Source of the DNA: Actinomyces bowdenii
GTDB lineage: Bacteria; Actinomycetota; Actinomycetes; Actinomycetales; Actinomycetaceae
Direction: 5' to 3'
DNA: 50,318 bases
NCBI RefSeq assembly: GCF_017592395.1
Contig: NZ_JAGFOU010000025.1
Coordinates: 1-50,318 of the forward strand
The notes beneath the pieces are model-generated. The model did no database searches. It was not told the origin of the DNA and saw nothing but the letters and a program-made list of their open reading frames with translations. A program made the translations under genes and the position numbers. Shown here one piece after another: positions 1-50,318 of the stretch. Position 1 is the first letter of the stretch. Each line of letters starts with the position of its first letter.

Positions 1-30
1 GGGCGTCAAAGGTGCGTTAGCGTGAGTCAT
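1..30 (-). CDS. Start of an unidentified leftward gene (partial)
   Basis: An ATG on the minus strand (complement of 28-30) opens a reading frame, M-T-H-A-N-A-P-L-T-P, that runs off the left edge. An AGGAGG ribosome binding site lies at 36-41, five bases upstream of the ATG, which is good support for a real start. The gene is divergent from menC. Only ten residues are visible, so no function can be assigned; another menaquinone gene is plausible from context but that is a guess. Confidence 0.55.
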   Translation of the reverse strand, partial: MTHANAPLTP

Positions 31-233
31 GAAGACCTCCTCGGACCGGACGTGAGCGTGACAACCCACATCCTGCCCAGGAGGCCTTCACCTACCCAAC
101 CCGTTCACAACCTCCCAGGGAAGTACACCTAGGCGCACGGATCGGGCGCCCCGGTCAACCGGCGCGGGTGCGGGGCCGCCGGCCCTCCCGCCCCGCCGTG
201 CCCCAAACGTCCTCACCGCTCGTGACCCTTCCG

Positions 234-239
234 TATCCT
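234..239 (+). promoter_or_regulatory. Probable -10 box of menC (leaderless transcript)
   Basis: TATCCT is followed by exactly six bases and then the GTG at 246. No Shine-Dalgarno sequence precedes the GTG. A -10 hexamer six to seven bases from the start codon implies that transcription begins at or next to the GTG, giving a leaderless mRNA. No clear -35 box is visible. The same spacing recurs at three other genes in the window. Confidence 0.4.
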
Positions 240-245
240 GACGCG

Positions 246-1343
246 GTGACTCCTGAACCCGCATCCCGAGGCGGTGAGCTCGACCTCGCCGTGCTGCGCG
301 CCCAGGACCCTACTGGTCTGCTGGAGGGCGTCGACCGCGCTGTCGTCTGGGACATCGCGCTGACCACCCGCTTCCGCGGCCTGGCCCGACGCGATGGCGT
401 CCTGCTGCACGGCCCCGGGGGCTGGGGCGAGGTCGCCCCCTTCTGGAACTACGGCTCCGAGGCCGGTGCGCCGTGGCTGGCCTCGGGACTGGCCCAGGCC
501 AGGGGGGCGGTCGCCCCGCCCCGCTACCGTGATGCCGTCCCCGTCAACGTCACCGTTCCCGAGCTCTCCGGCTCCCAGGCGGGCAAGCTCGTGGCCACCT
601 CCGGGGCGGGCACGGCCAAGGTCAAGGTCTCCGGCGGCGACTCCGCCGCCGATGTGGCCCGGGACATCGAGCGCCTGGAGGCCGTGCGCGACGCCCTGGG
701 GCGCTCGGGCCGGATCCGCATCGACGCCAATGGCGGCTGGGAGCTGGAGGCGGCCACGCGGATCCTGCCCCGGCTGGACCGGGCCGCCGGGGGCTTGGAG
801 TACGCCGAGCAGCCCTGCGCGAGCGTGGAGGACCTGGCCGCCCTGCGCCGCAGGGTCGATGTGCCCATCGCCGCCGATGAGTCCATCCGCCTGTCGCGCG
901 ATCCCATGGAGGTGGTGCGCTCCGGGGCTGCCGACGTGGCGGTCCTCAAGGTCGCGCCCCTGGGCGGGGTGCACCGCGCCCTGGACCTCATCGAGCGCCT
1001 GGGGCTGCCCGCCGTGGTCTCCTCGGCCCTGGACACCTCGGTGGGGATCGCCGCAGGCGTGACGCTGGCCGCCACCCTGCCGGTCCTGGGGCATGCCTGC
1101 GGACTGGGCACGGTCCGCCTCCTGCGCCGCGACGTCGCCGTGCCCAGCGCCGTGCCCAGGCAGGGCGAGATGCCCGTCCGCGAGGCCCGCGTCTCCTCCC
1201 GCCTGCTGGATGCGGTGGTGGCCGACGACGACCTGACCGCCCGCTGGCAGGTGCGCATGGCCCATCTGCTGGGGGCCCTGCGCGCGCGGCGCGAGCGGGA
1301 GGCCCGCGATCCCTCTGCGGCGATCGCCGGGCTGCCGCTGTGA
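246..1343 (+). CDS. menC: o-Succinylbenzoate synthase (MenC)
   Basis: Enolase-superfamily enzyme that dehydrates SHCHC to o-succinylbenzoate in menaquinone synthesis, in the cytoplasm. The GTG at 246 gives 365 residues. The frame stays open to a GTG at 168, but the extension is proline/arginine-rich and unlike the family, and a -10 box sits six bases before 246. Family signatures seen are the KVKVSGG strand with the catalytic lysine region, the metal-ligand stretch RIRIDANGGW, an EYAEQPC strand, PIAADESIR and LKVAPLGG. These match the usual Lys, Asp, Glu, Asp/Glu, Lys layout of MenC. menD follows 76 bp downstream on the same strand. The start is inferred; the family call is firm. Confidence 0.92.
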   Translation: MTPEPASRGGELDLAVLRAQDPTGLLEGVDRAVVWDIALTTRFRGLARRDGVLLHGPGGWGEVAPFWNYGSEAGAPWLASGLAQARGAVAPPRYRDAVPVNVTVPELSGSQAGKLVATSGAGTAKVKVSGGDSAADVARDIERLEAVRDALGRSGRIRIDANGGWELEAATRILPRLDRAAGGLEYAEQPCASVEDLAALRRRVDVPIAADESIRLSRDPMEVVRSGAADVAVLKVAPLGGVHRALDLIERLGLPAVVSSALDTSVGIAAGVTLAATLPVLGHACGLGTVRLLRRDVAVPSAVPRQGEMPVREARVSSRLLDAVVADDDLTARWQVRMAHLLGALRARREREARDPSAAIAGLPL

Positions 1344-1407
1344 GCGCTGCGGGCGGGCCGGGGAAAGGCCCGTTGCCGCCTTTGTCCCGGAATGCGGGCC
1401 GGTCTCG

Positions 1408-1413
1408 TATTCT
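1408..1413 (+). promoter_or_regulatory. Probable -10 box of menD (leaderless transcript)
   Basis: TATTCT lies six bases before the GTG at 1420. There is no Shine-Dalgarno sequence in front of that GTG. A possible -35, TTGTCC, is at 1382-1387 with a long 20-base spacer. This suggests menD has its own leaderless promoter rather than depending only on read-through from menC. Confidence 0.4.
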
Positions 1414-1419
1414 TGGCCG

Positions 1420-3501
1420 GTGACCGCCCATCGACGCGGGCCTGATGAGGCCGAGCCACCGAATCCCTCCACGGCGGCGGCATCCAGTCTGGTGGGAGCG
1501 CTGGTGGAGCAGGGGGTGCGCGAGGTCGTGCTGTGCCCCGGCTCGCGCAGCGCCCCCCTGGCCTACGCCCTGGCGCAGGCGCAGGAGGAGGGTGCCCTGA
1601 GCCTGCGGGTGGTCCTCGACGAGCGCAGCGCCGCCTTCATCGCCCTGGGCCTGGCCCGGGCCCACGCACTGACCGGCCGGCTGCGGCCCGCCGCCGTGGT
1701 CACCACCTCGGGCACGGCCGCGGCCAACCTCCATCCCGCGGTGTGCGAGGCCGATGCCGCGGGCATCCCCCTGCTGCTGCTCACCGCCGACCGGCCCCAC
1801 GAGCTGGTGGGGACCGGCGCCAGCCAGACCACTGAGCAGACGCGCCTGTTCGGGGACGCCAGCAGGCTGGTCGTCGACCTTCCCGCCGACCTGTCGCGCG
1901 ACCTGGGGCCGGGCGCTGCCCGCGCGGCCATCGCCGGGCAGGTGCGGCGCTGCGTGGCCGCCGCCACCGGGGCGCTCAGCCGCGATCCGGGGCCGGCGCA
2001 GATCAATATCCGCCTCCGCCCGCCGCTGGCGCCTCAGGATGCTGCCGGGAGTGCCGAGGCAGCCGACGGCGCTGGTGCCGCACCTGCGGCCGGCGGCGTC
2101 CCGGGGCGCGCCGGCGCTGGTGCCGGCGGCGCCGTCGCGCCGGAGGGCGGGGGAGAGGCTGTCGGCGCCGGCAGTGTGGGCGGGCCCGAGCGGGTGGCGC
2201 CGGTCACTGGCGGGCGCCTGGTGCCGCAGGAATCCTGGATGGCGCCCGAGTGCCGGTTCGCAGGGGAGCGGGCCCCGCGGGAGTGCCGGGGCGTGGTGGT
2301 CGCGGGGGACACCGCGCTGCCGGGCGTGGGGCAGGCGGCCCGCGCCCTGGCCGAGCAGCTGGACTGGCCGCTCCTGGCCGAGCCGACCTCCCACGCCCGC
2401 GCCGGGGGCCATGCCCTGACCCACTACGCCGAGCTGCTGGCCTCGCCCGCCGGGCGCGAGCTGGCCGCGCAGGTGACCGACATCGTCGTGGCCGGCCATC
2501 CCAGTCTCTCGCGCGGGGTCAGCGCCTTGCTGTCAGGCCTGCTGGGCCCCGGGGCCCGCCTGCATGTGCTGGCCGATCGGGCCCGTTGGAGCGACACGGC
2601 GGGCACGGCCACCACAGTCCTGCCCCTGGACCCGCGGGCCGGGGAGCGGCAAGTCGGCGGCATCATCGCCGCGCTCGGGCTGAGCCCGGCCCGGCAGTGG
2701 CTGGCGGCCTGGAAGGAGGCGACCCAGTTCCTGGCCCGCCAGGAGAGGGGAGCTCCTCAGGGCGGTCTGCACGGTCGGGAGGGGAGGGCCTGCCCGGAGG
2801 GGTCGGCCCGGGAGGCCGACCTGACCCGCCAGGATGATCTCGGCAGCGCGGATGGCTCGGCCGGCTGTGCCCACGGGGCTGACGGCCGTGGCGCGTCGGC
2901 CAGGGCCGACGCCGCCGCGGGGGCCGTCTGGGAGGCCGCCCTGGTCCCGGGCGGGCCGCTGCTGTTCCTGGGCTCCTCCATGACCCTGCGCCGGCTGGAC
3001 CGGATCGCCGCCCCCGCCGGGGCGGCCGCCGGCCCCACGGCCGCCCCGCCCACCGCCGCCGGGGCGCCGCGCCCCCCGGCAGCCCTGGCCAACCGGGGCC
3101 TGGCGGGCATTGACGGCACCCTGGCCACCGCCGTCGGGGTGGCCCTCGGTGCGAAGCGGCCCGTGCGCGCCGTCGTGGGGGACCTGACCTTCCTGCACGA
3201 CGCCATGTCCCTGGGCCGTGGCGCCATGGAGGAGGAGCCCGATCTCCAGGTCCTGGTCATCGATGATGGCGGCGGCGCGATCTTCTCCACCCTGGAGTAC
3301 GCCGCGCTGCCCCCTGCCCAGCGCTTCACGCGCCTGTTCACCACACCCCAGGCCGCCGACATCCCCGCCCTGGCCGCCGCGCTGGGGGCGCGCGTCCACC
3401 GGCCCGCCGACCTGCCCCGCCTGCGCGATCTGCTGGCGCGGCCCGTGCGCGGGCTGAGCGTCATCGTGTGGGAGACGCGGGAAGGCGCCGCCTATGAGTG
3501 A
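1420..3501 (+). CDS. menD: SEPHCHC synthase (MenD)
   Basis: Thiamine-diphosphate enzyme that joins isochorismate and 2-oxoglutarate, the first committed step of menaquinone synthesis. The N-terminal domain shows LCPGSRSAPLA, VVLDERSAAF (the ThDP-activating glutamate region), TTSGTAAANLHPAV and LTADRPHELVG. The C-terminal domain shows NRGLAGIDGT, VVGDLTFLHD and DDGGGAIFS. At 693 residues it is roughly 140 longer than typical MenD (about 550). The excess sits in Gly/Ala/Arg-rich blocks at about residues 202-290 and 441-500, plus a short Pro/Ala stretch near 530-550, between otherwise conserved blocks. The reading frame is uninterrupted. Start: GTG at 1420, with a -10 box directly upstream. It uses the isochorismate made by the menF product encoded about 3 kb away. 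Confidence 0.93.
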   Translation: MTAHRRGPDEAEPPNPSTAAASSLVGALVEQGVREVVLCPGSRSAPLAYALAQAQEEGALSLRVVLDERSAAFIALGLARAHALTGRLRPAAVVTTSGTAAANLHPAVCEADAAGIPLLLLTADRPHELVGTGASQTTEQTRLFGDASRLVVDLPADLSRDLGPGAARAAIAGQVRRCVAAATGALSRDPGPAQINIRLRPPLAPQDAAGSAEAADGAGAAPAAGGVPGRAGAGAGGAVAPEGGGEAVGAGSVGGPERVAPVTGGRLVPQESWMAPECRFAGERAPRECRGVVVAGDTALPGVGQAARALAEQLDWPLLAEPTSHARAGGHALTHYAELLASPAGRELAAQVTDIVVAGHPSLSRGVSALLSGLLGPGARLHVLADRARWSDTAGTATTVLPLDPRAGERQVGGIIAALGLSPARQWLAAWKEATQFLARQERGAPQGGLHGREGRACPEGSAREADLTRQDDLGSADGSAGCAHGADGRGASARADAAAGAVWEAALVPGGPLLFLGSSMTLRRLDRIAAPAGAAAGPTAAPPTAAGAPRPPAALANRGLAGIDGTLATAVGVALGAKRPVRAVVGDLTFLHDAMSLGRGAMEEEPDLQVLVIDDGGGAIFSTLEYAALPPAQRFTRLFTTPQAADIPALAAALGARVHRPADLPRLRDLLARPVRGLSVIVWETREGAAYE

Positions 3502-3657
3502 ATCCCTGAAGAGCGGCGATGGGCATGGGCAGGCCGCCCCCTTGCCGACGAGATACAACAGTTACAGAATCCACAGTGAAGACTCAGACGGGGGTCGGGA
3601 ACGCTCCAGGGCGCGAGTGTTTTCTGGCGGTCGATTGACGCAGGGGCCAGGGGCCTT

Positions 3658-3663
3658 GGGAGG
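3658..3663 (+). promoter_or_regulatory. Ribosome binding site deciding the htrA start
   Basis: GGGAGG abuts the ATG at 3664 with no spacer, which would not work as a ribosome binding site for it. It is six bases from the in-frame TTG at 3670, the usual spacing. A weaker AGGGG at 3649-3653 could serve the ATG. Confidence 0.5.
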
Positions 3664-3669
3664 ATGACA

Positions 3670-5325
3670 TTGAGCACGCACGACGACAGCACTGACAACG
3701 GCTATGACGGCCGGCCGGAGAGCCCCGGCCCGGCGGCGGAGTCCGGCCCTGATGCGCAGCGCGAGGCCCCGGCCGCCCAGCCCCAGCAGTCTCCTGACGA
3801 TTCCCGCGGTGCCCAGGCGCAGGAATCCTCCTACGGGGTGTCCCAGGGATCCCACTCCGGCTACACCCCGCCGTCGATCCCGCCACCGGGCAGGCCCGCG
3901 CCCCCCTCTCCCACCCCCGGTGGGCACAGCCCCACCGGCTCGCCCTACACGGGGGTGCCGGCCACCCCCGCAGGCTACGACTTCTCGCGCGCCTCCTCGC
4001 GCCCCCAGGGCCTGAGCGCCGCCACCAACCCCTACGCCTCGGCCACCTCCGGACCCTATGGCGCCGGCGCGGCGGGCGCCCCCGGCACGGCGGGCCCCGC
4101 CTATCCGGGGGCCTCCCCGTCGCCCACCGCCCAGCCCCAGCAGGCCCATGAGCAGGCCCACCAGCAGGCCTATGCCCCGGCCGGGGCCGGCTACCAGGCG
4201 CACCAGGAGCGTCGCGGCCCCGGATGGGGGGCCCTCGTGGGCGCCACGGTCGTCGCCGCCCTCCTGGGCTCGGCCGGCGCGGTCGCCGTCGTCAAGGCCA
4301 CCGACGCGGGCCAGGACTCGGCCGTGGTCGCCTCCTCCGCCCCCACCGCCATCGCCACCGGGGACACCACCCAGACGGTCACCAGCCAGGGGCAGACCCC
4401 CGACTGGGAGGGCGTGACCGCCGCGGTGTCCAACGCGGTGGTGGCCATCGCCATCGAGAAGGACGGGCAGCGGGGGGAGGGCTCCGGCTTCATCTATGAC
4501 AAGGCCGGGCACATCCTCACCAACGACCACGTGGTCGGCGGCGCCAGCAGGGTCGCCGTGACCCTGGCCGACGGCCGCATCTACGACGCCGAGATCACCG
4601 GCACCGACCCGGCCACCGACCTGGCCGTCATCGAGCTGGTGGGCGCGCCCAAGGACCTCACCGTCGTCCAGCTGGGCGACTCCGATGAGATGGTCACCGG
4701 GCAGGACGTCATGGCCATCGGCAACCCGCTGGGCCTGTCCTCCACCGCCACCACCGGGATCGTCTCGGCCCTCAACCGTCCCGTGGTCACGGGCAAGGGC
4801 CAGTCCACCGGGGGCGATGGGACGGTCTACACCAATGCCATCCAGATCGATGCGGCCGTCAACCCGGGCAACTCCGGCGGCCCCCTGTTCGATGAGCGGG
4901 GGCACGTCGTGGGGGTGACCAGCTCGATCATCACCGCCAGTGAGGACAATCCCGGCAGCATCGGCATCGGCTTCGCCATCCCCGTCAACCTCGCCGACAA
5001 GGTCGCCAAGCAGCTCATCGAGTCCGGCTCGGCCACCCACGCCTACCTCGGTGTGGGCCTGGACAATGGCGTGGGCGAGGTCGGCGACGAGGTGCGCAGC
5101 GGCGCCAAGATCACCAAGGTGGAGTCCGGGGCGCCGGCGGACAAGGCGGGCCTGAAGGAGAACGACGTCATCGTCGCCATCGATGGCAAGCCCACGGCCC
5201 AGGCCGATGCCCTCACCGGTTTCGTGCGCCAGTACTCCGCGGGGGAGACCGTCAAGCTCTCCGTCATCCGGGACAAGGAGAAGCTGGACGTGGAGGCGAC
5301 GCTGGTGGAGCGCCCCGACTCCTGA
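3670..5325 (+). CDS. htrA: HtrA/DegP-family trypsin-like serine protease with PDZ domain, membrane-anchored
   Basis: Envelope quality-control protease. Numbered from the ATG at 3664, residues 1-180 are a Pro/Gly/Ala/Gln-rich cytoplasmic region. A single membrane span follows at about 189-215 (GALVGATVVAALLGSAGAV). The protease domain carries the triad His289 (NDHVVGG), Asp319 (ATDLAVIEL) and Ser404 (NPGNSGGPL). A C-terminal PDZ domain follows (LGVGL..., AGLKENDVIVAIDG). This is the usual layout of actinobacterial HtrA/PepD proteins. The TTG at 3670 is chosen because GGGAGG has correct spacing only to it; the ATG at 3664 would add two residues. It stands between menD and the convergent menF with no obvious functional tie to menaquinone synthesis. 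Confidence 0.92.
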   Translation: MSTHDDSTDNGYDGRPESPGPAAESGPDAQREAPAAQPQQSPDDSRGAQAQESSYGVSQGSHSGYTPPSIPPPGRPAPPSPTPGGHSPTGSPYTGVPATPAGYDFSRASSRPQGLSAATNPYASATSGPYGAGAAGAPGTAGPAYPGASPSPTAQPQQAHEQAHQQAYAPAGAGYQAHQERRGPGWGALVGATVVAALLGSAGAVAVVKATDAGQDSAVVASSAPTAIATGDTTQTVTSQGQTPDWEGVTAAVSNAVVAIAIEKDGQRGEGSGFIYDKAGHILTNDHVVGGASRVAVTLADGRIYDAEITGTDPATDLAVIELVGAPKDLTVVQLGDSDEMVTGQDVMAIGNPLGLSSTATTGIVSALNRPVVTGKGQSTGGDGTVYTNAIQIDAAVNPGNSGGPLFDERGHVVGVTSSIITASEDNPGSIGIGFAIPVNLADKVAKQLIESGSATHAYLGVGLDNGVGEVGDEVRSGAKITKVESGAPADKAGLKENDVIVAIDGKPTAQADALTGFVRQYSAGETVKLSVIRDKEKLDVEATLVERPDS

Positions 5326-5362
5326 GCCCGCTGAGGCCCGCTCCTGCGGACCCGCGCGCCGA

Positions 5363-6796
5363 TCAGGCCAGGGCGGCCAGGGCCTCCAGGACGGGGCGCA
5401 TCTTGGCCTCGGTCTCGGCCAGCTCGTCGGCCGGGTCGGAGTCCGGCATGATGCCGCAGCCCCCGAAGGCCCGGAGGGGATCGCCCGGCCGCGCGCCGAG
5501 CTGGGCGCTGCGCAGGGCGATGCACCACTGGCCCTCCCCGTGCCAGTCCACCCAGCCCACGGGGCCCGCGTATCGGCCCCGGTCCATGCCCTCGACGGAC
5601 TCGATGATGCTGGTGGCCGCGGCGGTCGGGGTCCCGCCCACGGCGGCCGTGGGGTGCAGGGCGCCCACGAGGGACAGGGCCCCGGTGTCCCCGGCGACGA
5701 CGCCGCGCACGTCACTGGCCAGGTGCAGGACATTGGGCAGCTCCAGCACATGGGGCTCCTGGGCCTCCACCACCGAGCACAGCGGCTCCAGGGCCTGAAG
5801 GACCGAGTTGCGCGCCAGGGCGTGCTCGCGGGTGTTCTTCCCCGAGTCCCGCAGCCACGCGGCGAGCCCGGCGACGGTCCGGGCCCGCTGCTGGGGCTCC
5901 AGGCCGCGGGGGATTCGGGCGGTGCCGGCCAGGACCCGGCTGAACAGGCGCCGGCCCTCCAGGCGCACCAGCATCTCGGGGCTGGCGCCCACCATGCCGT
6001 CGACGGCGAAGGTCCAGCAGGTGGGATAGGCCCGGCCCAGGCGGGCCAGCAGGTCCCCGGTGGTCATGGCGGGGGGAGGATCGATGAGGACATCACGGGC
6101 CAGGACGACCTTGTGGGCCTCGCCCCGGCGCATGCGCTCCTGAGCGGTGACCACGGCGGCCTGCCACTCCTGTGGGCTCAGGGTCCCCTGGCGGGGGGCG
6201 CCGGGAGCGGGCGCGGGCATGGCGGGCGTCGCGACGGCGGTGGGGGCCGGAGGGGTCCGGGCGCTCGGGTGCGGGGCGGCCAGGAGGCGCTCGATCCCCG
6301 GATGGTCCTGGCCCTCCGCCACCGCCGTGGTGATCCAGGCGCCGTCGGCATCCAGGCCCACGAGGATGCGTGGGACCAGGAGGACGGAGGCCTGCGCGGA
6401 GGCGGGGGAGAAGGCGATCGAGCCCAGGGCGACGGGGCCGGTGCCCGGGCGCACGAGCGGGTCGCGCCACCAGGAGGTGTGGACCACGGCGCGCCAGGCG
6501 CCGCGCAGGGCCTCGATGCGCTCGGGGCCGCGCGCGGTGATGGTCAGGGCTCGCCCCAGCCCGATGAGCCCGCGCCCCTGGTGGACCCAGGAGGAGACGT
6601 CTTGGCGGCCGGCCAGGAGCGCCAGGAGGTCGAGGCCCTCGGTGGTGGAGGAGGGCAGGGCCCGGGTGAGGAAGGACAGGCGGGGCGGCTGCTGCCGGCA
6701 GGCTCCGGCATCGAGGGTGGGGCCATCGGGGCTGTGGGGATGGCCCGGGGTGGGGCCCGTGCGAGGGCGCGCCCGTGGGCGGTGGTCGCGTGGCAT
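5363..6796 (-). CDS. menF: Isochorismate synthase (MenF)
   Basis: Chorismate-utilising enzyme that converts chorismate to isochorismate for MenD. The C-terminal chorismate-binding domain is clear: HKVVLARDV, ASPEMLVRLEG with LAGTARIPRG (about residues 268-300), GGTPTAAATSIIE (about 385), GRYAGPVGWVDWHG, and FGGCGIMPDSDPADELAETEAKM at the C-terminus. Length is 477 residues; the first 35 or so are Arg/Pro-rich and the exact start is uncertain because no good ribosome binding site precedes the ATG at 6796. It lies 12 bp downstream of menG, so the two probably form a menG-menF operon. It is convergent with htrA, 37 bp between the stops. Anthranilate or salicylate synthases are related, but the menaquinone context favours MenF. 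Confidence 0.9.
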   Translation of the reverse strand: MPRDHRPRARPRTGPTPGHPHSPDGPTLDAGACRQQPPRLSFLTRALPSSTTEGLDLLALLAGRQDVSSWVHQGRGLIGLGRALTITARGPERIEALRGAWRAVVHTSWWRDPLVRPGTGPVALGSIAFSPASAQASVLLVPRILVGLDADGAWITTAVAEGQDHPGIERLLAAPHPSARTPPAPTAVATPAMPAPAPGAPRQGTLSPQEWQAAVVTAQERMRRGEAHKVVLARDVLIDPPPAMTTGDLLARLGRAYPTCWTFAVDGMVGASPEMLVRLEGRRLFSRVLAGTARIPRGLEPQQRARTVAGLAAWLRDSGKNTREHALARNSVLQALEPLCSVVEAQEPHVLELPNVLHLASDVRGVVAGDTGALSLVGALHPTAAVGGTPTAAATSIIESVEGMDRGRYAGPVGWVDWHGEGQWCIALRSAQLGARPGDPLRAFGGCGIMPDSDPADELAETEAKMRPVLEALAALA

Positions 6797-6808
6797 GGGC
6801 GGGGCGGC

Positions 6809-7543
6809 TCAGAGGGGGGCGGCGGCGCCGGGATCGTGCCGGGGCCTGGTGGCGCGGTGGATGGCGACGATCCCGCCGGAGAGGTTCTTGTAGGCCACTC
6901 CCCGCCAGCCGGCCTGCTGCATGAGGGAGGCGAGTGCCTGCTGGTCGGGCCAGGCCAGGATGGACTCGCCCAGGTAGTCGTAGGCGGCGGTGTTGGAGGA
7001 GATGAGGCGGGCGGCGGCGGGCAGGGCGGTGCCCAGGTAGTAGCGGTAGACGGCGCGGAAGGCGCGCGAGGCGGGGGTGGAGAACTCGGCGATGACGATG
7101 CGGCCCCCGGGCCGGGTCACCCGGTGCATCTCGCGCAGGGCCGCCATCGTGTCCTGCACATTGCGCAGGCCGTAGGAGATGGTGACGGCGTCGAAGGACT
7201 CATCGGCGAAGGGCAGGGCGGTGGCGTCCCCGGCGACGAAGCTGATGCGGGGGTGGCGGCGCCGGCCCTCGGCGACCATGCCGGTGGAGAAGTCGCAGGC
7301 GACGACGTCGGCGCCCTGGGCCGCGTACTCGGCGGCGGAGGTGCCGGTGCCGGCGGCCAGGTCGAGGATCCGCATCCCGGGGGCTGGGGCGAGGGCAGCG
7401 CGGGTGACGGCGCGCCACATGTGGACCTGGAACAGGCTCATGACGTCGTTGCTCAGGTCGTAGCGGCGGGCGACGGCGTCGAACATCCCGGCGACCTCGC
7501 GCGGGTCCTTGGCGAGCGTGGCTCGGCGGGCGGAAGGGCTCAT
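6809..7543 (-). CDS. menG: Demethylmenaquinone methyltransferase (MenG/UbiE)
   Basis: SAM-dependent methyltransferase that methylates demethylmenaquinone, the last step of menaquinone synthesis. It has 244 residues from the ATG at 7543 ([17 protein letters not shown]). The frame stays open upstream to 7723, but that stretch reads through the repeat element at 7614-7810 and is not coding. Seen: the UbiE N-terminal [21 protein letters not shown] motif [12 protein letters not shown], motif [22 protein letters not shown], and [19 protein letters not shown]. There is no Shine-Dalgarno sequence; GATGAT lies six bases before the ATG and could be a poor -10 box of a leaderless mRNA. First gene of a menG-menF pair. 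Confidence 0.93.
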
Positions 7544-7613
7544 CGCCACATCATCGCAGAAGCGCCGGGGCCGGCATGAGGCGGGGCGGGGTGCCCGGGG
7601 GTGTCGTCGGTGT

Positions 7614-7810
7614 TGCACATCTTCAAGAACCGACCGAGTGGTTGATCCGCATGATTCCAAGGTTCTGCCAGTCTTCGGCGGGCTGGAGGGGGCTGAAGAT
7701 GTGCAGCGGCGGCCCTGCTGCACATCTTCAGCCTGGCCCAGGATCGGGGCCTGCTGGAATCGTGCGGAAAAGCCGGTGCCGGTAGGCGGGTCACTGCCTG
7801 AAGATGTGCA
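7614..7810 (+). repeat. 197-bp composite structured repeat, copy 1
   Basis: Two 92-bp units in opposite orientation separated by 13 bp: 7614-7705 and 7719-7810. Each is bounded by TGCACATCTTCA on its left and TGAAGATGTGCA on its right. The left unit carries the core GATCCGCATGATTCC (7644-7658). The right unit carries, on the complementary strand, CTTTTCCGCACGATTCC (complement near 7757-7773). The inner ends of the units form a perfect 17-bp hairpin with a 9-base loop (7691-7733). The element lies between the divergent menG and geranylgeranyl reductase genes. A second copy, inverted and of identical length, is at 27635-27831. It contains no gene. Role unknown; candidates are a REP/BIME-like or MITE-like element or a structured regulatory RNA. 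Confidence 0.85.
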
Positions 7811-8412
7811 GCGCTTGAGGAGGTGCGGCTGGGGCGGACTGCCGCACCCCCGAGTCGCATCCTGGATGACGGTCCTGCCGGGGGCGCCGAGGGCGCCCCG
7901 TTCCGACCCCGGGCCCCAGTGAGCCAGGCCCAGGCGGACCTAAGCCCCAGACCGGCGCCCGGGCAGCACTTCTCCGCGTCCCACACCTGCCCGCTCCGCC
8001 CCTTCCCAGCGCAGCCCTCGGCCAGCTCTCAGGGCTGCACCAGACTCCGCGTCGCACCATTCGAACCCCTGCCGCAGTGCCCCTGCCGCCACGCCTGCGC
8101 CCCAGCTCCCCGCCCGTCGTCGCCCGACTCCGCCCCGACCGAGATGCGCACGAGACGCGCCCTGGGACCCACGTCCCATGACCCGCCTCATATATTCGTC
8201 ATCCTTGTGCGACGTAATTCGAGAAGGCCCGCCGACCCGTCCCTGCCGCCGCAGCAGCGCCCCATTGACGCGATAGCGCTGAAAACCCCTGGTCGCCACC
8301 CTCAGCATCCGCGGCGCGCCAGGGGTGGCCCCGTCCTGGGTAGTGTCTGGGACGGCGCCCGCAGATCGCGGGGCTGGCGTCGTCGTGCCGAGCAGGGAAA
8401 GAGGGGAACTCA
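7811..8412. other. 600-bp gene-free stretch upstream of the complex I operon
   Basis: No convincing gene is seen. The frames open across it on both strands give low-complexity Pro/Arg/Ala proteins without recognisable motifs or ribosome binding sites. It contains two degraded relatives of the hairpin arm found at 27960-28022: GCACCCCCGAGTCGCAT at 7844-7860, and a weaker one around 8033-8060. An A/T-rich island lies at about 8186-8216. On the minus strand that island could be read as TTACGT, 17 bases, TATATG, a possible promoter pointing toward the repeat and menG. TAGTGT at 8341-8346 is a possible -10 for the plus-strand operon, without a clear -35. Confidence 0.4.
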
Positions 8413-9741
8413 GTGACCACTCAGGCAACCCAGCCCGCATCCGCCGCCGGCCCGAGCACGGGCAGCCCGGGCGCCAGTGCCGACGTCATCGTCGTCGGCG
8501 CCGGACCGGCCGGCTGCTCCGCCGCCCGCCACCTGGCCACCGCCGGCCTCGACGTCCTGCTGCTGGAGAAGAACGAGCTGGGCCGGGACAAGGTCTGCGG
8601 CGACGGCCTGACCCCCTCCGCCGTGCGCGAGCTCGTGCGCCTGGGCGTGGACACCACCGGCTGGCAGCGCAACTCCGGCCTGCGCGTCATCGGCGGCGGG
8701 CACCGCCTCCACTTCCCCTGGCCCGAGCAGGCCTCCCTGCCCTCCTACGGCATGGCCCGCCCCCGCGCCCTGCTGGACCGCGACCTGGCCGAGCACGCCG
8801 CCGCTGCAGGCGCCCGCCTCCTGACCGGCGTCACCGTCACCGCCCCGCGCACCAGCCGCACCGGGCGCATCACCGGCGTCGAGGCCAAGCCCACCCCCCG
8901 CCTGGCCTACCCCGGTATCGAGGCCCCCACCACCCTGACCGCCCCCCTGGTCATCGACGCCGGGGGAGTCTCCGCCCGCCTGGCCACCGCCGTGGGCCGC
9001 ACCAAGAACGAGCGCCGCCCCCTGGGCGTGGCCGTGCGCGCCTACTTCCGCTCACCGCGCGCCGACGACGCCTGGATGGAGTCCCACCTCGAGCTGTGGG
9101 ACGGCCCCGCCGGCGCCTCGACACTCCTGCCCGGCTACGGCTGGATCTGGTCCGTGGGGGAGGGGCTGGTCAACGTCGGGCTCGGCTCGGTCTCCTCGCG
9201 CGCCGCCACCACCCGGATCGACTACAAGAGCGTCTTCGCCGCCTGGATGCGCAACGTCCCCCAGTCCTGGGGCCTGACCCCCGACAACCAGGTGGGCCGC
9301 CTGGCCAGCGCCGCCCTGCCCATGGCCTTCAACCGCAAGCCCCACTACGCCGACGGGCTCATGCTCCTGGGCGACGCCGGGGGCATGGTCTCGCCCTTCA
9401 ACGGCGAGGGCATCGCCCAGGCGCTCATGTCCGGGCGCCTGGCCGCCGAGGCCGCCGCGCAGGCCGCCGCCCGCTCCACCGCCTCGGGGCGCGAGCAGGC
9501 CCTGGCCCAGTACCCCCGGGCCCTGGCCGCCGAGATGGGCGGCTACTACACCCTGGGCCGCGTCTTCGTCTCCCTCATCGAGCACCCCGAGGTCATGCGC
9601 CTGTGCACCCGCCACGGGCTGCCCCGCAAGCACCTCATGCGCATCGTCTCCAAGCTCCTGTCCGACGGCTGGGAGCGGCGCGGCGGCGACTCCATCGACC
9701 ACCTCATCCAGCTCCTGACAAGGATGGTGCCCGCAGCATGA
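8413..9741 (+). CDS. Geranylgeranyl reductase-family FAD oxidoreductase
   Basis: Flavoprotein of the family that reduces isoprenoid double bonds. In actinobacteria the family includes MenJ, which partly saturates the menaquinone tail. It has 442 residues from a GTG preceded by a GAGGGGA ribosome binding site. The dinucleotide-binding motif VVGAGPAGCSAARHL is near residues 20-40, the family's KVCGDGLTP near 58, and the second FAD motif LLGDAGGMVSPFNGEGI near 317-333. Its stop codon overlaps the nuoA start (ATGA), so it is translationally coupled to complex I. Acting on menaquinone is an inference from the nuo operon and the polyprenyl synthase at its other end; phospholipid or another isoprenoid substrate cannot be excluded. 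Confidence 0.88.
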   Translation: MTTQATQPASAAGPSTGSPGASADVIVVGAGPAGCSAARHLATAGLDVLLLEKNELGRDKVCGDGLTPSAVRELVRLGVDTTGWQRNSGLRVIGGGHRLHFPWPEQASLPSYGMARPRALLDRDLAEHAAAAGARLLTGVTVTAPRTSRTGRITGVEAKPTPRLAYPGIEAPTTLTAPLVIDAGGVSARLATAVGRTKNERRPLGVAVRAYFRSPRADDAWMESHLELWDGPAGASTLLPGYGWIWSVGEGLVNVGLGSVSSRAATTRIDYKSVFAAWMRNVPQSWGLTPDNQVGRLASAALPMAFNRKPHYADGLMLLGDAGGMVSPFNGEGIAQALMSGRLAAEAAAQAAARSTASGREQALAQYPRALAAEMGGYYTLGRVFVSLIEHPEVMRLCTRHGLPRKHLMRIVSKLLSDGWERRGGDSIDHLIQLLTRMVPAA

Positions 9742-10097
9742 ACCCCTACGCCCCCCTGCTCATCATGGCGGCCGTGGCCCTCCTGGTGGCCGTCGGCGGC
9801 CTGGCCATGAGCGCCATCATCAGCCCCGCGCGCCACAACCGCGTCAAGGTCGCCAACTACGAGTGCGGCATCGACCCCACCCCCGCCAACACCGAGCACG
9901 GGCGCTTCCCCGTCTCCTTCTACCTGGTGGGCATGACCTTCATCATCTTCGACGTCGAGGTCGTCTTCCTCTACCCCTGGGCCACGGCCTTCAGCCGCCT
10001 GGGATTCTTCGGCCTGAGCGCCGCCCTGGTCTTCATCGCCCTCATCACCGTGCCCTACATCCTGGAGTGGCGCCGCGGCGGGCTGGACTGGGACTGA
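9738..10097 (+). CDS. nuoA: NADH-quinone oxidoreductase subunit A
   Basis: Small membrane-arm subunit of respiratory complex I. It has 119 residues and three predicted membrane segments ([55 protein letters not shown]). The conserved acidic loop [12 protein letters not shown] and the [11 protein letters not shown] loop are intact. The ATG overlaps the stop of the upstream reductase by four bases. Length is typical for the family. Confidence 0.96.
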
Positions 10098-10128
10098 GGC
10101 CACGAGCGCAGGAAAGGCAGGCACAGAT

Positions 10129-10749
10129 ATGAGCATGAAAGAGCACAACGCCTTCATGGCGTCCATCCCCTCCAAGCGCGACGACCCCGCCGCCCAGGCG
10201 GCCGCCGGGGTGGACTCGCCCGGATTCCTGCTCACCACCGTCGAGCGGCTGGCAGGGCTGGCCCAGGCGCGCTCCCTGTGGCCGGTGACCATGGGCCTGG
10301 CCTGCTGCGCCATCGAGATGATGGCCGCCGGCACCCCCCGCTTCGACATGGCGCGCTTCGGCTGGGAGGTCTTCCGCGCCTCCCCCCGCCACGCCGACGT
10401 CATGATCGTCTCGGGCCGGGTCTCCCACAAGATGGCCCCCATCGTGCGCAATGTCTACGACTCCATGCCCGAGCCCAAGTGGGTCATCTCCATGGGGGCC
10501 TGCGCCTCCTCCGGCGGCATCTTCAACAACTACGCCGTCGTCCAGGGCTGCGACCACATCGTGCCGGTGGACATCTACCTGCCCGGATGCCCGCCCCGCC
10601 CCGAGATGCTGCTCAACGCCATGCTCGAGCTCACCCGCCAGATCGAGCGCAAGCCCCTGTTCAAGCACCGCGAGGAGATCGCCCGCGCCGTCGAGGCAGC
10701 CGCCCTGTCCGCCACCCCCACCCACGAGATGAAGGGCCTGCTGGCATGA
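10129..10749 (+). CDS. nuoB: NADH-quinone oxidoreductase subunit B
   Basis: Peripheral-arm subunit holding iron-sulfur cluster N2, which passes electrons to the quinone. It has 206 residues. The four expected ligands are present: adjacent Cys59 and Cys60 ([10 protein letters not shown]), Cys125 (MGACASSGG) and Cys154 (LPGCPPRPE). The stop overlaps the nuoC ATG. A second ATG two codons in (10135) is an alternative start. This is the only cistron junction in the operon with a gap of about 30 bp upstream of it. Confidence 0.97.
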
Positions 10750-11500
10750 GCGAGACCACCCCCTCCCCGGAGGCCCCCGCCCTCCCCGAGCAGCCCGCCG
10801 TCCCCGAGATCGCGGGCACCCCCGTGCGCCCCGAGCTGGCCCTGGAGGTCATCGCCACCCGCTCCGGCCAGTTCGGCGCCCCCGACTCCGACACCACCGG
10901 CTACGGCCTGCACGCCGAGACCATCACCCTGGCCCCCGCCGCCGCCCGCCCCTACGGCGGCTGGTTCGACGACGTCGTCGACCACCTCATCGAGGACCTC
11001 GCCGGGGCCGGGGTGGACCCGGCCGCCGCCATCGAGAAGGTCGTCATCGAGCGCGGCGAGCTCACCCTGTTCATCGCCCGCGAGCACCTCCTGGAGGCCG
11101 CCCGGCACCTGCGCGACGACCAGGACCTGCGCTTCGAGCTGTGCCTGGGCGTCAGCGGGGTCCACTACCCCGGCCTGGCGGGCCGCGAGCTGCACGCCTG
11201 CATCCAGCTGATGAGCCTGACCCACGGCGGGCGCCAGCTGCGCCTGGAGGTCGCCTGCCCCGAGTCCGACCCCCACATCCCCTCCATCGTCGCGGTCTAC
11301 CCCGGCAACGACTGGCACGAGCGCGAGGCCTGGGACCTCATGGGCATCGTCTTCGACGGCCACCCCTCCCTGACCCGCACCGCCATGCCCGACGACTGGG
11401 TGGGCCACCCCCAGCGCAAGGACTACCCCCTGGGAGGCATCCCCGTGGAGTACAAGGGGGCCACCACCCCGCCCGCCGACACCCGGAGGTCCTACAGCTG

Positions 11501-11501
<1 letters not shown>
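10746..11501 (+). CDS. nuoC: NADH-quinone oxidoreductase subunit C
   Basis: Peripheral-arm 30-kDa subunit, 251 residues. The first 30 are Pro/Glu-rich and probably disordered. The family signature near the C-terminus is seen as [18 protein letters not shown] followed by [23 protein letters not shown]. It is separate from nuoD, not fused as in enterobacteria. It overlaps the nuoB stop by four bases (ATGA) and the nuoD ATG by one base (TGATG). Confidence 0.96.
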
Positions 11502-12891
<1,390 letters not shown>

Positions 12892-12892
<1 letters not shown>

Positions 12893-13644
12893 TGAGCACC
12901 ACAGACAGCGCCGCCGACAGTGCCGTGGCCACCCACGACCAGGCACCGGCCGGGCCCGCCCCGGCCCTGGAGCTGGGCTACAGCCCCGAGACCGCCGGCC
13001 GCCTGGAGGCCGACATCGAGCGGATCATCGCCCGCTACCCCGCGGGCCAGGAGCGCAGCGCGCTCATCCCCATGCTCCACCTCATCCAGTCCGTGGACGG
13101 CTACGTCTCGCCCGCGGGCATCGCGCTGTGCGCCCAGCGGCTCTCGCTGAGCCGCTCGGAGGTCTCGGCGGTGGCCACCTTCTACAGCCAGTTCCGCCGC
13201 CACCCCTCGGGCACCTACCACGTGGGGGTGTGCACCAACGCCCTGTGCGCGGTCATGGGCGGGGACGAGATCTGGCAGGCCGTGGCCGAGCACACCGGCC
13301 TGGGCTCCGATGAGACCAGTGAGGACGGGACCATCAGCCTGGAGCGCGTGGAGTGCAACGCGGCCTGCGACTTCGCCCCCGTGGTCATGGTCAACTGGGA
13401 GTTCTTCGACAACCAGACCCCCGAGACCGCCGTCGCCCTGGTCAGCGCCCTGGAGCGCGGCGAGGCCGTGGCCCCCACCCGGGGCCCCGAGGTGCTGCCG
13501 ACCTTCAAGGACAACGAGCGCCTCCTGGCCGGCTTCGAGGACGGGCACGGCGACGAGGGCCCCGGTGCCGCCGGGCCCTCCCTGCGGGGCCTGCGCATCG
13601 CCCGCGAGAAGGACTGGACCGCGCCCGAGGAGGAGGGCAAGTGA
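12892..13644 (+). CDS. nuoE: NADH-quinone oxidoreductase subunit E
   Basis: 24-kDa thioredoxin-fold subunit with a [2Fe-2S] cluster. It has 250 residues. Ligands Cys114 and Cys119 (GVCTNALC) and Cys155 and Cys159 (ECNAAC) show the normal C-x4-C and C-x3-C spacing. A C-terminal stretch of about 60 residues after the fold is Gly/Ala-rich. The stop overlaps the GTG start of nuoF. Confidence 0.96.
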
Positions 13645-14999
13645 GCGAGACGAGCACCGAGCCGCAGGAGCCCCAGGGCCCCGCCTTCACCGCCCCCGGC
13701 ACCCTCACCCCCGTCCTGACCGACATCTGGGACGCCGAGCGCTCCTGGAGCCTGGAGGCCTACCGCGCCCACGGCGGCTACCGGGGCCTGGCCCGCGCAC
13801 TCGGGCTCAGCCCCGAGGAGCTGGTGGGCATCGTCAAGGACTCGGGCCTGCGCGGGCGCGGGGGAGCGGGCTTCCCCACCGGCCTGAAGTGGTCCTTCCT
13901 GCCCCCGCCCGACGGCGGCCCCCGCTACCTGGTGGTCAACGCCGATGAGTCCGAGCCGGGCACCTGCAAGGACATCCCCACCATCCTGGCCAACCCCCAC
14001 GCCCTCATCGAGGGCATCGCCATCACCTCGCGGGCTATCGGCTGCGACCACGCCTTCGTCTACCTGCGCGGGGAGGTCGCCCACGTCTACCGCCGGCTCC
14101 TGGGCGCCGTGCGCGAGGCCGCCGAGGCCGGCCTGCTGGCCACCGGCTTCGGCCTGGACGGCTCCCAGCCCCTGCGCATCACCGCGCACGCCGGGGCGGG
14201 CGCCTACATCTGCGGCGAGGAGACCGCGCTGCTGGACTCCCTGGAGGGGCGCCGCGGCCACCCCCGCCTCAAGCCGCCCTTCCCGGCGGTCGCCGGCCTC
14301 TACGCCCGGCCCACCGTGGTCAACAACGTGGAGACCATCGCCTCGGTGCCCGCCATCCTGGCCCGCGGCGCCCAGTGGTACGCCGCCATGGGCACCGAGA
14401 AGTCCAAGGGCCACGGCATCTTCTCGGTCTCGGGCCACGTGGCCCACCCCGGCCAGTACGAGGCCCCCTTCGGCATCACCATGCGCGAGCTCATCGAGCT
14501 CTCCGGGGGCATCCGCCCCGGCCACGAGCTGAAGTTCTGGGTGCCCGGGGGCTCCTCCACCCCCATCTTCGGCCCCGAGGAGCTCGACGTCCCCCTGGAC
14601 TACGAGTCCGTGGCCGGCGCCGGCTCCATGCTGGGCACCCGCGCCCTCCAGGTCTTCGACGAGACCGTCTCGGCGGTGCGCGTCGTGGCCCGCTGGACCG
14701 AGTTCTACCAGCACGAGTCCTGCGGCAAGTGCACCCCCTGCCGCGAGGGCACCTACTGGATGCGCCAGATCATGCTGCGCCTGGAGGCCGGCCGGGGACT
14801 GCCCGGGGACGTGGAGAAGCTGGAGGACATCGCCGGCAACATCGCGGGCCGCTCCTTCTGCGCCCTGGGCGACGCCGCCGCCACCCCGGTCCTGACCGGC
14901 ATCCAGAGGTTCCGCGCCGAGTTCGAGGCGGGCTGCACCACCCCGGCCGACGAGCTCTTCCCCTATGCGGCCTCCTCCATCTTCGAAAGGGCACGGTGA
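13641..14999 (+). CDS. nuoF: NADH-quinone oxidoreductase subunit F
   Basis: 51-kDa NADH- and FMN-binding subunit, the electron entry point. It has 452 residues from a GTG that overlaps the nuoE stop (GTGA). The NADH/FMN motif RGRGGAGFPTGLKW and the second nucleotide motif GAGAYICGEETALLDSLEG are intact. The N3 [4Fe-4S] ligands are Cys361, Cys364 and Cys367 (CGKCTPC) and Cys407 (FCALGD). Confidence 0.97.
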   Translation: MSETSTEPQEPQGPAFTAPGTLTPVLTDIWDAERSWSLEAYRAHGGYRGLARALGLSPEELVGIVKDSGLRGRGGAGFPTGLKWSFLPPPDGGPRYLVVNADESEPGTCKDIPTILANPHALIEGIAITSRAIGCDHAFVYLRGEVAHVYRRLLGAVREAAEAGLLATGFGLDGSQPLRITAHAGAGAYICGEETALLDSLEGRRGHPRLKPPFPAVAGLYARPTVVNNVETIASVPAILARGAQWYAAMGTEKSKGHGIFSVSGHVAHPGQYEAPFGITMRELIELSGGIRPGHELKFWVPGGSSTPIFGPEELDVPLDYESVAGAGSMLGTRALQVFDETVSAVRVVARWTEFYQHESCGKCTPCREGTYWMRQIMLRLEAGRGLPGDVEKLEDIAGNIAGRSFCALGDAAATPVLTGIQRFRAEFEAGCTTPADELFPYAASSIFERAR

Positions 15000-15007
15000 G
15001 GCCAGTC

Positions 15008-17917
15008 ATGACCGACACGACCGCGATCAAGACCACCGGCTCCCAGAGGCCCGAGGGGAAGGAGTCCGTGCCCGCCGTCCCAGCGGCCGCCGAGATGGTC
15101 ACCATGACCATCGACGGCATGCCGGTGAGCGTGGAGAAGGGCACCCTGCTCATCCGGGCCGCCGAGCAGGTGGGGGTGCGCATCCCCCGCTTCTGCGACC
15201 ACCCGCTCCTGGCGCCCTCGGCCAACTGCCGCCAGTGCCTGGTGGAGGTGGCCATGCCCGGGCGCGACGGCGTCGTGCGCCCCATGCCCAAGCCCCAGCC
15301 CTCCTGCGCCATGACCGCCATGGAGGGCATGGAGGTCTCCACCCAGGCCACCAGCGAGGTCGCCGCCAAGGCCCAGGCCGGGACCATGGAGTTCCTCCTC
15401 ATCAACCACCCCCTGGACTGCCCGGTGTGCGACAAGGGCGGGGAGTGCCCCCTGCAGAACCAGGCCCTGGAGCTCATGGCCTCCGGGGCCCGCAGCGCCA
15501 CCCGCTTCACCGACGTCAAGCGCACCTTCCCCAAGCCGCTGCGCCTGACCAGCAACGTCCTGCTCGACCGGGACCGCTGCATCCTGTGCCAGCGCTGCGT
15601 GCGCTTCGCCCGGGAGATCCCCGGCGACCCCTTCATCGCCCTCCAGGGGCGCGGCGGGGGCCACCCCTCCACCGACATGGACGGCCGCCCCGAGCACTCC
15701 GGGGGCCTGTACTCCGAGCAGATCGGCCGCTTCGACCCCCAGGTCCTGGACTTCCACGAGCCCGACGCCGGGCCGGCCTCCACCATCCGCGGGGGCCACG
15801 GCCTCAGCGCCGCCGACGACCTCGCCGGTCCCGGAGGCGACCCGGGCGTGGCCGGGGGCCTGGCCGGCGGGCCGGGAACCGGGCCGGGCCTGGTGGACAT
15901 GGACGCCTCCGGGCGCCCCTTCGCCTCCTACTTCTCGGGCAACATCATCCAGATCTGCCCGGTGGGGGCGCTGACCAGCGCCCGCTACCGCTTCCGCGCC
16001 CGGCCCATGGACCTGGTCTCCACCGACTCGGTCACCGAGCACGACGCCTCGGGCTCGGCCATCCGCGTGGACATGCGCCGCGGCACGGTCCTGCGCCGCC
16101 TGGCGGGCAACGACCCCGAGGTCAACGAGGAGTGGATCACCGACAAGGACCGCTTCGCCTTCCCCTGGTCCAGCCTGCCCGACCGCCTCACCGTGCCGCT
16201 GGTGCGCGACGAGGAGACCGGCGAGCTGGTGAGCACCAGCTGGTCCGACGCCCTGGACACCGCCGCCCGCGCCCTGGCCTCCGCCCGGCAGGGCTCGGGG
16301 GTGGGCCTGCTGCCGGGGGGCCGCCTGACCCTGGAGGACGCCTGGGCCTGGTCCCGCTTCGCCCGCGCCGTGCTGGGCACCCACGACATCGACCAGCGCG
16401 TGCGCGACCACAGCAGCGAGGAGGACTCCTTCCTGGCCGCCCGCGTGGCCGGCACCGGCCTGGGGGAGGTCACCTACCGCTCCCTGGAGAGCGCCGGCCA
16501 GGTGCTCCTGGTGGCCCTGGAGCCCGAGGACGAGTGCGGCTCCCTGTTCCTGCGCCTGCGCAAGGGGGTGCTCGCCGGCGGCGTCTGCGTGGCCACCCTC
16601 GCCCCCGCCCTGACCAACGGCAGCCGCAAGCTCTCGGCCCAGGCGGTCCTGGCCGCCCCCGGCCAGGAGGCGCGCGCCCTCGCCCTGCTGCCCCGCACCC
16701 ACCCCGAGCTCGTCGAGGCCCTGCGCGCCCCCGGCGCCACCATCCTCGTGGGCGAGCGCGCCGCGGCCGTGCCCGGACTGCTCAGCGTCGTCGACGCCCT
16801 GGCCACCGCCCTGGGCGCCCGCCTGGCCTGGGTGCCGCGCCGCGCCGGGGAGCGCGGGGGCATCGAGGCCGGCCTGCTGCCCGGCCTGCTGCCCGGGGGC
16901 CGGCCCGTGGCCGAGGCCGCCGCCCGCCAGCAGGTCGAGCGGGCCTGGGGGCTGGCCGAGGGCGCCGGGCTGCCCGCCGCCCCGGGCCGCGACACCACCG
17001 CCATCCTCACCGCCCTGGCCCAGGGGGAGCTCACCGGCCTGGTCATCGGCGGGGTGGATCTGCGCGACCTGCCCGACCCCGCCCTGGCCCGCAGAGCCCT
17101 GGCCGGGGCCGGCACCGTCATCCAGCTGGAGGTGCGCCGCTCCGAGGTCAGCGACTTCGCCGACGTCGTCCTGCCCGTGGCCCCCGCCGTGGAGAAGAAC
17201 GGGACCTTCGTCAACTGGGAGGGCCGCGTGCGGCCCTTCGGCCAGGCCCACGTCTCGCGGGCCCGCACCGACCGCCAGGTCCTGGGCATGCTCGCCGCCG
17301 AGATGGGTGCCGACCTGGGCGTGGCCGACCTGGAGGCCCTCCACGCCGAGCTCGCCTCCCTGGGCCTGTGGACCGGGCAGCGCCCGCGCGTGGCCCCCGC
17401 GGGCCCCGCCCACGACCTCGGCGGCAACGAGGACGGCGCCCAGGACGCCCCCGCGCAGGACAGCGCCGCGCCCCAGCCGCCCGCCGGCCCGGGGGGCACC
17501 ACCGCCAGCGCCGCCCCGGCCCCGGAGGGCCTGGCCGCCCACCTGGCCACCCACAAGCCCATGCTCGACGCCGGTCGGCTCCAGGACGGCGAGCCCTTCC
17601 TGGCCGCCACCGCCCTGCAGCCCGTGGCCAGGATCTCCACCGACCTGGCCGCCGGCCTGGGCCTGCGCCCCGGGGACCCGGTGACCATCGCCTCCTCCCG
17701 GGGCCGGATCACCCTGCCCGCCGCCATCGGGGGCGTGGTCGGGGGCACGGTGTGGCTGCCCGAGTGCTCGGCCGGATCCACCGTGCGCCAGACCCTGGAG
17801 GCCGGGCACGGATCGCCGGTGCGCCTCAGCGCCGGCTCCCCGCCGGGGGGCGCCACCGCCCCGGCGGCGCCCGCCGCCGCAGCCACCACTCCTGAGACCA
17901 CCGGGGAGGCGCACTGA
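15008..17917 (+). CDS. nuoG: NADH-quinone oxidoreductase subunit G
   Basis: 75-kDa subunit carrying several iron-sulfur clusters. From the ATG at 15008 it has 969 residues; a GTG at 14996, which would overlap the nuoF stop, is an alternative. The N-terminal ferredoxin motif is RFCDHPLL...NCRQC, followed by CPVCDKGGECPLQ and CILCQRCVRFAREI. Then comes a molybdopterin-oxidoreductase-like domain (FSGNIIQICPVGALTS; PVAPAVEKNGTFVNWEGRVRPF). It is long for the family. About 70-90 Gly/Pro-rich residues (roughly 211-302) are inserted after the third cluster motif. A second low-complexity linker lies around residues 800-840. Both are in frame. Confidence 0.95.
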   Translation: MTDTTAIKTTGSQRPEGKESVPAVPAAAEMVTMTIDGMPVSVEKGTLLIRAAEQVGVRIPRFCDHPLLAPSANCRQCLVEVAMPGRDGVVRPMPKPQPSCAMTAMEGMEVSTQATSEVAAKAQAGTMEFLLINHPLDCPVCDKGGECPLQNQALELMASGARSATRFTDVKRTFPKPLRLTSNVLLDRDRCILCQRCVRFAREIPGDPFIALQGRGGGHPSTDMDGRPEHSGGLYSEQIGRFDPQVLDFHEPDAGPASTIRGGHGLSAADDLAGPGGDPGVAGGLAGGPGTGPGLVDMDASGRPFASYFSGNIIQICPVGALTSARYRFRARPMDLVSTDSVTEHDASGSAIRVDMRRGTVLRRLAGNDPEVNEEWITDKDRFAFPWSSLPDRLTVPLVRDEETGELVSTSWSDALDTAARALASARQGSGVGLLPGGRLTLEDAWAWSRFARAVLGTHDIDQRVRDHSSEEDSFLAARVAGTGLGEVTYRSLESAGQVLLVALEPEDECGSLFLRLRKGVLAGGVCVATLAPALTNGSRKLSAQAVLAAPGQEARALALLPRTHPELVEALRAPGATILVGERAAAVPGLLSVVDALATALGARLAWVPRRAGERGGIEAGLLPGLLPGGRPVAEAAARQQVERAWGLAEGAGLPAAPGRDTTAILTALAQGELTGLVIGGVDLRDLPDPALARRALAGAGTVIQLEVRRSEVSDFADVVLPVAPAVEKNGTFVNWEGRVRPFGQAHVSRARTDRQVLGMLAAEMGADLGVADLEALHAELASLGLWTGQRPRVAPAGPAHDLGGNEDGAQDAPAQDSAAPQPPAGPGGTTASAAPAPEGLAAHLATHKPMLDAGRLQDGEPFLAATALQPVARISTDLAAGLGLRPGDPVTIASSRGRITLPAAIGGVVGGTVWLPECSAGSTVRQTLEAGHGSPVRLSAGSPPGGATAPAAPAAAATTPETTGEAH

Positions 17918-19359
17918 TGACCACCACCACGGCCCCCATGCAGGCCGCACCGGACCTTGGCGGCGTCGTCGCCGACTTCTCCCAGGAGACCTGGTGGCTG
18001 ACCCTCATCAAGGCCGGCTTCATCGTGGCCTTCCTCATCGTCAGCGTCATCATGGCCCTGTGGGTCGAGCGCCGCGGCCTGGCCCGCATGCAGACCCGCC
18101 TGGGCCCCAATGTCAACGGCCCCCTGGGCCTGCTCCAGGCCATCGCCGACGCCGGCAAGCTCATCATGAAGGAGGACTTCTGGCTCAAGGGCGCTGAGAG
18201 GCTCGTCTACATCCTGGCCCCGCTCGTGGCCGCCTTCAGCGCCTTCATGGTCTACGCGGTCATCCCCTTCGGGCCCCAGGTCTCGATCCTGGGCCGCTCC
18301 ACGCCCCTGCAGCTGACCGACTTCCCCGTGGCGGTGCTCTACATCCTGGCCATCACCGCCTTCGGCGTCTACGGCATCATCCTGGGCGGCTGGTCCTCCC
18401 ACTCCACCTACCCGCTGCTGGGGGCCGTGCGCAGCGCCGCCCAGGTCATCTCCTACGAGCTGAGCATGAGCCTGTCCATCCTCACCGTCTTCCTGGCCTC
18501 GGGGACCATGTCCACCTCCGGGATCGTGGCCGCCCAGGAGCGGATGTGGTGGGCCCTGGCCATGATCCCCTCCTTCCTCATCTACGTGGTCTCCATGGTC
18601 GGGGAGGTCAACCGCCTGCCCTTCGACCTGCCCGAGGCCGAGGGCGAGCTCGTGGCCGGGCACATGGTGGAGTACTCCTCGATGAAGTTCGCCTGGTACT
18701 TCCTGGCCGAGTACATCAACATGTTCAACGTCTCGGCCGTGTGCGTCACCCTGTTCCTGGGCGGATGGCGCTCGGTCATCCTGGCCAGCTTCTGGGAGGG
18801 CGCCAACAGCGGGTGGTGGCCCATGCTGTGGTTCATCGCCAAGGTGTGGATGGTCATGTTCTTCATGGTCTGGACCCGCGGCACCCTCGTGCGCATCCGC
18901 TACGACCAGTTCATGAGGCTGGGCTGGAAGCTGCTCATCCCCGTGTCCCTGGCGTGGTTCGTCATGGTCGCCGTCGTCCAGGCCTACCGCTCCTTCTCCG
19001 GGGCCTCCGTGGAGTCCCTCCTGCTCATCCTCGCCGGCCTGTTCCTGGTGGCCATGCTCATCCTCTTCCTCCTGCCGGACAGCGCGGCTGACGACGCCCC
19101 GCAGGCCCAGGACGCCGAGGACTGGGAGGAGGAGGACGGCCCCCGGATCACCGCCCCCGGGGCCGAGCACCTGGCCTTCGCCGGCGGCTACCCCGTGCCC
19201 CCGCTGCCCGGCCAGCACCTGCCGCCATCGCCCCGCGCCCGGCGGGCCCAGGAGGCGCCGCAGGAGGCCGCCGACTCCCAACCGAGCGATGATGCGGCCG
19301 CCCTGCCCGCGCTCGCCCTCGACCTTGAGGACCCCTCCCAGGAGGACAACGATGACTGA
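17917..19359 (+). CDS. nuoH: NADH-quinone oxidoreductase subunit H
   Basis: Membrane subunit at the quinone channel, linking the peripheral and proton-pumping arms. It has 480 residues with about eight to nine membrane segments in the first 388. Conserved stretches include [35 protein letters not shown]-type [10 protein letters not shown] and [17 protein letters not shown]. The last 90 or so residues are a Pro/Ala/Glu/Asp-rich cytoplasmic tail not needed for the core fold. The ATG overlaps the nuoG stop by one base, and nuoI starts inside its 3' end. Confidence 0.96.
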
Positions 19360-20029
19360 CAAGCCCACCCCCTCCGGCTCCGAGCACGAGCAGTGGCTGC
19401 GGGACGCCCCCTCCGGCCTGGCGCGCCTCTTCGCGCCCGTGGCGGGCTACGGCGTGACCATCTCCTCGATGTTCCGCCCCGTGGTCACCGAGCAGTACCC
19501 CTTCGAGCCCGCCCGGCCCATGCCCCGCTACCACGGCCGGCACCGGCTCAACCGCTACGAGGACGGCCTGGAGAAGTGCATCGGCTGCGAGCTGTGCGCC
19601 TGGGCCTGCCCTGCCGACGCCATCTACGTCGAGGCCGCCTCCAACGAGCCCGGCGCCCAGTACTCCCCCGGGGAGCGCTACGGGCGCGTCTACCAGATCA
19701 ACTACCTGCGCTGCATCTTCTGCGGCCTGTGCATCGAGGCCTGCCCCACCCGGGCCCTGACCATGTCCACCGACTTCGACGAGCTCGTGGGCCCCAACCG
19801 CACCGGCCTCATCTACGAGAAGGACGACCTGCTCGCCCCCGTGCCCCCCGGCGGCCTGGAGGCGCCCCACCCCATGGTGGCCGGCACCGAGGACGGCGAC
19901 TACTACCGCGGGGCCATCACCGGCCCCACCCGCGACCAGATCGAGTGGGTGCGCGCCCACCGGCCCGAGGACCCCACCCTGGACACCGCCCGGCCCGTTC
20001 CCTCCCCCTCCGAGGAGGCCCTGCGATGA
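19352..20029 (+). CDS. nuoI: NADH-quinone oxidoreductase subunit I
   Basis: Peripheral-arm ferredoxin-like subunit with two [4Fe-4S] clusters (N6a and N6b). It has 225 residues. The two cluster motifs are [16 protein letters not shown] and [16 protein letters not shown], both complete. The ATG lies eight bases inside the end of nuoH and the stop overlaps the nuoJ ATG, so translation is coupled on both sides. Confidence 0.97.
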
Positions 20030-21000
20030 ACCCGCTCGCCCTCCCCACGGCCCTGAGCCAGCAGGGGGCCATGACCACCGGCGAGGCCATCCTCTTCGGC
20101 GTCGTCGCCGTGGTGACCGTGGCCTGCGGCCTGGGCGTGCTCACCGCCAAGCGGGCCGTGAGCGCCGCCATCAACATGATCGGCATCATGATCGGCCTGG
20201 CCGTGCTCTACATCGCCTCCGAGGCCCCCTTCCTGGGCGTGACCCAGGTGGTGGTCTACACCGGCGCCGTCATGACCCTGGTGCTGTTCGTCATCATGCT
20301 CGTCGGCGTGGGCGGCGAGGAGCCCGTGGCCGGCACCACCTCCCCGCTCCAGAAGCCGCTCCTGGCCGCTCTGGGCCTGGGGCTGGTCGCCGTCCTGGTG
20401 GCCGTCGTCGTGCGCACGCCCCTGCCGGCGGCCGCCGGGCTCGACGGCGGGGCCCTGGCCGTGCCCCCCCGCATCGCCGAGGTGCTCTTCGGCCAGCACG
20501 TGGTCACCATGCAGCTGACCGCCCTGCTGCTGGTCACCGCCGCGGTGGGGGCCCTGGCCCTCACCCACCGCCAGCGCATCCGCGCCAAGCGCACCCAGGG
20601 CGAGGTTGCCCAGGACAAGATGCGCGCCTACGCCGCCACCGGCGCCCACCCGGGGCAGAAGCCCATGCCCGGCGTCTACGCCTCCACCAACTCCGCCGCC
20701 GCCCCGGCCCTGGATGCCGCGGGCAGGGTCGTGGAGGACTCCGTGCCCCGCGTCCTGCGCGCCCGGGGCCAGGAGCTGGGCCTGGCCGAGGCCTCCCCGG
20801 AGCGGGCCCCGGCCCCCGGCGGCGAGGCGGCCGGGCCCCGCACCCCCACTGGCGCGGGGCTCTCGGGGATGCCCTCCATGCCCGGCGCCCCCGCGCCCCG
20901 CGTGCACCAGCCCCGGGCCGCCCGGCCCGGGCCCAGCGCCGAGCCCGAGCAGGAGGCCCCCAGCGCCAGTGGGCCCACGAGCACCCAGGAGGACGCATGA
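20026..21000 (+). CDS. nuoJ: NADH-quinone oxidoreductase subunit J
   Basis: Membrane-arm subunit. Five membrane segments lie in the first 185 or so residues, including the conserved [19 protein letters not shown] and [13 protein letters not shown] helices. The total of 324 residues is long. The last 140 are a Pro/Ala/Gly-rich hydrophilic tail with no recognisable domain, presumably cytoplasmic. The stop overlaps the nuoK ATG (ATGA). Confidence 0.95.
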
Positions 21001-21302
21001 CGCTCCCCGTGACCGCCTACATCATCCTGGCCCTGGTCCTGTTCACCCTGGGGGCCCTCACGGTCCTGCTGCGCCGCAACGCCATCATCGAGCTCATGGG
21101 GGTCGAGCTCATGCTCAACTCCGTCAACCTCGTCCTGGTGGTCTTCTCCCGCATCCACGGCAACCTCACCGGGCAGGTCTTCGCCTTCTTCGTCATGGTG
21201 GTCGCCGCCGCCGAGGTCGTGGTGGGGCTGAGCATCGTCGTGTCCATCTTCCGCACCCGCAGGTCCACGTCGGTCGACGACGTCAACCTGCTCAAGAACT
21301 GA
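20997..21302 (+). CDS. nuoK: NADH-quinone oxidoreductase subunit K
   Basis: Smallest antiporter-like membrane subunit, 101 residues with three membrane helices. The two membrane glutamates used in proton transfer are seen in [15 protein letters not shown] and in [15 protein letters not shown]. Length and layout are typical. It overlaps nuoJ by four bases and ends 10 bp before nuoL. Confidence 0.97.
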
Positions 21303-21312
21303 GAGGGCCGAG

Positions 21313-23385
21313 GTGACCGTCATGACACTCATGACCGCCATGAGCACCGCGGCAGGCGCTCCCGCCCTGGCCGCCGGGGCGCTGCCCGCCGCCGAGGGCC
21401 CCGGCTCCGTCGTCGGGGCCGCCGCCCCCGCCAGCGGGCCGGCCGCCCTGGCCTGGCTCCTCATCGCCGCGCCCGCCGCCGGGGCCGCGATCCTCCTGCT
21501 GGCCGGGCGCCGCACCGACGCCTGGGGGCACTGGCTGGGCCTGGCCGCCTCCCTGGCCTCGGCCTGCCTGGGCGCGGGCATCCTCGCCCAGGTCCTGTCC
21601 CTGCCCGCCAGTGAGCGCGTCATGGAGGCGGACCTGTGGCGGTGGTTCTCCTCGGGGGGCCTCGCCGTGGACGTCGGGCTGCGCCTGGACCCGCTGTCCC
21701 TGACCTTCGTGGTGCTGGTGACCTTCGTCGGCTTCCTCATCCACCTGTACTCGGTGGCCTACATGAGCCACGACCGCGACCGGCGCCGCTTCTTCGCCTA
21801 CCTCAACCTCTTCGTGGCCGCCATGCTCACCCTGGTCCTGGGCGACAGCTACCTCGTGCTCTTCGTCGGCTGGGAGGGCGTGGGCCTGGCCTCCTACCTG
21901 CTCATCGGCTTCTGGAACACCGCCGAGGCCGACGCCCCCCGGGCCGAGCGCGAGAAGTCCCTGGAGAACGCCACCGCCGCCAAGAAGGCCTTCCTCATGA
22001 ACCGCGTGGGGGACATGGGCCTGCTGGCCGCCATGATGGCCATGGTCGCCCAGACCGGCTCGGTGGCCTTCGACGCCGTCCTGCCCGCGGCCGCCTCCGG
22101 CCGGGTGAGCACCGGCTGGCTGACCTTCATCGGCCTGGCGCTGCTGGTGGCCGCCTGCGGCAAGTCCGCCCAGTTCCCCCTCCAGGCCTGGCTGGGCGAC
22201 GCCATGGCCGGCCCCACCCCGGTCTCCGCCCTCATCCACGCCGCCACCATGGTCACCGCCGGTGTCTACCTCATGGTGCGCTCCGGCGCGATCCTCGAGG
22301 GCGCCCCCGTCGCCGCGCTGGCCGTGGCCGTCATCGGGGCCATCACCCTGCTGCTGGGGGCCGTCATCGGATGCGCCAAGGACGACATGAAGAAGGTCCT
22401 GGCCGCCTCCACCATGAGCCAGATCGGCTACATGATGCTCGGCGCGGGCCTGGGCCCCATCGGCTACGCCTTCGCCATCTTCCACCTGCTCACCCACGGC
22501 TTCTTCAAGGCCCAGCTCTTCCTGGGGGCCGGCAGCGTCATGCACGCCATGGGCGACCAGGTGGACATGCGCCGCTTCGGCGCCCTGCGCACCGCCATGA
22601 CGATCACCTGGATCACCATGGGCATCGGCTGGCTGGCCATCCTGGGCGTCCCGCCCCTGTCCGGCTTCTGGTCCAAGGACAAGATCATCGAGGCCGCCTT
22701 CATCGGGCACGGGGCCCAGCCCTGGATCCTTGGGACCGTGGCGCTCCTGGGCGCGGGGCTGACCTCCTTCTACATGTCCCGCCTGTTCTTCATGATCTTC
22801 CACGGCACCGCGCGCTGGACCACGCAGGACGACCCCCAGGGCGAGGCCCACCCCCACGAGTCCAGCCCCCTCATGACCGCCCCGCTCATCATCCTGTCGG
22901 TCTTCTCCCTGGGCCTGGGCGGCCTGCTCAGCGCCGGGGACGCCTTCGCCACCTGGCTGGAGCCGGTCACCGGGCACGTCGACCACGCCCACCACGTCCC
23001 GGTGCTGCCCGTGCCCGTCATCATGGGCGCCACCCTGGCCCTCGTGGTCGTGGGCGCGGCCGCCGCCTGGCTGCTCTACGCCCGCCGCCCCGTGCCCACC
23101 ACGCCCCCGCCCGCCGGCGCCCTGGTGGAGGCCGCGCGGCGCGACATGCACCAGGACGCCGTCAACGAGGCCCTGGCCATGCGCCCCGGGCAGGCCCTGG
23201 TGGCCCTCACCCGGGCCACCGAGAGCCACGTCGTCGACGGCGCCGTGGAGGGAGTGGCCATCGGGACCGCCGCCGCGGGGCGCCTCGTGCGGCGCACCGA
23301 GTCGGGCTACGTGCGCTCCTACGCCGGCTACATGCTGGCGGGCACCGTCCTGGCGCTCATCGCCGTTGTGGCCAGCAGGTTCTGA
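21313..23385 (+). CDS. nuoL: NADH-quinone oxidoreductase subunit L
   Basis: Largest proton-pumping antiporter-like subunit at the end of the membrane arm. It has 690 residues and about 16 membrane segments. Seen: the family's LFVGWEGVGLASYLLIGFW, KSAQFPLQAWLGDAMAGPTPVSALIHAATMV-type region (22165-22260), and LTHGFFKAQLFLGAGSVMH. The GTG at 21313 is chosen because GAGAGGG ends five bases upstream. The in-frame ATG at 21322 is a possible alternative. Confidence 0.96.
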   Translation: MTVMTLMTAMSTAAGAPALAAGALPAAEGPGSVVGAAAPASGPAALAWLLIAAPAAGAAILLLAGRRTDAWGHWLGLAASLASACLGAGILAQVLSLPASERVMEADLWRWFSSGGLAVDVGLRLDPLSLTFVVLVTFVGFLIHLYSVAYMSHDRDRRRFFAYLNLFVAAMLTLVLGDSYLVLFVGWEGVGLASYLLIGFWNTAEADAPRAEREKSLENATAAKKAFLMNRVGDMGLLAAMMAMVAQTGSVAFDAVLPAAASGRVSTGWLTFIGLALLVAACGKSAQFPLQAWLGDAMAGPTPVSALIHAATMVTAGVYLMVRSGAILEGAPVAALAVAVIGAITLLLGAVIGCAKDDMKKVLAASTMSQIGYMMLGAGLGPIGYAFAIFHLLTHGFFKAQLFLGAGSVMHAMGDQVDMRRFGALRTAMTITWITMGIGWLAILGVPPLSGFWSKDKIIEAAFIGHGAQPWILGTVALLGAGLTSFYMSRLFFMIFHGTARWTTQDDPQGEAHPHESSPLMTAPLIILSVFSLGLGGLLSAGDAFATWLEPVTGHVDHAHHVPVLPVPVIMGATLALVVVGAAAAWLLYARRPVPTTPPPAGALVEAARRDMHQDAVNEALAMRPGQALVALTRATESHVVDGAVEGVAIGTAAAGRLVRRTESGYVRSYAGYMLAGTVLALIAVVASRF

Positions 23386-23398
23386 GAGGACACGACAC

Positions 23399-24946
23399 AT
23401 GCAGACCATCTCCGCACCGCTGCCGATCCTGACCATCATGGCCCTCGTCCCCCTGGCCGGGGCCCTGGTGCTGTGGGCGCTCCCGCCGCTGCGCGCCCGG
23501 GCCCGCGCCCTGGGCCTGGCCGTGTCCGCCGCCACCCTGGGGCTGGGCCTGTGGGCCGCCGCCCACTTCGATACCGCCCAGGCCTCCACCGTCCAGCTGG
23601 CCGAGCAGCGGCCCTGGATCCCGGCCTTCGGCATCCACTGGGCGCTGGGCGTGGACGCCCTGGGCCTGGCCATGCTGCTGCTGGCCGCCTTCCTGGTGCC
23701 CCTCGTCCTGCTGGCCTCCTGGCAGGAGGTGCCCGATGAGCGCCAGCGCGAGTTCACCGCGCTGGTCCTGGCCCTGGAGGCCTTCATCGTGGTCATCTTC
23801 GCCGCCCGGGACGTCTTCCTGTTCTACATCTGCTTCGAGGCCATGCTCGTGCCCGTCTACCTCCTCATCGGGCGCTTCGGGGGGCCCCAGCGCCGGCGCG
23901 CCGCCACGAAGTTCCTCCTGTACTCCCTGGCGGGCGGGCTCATCATGCTCATCGGCGTGGTCTGCCTGCCCCTGTACGGGCCCGCCGACCACCACTCCTT
24001 CCTCATCGCGGACCTGGCCGGGCGGATCCAGGCCCCCACCGGGGTCTCCCGCTGGCTCTTCGCCAGCTTCTTCCTGGCCTTCGCCATCAAGGCCCCCATG
24101 GTGCCGGTGCACACCTGGCTGCCCGACACCGCCGAGCAGGCCACCCCCGGCACCTCCGTGCTGCTCATCGGCGTGCTGGACAAGATCGGCACCTACGGCA
24201 TGATCGCGCTGGTCCTGCCCCTGTTCCCCGAGGCCTCGGCCTGGGCGGCCCCGGTCATCATCGTCCTGGCGGCCGCGTCCATCATCTACGGGGGCCTGGC
24301 CGCCATCGCCCAGGACAACCTCTACCGGCTCATCTCCTACACCTCGGTCAGCCACTTCGGCTTCATGGTGCTGGGCATCTTCATCGGCAGCCAGGTGGCC
24401 GCCAACGGCGCCATGGTCTACATGGTGGCCCATGGCCTGTCCATCGCCGGCCTCTACCTGGTGGCCGGCTTCCTGGCCCGGCGCACCGGGACGGTGAGCA
24501 TCAAGGAGCTCGGCGGCCTGGCCCGGGTCATGCCCGTGGCCGCCGGGACCTTCCTGGTGTGCGCCCTGGCCTCCATCGCCCTGCCGGGACTGTCCGGCTT
24601 CGTCCCGGAGTGGATGGTGCTCACCGGCACCTTCTCCCGCTCACTGGTGCTGGGCCTGGTGGCCCTCATCGGCGTCGTGCTCGCCGCCGTCTACATGATG
24701 CTGCCCTATCAGCGGGTCTTCACCGGGGCGCCCGCGAAGGAGCGCACCGGCGCCACCGATCTGGGGGCCCGCGAGAAGCTCGTCCTGGTGCCCCTCATCG
24801 CAGCCATGCTGGTCATGGGCCTGGCGCCGGCCCCGCTGACCGACGCCCTCGACGGCCTCGCCGAGCAGGTCTCCACCACCGTCAGCCGCGCCCCCCAGGG
24901 CGCCGCCGCCGCTGGAGCCCCCGTCACGGAAGGGATCCTCAAGTGA
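23399..24946 (+). CDS. nuoM: NADH-quinone oxidoreductase subunit M
   Basis: Proton-pumping antiporter-like membrane subunit of 515 residues with about 14 helices. Signatures seen are FYICFEAMLVPVYLLIGRFG (the membrane glutamate), AFAIKAPMVPVHTWLPD and YTSVSHFGFMVLGI. The ATG at 23399 is preceded by GAGAGGA. Its stop overlaps the GTG of nuoN. Confidence 0.96.
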   Translation: MQTISAPLPILTIMALVPLAGALVLWALPPLRARARALGLAVSAATLGLGLWAAAHFDTAQASTVQLAEQRPWIPAFGIHWALGVDALGLAMLLLAAFLVPLVLLASWQEVPDERQREFTALVLALEAFIVVIFAARDVFLFYICFEAMLVPVYLLIGRFGGPQRRRAATKFLLYSLAGGLIMLIGVVCLPLYGPADHHSFLIADLAGRIQAPTGVSRWLFASFFLAFAIKAPMVPVHTWLPDTAEQATPGTSVLLIGVLDKIGTYGMIALVLPLFPEASAWAAPVIIVLAAASIIYGGLAAIAQDNLYRLISYTSVSHFGFMVLGIFIGSQVAANGAMVYMVAHGLSIAGLYLVAGFLARRTGTVSIKELGGLARVMPVAAGTFLVCALASIALPGLSGFVPEWMVLTGTFSRSLVLGLVALIGVVLAAVYMMLPYQRVFTGAPAKERTGATDLGAREKLVLVPLIAAMLVMGLAPAPLTDALDGLAEQVSTTVSRAPQGAAAAGAPVTEGILK

Positions 24947-26514
24947 GCTTCACCGCGCCGATCATCAATTGGGCAGCCCTGGCCCCGGCCCTCCTCGTCC
25001 TGGGCGGGGGCGTGCTGGGCGTGCTCGTGGAGGCCTTCGCCCCCCGCGCCTCGCGCCACACCGCCCAGGTGGTCCTGGGCCTGGCCTCCATCCTGGCGGC
25101 AGGCGTGGCCCTGGCCCAGCGCTGGGAGGTCGTGCCCGCCGGCGGGTGGGCGCCCATGACCCAGGGCCTCAACGAGGACCCCTTCGCCGTGGCCACCCAG
25201 GGCGTGCTGCTCCTCATCGGGTTCCTGGCCCTGCTGGTCATGGCCGACCGCACCTCCCTGGGCGACGGCGCCTTCGCCGCCCAGGCCGCCGACCGGCCCG
25301 GCAGCGCCGAGGAGGCCGAGTCCCTCCACGCCGGGTGGACCACCACCGAGGTCTTCCCCCTGGCGCTGCTGTCCCTGGGCGGCATGATGCTCTTCGGTGC
25401 GGCCAGCGACCTCATCACCCTGTTCGTCGTCCTCGAGCTGGTCTCCCTGCCCCTGTACATCATGGCCGCCACCGCGCGCCACCGCCGCCTGCTCAGCCAG
25501 GAGGCGGCCGTGAAGTACTTCGTCCTGGGCGCCTTCGCCTCGGCCCTCATGCTCATGGGCGCGGCCCTCCTCTACGGCCTGAGCGGCGCGGTGGACTATG
25601 CCACGATCGGCCAGGCCCTGACCGCGGGCGCTCAGCCGGGCGCCGACTACCTGGCCCTGTGCGCGGTGGCCATGGTGACCATCGGGCTGCTGTTCAAGAT
25701 CGCCGCCGTGCCCTTCCACGCCTGGAGCCCGGATGTCTACCAGGGCGCCCCCACGCCGGTGACCGGCTTCATGGCCGCCGGGGTCAAGGCGGCCGCCTTC
25801 TTCGCCCTGGTGCGCTTCCACTACGTCCTGGCCGGGCTGCTGGGCTGGGACCTGGCCCCCTTCCTGTGGACCGTGGCCATCGCCACCATGGTGGTGGGCA
25901 CCGTGGTGGGCCTGGTCCAGCACGACGTCAAGCGCATGCTCGCCTACTCCGCCATCGCCCACGCGGGCTTCATGCTCATCGGCATCATCGCCTACAACTC
26001 GGCGGCCATCTCCGCCCTGGTGCTCTACGCCCTGACCTACGGGGTGGCCACCGTGGGGGCCTTCGGCCTCATCAGCCTGGTGCGCTCCAGCCAGGGGGGC
26101 GCCGTCGGCGGGGAGCGCAGCGACCTGGAGGCTTTCAAGGGCCTGGCGCGGCGCAGCCCCTGGGCGGCGGGCGCGATGACGGTCTTCCTGCTGTCCTTCG
26201 CGGGCATCCCCCTGACGGCGGGATTCACCGCCAAGTTCCAGCTCTTCGTGGCCGGCGCCCAGGGCGGGGCCGCCTGGCTGGTGATCCTGGCGGTGCTGTG
26301 CTCGGCGGCCACGGCCTTCTTCTACATGCGCCTCATCGTGCTCATGCACTTCCACGAGCCCGAGGAGGAGGTCGGAGGGGCCACCGCGGTGGTCGCCAGC
26401 CGCGGCCTCATCACGGTGGCGGTCGCGGTGGCGGTGGCGGCCACGATCGCGCTGGGCGTGCTGCCGCAGGCGGTCATCGAGCTGCTCGCCCGGGCCGCTA
26501 TGCTCCTGCCGTGA
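24943..26514 (+). CDS. nuoN: NADH-quinone oxidoreductase subunit N
   Basis: Third proton-pumping antiporter-like subunit, 523 residues, about 14 helices. Seen: FVVLELVSLPLYIMAATAR, LFKIAAVPFHAWSPDVYQGAPTPVT-type region (25690-25770), and KRMLAYSAIAHAGFMLIG. A roughly 30-residue hydrophilic loop after residue 105 (AQAADRPGSAEEAE) is not part of the core. It starts with GTG overlapping the nuoM stop, and its own stop overlaps the GTG of the polyprenyl synthase. Confidence 0.95.
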   Translation: MSFTAPIINWAALAPALLVLGGGVLGVLVEAFAPRASRHTAQVVLGLASILAAGVALAQRWEVVPAGGWAPMTQGLNEDPFAVATQGVLLLIGFLALLVMADRTSLGDGAFAAQAADRPGSAEEAESLHAGWTTTEVFPLALLSLGGMMLFGAASDLITLFVVLELVSLPLYIMAATARHRRLLSQEAAVKYFVLGAFASALMLMGAALLYGLSGAVDYATIGQALTAGAQPGADYLALCAVAMVTIGLLFKIAAVPFHAWSPDVYQGAPTPVTGFMAAGVKAAAFFALVRFHYVLAGLLGWDLAPFLWTVAIATMVVGTVVGLVQHDVKRMLAYSAIAHAGFMLIGIIAYNSAAISALVLYALTYGVATVGAFGLISLVRSSQGGAVGGERSDLEAFKGLARRSPWAAGAMTVFLLSFAGIPLTAGFTAKFQLFVAGAQGGAAWLVILAVLCSAATAFFYMRLIVLMHFHEPEEEVGGATAVVASRGLITVAVAVAVAATIALGVLPQAVIELLARAAMLLP

Positions 26515-27617
26515 TCGGATCCCTGTCGTTGAGCAACCCGCAGCTCGAGAGCCGCATCTCGGGCGCCCTCGAGGCCGTCGAGGCGCGTCTGCTGGATGTG
26601 GTCACGCGCGCCGATGAGACGATCAACCCGCCCACCTCGCATCTGGCCAAGGCCGGCGGCAAGCGGCTGCGCCCGACGCTGGCGCTCCTGACCGCCCAGC
26701 TGGGCGACCCCGCCCTGGCCACGGGGGAGGGGGTGCGCGACGCCTGCGTGGCCGTCGAGCTCACCCACATCGCCACCCTCTACCACGACGACGTCATGGA
26801 TGAGGCGCCGCTGCGCCGGGGCGCCCCCAGCGCCCACGCCGTGTGGGGCAACTCCGCGGCGATCCTCACCGGGGATGTGCTGGTGGCCCGCGCCTCCCAG
26901 CTGGTGGCGGCCCTGGGGCCCGAGGCGGTCCTGGCGCAGGCCACGACCTTCGAGCGCCTGTGCATGGGCCAGCTCCACGAGACCCTGCCGCGCCCCGCGG
27001 GCACCGACCCGGTGGCGCACTACATCCAGGTCCTGGCCGATAAGACCGGCTCGCTCATCGCGGTGGCGGCCCGCTACGGGGCCATGCTCACCGGTGCGGG
27101 GCGGGGCGTGGAGAGGATCGTGGAGGACTTCGCCGAGCGGATCGGGGTGGCCTTCCAGCTGGCCGACGACGTCATCGACCTGGCGGGGGACAGCGCCACC
27201 ACCGGCAAGACCCCGGGCACGGACCTGCGCGAGGGTGTGGACACCATGCCGGTGCTGCTGCTGCGCCAGGCCCTGGCCGCGGGCGAGCTCGACGCCGCCG
27301 GGCAGTCGATCCTCTCGGCACTGTCCTCCTCCGACCTGCGCGATGATGATGCCCTGGCCCAGGTGGTGGCCCAGCTGCGCGAGCACCCGGTGCTGGCCCG
27401 CACCCGCGAGATGGCGGCCGACTGGGCCCGCCAGGCCATCGCCGCCCTCGACGGGTTGGAGGAGGCCGTGCTGGAGGGCACCCGCGAGCGCCTGGCCGCG
27501 CAGGGTGCGCACGGTCCTGAGGCCGAGGCCGCCGTGGCCGAGGCCCGGGAGCGCACCGCCGAAGTGCGCGCGGGCATGGAGGACTTCGCCCACCTCCTGG
27601 TGGACCGCGCCGCCTGA
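26511..27617 (+). CDS. Polyprenyl diphosphate synthase (probable menaquinone side-chain synthase)
   Basis: Trans-isoprenyl diphosphate synthase that elongates the prenyl tail, here probably for menaquinone. It has 368 residues from a GTG overlapping the nuoN stop. Seen: GGKRLRPTL, the first Asp-rich motif D93-D94-V-M-D97 with the following RRG, GQLHE, and the second Asp-rich motif D219-D220-V-I-D223. It lacks a bulky pair immediately before the first motif (YH), which fits a long-chain product, but the exact chain length cannot be read from sequence. It is the last gene of the operon; a repeat element begins 17 bp after its stop. Confidence 0.92.
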   Translation: MIGSLSLSNPQLESRISGALEAVEARLLDVVTRADETINPPTSHLAKAGGKRLRPTLALLTAQLGDPALATGEGVRDACVAVELTHIATLYHDDVMDEAPLRRGAPSAHAVWGNSAAILTGDVLVARASQLVAALGPEAVLAQATTFERLCMGQLHETLPRPAGTDPVAHYIQVLADKTGSLIAVAARYGAMLTGAGRGVERIVEDFAERIGVAFQLADDVIDLAGDSATTGKTPGTDLREGVDTMPVLLLRQALAAGELDAAGQSILSALSSSDLRDDDALAQVVAQLREHPVLARTREMAADWARQAIAALDGLEEAVLEGTRERLAAQGAHGPEAEAAVAEARERTAEVRAGMEDFAHLLVDRAA

Positions 27618-27634
27618 GCCGCCCCGGCCCTCGC

Positions 27635-27831
27635 TGCACATCTTCGGGCCCGGATCTGCCTGCCGGCCCTGACTTTTCCGCAGGATTCTGTCAGCCATGG
27701 AGGTCGGGCGGGGTTGAAGATGTGCAGCGGGGGAGGTGCTGCACATCTTCAGGCCCGGCGGGCCGGCCCCGGGACGGGAGAACCGCGGAATCATGCGGAT
27801 CAACCGGGTGGTCGATTGTTGAAGATGTGCA
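27635..27831 (-). repeat. 197-bp composite structured repeat, copy 2 (inverted)
   Basis: Same architecture and same length as 7614-7810 but in the opposite orientation. Units are 27635-27726 and 27740-27831, both exactly 92 bp, separated by 13 bp. Ends are TGCACATCTTC(A) and TGAAGATGTGCA. The left unit has the core CTTTTCCGCAGGATTCTG (27673-27690). The right unit has GGAATCATGCGGATC (27788-27802), the complement of the left-unit core of copy 1. The inner ends form a 14-bp perfect hairpin with a 9-base loop (27715-27751). It begins 17 bp after the polyprenyl synthase stop, so it may help end the nuo operon transcript. Most of the sequence between the conserved motifs differs from copy 1. Confidence 0.85.
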
Positions 27832-27959
27832 ACACCGCTGGGGTGATGGCGAGGCTCTCGGCGGCGGCCCCGATGCGGGCCCGTGCCGGCGGCCAGGGCG
27901 CGCCCACTGGAGGCCCCAGGTGCGCCGGCAGAGCCCGTCAGAGCAGCCGGAGTCCCAGA

Positions 27960-28022
27960 ATGCGAGTCCGGGGTGCAGAATGCGATGGCACCGCAGTCGC
28001 ATTCTGCACCCCGGACTCGCAT
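27960..28022. terminator. Perfect 26-bp hairpin between convergent genes
   Basis: Perfect inverted repeat: arms 27960-27985 and 27997-28022, loop TGGCACCGCAG. The left arm contains AATGCGA twice. It lies between the 3' ends of the plus-strand nuo operon and the minus-strand AztD-like gene, so a bidirectional terminator is plausible although no T-run follows. Degraded relatives of one arm occur at 7844-7860 and about 8033-8060, so it may instead be a member of a dispersed hairpin family. Confidence 0.6.
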
Positions 28023-28096
28023 AGTGCGGACCGAGTGAGCAGGGCCGGCGGCTCGCGGCCGGCCCTGCGCGGTACCCGCCGCTGAGCGCTAGCCGC

Positions 28097-29419
28097 TCAG
28101 TGCTGGTGGGTGTGCTTGGCGAAGGCCACCTCGTTGGGGGCCACACCGACCTCGGCCTTCGTGACCTCCCCGCTGGTGAGATCCACCTTGTGGACGGTCT
28201 TGGTGGCCGGCTCGGTCACCCAGGCCGTGTCCCCCTCGATCTGCAGCGCCGGGTGGGCCTCCTGCCACTTCTCCGGGGCGCTCCAGGCGCCGATGACCGG
28301 GATCGAGTCCGTCACGGACCGGCTCGACACATCCACCTTGTGCAGGGCGCCGTCGGTGCCCAGAACCCAGGCGTTGTCCTGGCCGTCACGGCGCACCCCG
28401 CGCCAGGTGTACTCCACGCCCTGGGGCAGGTCGATCACCTCGAAGGAGGCGGACTGGGAGTCCAGGATGCCCAGGCGGCTCAGGGACAGCTTCTCGGAGT
28501 CGGGGTCCTCCTTGTAGTCGGTGACCGCCACCGGGCTGGAATCGGTGACGTAGGCATTGCCCACGCGCCCCCCGCCGGCATCCGGGCTCGCGATCTTGGT
28601 GAAGGCGCCGTCCTTGTACAGCAGCACGCCGTCCTCGCAGCCGAGCACGACCGCCTCGCCCTTGAGGGCGCCCTCGCCGTGCACCCCGGGGCACTCCTCG
28701 CTGCGGGCCGTCTCCTTGCCCGAGGCGTCCTGGGCCAGCGCCCCCACCCGGGTCTCCTCGTCACCCAGGGTGCGCAGCACCGTGCCATCGGAGAGTCTGA
28801 TGGCCACCCCGTGGTGGGCCTTGTCGGAGGCGATCTCCTCCGAGGCCGGCAGGGAGGCGACGGTCTCGGCGGCCGAGTGGCCCAGGGAATCGGTCTTGAC
28901 CACGGTGATCTTCCCGGTGCCGTCGTCGAACAGCACCGTCCAGTCCCCGTGGGGCGTGACATGGCCGGCCTTGGTGGCGGGGAAGACCAGGTCGGTCAGC
29001 GCCGCCTCGCCGCCGCCGGCCCCCGTGCTCAGCACCTGGAAGCCCGCCTCGGTGGTCACCAGCACGTGCTCGTTGTCGCCGAAGGCGTTGAGGCGCAGGA
29101 ACCCCTCCAGGGGGAAGTCGGCGACCTCCTCCAGGCTGGAGGCGTCCAGGACCTTCACCCCGCCGTCGTAGGCGAGGACGAAGCGGTCGGAGCCGTGGCC
29201 CTCCCCGCTGTGGTCGTCGTGATCATGCGCCGGGGCGCTGGAGGCCGCCCCCGTGGCGGCCCGGGTGGCCGCCTGCGAGGCACCGTCCCCGGCGTGGGGG
29301 GCGCTCGACCCGCAGGCCCCCAGGGCCAGGGCGCCGCTGCAGGCCATGGCCAGGAGGGCCGCCGCCCGTGAGCGGGATCGGCGTGCCGCTGCGGCAGGCC
29401 TGAGTGGGGTGATCGTCAT
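28097..29419 (-). CDS. His-rich lipoprotein resembling zinc metallochaperone AztD
   Basis: Secreted lipoprotein of 440 residues: a basic N-terminus, a hydrophobic stretch and the lipobox LALGAC (Cys about 35). A His/Asp-rich segment DHDDHSGEGHG (about residues 66-76) follows. The rest has repeated short beta-strand patterns (VKVLDASSLEE, FQVLSTG, AWVTEPATKTVHKVDLTSGE) like a seven-bladed propeller, and it ends in HTHQH. This matches AztD, which hands zinc to the AztC binding protein of the AztABC importer. No importer genes are adjacent. Ribosome binding site AAAGGAA precedes the ATG. It lies 180 bp downstream of a paralogue on the same strand. A generic YncE-like propeller protein is the alternative. 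Confidence 0.65.
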   Translation of the reverse strand: MTITPLRPAAAARRSRSRAAALLAMACSGALALGACGSSAPHAGDGASQAATRAATGAASSAPAHDHDDHSGEGHGSDRFVLAYDGGVKVLDASSLEEVADFPLEGFLRLNAFGDNEHVLVTTEAGFQVLSTGAGGGEAALTDLVFPATKAGHVTPHGDWTVLFDDGTGKITVVKTDSLGHSAAETVASLPASEEIASDKAHHGVAIRLSDGTVLRTLGDEETRVGALAQDASGKETARSEECPGVHGEGALKGEAVVLGCEDGVLLYKDGAFTKIASPDAGGGRVGNAYVTDSSPVAVTDYKEDPDSEKLSLSRLGILDSQSASFEVIDLPQGVEYTWRGVRRDGQDNAWVLGTDGALHKVDVSSRSVTDSIPVIGAWSAPEKWQEAHPALQIEGDTAWVTEPATKTVHKVDLTSGEVTKAEVGVAPNEVAFAKHTHQH

Positions 29420-29599
29420 GAGTGTTCCTTTCTCTGTGCATCGTGTCCGCCGCCCTGGGGCGCTGGGACCGGTGGCCGGTGCGCGGCGCCCGACGGCGGA
29501 GCGCGGGTCAGTCTTGGGGGGAGCGGAGCCGCCGGCCAGGGGCTGGACTGGCGGGAGGCGGTGGACGGCGTGGGCGTGCGAGGGCCGTGGCGGCCGGTG

Positions 29600-30931
29600 T
29601 CAGGCGCCCACCATCTGGAAGGTCAAGAGCCCGGGGGCGGGGATCGTGCGCTCCACCCCCGCCTGGGCCCGCGGGTCGATCTCCAGGATCTCCTCGCCTG
29701 AGGCGGCGGGAAGATAGGCGCGGTCGGCGGTGGCGTGGATGCCGCTGCGCGCCACCAGATCGGGGGAGGCCAGAGGATCGGTGACGGCCTCCTGAGCGCC
29801 GTCGGCCCACACGTGGATGCGGCCCTGGTCATCGACGCCCACCACGCGGTCATGGTTGTCGCCCAGGGCGCAGACGGCCACCAGTGGGGATGATCCCGTG
29901 CCGGGCCCGGCCGCATCGGCCTGGGGGCCGGACCAGCTGCGCTCGCGGATGCTGAGCGACCACCAGCCGCCGTGGGAGTCCAGGGCCGCTACCTTCGGGC
30001 GCCCTGGGCGAGCGCCGAAGGACACCAGGCTCGTGCCCTGCGGCGCCGTCTCGGGCAGGGCCACCCACTCCAGGACCGGGGTCTGGGCCTGGGGATCGGG
30101 CAGGGAGGCCACCACCGCGCCGCCCTCGCAGCCCAGGGCCGTCCCCGCCCGGGTGGAGATGCCGCCGGAGGGCCGGGGGCAGGGCAGGGGGTCGCCGACG
30201 GCGGCACCCTGCTGGTCCAGGAGGAGCGCCTGGCCCTGGCGGACCGCGACCACATGGGAGCCCAGCGGGGCGGCGTAGCTGCCCGGATCGACCTCGGCGG
30301 TCATCACGGGGGAGACCCGCCCCTGCTCCAGGGCCCGGCGATCCAGGAGCGTCATCGTCCCATTCGAGGTGACGGCGGTGTACTGGGCGCTGCTGGCGAT
30401 GGTGGGCGGGGCCTCACCGGCGCCGACGGCCTCGGGGGCCCCGCTCCCGGACCCCGCCGGTGCCGCGAGGGAGCCCAGGGCCGTGGCGGGGGCGCGGTAG
30501 TAGTGCTGGTGGTCCCCGTGGTCCTGGGTCCACACCCCCGAGTCCACCAGGCTCGGCGGTGCGCCTGCGCCGCCCAGGGCCAGGAGCCTGCGGTCGGTGG
30601 CGGCGGTCCTGGCCCCCTCGGCCCTGGCCAGCGGCGTGACGGACAGGTCCTCCACGCTGATGAGGCCCAGCTCGCCGGCGGTGCTCAGCACGGCCAGGGA
30701 GGTGGGGGCCTCCTCCAGCTCCTCGGCCCCCTCGACATGGCCGTGGCCGCCGCCCTCCTGACTGCTGTCCGTGCCGGGGGAGGGGGACCCTGCCTGGGCG
30801 GTCCGCGCCGTCTGGCCCTCCCCGGTGGCCGAGGGGGCCGAGGCGGGGGTGCCGCCGCACGCCGTCAGTGCCAGGGGCAGGAGGGCGCAGGCGGCCAGGC
30901 GGGCGCGGAGGCGATCGGCGAGGAGGGGCAC
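29600..30931 (-). CDS. Second His-rich lipoprotein, AztD-like paralogue
   Basis: 443 residues. The N-terminus MPLLADRLRARLAACALLPL runs into a lipobox LALTAC (Cys about 25). A low-complexity linker with GGGHGHVEG follows, then a propeller-like body with a His-rich loop DHGDHQHYY (about residues 141-149). Overall plan matches the downstream AztD-like lipoprotein, but this one lacks the C-terminal His cluster. Start: GTG at 30931 with no ribosome binding site but a -10 box six bases upstream, so probably leaderless. A possible Zur operator overlaps the promoter, which fits zinc-responsive control. Function in zinc handling is inferred. Confidence 0.6.
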   Translation of the reverse strand: MPLLADRLRARLAACALLPLALTACGGTPASAPSATGEGQTARTAQAGSPSPGTDSSQEGGGHGHVEGAEELEEAPTSLAVLSTAGELGLISVEDLSVTPLARAEGARTAATDRRLLALGGAGAPPSLVDSGVWTQDHGDHQHYYRAPATALGSLAAPAGSGSGAPEAVGAGEAPPTIASSAQYTAVTSNGTMTLLDRRALEQGRVSPVMTAEVDPGSYAAPLGSHVVAVRQGQALLLDQQGAAVGDPLPCPRPSGGISTRAGTALGCEGGAVVASLPDPQAQTPVLEWVALPETAPQGTSLVSFGARPGRPKVAALDSHGGWWSLSIRERSWSGPQADAAGPGTGSSPLVAVCALGDNHDRVVGVDDQGRIHVWADGAQEAVTDPLASPDLVARSGIHATADRAYLPAASGEEILEIDPRAQAGVERTIPAPGLLTFQMVGA

Positions 30932-30937
30932 GCCACT

Positions 30938-30943
30938 ACATTA
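30938..30943 (-). promoter_or_regulatory. Probable -10 box for the AztD-like operon (leaderless)
   Basis: On the minus strand TAATGT is followed by six bases (AGTGGC) and then the GTG at 30931. There is no Shine-Dalgarno sequence. The arrangement is the same as at menC, menD and the HtpX-like gene. Confidence 0.45.
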
Positions 30944-30944
30944 A

Positions 30945-30959
30945 TGAATACCGTTATCG
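30945..30959 (-). promoter_or_regulatory. Possible Zur-type operator
   Basis: On the minus strand CGATAACGGTATTCA, an A/T-rich imperfect palindrome in otherwise GC-rich DNA, abuts the -10 box. It agrees at most positions with the actinobacterial Zur pattern TGAAAACGGTTTTCA (consensus from memory). A repressor bound there would cover the promoter spacer. Zinc control of the two His-rich lipoproteins would make sense but is inferred. Confidence 0.4.
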
Positions 30960-31336
30960 TTATGTGCTGAGGATGAGGAATGAGACCGACCTCACCCCCT
31001 GGCGGGGCGGTGGGCTGCCGGTCGTGCGCGCAGGGGCCTGGGCGGGACGGCGGTGCACAACCGTGATAATCGTGACCCCTTCGCTATCCTCGGGCGTTCC
31101 CGCTGGGCTTCGATCCTTCGGTGGTAACGGTTGAGCCGCTGTTGCGGCAATGGCCATGAAGCGGGGCGAAGGCCAGGTTTATTCTGTCGGAACCCGTGTG
31201 CCGCCTGCCCTGCCCCGGGGCCGGGACGCATGGGTCGTCGTCGGCCCGGTGCTCATCCCCGGTCCTGCTCGACCGCACCTTGAACCACCGTCCCGTGATG
31301 CGCGCTGTCCTCTCAGGCGCGAATGAAGGAGTAGAG
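30960..31336. other. Intergenic region between divergent lipoprotein and surface-protein genes
   Basis: No gene is seen. It holds an A/T-rich patch with GATAAT at 31065-31070, TATCCT at 31085-31090 and TATTCT near 31180. Any of these could be a -10 box for the rightward surface-protein gene, none with a convincing -35. If one of the first two is used, the mRNA has an untranslated leader of about 240 bases. I could not match that leader to a known riboswitch. Confidence 0.3.
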
Positions 31337-32320
31337 ATGAAGCAACGAGGAGCATGGCGAGGCTGGGCCCGCTCCGTGACTGCGGCGGCATGCGCCGGCG
31401 CCCTGTTCTTGGGTTTGGGGGCCGGTGCCTCAGCCTCCCCGCTGCCGGAGGCGGGGCCGACTCCGGCAGCGGCTCCGGCCCTCGATGAGGACTTCGATGA
31501 GGGCCTCGATCCAGTCCTGGACGGGCCTGGGTCCCCGGTCGAGACCCCGGAGCCGGTCCCGGTCGAGACCCCGACTCCGGAGCCGGCCCCGGTCCCCGAT
31601 CCGGACCCGGACGCCAACGCCCTGCCCGGGAACGGGGACCTGACTCCGGAGCCGGAACCTCCGGCCCCGGCCCCGGTCACCGATCCGGACCCGGACACCC
31701 AGGCCCTGCCCGGGAACGGGGACCTGACTCCGGAGCCGGAACCTCCGGCCCCGGCCCCGGTCACCGATCCGGCCCCGGCCTCGGAGCCGGTCCCGGCCCC
31801 GGACGAGACTGCGGCCCCGGCTCCGGTCCCGGCCCCGGACGAGACTGCGGCCCCGGCTCCGGTCCCGGCCCCGGACGAGACTGCGGCCCCGGCTCCGGTC
31901 CCGGCTCCGGACGAGACTGCGGCCCCGGCTCCGGTCCCGGCTCCGGACGAGACTGCGGCCCCGGCTCCGGTCCCGGCTCCGGACGAGACTGCGGCCCCGG
32001 TCCCGGACCCCGCCTCCGATGCGACGCCTCAGCCTTCGGCCGATCCCACCTCCGAGCCGACGCAGGAGCCCACGGCTGAGCTCTCGGCCTCGCAGGAGCC
32101 CTCGGCCGTGCCCTCCCCGGGCGCTGGCGGCCCGGGCACCCAGGTGCCCTCGGCCGCCGGGCAGCCCAGCACGGGGCCCTCGGCCCCCACCACGGTCCCG
32201 GTGGCCACCGGCTCCCCGCTGGCCACCACCGGAACCGCGGTCCTGGGCACGGCACTGGTCGCGGGCCTGGCCCTCATCGCCGGAGCGGCCCTGCTCAGGG
32301 CACGGCGCTGCCGGGGATGA
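31337..32320 (+). CDS. Sortase-anchored surface protein with Pro/Ala repeat stalk
   Basis: 327 residues. It has a signal peptide at 1-34 (hydrophobic core AAACAGALFLGLGAG) and then a long Pro/Ala/Asp/Glu-rich region. The C-terminus has the sorting signal L295-A-T-T-G299, a hydrophobic helix (about 300-320) and a basic tail RARRCRG. LAxTG is a known sortase motif variant in actinobacteria. The stalk contains two copies of a roughly 28-residue block with ALPGNGDLTPEPEP and six tandem copies of PVPAPDETAAPA. There is no globular domain, so it probably serves as a wall-spanning stalk or coat protein. Start: ATG with AAGGAG seven bases upstream. It is followed by a strong hairpin terminator. No sortase gene is nearby. 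Confidence 0.85.
   Translation: MKQRGAWRGWARSVTAAACAGALFLGLGAGASASPLPEAGPTPAAAPALDEDFDEGLDPVLDGPGSPVETPEPVPVETPTPEPAPVPDPDPDANALPGNGDLTPEPEPPAPAPVTDPDPDTQALPGNGDLTPEPEPPAPAPVTDPAPASEPVPAPDETAAPAPVPAPDETAAPAPVPAPDETAAPAPVPAPDETAAPAPVPAPDETAAPAPVPAPDETAAPVPDPASDATPQPSADPTSEPTQEPTAELSASQEPSAVPSPGAGGPGTQVPSAAGQPSTGPSAPTTVPVATGSPLATTGTAVLGTALVAGLALIAGAALLRARRCRG
31790..32005 (+). repeat. Six tandem 36-bp repeats inside the surface-protein gene
   Basis: Units start at 31790, 31826, 31862, 31898, 31934 and 31970, contiguous and in frame, each coding for PVPAPDETAAPA; the last unit ends in PV. Units differ at a few silent positions (ccccg versus ctccg). Gain or loss of a unit would change protein length without a frameshift. 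Confidence 0.95.
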
Positions 32321-32351
32321 TGCGACCCGGATGACGGCTCGGCCGTGCATG

Positions 32352-32391
32352 CCCGTGGGGCGGGATCGAGTTCTCGATCCCGCCCCACGGG
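32352..32391. terminator. Strong hairpin terminator after the surface-protein gene
   Basis: Perfect 19-bp inverted repeat, arms 32352-32370 (CCCGTGGGGCGGGATCGAG) and 32373-32391, separated only by TT. It begins 32 bp after the stop codon. There is no T-run, as is common in high-GC actinobacteria. Confidence 0.8.
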
Positions 32392-32636
32392 ACCCTCCGG
32401 GGCCGGATGCCGGGCGGAGCGCCCGGCCGGGCCCGGATGCCGTCGGGCGGTGCCGCGGCGCCCGACGCGAGGCCGCGTGACGCGCCTCAAAGGGGGAGCG
32501 TCCTCTTCGGGCTGGGCTGGCGGCGGCGGAATCCCTAGACTGACCCCGGCCCATCGCGGAGGCCGGAATCGGTGCATCGGCACCGGTCGCGCGCGGGGCC
32601 GTCGTGCTCCACACCACCTGCCAGGAACGAGGACCA
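32392..32636. promoter_or_regulatory. Upstream region of fprA
   Basis: No gene is seen. TAGACT at 32536-32541 is a possible -10 box, about 90 bases before the GTG of the reductase; no clear -35 lies at the right distance. Confidence 0.3.
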
Positions 32637-34121
32637 GTGAACACCCGCCCGCTCTCCGTCGCCGTCATCGGCGCCGGCCCCGCCGGAATCTATGCCGCAG
32701 ACATCCTGTCCAAGTCCGGCCTGGACGTGAGCATCGACCTGTTCGAGCGCCTGCCCGCCCCCTACGGCCTCGTGCGCTACGGGGTGGCCCCCGACCACCC
32801 GCGCATCAAGCAGATCATCGTCGCCCTGTACAAGATCCTCCAGCGCGGCGACATCCGCCTGGTCGGCAATGTCGAGGTGGGCCGCGACATCACCGTGGCC
32901 GAGCTCCAGGAGCGCTACGACGCCCTGGTCTTCTCCACCGGCGCCGACACCGACGCCCCCCTGGACATCCCCGGTGCCGACGCGCCCGAGTGCCACGGCG
33001 GCGCCGACTTCGTCTCCTGGTACGACGGGCACCCCGACCACCCGCGCACCTGGGACCTCAGCGCCAAGGAGGTGGCCGTCATCGGGGTGGGCAACGTGGC
33101 CCTGGACATCGCCCGGGTCCTGGCCAAGCATCCCGCCGACCTCATGACCACCGAGATCCCCGCCAACGTCGCCCGGGCCCTGGAGGCCTCCCCAGTCACC
33201 GACGTCCACGTCTTCGGCCGCCGCGGCCCGGCCCAGGTCAAGTTCACCCCCCTGGAGCTGCGCGAGCTGGGCAAGCAGCCCGACGTCGACGTCATCGTCC
33301 ACGAGGAGGACTTCGAGTACGACGAGGGCTCCCAGGCCGCGCTGGCCGCCTCCAACCAGCAGCGCCAGGTGGTCAAGGCCCTGGAGGGCTACGCCATGCA
33401 GGAGCCCGAGGACCTGACCGCCTCCCACCGCATCCACATCCACCTGTTCGCCGCCCCCGCCGAGGTCCTCACCGACGCCGAGGGCCACGTCACCGGCCTG
33501 CGCACCGAGCGCACCCGCCTGACCGGGGACGGCACTGTCACCGGCACGGGGGAGATGCGCGACTGGCCGGTCCAGGCCGTCTACCGCGCCGTGGGCTACG
33601 CGGGCAGCCCGATCCCCGGCCTGCCCTTCGATGAGGACGGCCACGTCCTGCCCAACGAGGGCGGGCGCGTGCTGGGGCGGGACGGCGAGCCCCTGGTCGG
33701 CATCTACGCCACCGGCTGGATCCGCCGGGGCCCCGTCGGCCTCATCGGCTCCACCAAGTCCGACGCCCAGGAGACCATCACCAACCTGGTCGCCGATGCC
33801 GAGGCGGGACTGCTGCGCGCCAGCGGCGAGGACTCCCAGGTCGGCCACGACGCCGCCATGGCGCTGCTGACCGAGCGGGGCGTGCCCTTCACCACCTGGC
33901 AGGGCTGGGAGCTCCTGGACGCCTACGAGCGCGAGCTCGGCCAGGACCATGGGCCGGTGGAGGTCTCCAGCGGCGAGGCCAAGGACCGCGAGCGGGTCAA
34001 GGTGGTCTCCCGCGAGGCCATGACCGCCATCTCCCGCTCCACCTCCGTGCCCGAGGACCTCATCGGCCAGCCCGAGGCCGACCGCGTGCCCGAGCGCGTG
34101 GCCCACCGCCTCCAGGGCTGA
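32637..34121 (+). CDS. fprA: Ferredoxin/adrenodoxin-type NADP+ reductase (FprA)
   Basis: FAD flavoprotein that exchanges electrons between NADP(H) and ferredoxin, of the adrenodoxin-reductase-like FprA class. It has 494 residues from a GTG preceded by GGAACGAGGA. FAD motif VIGAGPAGIYAADIL near the N-terminus, the class signature RLPAPYGLVRYGVAPDHP, NADP motif VIGVGNVALDIARVL, and the C-terminal YATGWIRRGPVGLIGSTKSDA. The C-terminus after about residue 430 is slightly longer than usual. It appears monocistronic and no ferredoxin gene adjoins it. Confidence 0.92.
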   Translation: MNTRPLSVAVIGAGPAGIYAADILSKSGLDVSIDLFERLPAPYGLVRYGVAPDHPRIKQIIVALYKILQRGDIRLVGNVEVGRDITVAELQERYDALVFSTGADTDAPLDIPGADAPECHGGADFVSWYDGHPDHPRTWDLSAKEVAVIGVGNVALDIARVLAKHPADLMTTEIPANVARALEASPVTDVHVFGRRGPAQVKFTPLELRELGKQPDVDVIVHEEDFEYDEGSQAALAASNQQRQVVKALEGYAMQEPEDLTASHRIHIHLFAAPAEVLTDAEGHVTGLRTERTRLTGDGTVTGTGEMRDWPVQAVYRAVGYAGSPIPGLPFDEDGHVLPNEGGRVLGRDGEPLVGIYATGWIRRGPVGLIGSTKSDAQETITNLVADAEAGLLRASGEDSQVGHDAAMALLTERGVPFTTWQGWELLDAYERELGQDHGPVEVSSGEAKDRERVKVVSREAMTAISRSTSVPEDLIGQPEADRVPERVAHRLQG

Positions 34122-34149
34122 GCCGCAGGCACCGCCACGGGGCCCGCCG

Positions 34150-34155
34150 TAGAAT
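34150..34155 (+). promoter_or_regulatory. Possible -10 box of ald
   Basis: TAGAAT in the 101-bp gap between fprA and ald, 67 bases before the ald ATG. No convincing -35 box. GAGAGG (34211-34216) is the ald ribosome binding site. Confidence 0.35.
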
Positions 34156-34222
34156 GGCAGGCCTGTCCGGTGGCCGCAGGCCGCGGCCACCGCTCTTCCG
34201 CAACCCCTCAGAGAGGCACCTC

Positions 34223-35335
34223 ATGAGAATCGGCGTTCCCACCGAGATCAAGGACAACGAGTTCCGCGTCGCCCTGACGCCTGCCGGCGTGGACGCCCTG
34301 GTCCGGCGCGGGCATGAGGTGAGTATCCAGGCCGGCGCGGGCCTGGGCAGCGCTATCGGTGACGAGGCCTACCGCAGTGCCGGGGCGGTGCTCGTGGATG
34401 ATCCGCGTGAGCTGTGGGAGGGCTCCGAGCTCATCCTCAAGGTCAAGGAGCCCGTCGCCTCGGAGTACGGGCTCCTGCGCCCGGGGCTGACCCTGTTCAC
34501 CTTCCTCCACCTGGCCGCCGACCGGTCCCTGACCGAGGAGCTCTTGGCCCGGGGAGTGACCTCCATCGCCTACGAGACCGTCCAGGACGACGAGGGCGGC
34601 CTGCCCCTGCTGGCGCCCATGTCGGAGATCGCCGGGAGCCTGGCCGCCCAGGTCGGGGCCGACTGCCTCATGAGGCCCCGCGGCGGCTCCGGGGTGCTCC
34701 TGGGCGGGGCGCCCGGGGTGCGGCGCGGGCGCGTCGTCGTCCTGGGCGGGGGCGTCGCGGGACTGCGGGCGGCCCAGGTGGCCGTCGGCATGGGGGCCGA
34801 CGTCACCGTCTTCGACATCGACCCCTCGCGCATGCGCTACATCGAGGAGGTCTCCGGCGGCGCCATCCGCACCCGGTACTCCACACCCCTGGATGTGGCC
34901 GAGGAGACCGCCGGGGCCGACCTGGTCATCGGCGCCGTCCTGGTGCCCGGGGCCCGGGCCCCGCGCCTGGTGACCCACGAGATGGTGCAGGCCATGCGCC
35001 CGGGCAGCGCCCTGGTGGACATCGCCATCGATCAGGGCGGCTGCTTCGAGGACTCCCGCCCCACCACCCACACCGACCCCACCTACGAGGTCGAGGGCAC
35101 CACCTTCTACTGCGTGGCCAACATGCCCGGCGCCGTGCCCCACACCTCCACCTACGCCCTGACCAACGCCACTCTTCCCTATGCGCTGGAGCTGGCCGAC
35201 TCCGGCTGGAGGCGGGCCTGCACCCGCCGCCGGGACCTGGCCCGCGGCCTGAGCACGCATGAGGGGGCCCTCTACACCCCGGGCGTGGGCGAGGAGCTGG
35301 GGATCGAGACCGCTGAGGTCGCCGATCTGCTCTGA
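34223..35335 (+). CDS. ald: Alanine dehydrogenase
   Basis: Interconverts L-alanine and pyruvate plus ammonia with NAD(H). It has 370 residues, the family length. Substrate and catalytic residues are in place: Arg15 (NEFRVALTP), Lys75 (LKVKEP) and His96 (TFLHLAAD). The NAD motif is GGGVAGLRAAQVAVGMGA, followed by DIDPSRM. The C-terminal VDIAIDQGGCFE and CVANMPGAVPHTSTYALTNA are also intact. ATG at 34223 with GAGAGG upstream. It seems to be a single gene; a structured repeat follows 50 bp after the stop. Confidence 0.95.
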   Translation: MRIGVPTEIKDNEFRVALTPAGVDALVRRGHEVSIQAGAGLGSAIGDEAYRSAGAVLVDDPRELWEGSELILKVKEPVASEYGLLRPGLTLFTFLHLAADRSLTEELLARGVTSIAYETVQDDEGGLPLLAPMSEIAGSLAAQVGADCLMRPRGGSGVLLGGAPGVRRGRVVVLGGGVAGLRAAQVAVGMGADVTVFDIDPSRMRYIEEVSGGAIRTRYSTPLDVAEETAGADLVIGAVLVPGARAPRLVTHEMVQAMRPGSALVDIAIDQGGCFEDSRPTTHTDPTYEVEGTTFYCVANMPGAVPHTSTYALTNATLPYALELADSGWRRACTRRRDLARGLSTHEGALYTPGVGEELGIETAEVADLL

Positions 35336-35384
35336 GGGGCTGTCGCACGCGCGGCCGGCCTGCGCCGGTGGGGCTCTTCGCGCC

Positions 35385-35516
35385 CCATGATGTCCAGATC
35401 CCTGACAAAGGGCCGGGGAGCACCTGTCAGGCCGGATGAGGATCCGCATGATTCCGCGGTTCCTGCTCGCCGTTGAGCGGCGCGGGCACTCCTTTGTCAG
35501 GGATCTGGACACATGG
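35385..35516. repeat. Structured repeat with the same core as the 197-bp elements but different arms
   Basis: Outer arms: 21 bp perfect (35391-35411 with 35491-35511, beginning TGTCCAGATCCCTGACAAAG). They extend to 26 bp by CCATG/CATGG across one bulged A at 35390. Inside the loop is GATCCGCATGATTCC (35442-35456) and, two bases on, GGTTC, as in the left unit of the element at 7614 and the matching unit at 27740-27831. Immediately before the core CGGAT-GAGG-ATCCG can form a small hairpin. It lies between ald and the HtpX-like gene and holds no gene. Confidence 0.8.
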
Positions 35517-35581
35517 CCTCGGGGTGGATGCGGTCAACCCCCTCTCCCAAGAAGTGTCCGGGTCGTGCCCGGTCCTGTTGA

Positions 35582-35587
35582 TAGGAT
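35582..35587 (+). promoter_or_regulatory. Probable -10 box of the HtpX-like gene (leaderless)
   Basis: TAGGAT, six bases (CAGCCC), then the ATG at 35594; no Shine-Dalgarno sequence. Same spacing as menC, menD and the AztD-like paralogue. Confidence 0.45.
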
Positions 35588-35593
35588 CAGCCC

Positions 35594-36457
35594 ATGACTG
35601 GGACGAATCATCACAACGGGCTCAAGACGGCCATCCTCATGGGAGGGCTGTGGAGCCTGCTCCTGCTCCTCGGCTGGCTGCTGGCCCGGGGGACGGGCTC
35701 CAGCATCTGGCTGTTCGTCATGCCGCTCATCGGCGTGGCCCAGACCGCCTACACCTACTGGAACTCCGACAAGCTGGCGGTGCGCTCCATGGGCGCCATC
35801 GAGGTCAGCCAGGCCCAGCAGCCCGCCATGCACGCCATCGTGCGCGAGCTCTCCGAGCGCGCCGGCCAGCCCATGCCCCGCCTCTACGTGGCCCCCACGA
35901 TGAGCCCCAACGCCTTCGCCACCGGCCGCGACCCCCAGCACGCCGCCGTGTGCTGCACCCAGGGGATCCTCCAGCTGCTCAACGAGCGCGAGCTGCGCGG
36001 GGTGCTGGGCCACGAGCTCTCCCACGTCTACAACCGCGACATCCTCACCGGCTCGGTGGCCGCAGGGATCGCCGGCGTCATCTCCTCGGTGTCCATGATC
36101 GCCCTGTGGTTCGGAGGCGGGCGGGACCGGCGCGAGGGCAACCCCATCGCCGTCCTCCTCCTGGCCCTCCTGGCGCCCCTGGCGGCCTCCCTCACCCAGT
36201 TCGCCATCTCGCGGACCCGTGAGTACGACGCCGACGAGGACGGCGCCACCCTCACCCAGGACCCCCTGGCGCTGGCCAGTGCGCTGAGCAAGCTGGAGTC
36301 CGGGGTCTCCCGGGTCCCCATGGCCCAGGACCCGAGGGTCGAGCCGGTCTCGGCCATGATGATCGCCAACCCCTTCGGCTCGATGCGCAACCTCTTCGCC
36401 ACCCACCCGCCCATGAGCCAGCGCATCGCTCGCCTGGAGAGGATGGCCGGGTACTGA
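35594..36457 (+). CDS. HtpX-like M48 family membrane metalloprotease
   Basis: Zinc protease for membrane-protein quality control. It has 287 residues. Two membrane helices lie at the N-terminus (about 10-32 and 37-57), the zinc motif is H140-E141-L-S-H144, and two more hydrophobic segments follow (about 152-176 and 186-208). The third zinc-ligand region is TREYDADEDGA. This order matches HtpX. The start ATG is supported by the -10 box directly upstream rather than by a ribosome binding site. Symbol withheld because several HtpX paralogues can occur in one genome. Confidence 0.9.
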   Translation: MTGTNHHNGLKTAILMGGLWSLLLLLGWLLARGTGSSIWLFVMPLIGVAQTAYTYWNSDKLAVRSMGAIEVSQAQQPAMHAIVRELSERAGQPMPRLYVAPTMSPNAFATGRDPQHAAVCCTQGILQLLNERELRGVLGHELSHVYNRDILTGSVAAGIAGVISSVSMIALWFGGGRDRREGNPIAVLLLALLAPLAASLTQFAISRTREYDADEDGATLTQDPLALASALSKLESGVSRVPMAQDPRVEPVSAMMIANPFGSMRNLFATHPPMSQRIARLERMAGY

Positions 36458-36490
36458 TGCCGGCGGTGTCCGGTGCGTCCGCATATCCCC

Positions 36491-37072
36491 GTGACCAACC
36501 CCGCTGCGCCGCTCGATGACGGTCAGGCGCGAGGCGGCCCGCTCCGCCCGTGCCTCGTCGTCATCGGTGGCCTGCCCGGCGTCGGCAAGACCACGGTGTG
36601 CCGGGAGGTCCTGGGCCTGCGGCCCATGACCTGGCTGCGGATTGACTCCATCGAGCAGGCCCTGCGCGAGAGCGGCGAGATGCGTCCCGGTACGCCCGGC
36701 GGCGCCGGGTACGCCGCGGCCGCAGCGGTGTCCCGAGATGTTCTGGCCACTGGCGGGGATGTGCTGGCCGAATGCGTCAACCCCATGCCTCTTACCCGGC
36801 GCCTGTGGGAGGCGACTGCTGGTGACCTCGGGTGCGCCTTCCTCGGCGTTGAGCTGGTCTGCTCAGATGCGGGTGAGCACCGCCGCCGTGTGGAGGGGCG
36901 CGCCAGCGACATCAAGGGACTGGTGCTGCCCGATTGGCGGGAGGTCCGCACCCGCGACTATGAGCCCTGGCCCGAGGCGGGCCTGAGGCTGGACACCGCG
37001 CGCCTGCCCCCCGCGGGCGCTGCGGGTCGCATCATTCGCGCCTTGTCGACCCTGCTCGGGGCAGGGCCGTGA
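36491..37072 (+). CDS. P-loop kinase-like protein (AAA_33/zeta-like)
   Basis: 193 residues from the GTG at 36491; a GTG at 36473 in the same frame would add six. A Walker A motif, GGLPGVGKTTV, is followed by WLRIDSIEQAL, the strand-and-acidic-residue arrangement of small-molecule kinases such as the AAA_33, shikimate kinase-like or zeta-toxin-like groups. LVCSDAGEHRRRVEGR resembles the lid region. Substrate unknown. Its stop overlaps the GTG of the next gene, so it is coupled to an aminoglycoside phosphotransferase-like protein. No antitoxin gene is visible upstream, which argues against a zeta toxin. Confidence 0.7.
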   Translation: MTNPAAPLDDGQARGGPLRPCLVVIGGLPGVGKTTVCREVLGLRPMTWLRIDSIEQALRESGEMRPGTPGGAGYAAAAAVSRDVLATGGDVLAECVNPMPLTRRLWEATAGDLGCAFLGVELVCSDAGEHRRRVEGRASDIKGLVLPDWREVRTRDYEPWPEAGLRLDTARLPPAGAAGRIIRALSTLLGAGP

Positions 37073-38331
37073 GCGCGATGGCGCCGCCTGGTGCGCTCGG
37101 AGGAGGGAACGCGGACCTGGGCGGGCGGATCCGGGCCGCGGCGCAGGCCGGTGAACTGCGCGGCGTCCCCGTCGGTCGGGCCCGGGTGGAGGCGCTCGGC
37201 CGGGGGGAGAGCTACGCCGCCTGGCTGGTGCGCAGCGGGGGCCGGGCGCGGGTGGTGCGCGTGCAGCGGCGCGCCACCGCCGACATGCCCCGGCCCATGG
37301 CCGCCGAGTTCGCGGCGCTCGAGCGCATCCCGCCCGAGCTCGGCACCAGCGCCATCGCCATGGAGCCGGGCCCCGACAACCCCCTGGGCGCCCCCTACAT
37401 GGTCACCAGCTACGTGCCCGGGGCGGTGCTCGCGCCGCAGGAGTGGGGGCCGCCCCTGCTCGCGGCGCTCGCCGGTCAGCTCGCCCGGCTCCACCTCGCC
37501 CTGGCCGAGCCTGCGGGCGGGCAGACCGGCGGGACGGCCGGTGAAACGGGTGTGGGAGGGAGCGCTGCGCCGTCGTCGGGGGCCGCACGTGACGGGATCG
37601 CGGTGGCCGTGGTTCCGACGACGGTGGCCCCTGCCAGCGCGCAGGGGGAGGAGGTGCTGGCCTGGTGGCGGGGGAGTGCCCCGTGGACCCTGGAGCACCC
37701 CCTGGTGGCCCCGCTGCTGGGGGCCTGGCGCGAGGCGCTGGCGCGCCGCGATCCGGCCTTCCGGGAGACTCCCATCCACCCACTCATTCATGGCGACGTG
37801 GTGCGCACCAACGTCGTGGTCCGCGAGGGCGTGCCGCGGCTCATCGACTTCGAATGGGCGGAGCCCGGGGACGTGGCCAAGGACCTGGCGCTCATCGGAG
37901 GGCGGGTCAGTGGCGGGCCGTGGTACGTGCCCATGGGGCGCCAGGATGTTCAGGCGCTGGTGGAGGAGTATGTGCGCGTCATGGCGGCCCAGGCGCCCCG
38001 GATGGGGTGCCGGGCGTCCGGGGCGGGGGGAGGGGTGGGCCCGGTGCGGTGGAGTCCGGGGCATGCCTCGGTCACGGACCCTTCCCGGCTCCTGGTCCGG
38101 CGCGGGGCCTATGAGCTCATCGACAGGATGGGCAACCTGCTGTACTGCCTCAGCCGAGGCCGGGAGCCGCGCGACGGGGAGGCGCGCGAGACGGGCGTGC
38201 CCGGGCAGGCCCCGTGCCAGAGTGCCGCTCAGGCGGAGCCCGCGCGTGAGGAGGCCGCGCGCTACGCCCGATGGGCGGCGCAGATCGCCACGGGCATGGC
38301 GGCGGCCCTCTCAGGGTCGCGCGGGCCCTGA
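37069..38331 (+). CDS. Aminoglycoside phosphotransferase-family (APH) kinase
   Basis: 420 residues from a GTG overlapping the preceding stop (GTGA). The kinase-like fold of the APH/choline kinase family is shown by the catalytic loop HGD(243)VVRTNVVV and the metal-binding IDFEWAEPGDVAKDLAL. The N-terminal lobe has GRGESYAAWLVRSGG. Low-complexity Gly/Ala stretches occur near residues 145-185 and after 310. The family phosphorylates antibiotics, sugars, amino alcohols or other metabolites; the substrate cannot be told here, and resistance should not be assumed. Convergent with eccC, 44 bp between the stops. Confidence 0.8.
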   Translation: MSAMAPPGALGGGNADLGGRIRAAAQAGELRGVPVGRARVEALGRGESYAAWLVRSGGRARVVRVQRRATADMPRPMAAEFAALERIPPELGTSAIAMEPGPDNPLGAPYMVTSYVPGAVLAPQEWGPPLLAALAGQLARLHLALAEPAGGQTGGTAGETGVGGSAAPSSGAARDGIAVAVVPTTVAPASAQGEEVLAWWRGSAPWTLEHPLVAPLLGAWREALARRDPAFRETPIHPLIHGDVVRTNVVVREGVPRLIDFEWAEPGDVAKDLALIGGRVSGGPWYVPMGRQDVQALVEEYVRVMAAQAPRMGCRASGAGGGVGPVRWSPGHASVTDPSRLLVRRGAYELIDRMGNLLYCLSRGREPRDGEARETGVPGQAPCQSAAQAEPAREEAARYARWAAQIATGMAAALSGSRGP

Positions 38332-38375
38332 TGAGGCGCCGCAGGCCTGGCAGCGGTGCTGTGGCGGCCGCGGCT

Positions 38376-41300
38376 TCACAGGGTGGGCGGCGACCAGGCG
38401 AGCTGGATGACGCGCACCGCGTCCCTGGTGATGAGTCGCGCCCGTCCGGGAGGCCCAGGGGTGGGCTTCTGCCGTCCCAGCAGTGGTCCCTCGTCCGGAT
38501 TCCCCGGAAGCATGATCCCTGGGCTGGACATATCATTGAGGGTCTGCATGATGGGCTCATACAGTGCCCGTGAGGCGCCACCAATGCGTCTGGTGACGAT
38601 GAGATGAAGACCGATGTCCTGCGCTTGGGCAAGCAGTGGCTGCAAAGCCGACAAGGGGTTGGATGTCTGGGTTGCGACCAGATCATAGTCGTCGACCAGC
38701 ACATAGATCTCCGGGCCGTTCCACCAGCTCCGATTCCGCAGTTGCTCGGGAGTCACCTCCGGGCCTGGAAGCCTGCCCCGGAGGTATCCGGCCAGATCAT
38801 TGATCTCGGATGCCGCCATGTCCCGTACGGTGAGATACGCCAGGAGGAACTCCTCGGGCAACTCTCCGAGCAGTGAGCGGCGCAAGTCGATGGCGAGCAG
38901 CCTGACATCCTCAGGGGTCCTCCCGCGGCACACCTCGTGGGCGAGAGCGCGCAGGAATGATGACTTCCCGGTCTTCGCGTCACCAAGGACAATAAGGCTG
39001 GGGTCGTTGACCATATCGAGGAGCACCGGCTCAAGACGCGCCTCATCGATGCCGATGACCGGACCGGAGGGCTGGGGCTCCAGGCGCTGCAACTCGGAGA
39101 GCTCGATCCTGGTGGGAAGGAGCCGCAGCTTGGGCCCTGGCTCTCCCCTCCATGCTTTCGCGATGGCCTGGCATGCCGTATTCGCTCCCTGAGCCAGTGA
39201 CGCGTGGTCGTGGTTTCCATCAATCCGGGGCTGGGCGATGAGCATGTGCCTGGCATGATGATCGAGCCCGCGCCCGGGCTTGCCAGTGGGGACCTGCTGC
39301 GCCGCCTTCCGATTGATCGAGGAGTCAATGGGGTCTCCGAGGCGCAGCTCGATCCTCGTGGTCAGGATATCGCGGATCTGGGTGCGCAGGTCGAGCCACC
39401 GGTTCGATGACAGCACGAAGTGCACGCCAAGTGCCAGTGCGCGCGGGGCCACGGCCTGTATGCTTGCCGTGATGTCCTCGAAATCAGATTTAAGGCTGGA
39501 CCAGCCGTCAATGATGAGGAAGATGTCACCGTACCCGTCATCGAGCCGGCCTGCCGCGCGCTCGCGGCGGTAGGTCTGAATGGAATCGACTCTGTTGATT
39601 CGGAAGTAGCGCTCCCGGTCGTCCAGAAGTGCTGTGATCTCCGCGACGATGCGGGTGATGATGTCAGGTTCGTCCCGCGTGGCCAGACCTGCGAGGTGCG
39701 GAAGATCGAGGAGTGTGGAGAAGGTTCCACCGCCCAGGTCGATGACGTAGAACTGGACTTCCGTAGGCGTGCGGGTGAGCGCGAGCCCCATCACCAGCGA
39801 TCTCAGTGCTGTGGACTTGCCCGATAGCGGCCCGCCGATGACAGCCACATGGCCGCCGGCGCCGGACAGGTCGACGCTGAAGATCTCCCTGCGCTGCTCC
39901 AGGGGGATGTCCGTGATTCCCAGGGGAACCACCAGATCCCCTCGTGCCCGCCATGAGGGGGAGATCAATCCCAGGCTCGGATCGACAACCAGGTCCTTCG
40001 CTAGAGAGTCGAAGGTCTCGCTCACATCGAGTGGTGGCAGCCAGATCTGGTGCGCCGGTGTGCCCCTGCCGGACATCTGTGCGACCGCGATGTCCAGGGT
40101 CGTCCTGTCGTCCTGCGCCTGCTCCGGGGCGGGCGGGGGGAGCTCCAAGGCGGGCGGCGGAGGCGGGGGAGGCTCCAGAGCGGGCGTCGATGCATCGATC
40201 ACCTCTGATCCGGTGAATGGAAGCACGATGGGAGCGGAGTGTGCGAGGCGCGGATCGGCTGGCGGCAGCTCGTTCGTGGCGCTGGTGGGGCGTGCAGGAG
40301 GCTTCCCTGCAACGTAGGAGGCCCGGAACTGCGTCATCCCCTCCGTGCTGCTCTTGAGATAGCCGACGCCTGGAAGGGAGGGCAGATGATATGCGTCCAC
40401 TGTGCCGAGAACAGTGCGCGACTCGCTTGCAGAGAAGGTCCTCAGACCGATTCGATAGGACAGGTGGGAGTCCAGTCCGCGCAGGCGCCCCTCATCCAGG
40501 CGCTGCGATGAGAGGAGGAGATGGATCTGCATCGAGCGTCCGAGGCGCCCGATGGCGACGAATGTGTCGATGAACTCCGGCCTGGCGGCGAGAAGCTCTG
40601 AGAACTCGTCCAGGATGATGAAGAGCGCGGGAAGCGGGGTGCCGTTGTGCTTGCCCTGACGGCGGTCATGCTCATAGTCGGCGACGTTGGCGTAGTTCCC
40701 CGCGTTGCGCAGGAGCTGCTGACGGCGAGTCATCTCTCCGCGCAGCGCCTCCGCCATTCGATCGACCAGCCCGAGCTCCTCCTCCAGATTGGAGATCATG
40801 GCGGAGACATGGGGCAGATCCGCCATTCCCGCGAAGGTCGCTCCTCCCTTGAAATCCACGAGGACGAAATTGAGCTGGTCTGGCGGGTGTGTGAGGGCCA
40901 GGGCAAGCACGAGCGTGCGGAGGACTTCGGACTTCCCCGACCCCGTGGCCCCGATGAGCAGGCCGTGAGGCCCCATCCCTCCCTCAGCCGACTCCTTGAT
41001 GTCCAAGCGCACTGGAACGCCTTCAGGGGTGACCGCAAAGGGGACATTGAGACGATCCCTCCCGCTGCGCATCCCCCAGTAGTCCTCTGGATTCAGATCG
41101 CGAACATCCCCCATGTTCAGGAGTCTCAACAAGTCCTCGGAGCGCTTCGGGTCTGGGACTCCCACCGGGGCGGCGACAACCTGCTCACCCGAGGCTCGGT
41201 ATCGGCCCATGAGGCGCCGAGCAACAGCCTCCGCTGTGGGTAGGCTCATGGAATCGGCCTGAAGGCGCAACGGATCCTTGCCCGCAGAGGTGAGGGTCAT

Positions 41301-42404
41301 CGCCACGGTGCCGGCCTCGTTGTGAGGAGGACTCAGCTCGAGATGGATGCACCGCTGGGAGCTCGCAGTCTGAGGTGGTGGCTCCTGGAGGCTGATCACT
41401 GTCAATCCCCCGGCGCCGGAGGGCTCCACCAGCCCGGCGGCCTGGTGGGCAACGCCGTCGAGGAGCAGGAGGACATGGGGCCCTCCTGGAGAGTCGTCCG
41501 GCCTGAGGCCGGCCCTGGCCAGCAATGACTGGGGCAGCGCCCCCGCCAGGTGCTCCAGAGACGTGGCGATGAGGCGGCGGGGGCCGACGGCGTCGGTGGC
41601 GGTATCAGACCAGGAGTGAGGCGCCCACTTGACCCACTCCCATTGGGGGAGCCTCTGCTCTGATGCCAGGACGACCAGGCGCAGCATGCTGGGCGGAGTG
41701 AGGGAGAGCAGGTGTGCCACCATGGCGCGCGCTTGTGCGCTGACCTCCGATGGAGGACCGGAGATGGTGATGTGAGACACATCGGAGAGGGATATGGCGA
41801 AGGGCACACTGTCGACCTCGGTGTGGGTGGTGGCGAAGCGGTGCATCGCCGAGAGGCAGACGGGATCGGGCTTGGCCAGGGGCCCCAGCTGCTCCTCCTG
41901 CAGGGCAACGTCCAGAGGCTGTGTGGTGCGCCCGAGGCGCACCCGCAGCGATGAGTCCTGACCCGGGCCCCGCTCCCACACCCGGGTGCCCTCCTGGGCC
42001 AGGTAGGGCAGCGCCTCGGGCTCGGGCAGCCGGAGAACGGCGTCGTGGCGCTGCCGGGCGCCCGCCTCGCGGACCGTCGTGCGCAGCTCGGAGATGTAGG
42101 CCAGGTACTCACGTCGCTGGTTCGTGACGTTGGCCCGATGCTGGCGCAGCTGCCGGGAGATGTTGACCACCACCATGGACAGCATCGCGATCACCATGGC
42201 GCCGCAGGTCAGGAGCATCCGGGTGCTGTTGTTGTTGGACACCGCCATGAACACCATCACTCCCATGGAGCCCATCAGCGGCAGCATCATCGACAGCACC
42301 CCGGTGGCGTCCTGGGGGGTGACGGCATCCGGGGGCGCCTTGACCTCGATCGTCTCAGCCGGCTGCTCACGGGCCTCCAGCAAGGTGGCGTGCGAGTCGT
42401 TCAT
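38376..42404 (-). CDS. eccC: Type VII secretion ATPase EccC
   Basis: FtsK/SpoIIIE-type motor of the ESX secretion membrane complex. It has 1342 residues in one chain. Two membrane helices lie near residues 35-58 and 64-86. Three ATPase domains each have an intact Walker A lysine: K491 (GATGSGKS), K863 (GGPLSGKS) and K1147 (GDAKTGKS). The Walker B strands read FIILDEF, FLIIDGW and YVLVDDYD; only the first has the classical Asp-Glu pair. A Pro-rich linker (PPPPPPALELPPP) joins domains one and two. The unsplit form resembles ESX-2/3/4-type EccC rather than the split EccCa/EccCb of ESX-1. Divergent from eccD, convergent with the APH gene. Confidence 0.95.
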   Translation of the reverse strand: MNDSHATLLEAREQPAETIEVKAPPDAVTPQDATGVLSMMLPLMGSMGVMVFMAVSNNNSTRMLLTCGAMVIAMLSMVVVNISRQLRQHRANVTNQRREYLAYISELRTTVREAGARQRHDAVLRLPEPEALPYLAQEGTRVWERGPGQDSSLRVRLGRTTQPLDVALQEEQLGPLAKPDPVCLSAMHRFATTHTEVDSVPFAISLSDVSHITISGPPSEVSAQARAMVAHLLSLTPPSMLRLVVLASEQRLPQWEWVKWAPHSWSDTATDAVGPRRLIATSLEHLAGALPQSLLARAGLRPDDSPGGPHVLLLLDGVAHQAAGLVEPSGAGGLTVISLQEPPPQTASSQRCIHLELSPPHNEAGTVAMTLTSAGKDPLRLQADSMSLPTAEAVARRLMGRYRASGEQVVAAPVGVPDPKRSEDLLRLLNMGDVRDLNPEDYWGMRSGRDRLNVPFAVTPEGVPVRLDIKESAEGGMGPHGLLIGATGSGKSEVLRTLVLALALTHPPDQLNFVLVDFKGGATFAGMADLPHVSAMISNLEEELGLVDRMAEALRGEMTRRQQLLRNAGNYANVADYEHDRRQGKHNGTPLPALFIILDEFSELLAARPEFIDTFVAIGRLGRSMQIHLLLSSQRLDEGRLRGLDSHLSYRIGLRTFSASESRTVLGTVDAYHLPSLPGVGYLKSSTEGMTQFRASYVAGKPPARPTSATNELPPADPRLAHSAPIVLPFTGSEVIDASTPALEPPPPPPPALELPPPAPEQAQDDRTTLDIAVAQMSGRGTPAHQIWLPPLDVSETFDSLAKDLVVDPSLGLISPSWRARGDLVVPLGITDIPLEQRREIFSVDLSGAGGHVAVIGGPLSGKSTALRSLVMGLALTRTPTEVQFYVIDLGGGTFSTLLDLPHLAGLATRDEPDIITRIVAEITALLDDRERYFRINRVDSIQTYRRERAAGRLDDGYGDIFLIIDGWSSLKSDFEDITASIQAVAPRALALGVHFVLSSNRWLDLRTQIRDILTTRIELRLGDPIDSSINRKAAQQVPTGKPGRGLDHHARHMLIAQPRIDGNHDHASLAQGANTACQAIAKAWRGEPGPKLRLLPTRIELSELQRLEPQPSGPVIGIDEARLEPVLLDMVNDPSLIVLGDAKTGKSSFLRALAHEVCRGRTPEDVRLLAIDLRRSLLGELPEEFLLAYLTVRDMAASEINDLAGYLRGRLPGPEVTPEQLRNRSWWNGPEIYVLVDDYDLVATQTSNPLSALQPLLAQAQDIGLHLIVTRRIGGASRALYEPIMQTLNDMSSPGIMLPGNPDEGPLLGRQKPTPGPPGRARLITRDAVRVIQLAWSPPTL

Positions 42405-42504
42405 CAGAGTCGGGCTGCCTTCCGCTCATGGTCCGCGGGTCGAGGCGGCTAGGAGTACTGGACTGCTCAACTAGAGCGATCCGGCCCTGGCCGGCTGGTA
42501 ACCA

Positions 42505-42511
42505 TATAGTA
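42505..42511. promoter_or_regulatory. Overlapping divergent -10 boxes between eccC and eccD
   Basis: TATAGT (42505-42510) reads rightward toward eccD; TACTAT, the complement of 42506-42511, reads leftward toward eccC. They sit in an A/T-rich patch in the 180-bp divergent gap. -35 boxes are weak on both sides. If real, the two promoters compete for the same DNA. Confidence 0.4.
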
Positions 42512-42583
42512 TTCATCTCGGCGACCTTGACCACCGTGCCCGCCGGTAGCCCAGTCCCGATCATGTTGGAGTGTGGAACCTGG

Positions 42584-43960
42584 ATGAACGCGACCAGCAC
42601 CCGCATCACCCTCGTGTACCGGGATCGCAGGCTCGATGTGGCGGCTCCCTCGGGTCTGGCGGTGGCAGAGCTGCTCGCGCACCGGGACCTCGGCGAGAGC
42701 AGCGGCCGCGAGGTTCTCACGACCATTGATGGGGAGCTCGTCGACGGCGATGCTGTCGTGGGGAAGGAGGTCGCCGAGGGGGCGCTGCTCATGGTCGCTC
42801 CCCAGGATGTGCGCGTGCGCGCGGCTCTTGAAGCCGGCCCTCGTAGGCAGCCGGCGCTCCGATCCTCTGCTGGTGAGGCCGCGACGATCCTGCTCGCCCT
42901 GCTGCTCCTCACCCTCGGAGGACTGCGGCCCCTGCTCGGCCTGCCGCAGGCGCTGCCGCTGCCTGTGCGCGTTGGCGGTGCCGTCCTCGTGCTCCTCCTC
43001 CTTGGTGCCGCAGCGCTCAAGCCGTTGCGTGCAGCCTCGGTGGCGAGGGAGTCCTTGCTGTCCCTCTCGCGCCCGCTCCTTGGCGGTGCCTTCGCTGTCC
43101 TGCTGATTCCTGAGCATGGCCCGGATCTTGAGACATGGGTTGCCCTGGCTGCAGCCTGGGGGTGCGGCGGAGCGGCTCTCCTGCTGTGGGTCCTGCGCAA
43201 GGGTGTGGGGGAGGTCAGCGCCGCGTGGGCGTGGGTGTTGTTCGCAGCCCTGCTGACCATCGTGGTGATCTTCACACTTCCATGGTCGGCGGTGCTGCCT
43301 GTGGTGATGGGCGTGGCTGGCGTGGGGGGTCTGCTGGTGTCGCGGTTGTCTGTGAGAGTGCCTGATCATCAGCTTCTCGATCTGACTCGTCTCGGCTCTT
43401 TGGGGAAATCCATCAGGTATCCTGACCCGATCGCCATGGAAGACATATCGAGTGACGACGTGAATCGTTCTGTGCGCGATGTCGAGGTTGCCTCGTTGGC
43501 CTGGGAGATTGTCTTTGGCGCTGCAATCCTGTTGGCGTCCCATGCTGTGGTTGATGTTGGAGTGAGTGGGGCCTCCGCCTCGTGGGGAGGGAATGCGGGG
43601 GCTTGGGCCGCCAGGGTTGAATTCGTGTGTGTCGTAGCGCTTCTGGTGCTGCGCCCGCGCACCGCCCATTCCCGGCTCCTCCGGACCATTCCCAGGGCGT
43701 TCGCGCTTGCCGTTGTGGTATGGGCGGTGACGAAGGTCTGGGGGACTGCTGGGGTGGAGCTCGGGGTTCCCAGAGATGCGGTGGTCATCGTGATGTTCGT
43801 TATTGGATCCGGATTAGTGGCTAGAGGAGTGATCCTGCCGGCATCGCCATCTGCGCTATGGGGTAGGATCGGTGATATTGCGCAAGTTCTTGCAACTCTT
43901 CTCACCCTCCCTGCGGCGGTTGTTGCTGCGGGGCTGATCGACACGATGAGGCAATGGTGA
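42584..43960 (+). CDS. eccD: Type VII secretion membrane protein EccD (first copy)
   Basis: Channel subunit of the ESX membrane complex. From the ATG at 42584 it has 458 residues. The N-terminal ubiquitin-like domain (about 1-90, ITLVYRDRRLDVAAPSGLAVAELL) is followed by 11 hydrophobic helices with a cytoplasmic loop of about 60 residues after the sixth (DHQLLDLTRLGSLG). This is the EccD plan. An ATG at 42563 is possible; the open frame back to 42428 has no family similarity. It overlaps the RDD-like gene by seven bases. A second, clearly different EccD lies at 45597-46934. Confidence 0.88.
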   Translation: MNATSTRITLVYRDRRLDVAAPSGLAVAELLAHRDLGESSGREVLTTIDGELVDGDAVVGKEVAEGALLMVAPQDVRVRAALEAGPRRQPALRSSAGEAATILLALLLLTLGGLRPLLGLPQALPLPVRVGGAVLVLLLLGAAALKPLRAASVARESLLSLSRPLLGGAFAVLLIPEHGPDLETWVALAAAWGCGGAALLLWVLRKGVGEVSAAWAWVLFAALLTIVVIFTLPWSAVLPVVMGVAGVGGLLVSRLSVRVPDHQLLDLTRLGSLGKSIRYPDPIAMEDISSDDVNRSVRDVEVASLAWEIVFGAAILLASHAVVDVGVSGASASWGGNAGAWAARVEFVCVVALLVLRPRTAHSRLLRTIPRAFALAVVVWAVTKVWGTAGVELGVPRDAVVIVMFVIGSGLVARGVILPASPSALWGRIGDIAQVLATLLTLPAAVVAAGLIDTMRQW

Positions 43961-44487
43961 AACTGTATCCCTATCGTTCTGAGGATGCCCGGGGAGTTCG
44001 TTCCGCCTCTAGTGGCCTGAGGTGGCGGCCTGTCACTCAGGGCGAGGCGGTCGTTGCCTGCGTGGTTGATTTTCTGGTGCTCCTCGGAGTTGCGCTTGCT
44101 GTGGGGCTGGTCAGGGAGGGAGCTCTGTGGTGGATACTGACTCTTGAGATCGCGGTCGCGCAGGGCTTGTTCTTGGCTCGGACAGGTAGAACCATAGGTT
44201 TATGGCTGATCTCAGCGACTGCGGTGGTGCCTCGCAGGGGAACAGCGCCCGGTATTTATAGGGCTAGCGGCAGGATTGTTCTCCATCTTCTTCTTCCAAT
44301 AAGAACGAAGAAGGGCCCGGGTGGCCGCGGGAGCGAATTTGGTGACCTTCTTCTTGACCGTGTGACGGGTACGCTGACGCTGACGCAGCGATCATCTCCT
44401 GAGATGAAGAAGAAGGAGAATCCCTGGTTGGCCGCTGCTGGAGGCTCGCAGGGTCGGCCCGTTATTCCAGGTCGCGCGGCCAGGTGA
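43954..44487 (+). CDS. RDD-like small membrane protein
   Basis: 177 residues. The ATG lies inside the end of eccD, so the two are co-translated. Two hydrophobic segments (ACVVDFLVLLGVALAVGLV and WWILTLEIAVAQGLFL) precede RTGRTIGLWLISATAVVPRRG. A further weakly hydrophobic part around SGRIVLHLLLPI follows. The order D...R-T-x-G-x-x...P-G-x-x-R resembles RDD-family proteins, which have roles in transport or membrane physiology. The C-terminal 60 residues are basic and polar. Its position suggests an accessory membrane part of the secretion locus; that is inference. Codon use is more A/T-rich than in the nuo region. Confidence 0.65.
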   Translation: MVKLYPYRSEDARGVRSASSGLRWRPVTQGEAVVACVVDFLVLLGVALAVGLVREGALWWILTLEIAVAQGLFLARTGRTIGLWLISATAVVPRRGTAPGIYRASGRIVLHLLLPIRTKKGPGGRGSEFGDLLLDRVTGTLTLTQRSSPEMKKKENPWLAAAGGSQGRPVIPGRAAR

Positions 44488-44511
44488 ATGAACTCGGTGA
44501 AGAGGTTGGAG

Positions 44512-44552
44512 AACTGCCCCCGGAAGCGCTACCAGCGCTTCCGGGGGCAGTT
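44512..44552. terminator. Bidirectional hairpin terminator
   Basis: Perfect 19-bp inverted repeat AACTGCCCCCGGAAGCGCT, loop ACC, and its complement. It lies between the 3' ends of the rightward RDD-like gene and the leftward WXG100 pair, so it can serve both. Confidence 0.85.
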
Positions 44553-44606
44553 GAGAATGCTGCTGTCGAGGGGATTTCTGGCTATATGCAGCCCAAAAAC
44601 ACCTGA

Positions 44607-44897
44607 TCACGCACCGAAGTAGCCGGCAGCCTGCCGGTCGGTGCTGCTATAGGTGTCTGACGACGTCGACACGTGAGTGCCCAGCTTCCCGATCAGCGCG
44701 TGCATATCGGTGAGAGCCGCCTGGCACTCGGCCATGGAGATCGTGTACTGCTGCTGAGCGCTACCGCTCCAATCGGATTGGGTGGGGCGCAGTTCCGCAT
44801 CCATCGCCTCCAGATCTGCGGCGGACGCAGAGGACGCCTGCGTCATGGCTGCTGACAGTGAGGCGAGTGAGCCATAGTTGACTAGCATGTCGCTCAT
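44607..44897 (-). CDS. WXG100-family secreted protein (EsxA-like)
   Basis: 96 residues, the size of ESX substrates. Two helices are joined by the W43-S-G45 turn (SDWSGSAQQQY). The C-terminal secretion motif Y83-S-S-T-D87 fits YxxxD/E. Ribosome binding site GAGGAG precedes the ATG. Encoded 41 bp downstream of a second WXG100 gene, with which it probably forms the usual heterodimer exported by the surrounding EccBCD complex. Confidence 0.92.
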   Translation of the reverse strand: MSDMLVNYGSLASLSAAMTQASSASAADLEAMDAELRPTQSDWSGSAQQQYTISMAECQAALTDMHALIGKLGTHVSTSSDTYSSTDRQAAGYFGA

Positions 44898-44938
44898 GTG
44901 TGCTCCTCAGTAATTGCGAATTGAATGCCGGTGCGAGA

Positions 44939-45271
44939 TCAGGAGGGGAGACCGTGGTAGCCGCCTGTGCTGCTGCCAATGCTCTGAGCCGCGGCCGCCG
45001 TCTCCTCCTCTGTGGCCTGGTAGGACTTGTCGGTGCTGCCCAGGCCGTCCTCGAGGACTCCCAGGGCCTGATCGATACGGCGAGAATCCTGCATCCACTG
45101 AGCCACCACTTGGGCTACCGCGGCAGCGCCCTGCCCCTTCCAGCCGGGCTGGGAATCAGTAGCCGCAGCCTGAACACGCTGAGCGATCGCGCGCTGCTGG
45201 GCGCGATGGGCGGACACGACCTGACGTGCTCGGGCTAGTGTATCGGCCCCTGTTGCGAGTGTGTCGGTCAT
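44939..45271 (-). CDS. WXG100-family secreted protein (EsxB-like)
   Basis: 110 residues from the ATG at 45271, which is preceded by AGGGGAG. The open frame extends upstream to 45382, but that part has no family similarity. The turn is W44-K-G46 (PGWKGQG), with flanking Ala-rich helices. The secretion motif Y84-Q-A-T-E88 is present, so both members of the pair carry YxxxD/E. The C-terminal 20 residues are Ser/Gly-rich. First gene of the esx pair, transcribed away from the second eccD. Confidence 0.9.
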   Translation of the reverse strand: MTDTLATGADTLARARQVVSAHRAQQRAIAQRVQAAATDSQPGWKGQGAAAVAQVVAQWMQDSRRIDQALGVLEDGLGSTDKSYQATEEETAAAAQSIGSSTGGYHGLPS

Positions 45272-45444
45272 CAGATCTCCCCTCTCGGAGTGACGGTTCG
45301 AAGTGAACGGTGCTGCTGGAGCGCCGCGGACCCAGGCCACTCGCCCAGCTTCAGGCGGGGTAGGTGATCTCGGCCCGTTCACTGTGGTGGGTGTGACGGT
45401 ACCCTCACCCTAGTGCATAGTCCAGCACTTCAGCAGGGGTTCTT

Positions 45445-45463
45445 GTGATCGGTTCGTGATCGG
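45445..45463. promoter_or_regulatory. Direct repeat GTGATCGG, 11-bp period, in the esx/eccD divergent region
   Basis: GTGATCGG occurs at 45445-45452 and 45456-45463, placing the copies on the same face of the helix. It lies in the 325-bp gap between the leftward esx pair and the rightward second eccD, about 40 bp upstream of the likely eccD promoter. A regulator site is plausible but unproven. Confidence 0.35.
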
Positions 45464-45502
45464 GGGCGGGAAGCGACCGGCGTCATGGTGCGGGGCAGGT
45501 CC

Positions 45503-45532
45503 TTAGACGTGACCCGTCCTGTGACCTAGGAT
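45503..45532 (+). promoter_or_regulatory. Probable promoter of eccD2-eccB-mycP
   Basis: TTAGAC (45503-45508), an 18-base spacer and TAGGAT (45527-45532). It gives a leader of about 58 bases before the TTG start at 45597. The only well-formed -35/-10 pair seen in the secretion locus. Confidence 0.5.
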
Positions 45533-45596
45533 GAGACAGCGCCCGGGCGGGCCCTGACGCCCCGGCGCTGCCGTCTACCCCGCACAGGAGGTTGCT

Positions 45597-46934
45597 TTGC
45601 CTACACGGCCGCCTGCTCCCGGCAGTTCCCCGTTCGTGCCTGTGACTGTCGTGCATGAGGGCGTGGCGCTTGACGTGACCCTGCCCTCCGGTCTGCCTGT
45701 GGTTGAGATCCTCCCTGTCCTGGCTGAACGCTTGGGCGGCCTCGGGCCCGACGCCTTGGCCTATGGCTTGTGCCTCGCAAGGAGTGCCGGTGCTCCGCTC
45801 GACCCCTCCCGATCGTTGGAGGGGCAGCAGGTGACGGCAGGGACGATGCTCACATTGGAGCAGCGCCTCATGGACACCGAGCCGCGCTATGACGATCTGG
45901 TGGAGGCTGTAGCCGTGGCGGTCTCACAGCAGCAGACGGCTTGGCAGCCGCGCGACGCGGCATCAATGTCTATAGCCGCCACGTGCGTGCTGTTCATCAC
46001 TGGCGGTTTCATGCTCATGCAGCTGAATCCGTCGGATTGGTTCGTCCCGCTGTCTGCGGGGATTGCTACTGCCATCCTGTGCCTGGCCACATATGCGATT
46101 GCTCAGGCGAAGGTCAAAGGGGCATGGGCCGTCGCCATCACCGCGGGAGTCCTTTCCGGGATGACGTTCTACGCGGGCGCGCAGGGGGCTCCCATGGGGT
46201 GGAGGCTGGTAATGACAGGTGCCGGTGCTGCTGCGGCATTATGCGTGTGCGGCCCGGCGCTGGGGGAGGCCCGACCAATGATCGGCGGCCCCTTGCTCGT
46301 CTGCTTGGCATTGGTCGGTACTGCATGTGGAAGCGCGCTTCTTGGCTATTCGCTGCCGAGTGTGGCGGCCATTGTCTGTGCGCTTGCGGCGAGCGTCTCG
46401 CTGCTGGCGCCCTGGGTATCGCTGGCTTCGGTTCCCATGGTGATCAGTCTTCCAGAGCAGCCGATGGGCTATCATCGCGCCGAAAGCGATTATCGCGATT
46501 CCCCTTCGCTCACAGCGCGGGTCATGAGCATGCAGGGCCTGGTGCTATCGGTGCGGGTGGCGTGTTCCGTGATTGTTCTGGCTTGCACGCCTATCCTCGC
46601 CTCGTCCGGTGCGGATGGAGTGATACTGGTGGCCGTTATTGCCGCCGCTGGAATGCTGGGCACTCGTGCGGTGCGCTCGAAAGCAGACGTGGCGGCTGGC
46701 GTCGTGGGCGGGATGCTCATCCTTGCTGCACTTGTCCTGGTTGTCACCGTCCATTATCCTGAATTCATCACGATCGTGGTAGTCGTTTCTGGAGTGATCG
46801 GCTTGACGATTCTAGTGCTTAACGTCCTGGGTCCTAGTTATCGCCCCAGACTTGCTCGGGCCGCAGATGCGCTGGAGATTATTGCCATCGCATCGATTGG
46901 GCCGCTGACAGCCCTTGTGGTAGGGGTGCTTTAG
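45597..46934 (+). CDS. Type VII secretion membrane protein EccD (second copy)
   Basis: 445 residues from a TTG start, decided by AGGAGG at 45586-45591, five bases upstream. The N-terminal ubiquitin-like domain (about 15-90, VPVTVVHEGVALDVTLPSGL) is followed by 11 hydrophobic helices, the EccD layout. Sequence differs markedly from the first EccD in this locus: the loop after the sixth helix reads ISLPEQPMGYHRAESDYRD. EccD works as a dimer in characterised ESX complexes, so two genes may allow a heterodimer. It is followed by eccB after 117 bp. Codon use is richer in A/T-ending codons than the nuo genes. Confidence 0.87.
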   Translation: MPTRPPAPGSSPFVPVTVVHEGVALDVTLPSGLPVVEILPVLAERLGGLGPDALAYGLCLARSAGAPLDPSRSLEGQQVTAGTMLTLEQRLMDTEPRYDDLVEAVAVAVSQQQTAWQPRDAASMSIAATCVLFITGGFMLMQLNPSDWFVPLSAGIATAILCLATYAIAQAKVKGAWAVAITAGVLSGMTFYAGAQGAPMGWRLVMTGAGAAAALCVCGPALGEARPMIGGPLLVCLALVGTACGSALLGYSLPSVAAIVCALAASVSLLAPWVSLASVPMVISLPEQPMGYHRAESDYRDSPSLTARVMSMQGLVLSVRVACSVIVLACTPILASSGADGVILVAVIAAAGMLGTRAVRSKADVAAGVVGGMLILAALVLVVTVHYPEFITIVVVVSGVIGLTILVLNVLGPSYRPRLARAADALEIIAIASIGPLTALVVGVL

Positions 46935-47051
46935 CGGGATGGCTGCTGGTGCAGATCGTCAAATCTGGGTCTAGTCAGGGAGTGGCGATCGTGGATCGTT
47001 GCATGCGCTTCAGCCCCCATTATTCCTTTTGATCACAGGGGAGTTCATCAG

Positions 47052-48374
47052 ATGGCGTCCAACAAAGATATCCTCAATGCACAGCAGTTCAATCGGCGAA
47101 GGCTTGTCACCGCCTTCTCCTCTGGTGCCCCAGGAGGTCGTGAAGTCGAGCCCAAGGGGACGTTCGCCCCACTCATTGCCGGGTCTGTCATTGCATTGGT
47201 CATGCTGCTGATCCCGTTGGTCGTCAGTAGATTCGATCCCACATTGCCGGATGGATGGCAGAACAATACTCTGGTGGTTGTGGAAGGCCAGGGGAGCAGG
47301 TACATCACGATCAACGGCCGACTGCGGCCGGTATATAATTTGGCGAGCGCTCGGCTCCTCGTGGAACCTGGCTCATTCCGGCAGATCACGGTGGGCGCCG
47401 ATGAGCTTGACGGCATTGAACGCGGTTCGAGGGTCGGGTTGGATGATGCGCCAGAGGAGCTTCCGGCGCCCAGCGCGCTCGATTCCCACCACTGGTCTGC
47501 ATGTACTTCTCTGGCGGGCGCAACCTCGGCGTACATTGCGACGACGCCGGAGGGGATGACGCAACTGGGGCACGCCCTGGTCTCGGTTGATGGCGTCAAG
47601 TATGTGATCGCAGACGGTGTCAGTCATGAGATTCCATATGAAGCTGAGAGCGCAGTGCTGCTCGCACTGGGAATAGATACGGAGTCTGCGATCGCTGCTG
47701 ATGCGGCATGGCTCAATCTCTTCTCCCAGGGGTCGCGAATCGAGCCGTTCTCCCTTCCAGACGCGGGTGCGCCAGTATCTACGCTGTCCTCATCCATGCG
47801 CGACCCGGTGGCGGGTGATCTTCTTGAAGTCGGTGATGCGTCGGGTGGGAAGCGGTACTATATCGTTCAATCCGATGGGAGTGTGGCGAGGCTTGGAGAG
47901 GTTGCTCTGGCTATGTACCAACTTGGAAATCCCGGAGTGGACACCCAGCAGGTAGACGCCGCGGATCTCAGTGCTGCGACGACTGGAGTATCGCCAGAAC
48001 CTTCGGATTGGCCGAGCGATCTGGGGGTCGGGGCGCTGGATGATCAGAGTGTCTGTGGCGTTATGGAGGTGGATCAGGGTGAGGTGGTCCCCACTATCGG
48101 TGCAGTGAATCAGATTGCCGAGGGTGGTGTCACTGTTCGTGGCGGATCAGGGGCACTTGTCAAGGCGACGTCCGGCGGTACGGAAGGGGAGGTCTTTCTG
48201 GTGACCGATGCTGGGCGGGCCTGGGCGCTGGGCGGGGATGTGGACGATACACTGCAGCGCTTGGGGTATGCCTCGGAGAACATCAGTGAAGTGCCCTCGC
48301 CTTGGCTGGCCCTCGTGCCGACGGGGCCCGAGTTATCGCAGGAGGCGGTTTGGAAGGATGTGGCGGATCGGTGA
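47052..48374 (+). CDS. eccB: Type VII secretion membrane protein EccB
   Basis: Single-span ESX core protein whose large domain lies outside the membrane. It has 440 residues from an ATG preceded by CAGGGGAG. The N-terminal cytoplasmic QQFNRRRLVTAFSSG is the typical EccB start. The membrane helix is at about residues 38-60 (LIAGSVIALVMLLIPLVVS), then the repeat-type extracellular domain (GQGSRYITINGRLRPVYNLASARLL). Two cysteines (SACTSL; QSVCGVM) match the usual disulfide. Its stop overlaps the GTG of mycP. Confidence 0.94.
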   Translation: MASNKDILNAQQFNRRRLVTAFSSGAPGGREVEPKGTFAPLIAGSVIALVMLLIPLVVSRFDPTLPDGWQNNTLVVVEGQGSRYITINGRLRPVYNLASARLLVEPGSFRQITVGADELDGIERGSRVGLDDAPEELPAPSALDSHHWSACTSLAGATSAYIATTPEGMTQLGHALVSVDGVKYVIADGVSHEIPYEAESAVLLALGIDTESAIAADAAWLNLFSQGSRIEPFSLPDAGAPVSTLSSSMRDPVAGDLLEVGDASGGKRYYIVQSDGSVARLGEVALAMYQLGNPGVDTQQVDAADLSAATTGVSPEPSDWPSDLGVGALDDQSVCGVMEVDQGEVVPTIGAVNQIAEGGVTVRGGSGALVKATSGGTEGEVFLVTDAGRAWALGGDVDDTLQRLGYASENISEVPSPWLALVPTGPELSQEAVWKDVADR

Positions 48375-49849
48375 TTGGTCGTCGATTGGCGGGTTGGGCG
48401 GTGTCGATCGGCTTGCTCATGTCATTGACGCTGTACTGTGTCGGTGCGACGGCAACCGCTGGTGTGCTGACTCCTCGGCCTATTCCATCGGTCCGGCCTC
48501 CTGCTCCGGCTCCCACTCAGTCTGAGGCTCCTCCGTCTCCTTCCTCTGAGGAGCCCACTGAGACGCCGACGGCAGAAGAATCGCCACGGGAGCAGGAATC
48601 GTCTCCGGAACCATCAACTATGCCGGCTCCGGAGCCTGTTCGTACTGCGCCGCCTGCGATCAACCCGGAGGTTGCTGATTGCCAGCAGGGGCAAGGTGCG
48701 TCCGTCGAGGAGGATCCACCTGTCTTCAAACAGTTGGGCATGGATAAGGCCTGGTCTTTCTCGGCAGGTGATGAGGTGGTGGTGGCAGTTGTTGATTCGG
48801 GGGTTGATGCCTCGAATCCCCACCTCACTGATGCGATCATTCCTGGTGCCGATCTGCTCGGCGGAGGCGATGGCACTATTGACGAGGACGGGCATGGGAC
48901 TGCCGTTGCTGGAATGATCGCTGCCAGACAGGTGGATGGATCGAAGCTTGTTGGCATCGCGAAGAATGCCAAGATCATGCCTATTCGCGTGTATGCGGGG
49001 GTCTCCGAGCAGATCATAAGTGAGGGGAGGGGGCCGATCGCTGAGAGAACCGCCAGAGGGATCCGATGGGCTGCTGAGAATGGCGCCAAGGTGATCGTTG
49101 TTGCTCATTCCCAGGTGGAGAATAACCCTGATCTGGAGTTAGCGGTGAAGGATGCTGCCGGATTGGGGGCTCTTGTGGTCGCAGGCGTGGGAACTCCGCG
49201 AGAAGACGCGTACACCGTCTCTCCAGAGGAGCGAAGTGCATCCCCTACTGTGAAGCAGGCCGGGGAGGATAGTGGTCAGCCGAGGTATCCTGCCGGTTAC
49301 GCTGAAGTTCTTGGTGTGACTGCTCTGGAGTCTGGCGGCACGGTCTCAGAAAAGGTCAATCACGGCCCTCATGTGGACCTGGCAATACCTGCTCAGGGAA
49401 TTCCTGCAGCCTTCTTTGATGAAGGGGATTGCCTGGTCTCAAGAGATTCTCCATCTCCGTCAATGGCTGCCGGGTATGGTGCTGGTATCGCGACGCTCAT
49501 CGTGGCAACATACCCGAACGAATCTCCGGCTGAATGGAAGTATCGGATGACGGTGACGGCTCTTCGGCCGCTTCCGGCTGAGTCCAGTCCGCAGATGGGG
49601 TGGGGCGTCATCGCTCCTTATGCTGCCCTCAATTTCGTTAATGATGGGACAGCGCTGGGGCCGGAGAATCCCAAAGGGGCGGTTGCGGTGTCAACTCCTT
49701 CGATGATTGCCGCGGTTCCAGCGACAGCGGATCCTGGTGTGGAAAGACGGGCTCGTGTTGCCACGCTGTTCGGTGCGGCGGGTGGGGTTGCCCTGGCATT
49801 GGCCCTCCTAGGGGCGAGGATCCGACTTGCTGTCCTGAGGCGCAGTTGA
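48371..49849 (+). CDS. mycP: Mycosin, type VII secretion-associated subtilisin-like protease
   Basis: Membrane-bound serine protease (S8) of ESX systems. It has 492 residues from a GTG overlapping the eccB stop (GTGA). A signal/anchor helix lies at about 6-30, a Pro/Ser/Glu-rich linker follows, then the catalytic domain with Asp142 (VVDSGVD), His175 (GHGTAVAG) and Ser364. The C-terminal membrane helix is near 465-485 with a basic tail. The serine motif reads SPSMAAGYGAG instead of the common GTSxAxP, with the Gly-Thr before the serine and the proline after it replaced. The catalytic serine itself is present. Codon use is A/T-shifted like the rest of the 3' half of the locus. Confidence 0.9.
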   Translation: MIGRRLAGWAVSIGLLMSLTLYCVGATATAGVLTPRPIPSVRPPAPAPTQSEAPPSPSSEEPTETPTAEESPREQESSPEPSTMPAPEPVRTAPPAINPEVADCQQGQGASVEEDPPVFKQLGMDKAWSFSAGDEVVVAVVDSGVDASNPHLTDAIIPGADLLGGGDGTIDEDGHGTAVAGMIAARQVDGSKLVGIAKNAKIMPIRVYAGVSEQIISEGRGPIAERTARGIRWAAENGAKVIVVAHSQVENNPDLELAVKDAAGLGALVVAGVGTPREDAYTVSPEERSASPTVKQAGEDSGQPRYPAGYAEVLGVTALESGGTVSEKVNHGPHVDLAIPAQGIPAAFFDEGDCLVSRDSPSPSMAAGYGAGIATLIVATYPNESPAEWKYRMTVTALRPLPAESSPQMGWGVIAPYAALNFVNDGTALGPENPKGAVAVSTPSMIAAVPATADPGVERRARVATLFGAAGGVALALALLGARIRLAVLRRS

Positions 49850-49913
49850 CTTGACGTGAGACTATCTTCGAGATCCGTGACTAGATGGGTGGGGTAGCTA
49901 ACGTTTCTTGGGC

Positions 49914-50318
49914 CTAATCGGGTGTCGTGGGTGTGGTCCAGCCTGGTGGGGGTGAGGGTGTGGGGTTGGTGGGTTCGTGGGGGCTCCAGGTCTCGTGGTC
50001 GTGGTGTCGTCTGCCGATGCCGCGTAGGTGGGTGGGGATGTTCTCGGTTCCGGTGGGCCAGTCCTGGTAGATGGTGCCGGGGTGGCAGCCGGTGGTGATG
50101 ACGACGGTGGTGTATCCGGGGGCGGCGGCGTCGAACCAGATCCTGGCTCCGTCGGAGGCGCGCACGAAGACGCTGATGTTCTCCTTCATGCTGGCAAAGC
50201 CGTGGGGCTCGGCTACCTGGCCGATGATGGTGTTGGCCTGCTCGAAGGTGATGTCTCCTGGTGCGGTGGCTAGGCGGTATTCCTCGTTGGCGCCTTCTCC
50301 GGTGGGGCTGCAGATCAG
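49914..50318 (-). CDS. Unidentified protein, 3' part only
   Basis: A frame open from the right edge to a TAG at 49914, about 134 codons visible. The ATG at 50189 is internal: the frame continues upstream of it with protein-like sequence (YRLATAPGDITFEQANTII). The visible part has two cysteines (LICSPTG; TTGCHPG) and ends in a Pro/Thr-rich tail. It could be a secreted or lipid-anchored protein of the LppA/DUF4853 kind common near such loci, but this is a weak impression. GC-rich codon use returns here. It is convergent with mycP, 64 bp apart. Confidence 0.55.
   Translation of the reverse strand: MICSPTGEGANEEYRLATAPGDITFEQANTIIGQVAEPHGFASMKENISVFVRASDGARIWFDAAAPGYTTVVITTGCHPGTIYQDWPTGTENIPTHLRGIGRRHHDHETWSPHEPTNPTPSPPPGWTTPTTPD

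Follow-up and report, generated by a model that had tools for sequence, protein, structure and literature searches.

Introduction

REPINs are inverted pairs scattered through intergenic DNA, with conserved ends and a variable spacer, and their families are tied to specific enzyme genes, the RAYTs (PMC3116915). In P. fluorescens SBW25 their most common spacings are 71 or 110 bp (PMC3116915). At promoters, antitoxins of the AbiEi / Rv2827c type bind to inverted repeats arranged in sets (PMC7319586). The Pfam family MTES_1575 is a Vsr-type REase (PMC3710099).

The window analysed here, a stretch of 50,318 nucleotides from Actinomyces bowdenii, contains two composites that resemble the REPIN-RAYT arrangement: they are intergenic inverted doublets at set spacing, tied to an enzyme gene. 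The enzyme itself is different, a predicted AbiEi-Vsr protein instead of a Y1 HUH transposase, and RAYT (Y1_Tnp, PF01797) was found in 0 of the 49 genus genomes, against 5 of the 14 named controls, E. coli among them. The composites also depart from REPINs in their four-arm form with a 13-bp linker, in lengths that step by the helical turn and in interiors with no predicted RNA hairpin. The REP/BIME-like character proposed in the first-pass annotation thus holds as an analogy of organisation and fails for the REP partner enzyme. Compared with AbiEi / Rv2827c, whose predicted fold is shared by the N-terminal two thirds of the protein, there are more than 100 dispersed sites instead of one operator, a nuclease fold is added at the C-terminus, and in the window's own genome (G000) the two scanned neighbours of the gene, LMWPc and DUF885, do not include an AbiEii toxin. 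The C-terminal predicted fold and conserved residues are those of Vsr / EDxHD nucleases (I-Bth0305I) and MTES_1575, but here they are joined to an AbiEi fold and tied to dispersed composites. Titles and abstract openings from an open-licence library gave no description of such a nuclease/site system, and the papers matched by the arm 11-mer look unrelated by title. We read these elements as what would be a new nuclease/dispersed-site system, REPIN-RAYT-like in organisation and built on an unrelated enzyme.

Architecture of the composites

The features of the two composites in the window are as follows.

7614..7705, + strand: composite I unit 1, type A, 92 bp, arms 7614-7624 and 7695-7705
7644..7658, + strand: type-A core GATCCGCATGATTCC in composite I, read in the sequence and from the family core profile
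7706..7718, no strand: composite I linker, 13 bp, between units 1 and 2
7719..7810, + strand: composite I unit 2, type B, 92 bp, arms 7719-7729 and 7800-7810
27635..27726, - strand: composite II unit 1, type B, 92 bp, inverted relative to composite I
27727..27739, no strand: composite II linker, 13 bp
27740..27831, - strand: composite II unit 2, type A, 92 bp, inverted

The layout described in the first-pass annotation, two 197-bp composites (7614-7810 and 27635-27831) made of four 92-bp units with 13-bp linkers, was confirmed, and both of the core types it had claimed are present. Allowing one mismatch, we counted 8 copies of the 12-base arm TGAAGATGTGCA in the window, where shuffled sequence would give 0.08; the arm at 27635 departs from it at base 12 only. 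One 92-bp unit of composite II is 82% like a unit elsewhere in G000 (C14:9016).

From the fetched stretches we assembled 119 clusters, 53 from G000, 35 from G024, 29 from G037 and 2 from G018. Units are paired in 41/53 clusters of G000 and 26/29 of G037, and single units are commoner in G024 (22/35). The linker measures 13 bp in 83 of 86 cases and 12 or 14 bp in the remainder, four other values having been put aside as chaining artefacts. A arms are preceded by C-rich sequence, and B arms are followed by G-rich sequence. Units of the 81-bp class share a conserved core (around CGACTTTTCCGCATGATCCCGTC), which is weaker in the 92-bp class and barely visible in G037.

Copy number across genomes

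The search for further copies in G000 (3.1 Mb, 54 contigs) revealed a large family of 113 units with exact arms by pattern searches. The 89-93 bp range accounts for 81 of them, the 81-bp length for 30 and the 93-122 bp range for 8; six 93-bp units fall in both the first and the last count, and the total counts each once. Every length of 62-91 and 93-122 bp was scanned, all 30 units from the 62-91 bp scan measure 81 bp, and reversed-pattern controls for the three counts gave 0.

Among 99 genomes, own included, exact units of 89-93 bp are confined to G000, G024 (27) and G037 (16). At 92 bp with up to three mismatches, 213 genomes of the family yielded 82 units in G000, 38 in G024, 22 in G037 and 2 in G018, the last of which also has exact units at 102 and 114 bp. 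Such pattern counts are blind to copies decayed beyond three mismatches, and the fetched loci were selected by exact arms. G011 and G039 (A. oricola) have relics of about 81 bp; since the reversed control of the 81-bp search at three mismatches matched once each in G036 and G031, the single G011 match rests on a BLAST match. A search of genome_contigs for GAAGAT arms at 91-93 bp, from which own or near records may be left out, gave 0. A phage origin was rejected: GAAGAT-arm units of lengths 81-104 number 0 in IMG/VR, and the 5 protein matches are weak.

Unit lengths and folding

Unit lengths are quantised into classes of 81-82, 92-93, 102-104, 113-115, 125, 135 and 156 bp, with two units between classes (86 and 97 bp). 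For 201 units of 70-170 bp with at most two arm mismatches, the best length period is 10.85 bp (R 0.957) and the class slope 10.82 bp. Most of these loci came from set-length searches, and the all-length scans (62-91 and 93-122 bp) give identical classes. Steps of this size point to duplex DNA with both arms of a unit bound by protein on the same face, and not to an RNA hairpin; the phasing suggests that both arms are bound together. For lac loops, fitted in-vivo loop repeats are reported to be 10.95-11.6 bp (PMC1762422).

A transcribed hairpin acting as terminator, RNA processing site or small RNA would account for the complementary arms, for the many sites close to the 3' end of a gene and for the RNA folding z of whole units, which is -4.1. 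That z-score stems from the arms, as the interiors alone fold no better than shuffles (z -0.45; 30 units, all from G000). The arms are invariant instead of compensated, the lengths step by the duplex turn, and Rfam gave 0 matches at gathering score in the window. We consider a transcribed hairpin very improbable: an RNA element was rejected on the Rfam result and the shuffle-like folding of the interiors, and with it the small structured RNA or terminator suggested earlier, the length phasing fitting duplex DNA only.

The probable partner gene

The P0001 gene (307 residues, C1:276306-277229) is enclosed by two composites in G000 (C1:276028-277382), and it runs at its 3' end into the A arm of the unit that follows. 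The earlier remark that no coding sequence is associated with the elements is correct inside the window and incorrect genome-wide. The P0001 family has a predicted AbiEi-antitoxin fold, which makes up the N-terminal two thirds, joined to a Vsr/homing-type nuclease fold. The C-terminal part has the predicted Vsr / EDxHD fold with conserved E..D..ExD..H active-site residues. P0001 itself matches MTES_1575 below the curated cut-off, and 16 of 18 members match at E <=0.01 (best 3.8e-7).

Any P0001 match is present in 40/49 genus genomes, and relatives occur in many Actinobacteria among the best 80 of 165 that were kept. The homologue in G037 is 70% identical and likewise lies between composites. 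Composites or palindromes stand on both sides of the gene in G000, G037, G021 and G025. G024 has no P0001 match at E 0.001 and one 81-bp unit at that locus; with its many sites, it indicates that sites can outlive the protein.

The interiors of the 81-bp units C1:276028 and C1:277197 (L042), which enclose the nuclease gene, are 98% identical. No other pair at separate loci looks recent when fetched units of the same length are compared; the likeness is as if the gene cassette had duplicated or carried its unit.

Conservation, context and mobility

Arms are exact in 105 of the 115 G000 units found by pattern search with up to three mismatches (75/82 and 30/33). Among the fetched G000 units the figure is 93/98, which is inflated because the loci were picked by exact arms. 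The interiors diverge: in G000 their median best identity to a unit at another locus is 0.67, and of 95 units only the two on either side of the nuclease gene reach at least 0.85. Exact arms are found in 39/58 units of G024 (26/38 at 92 bp, 13/20 at 81 bp) and in 15/22 of the 92-bp class in G037. G037 has kept the gene and its arms are no better kept than those of gene-less G024, so arm decay is not cleanly tied to gene loss.

Alignment to the fetched G024 clusters (35) pairs 20 of the 53 G000 clusters with a counterpart, the match extending to the element on one side or both. G024 has a single unit and G000 two in 9 of these 20 pairs, and several of the nine differ by exactly one unit plus linker, which fits recombination between direct arm repeats, or gain. 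In some G000-G037 pairs, composites at matching positions have unit lengths that differ by whole turns. Invariant arms in the absence of recent copying suggest that the sites are used where they stand. The earlier proposal of selection on structure or on a bound protein, as opposed to recent duplication, is supported as regards the bound protein, by these comparisons and by lengths that follow the helical repeat; an RNA structure is not supported.

By a simple codon-usage gene caller, clusters are nearly all intergenic. Of the G000 clusters, 13 + 13 are flanked by co-directional genes, 16 by divergent genes and 4 by convergent ones; another 4 overlap with a predicted gene, in one case with the end of the partner gene itself, and 3 sit close to a contig end. 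G000 uses fewer convergent gaps than the baseline (4/46 classified sites against 86/502 gaps), with no such shortage in G037 (5/28). Twenty proteins encoded by flanking genes, one of them the partner gene itself, showed no functional grouping.

The elements could also be a gene-less family, REPIN- or MITE-like, that is still mobile and spread by the nuclease. The arms would then be conserved because movement needs them and nothing else, and the lengths phased because a short element must have its two ends on the same face. The gene enclosed on both sides in four genomes, the wide variation of copy number between species and the presence/absence differences at loci such as C26:9760 all fit such mobility. 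So does the sequence before the elements, as the 13 bp preceding a composite are a little more like the linker than permuted ones are (5.08 against 4.78, sd 0.16; 74 composites). A target-site duplication is unclear, however: 3 of the 74 two-unit composites match at 5 bp and none at 3, 4 or 6-12 bp, and for 81 composites including triplets the 3 matches at 5 bp compare with 0.14 expected. Recent copies between loci are absent except for the pair beside the gene, and old, positionally conserved copies keep their arms. Neither the window locus nor two loci of L106 showed a clean empty site, and a third L106 locus appears to differ by one unit. We regard present mobility as possible but doubtful. 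The possible role as a MITE, listed in the first-pass annotation, is not supported: the elements are short and intergenic with inverted TG..CA ends, as MITEs are, but they lack a clear target-site duplication, have one pair of recent identical copies and came with no identified transposase.

At the position of composite I of the window, G024 has about 10.6 kb of other DNA (C1:738176-748771), beside which lies what looks by eye like a decayed core and arm.

Lineage-specific arms

In the genomes compared, arm types differ by lineage, and gene-flanking and dispersed sites are alike where copies are many. It was predicted beforehand that each homologue would have its own composites. Twenty homologues score at least 188 bits; 19 have fetched flanks, G037:2349475 being left out. 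A palindrome lies 3' of the gene in 18 of these 19, and in 0/11 homologues scoring <=153 bits. The exception, L203, has units and no palindrome by rule. The palindrome has the form B-N13/14-A, mostly about 75-90 bp beyond the matched region, and its arms vary by lineage (for example TCCAGTGTGCA, TCCCATGTGCA, TCCCGTGTGCG, TCCTGCGTGCG and ATGAATGTGCA). Arms, read by eye from the homologue flanks, correlate with the protein (Mantel r 0.565, 0/5000), a correlation also expected from simple linkage.

Among the 49 genus genomes, the TCC-type arm pattern matches 46 units in G041 (A. israelii), 36 in G040 (A. massiliensis), 7 in G015 and 6 in G022 (A. dentalis). Counts are low in G012 (A. ruminis, 3), G038 (A. 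ruminicola, 3), G014 (A. glycerinitolerans, 1) and G045 (1). The other 41 genomes, including G000, G024 and G037, gave 0, as did the controls; the pattern does not cover the arms of G005, G030, G033, G039 and G020. Among the units listed, those of A. israelii are mostly 104 bp long with a 14-bp linker in most pairs, and the dispersed arms of A. israelii and A. massiliensis are of their own gene's type. The few-copy genomes can have arms one or two bases off those of the gene (G038, G045, one arm of a G012 unit). G018 has GAAGAT-arm units, yet the palindrome beside its close homologue is of the TCCCAT kind, and G039 has a GAAGAT-type relic, yet an ATGAAT palindrome. The gene and a palindrome are present with 0 units by the TCC-type pattern in G018, G021, G025, G031 and G047 (A. 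succiniciruminis), and the best homologue in G015, with its 7 units, is without a palindrome.

In 80 loci of distant relatives, a palindrome lies 3' of the gene in L233-L237 and L240 and is not at that place in L238, L239 and L241; the other distant loci gave scattered matches, and 11/80 shuffled loci matched too. Short inverted repeats near 6370 in L268, L271, L300 and L303, about 2.5 kb 3' of distant Arthrobacter-type homologues, perhaps belong to a shared neighbouring gene and not to composites.

These comparisons also bear on whether the composites are sites of an unrelated protein, a nucleoid or domain organiser or a global regulator, with the nuclease gene merely among them. The functionally mixed flanking genes, the G000 shortage of convergent gaps, which G037 does not share, and the sites retained by gene-less G024 would suit such a protein. 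It is quite unlikely in view of the similarly placed 3' palindromes of the close homologues, against none in the lower-scoring ones, their lineage-specific arms and the match between dispersed and gene-flanking arms in G041 and G040.

Proposed function

We estimate at about 0.6 the probability that the composites are four-arm chromosomal sites (A-B-13-A-B) for the lineage-specific AbiEi-Vsr protein. This reading builds on their architecture, copy number, helical quantisation, conserved arms against diverged interiors and linkage to the gene, all seen in the genomes compared, and the pairing of site and protein is likely. Each arm (about 13 bp) would be bound by one protomer through its winged helix, and the two inverted arms of a unit, on one helix face, would be bridged so that the DNA between them, with its weakly conserved core, forms a small loop. 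At the close B-13-A pair two protomers would stand head to head, and nicking or cutting, if allowed, would take place there. The family probably arose as gene plus composite, followed by a REPIN-like spread of gene-less composites. The old copies of G000 would now be kept by selection, which implies that the sites do something in place. The protein may act at them in controlled cutting, sequestration or looping, and we rank its control or sequestration, or protein-dependent intergenic loops, above present-day transposition.

The composites might further serve as a DNA-based antitoxin or licence, more than 100 four-arm loops holding a harmful AbiEi-Vsr nuclease in a non-cutting state, with nuclease and arms repeatedly re-tuned in the genus. 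Such a role would explain the invariant arms and helical phase of old copies, and we consider it unlikely.

If the four-arm reading is right, repeat families with a cognate domesticated enzyme extend beyond REP/RAYT, and an unrelated nuclease acting on duplex DNA has come to a comparable layout across the genome. The steps of about 10.8 bp between unit lengths would record loop geometry as it occurs in nature, and the arms, differing by lineage, would supply protein-site pairs as ready candidates from which specificity could be read. AbiEi-like genes of a class with relatives in many Actinobacteria would also gain a testable role.

Neighbouring features

Three G000 contigs start 134-148 bp before a unit (C19:143, C21:134 and C24:148; L051, L053 and L058), and the assembly may break near these loci. 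The window also has another dispersed palindromic repeat, about 62 bp long, at 27960-28022, which is 129 bp from composite II. Five more copies, 77-88% identical, were seen in the fetched loci (L106 27-88; L036, L114, L064), and the repeat occurs at 13 places in G024.
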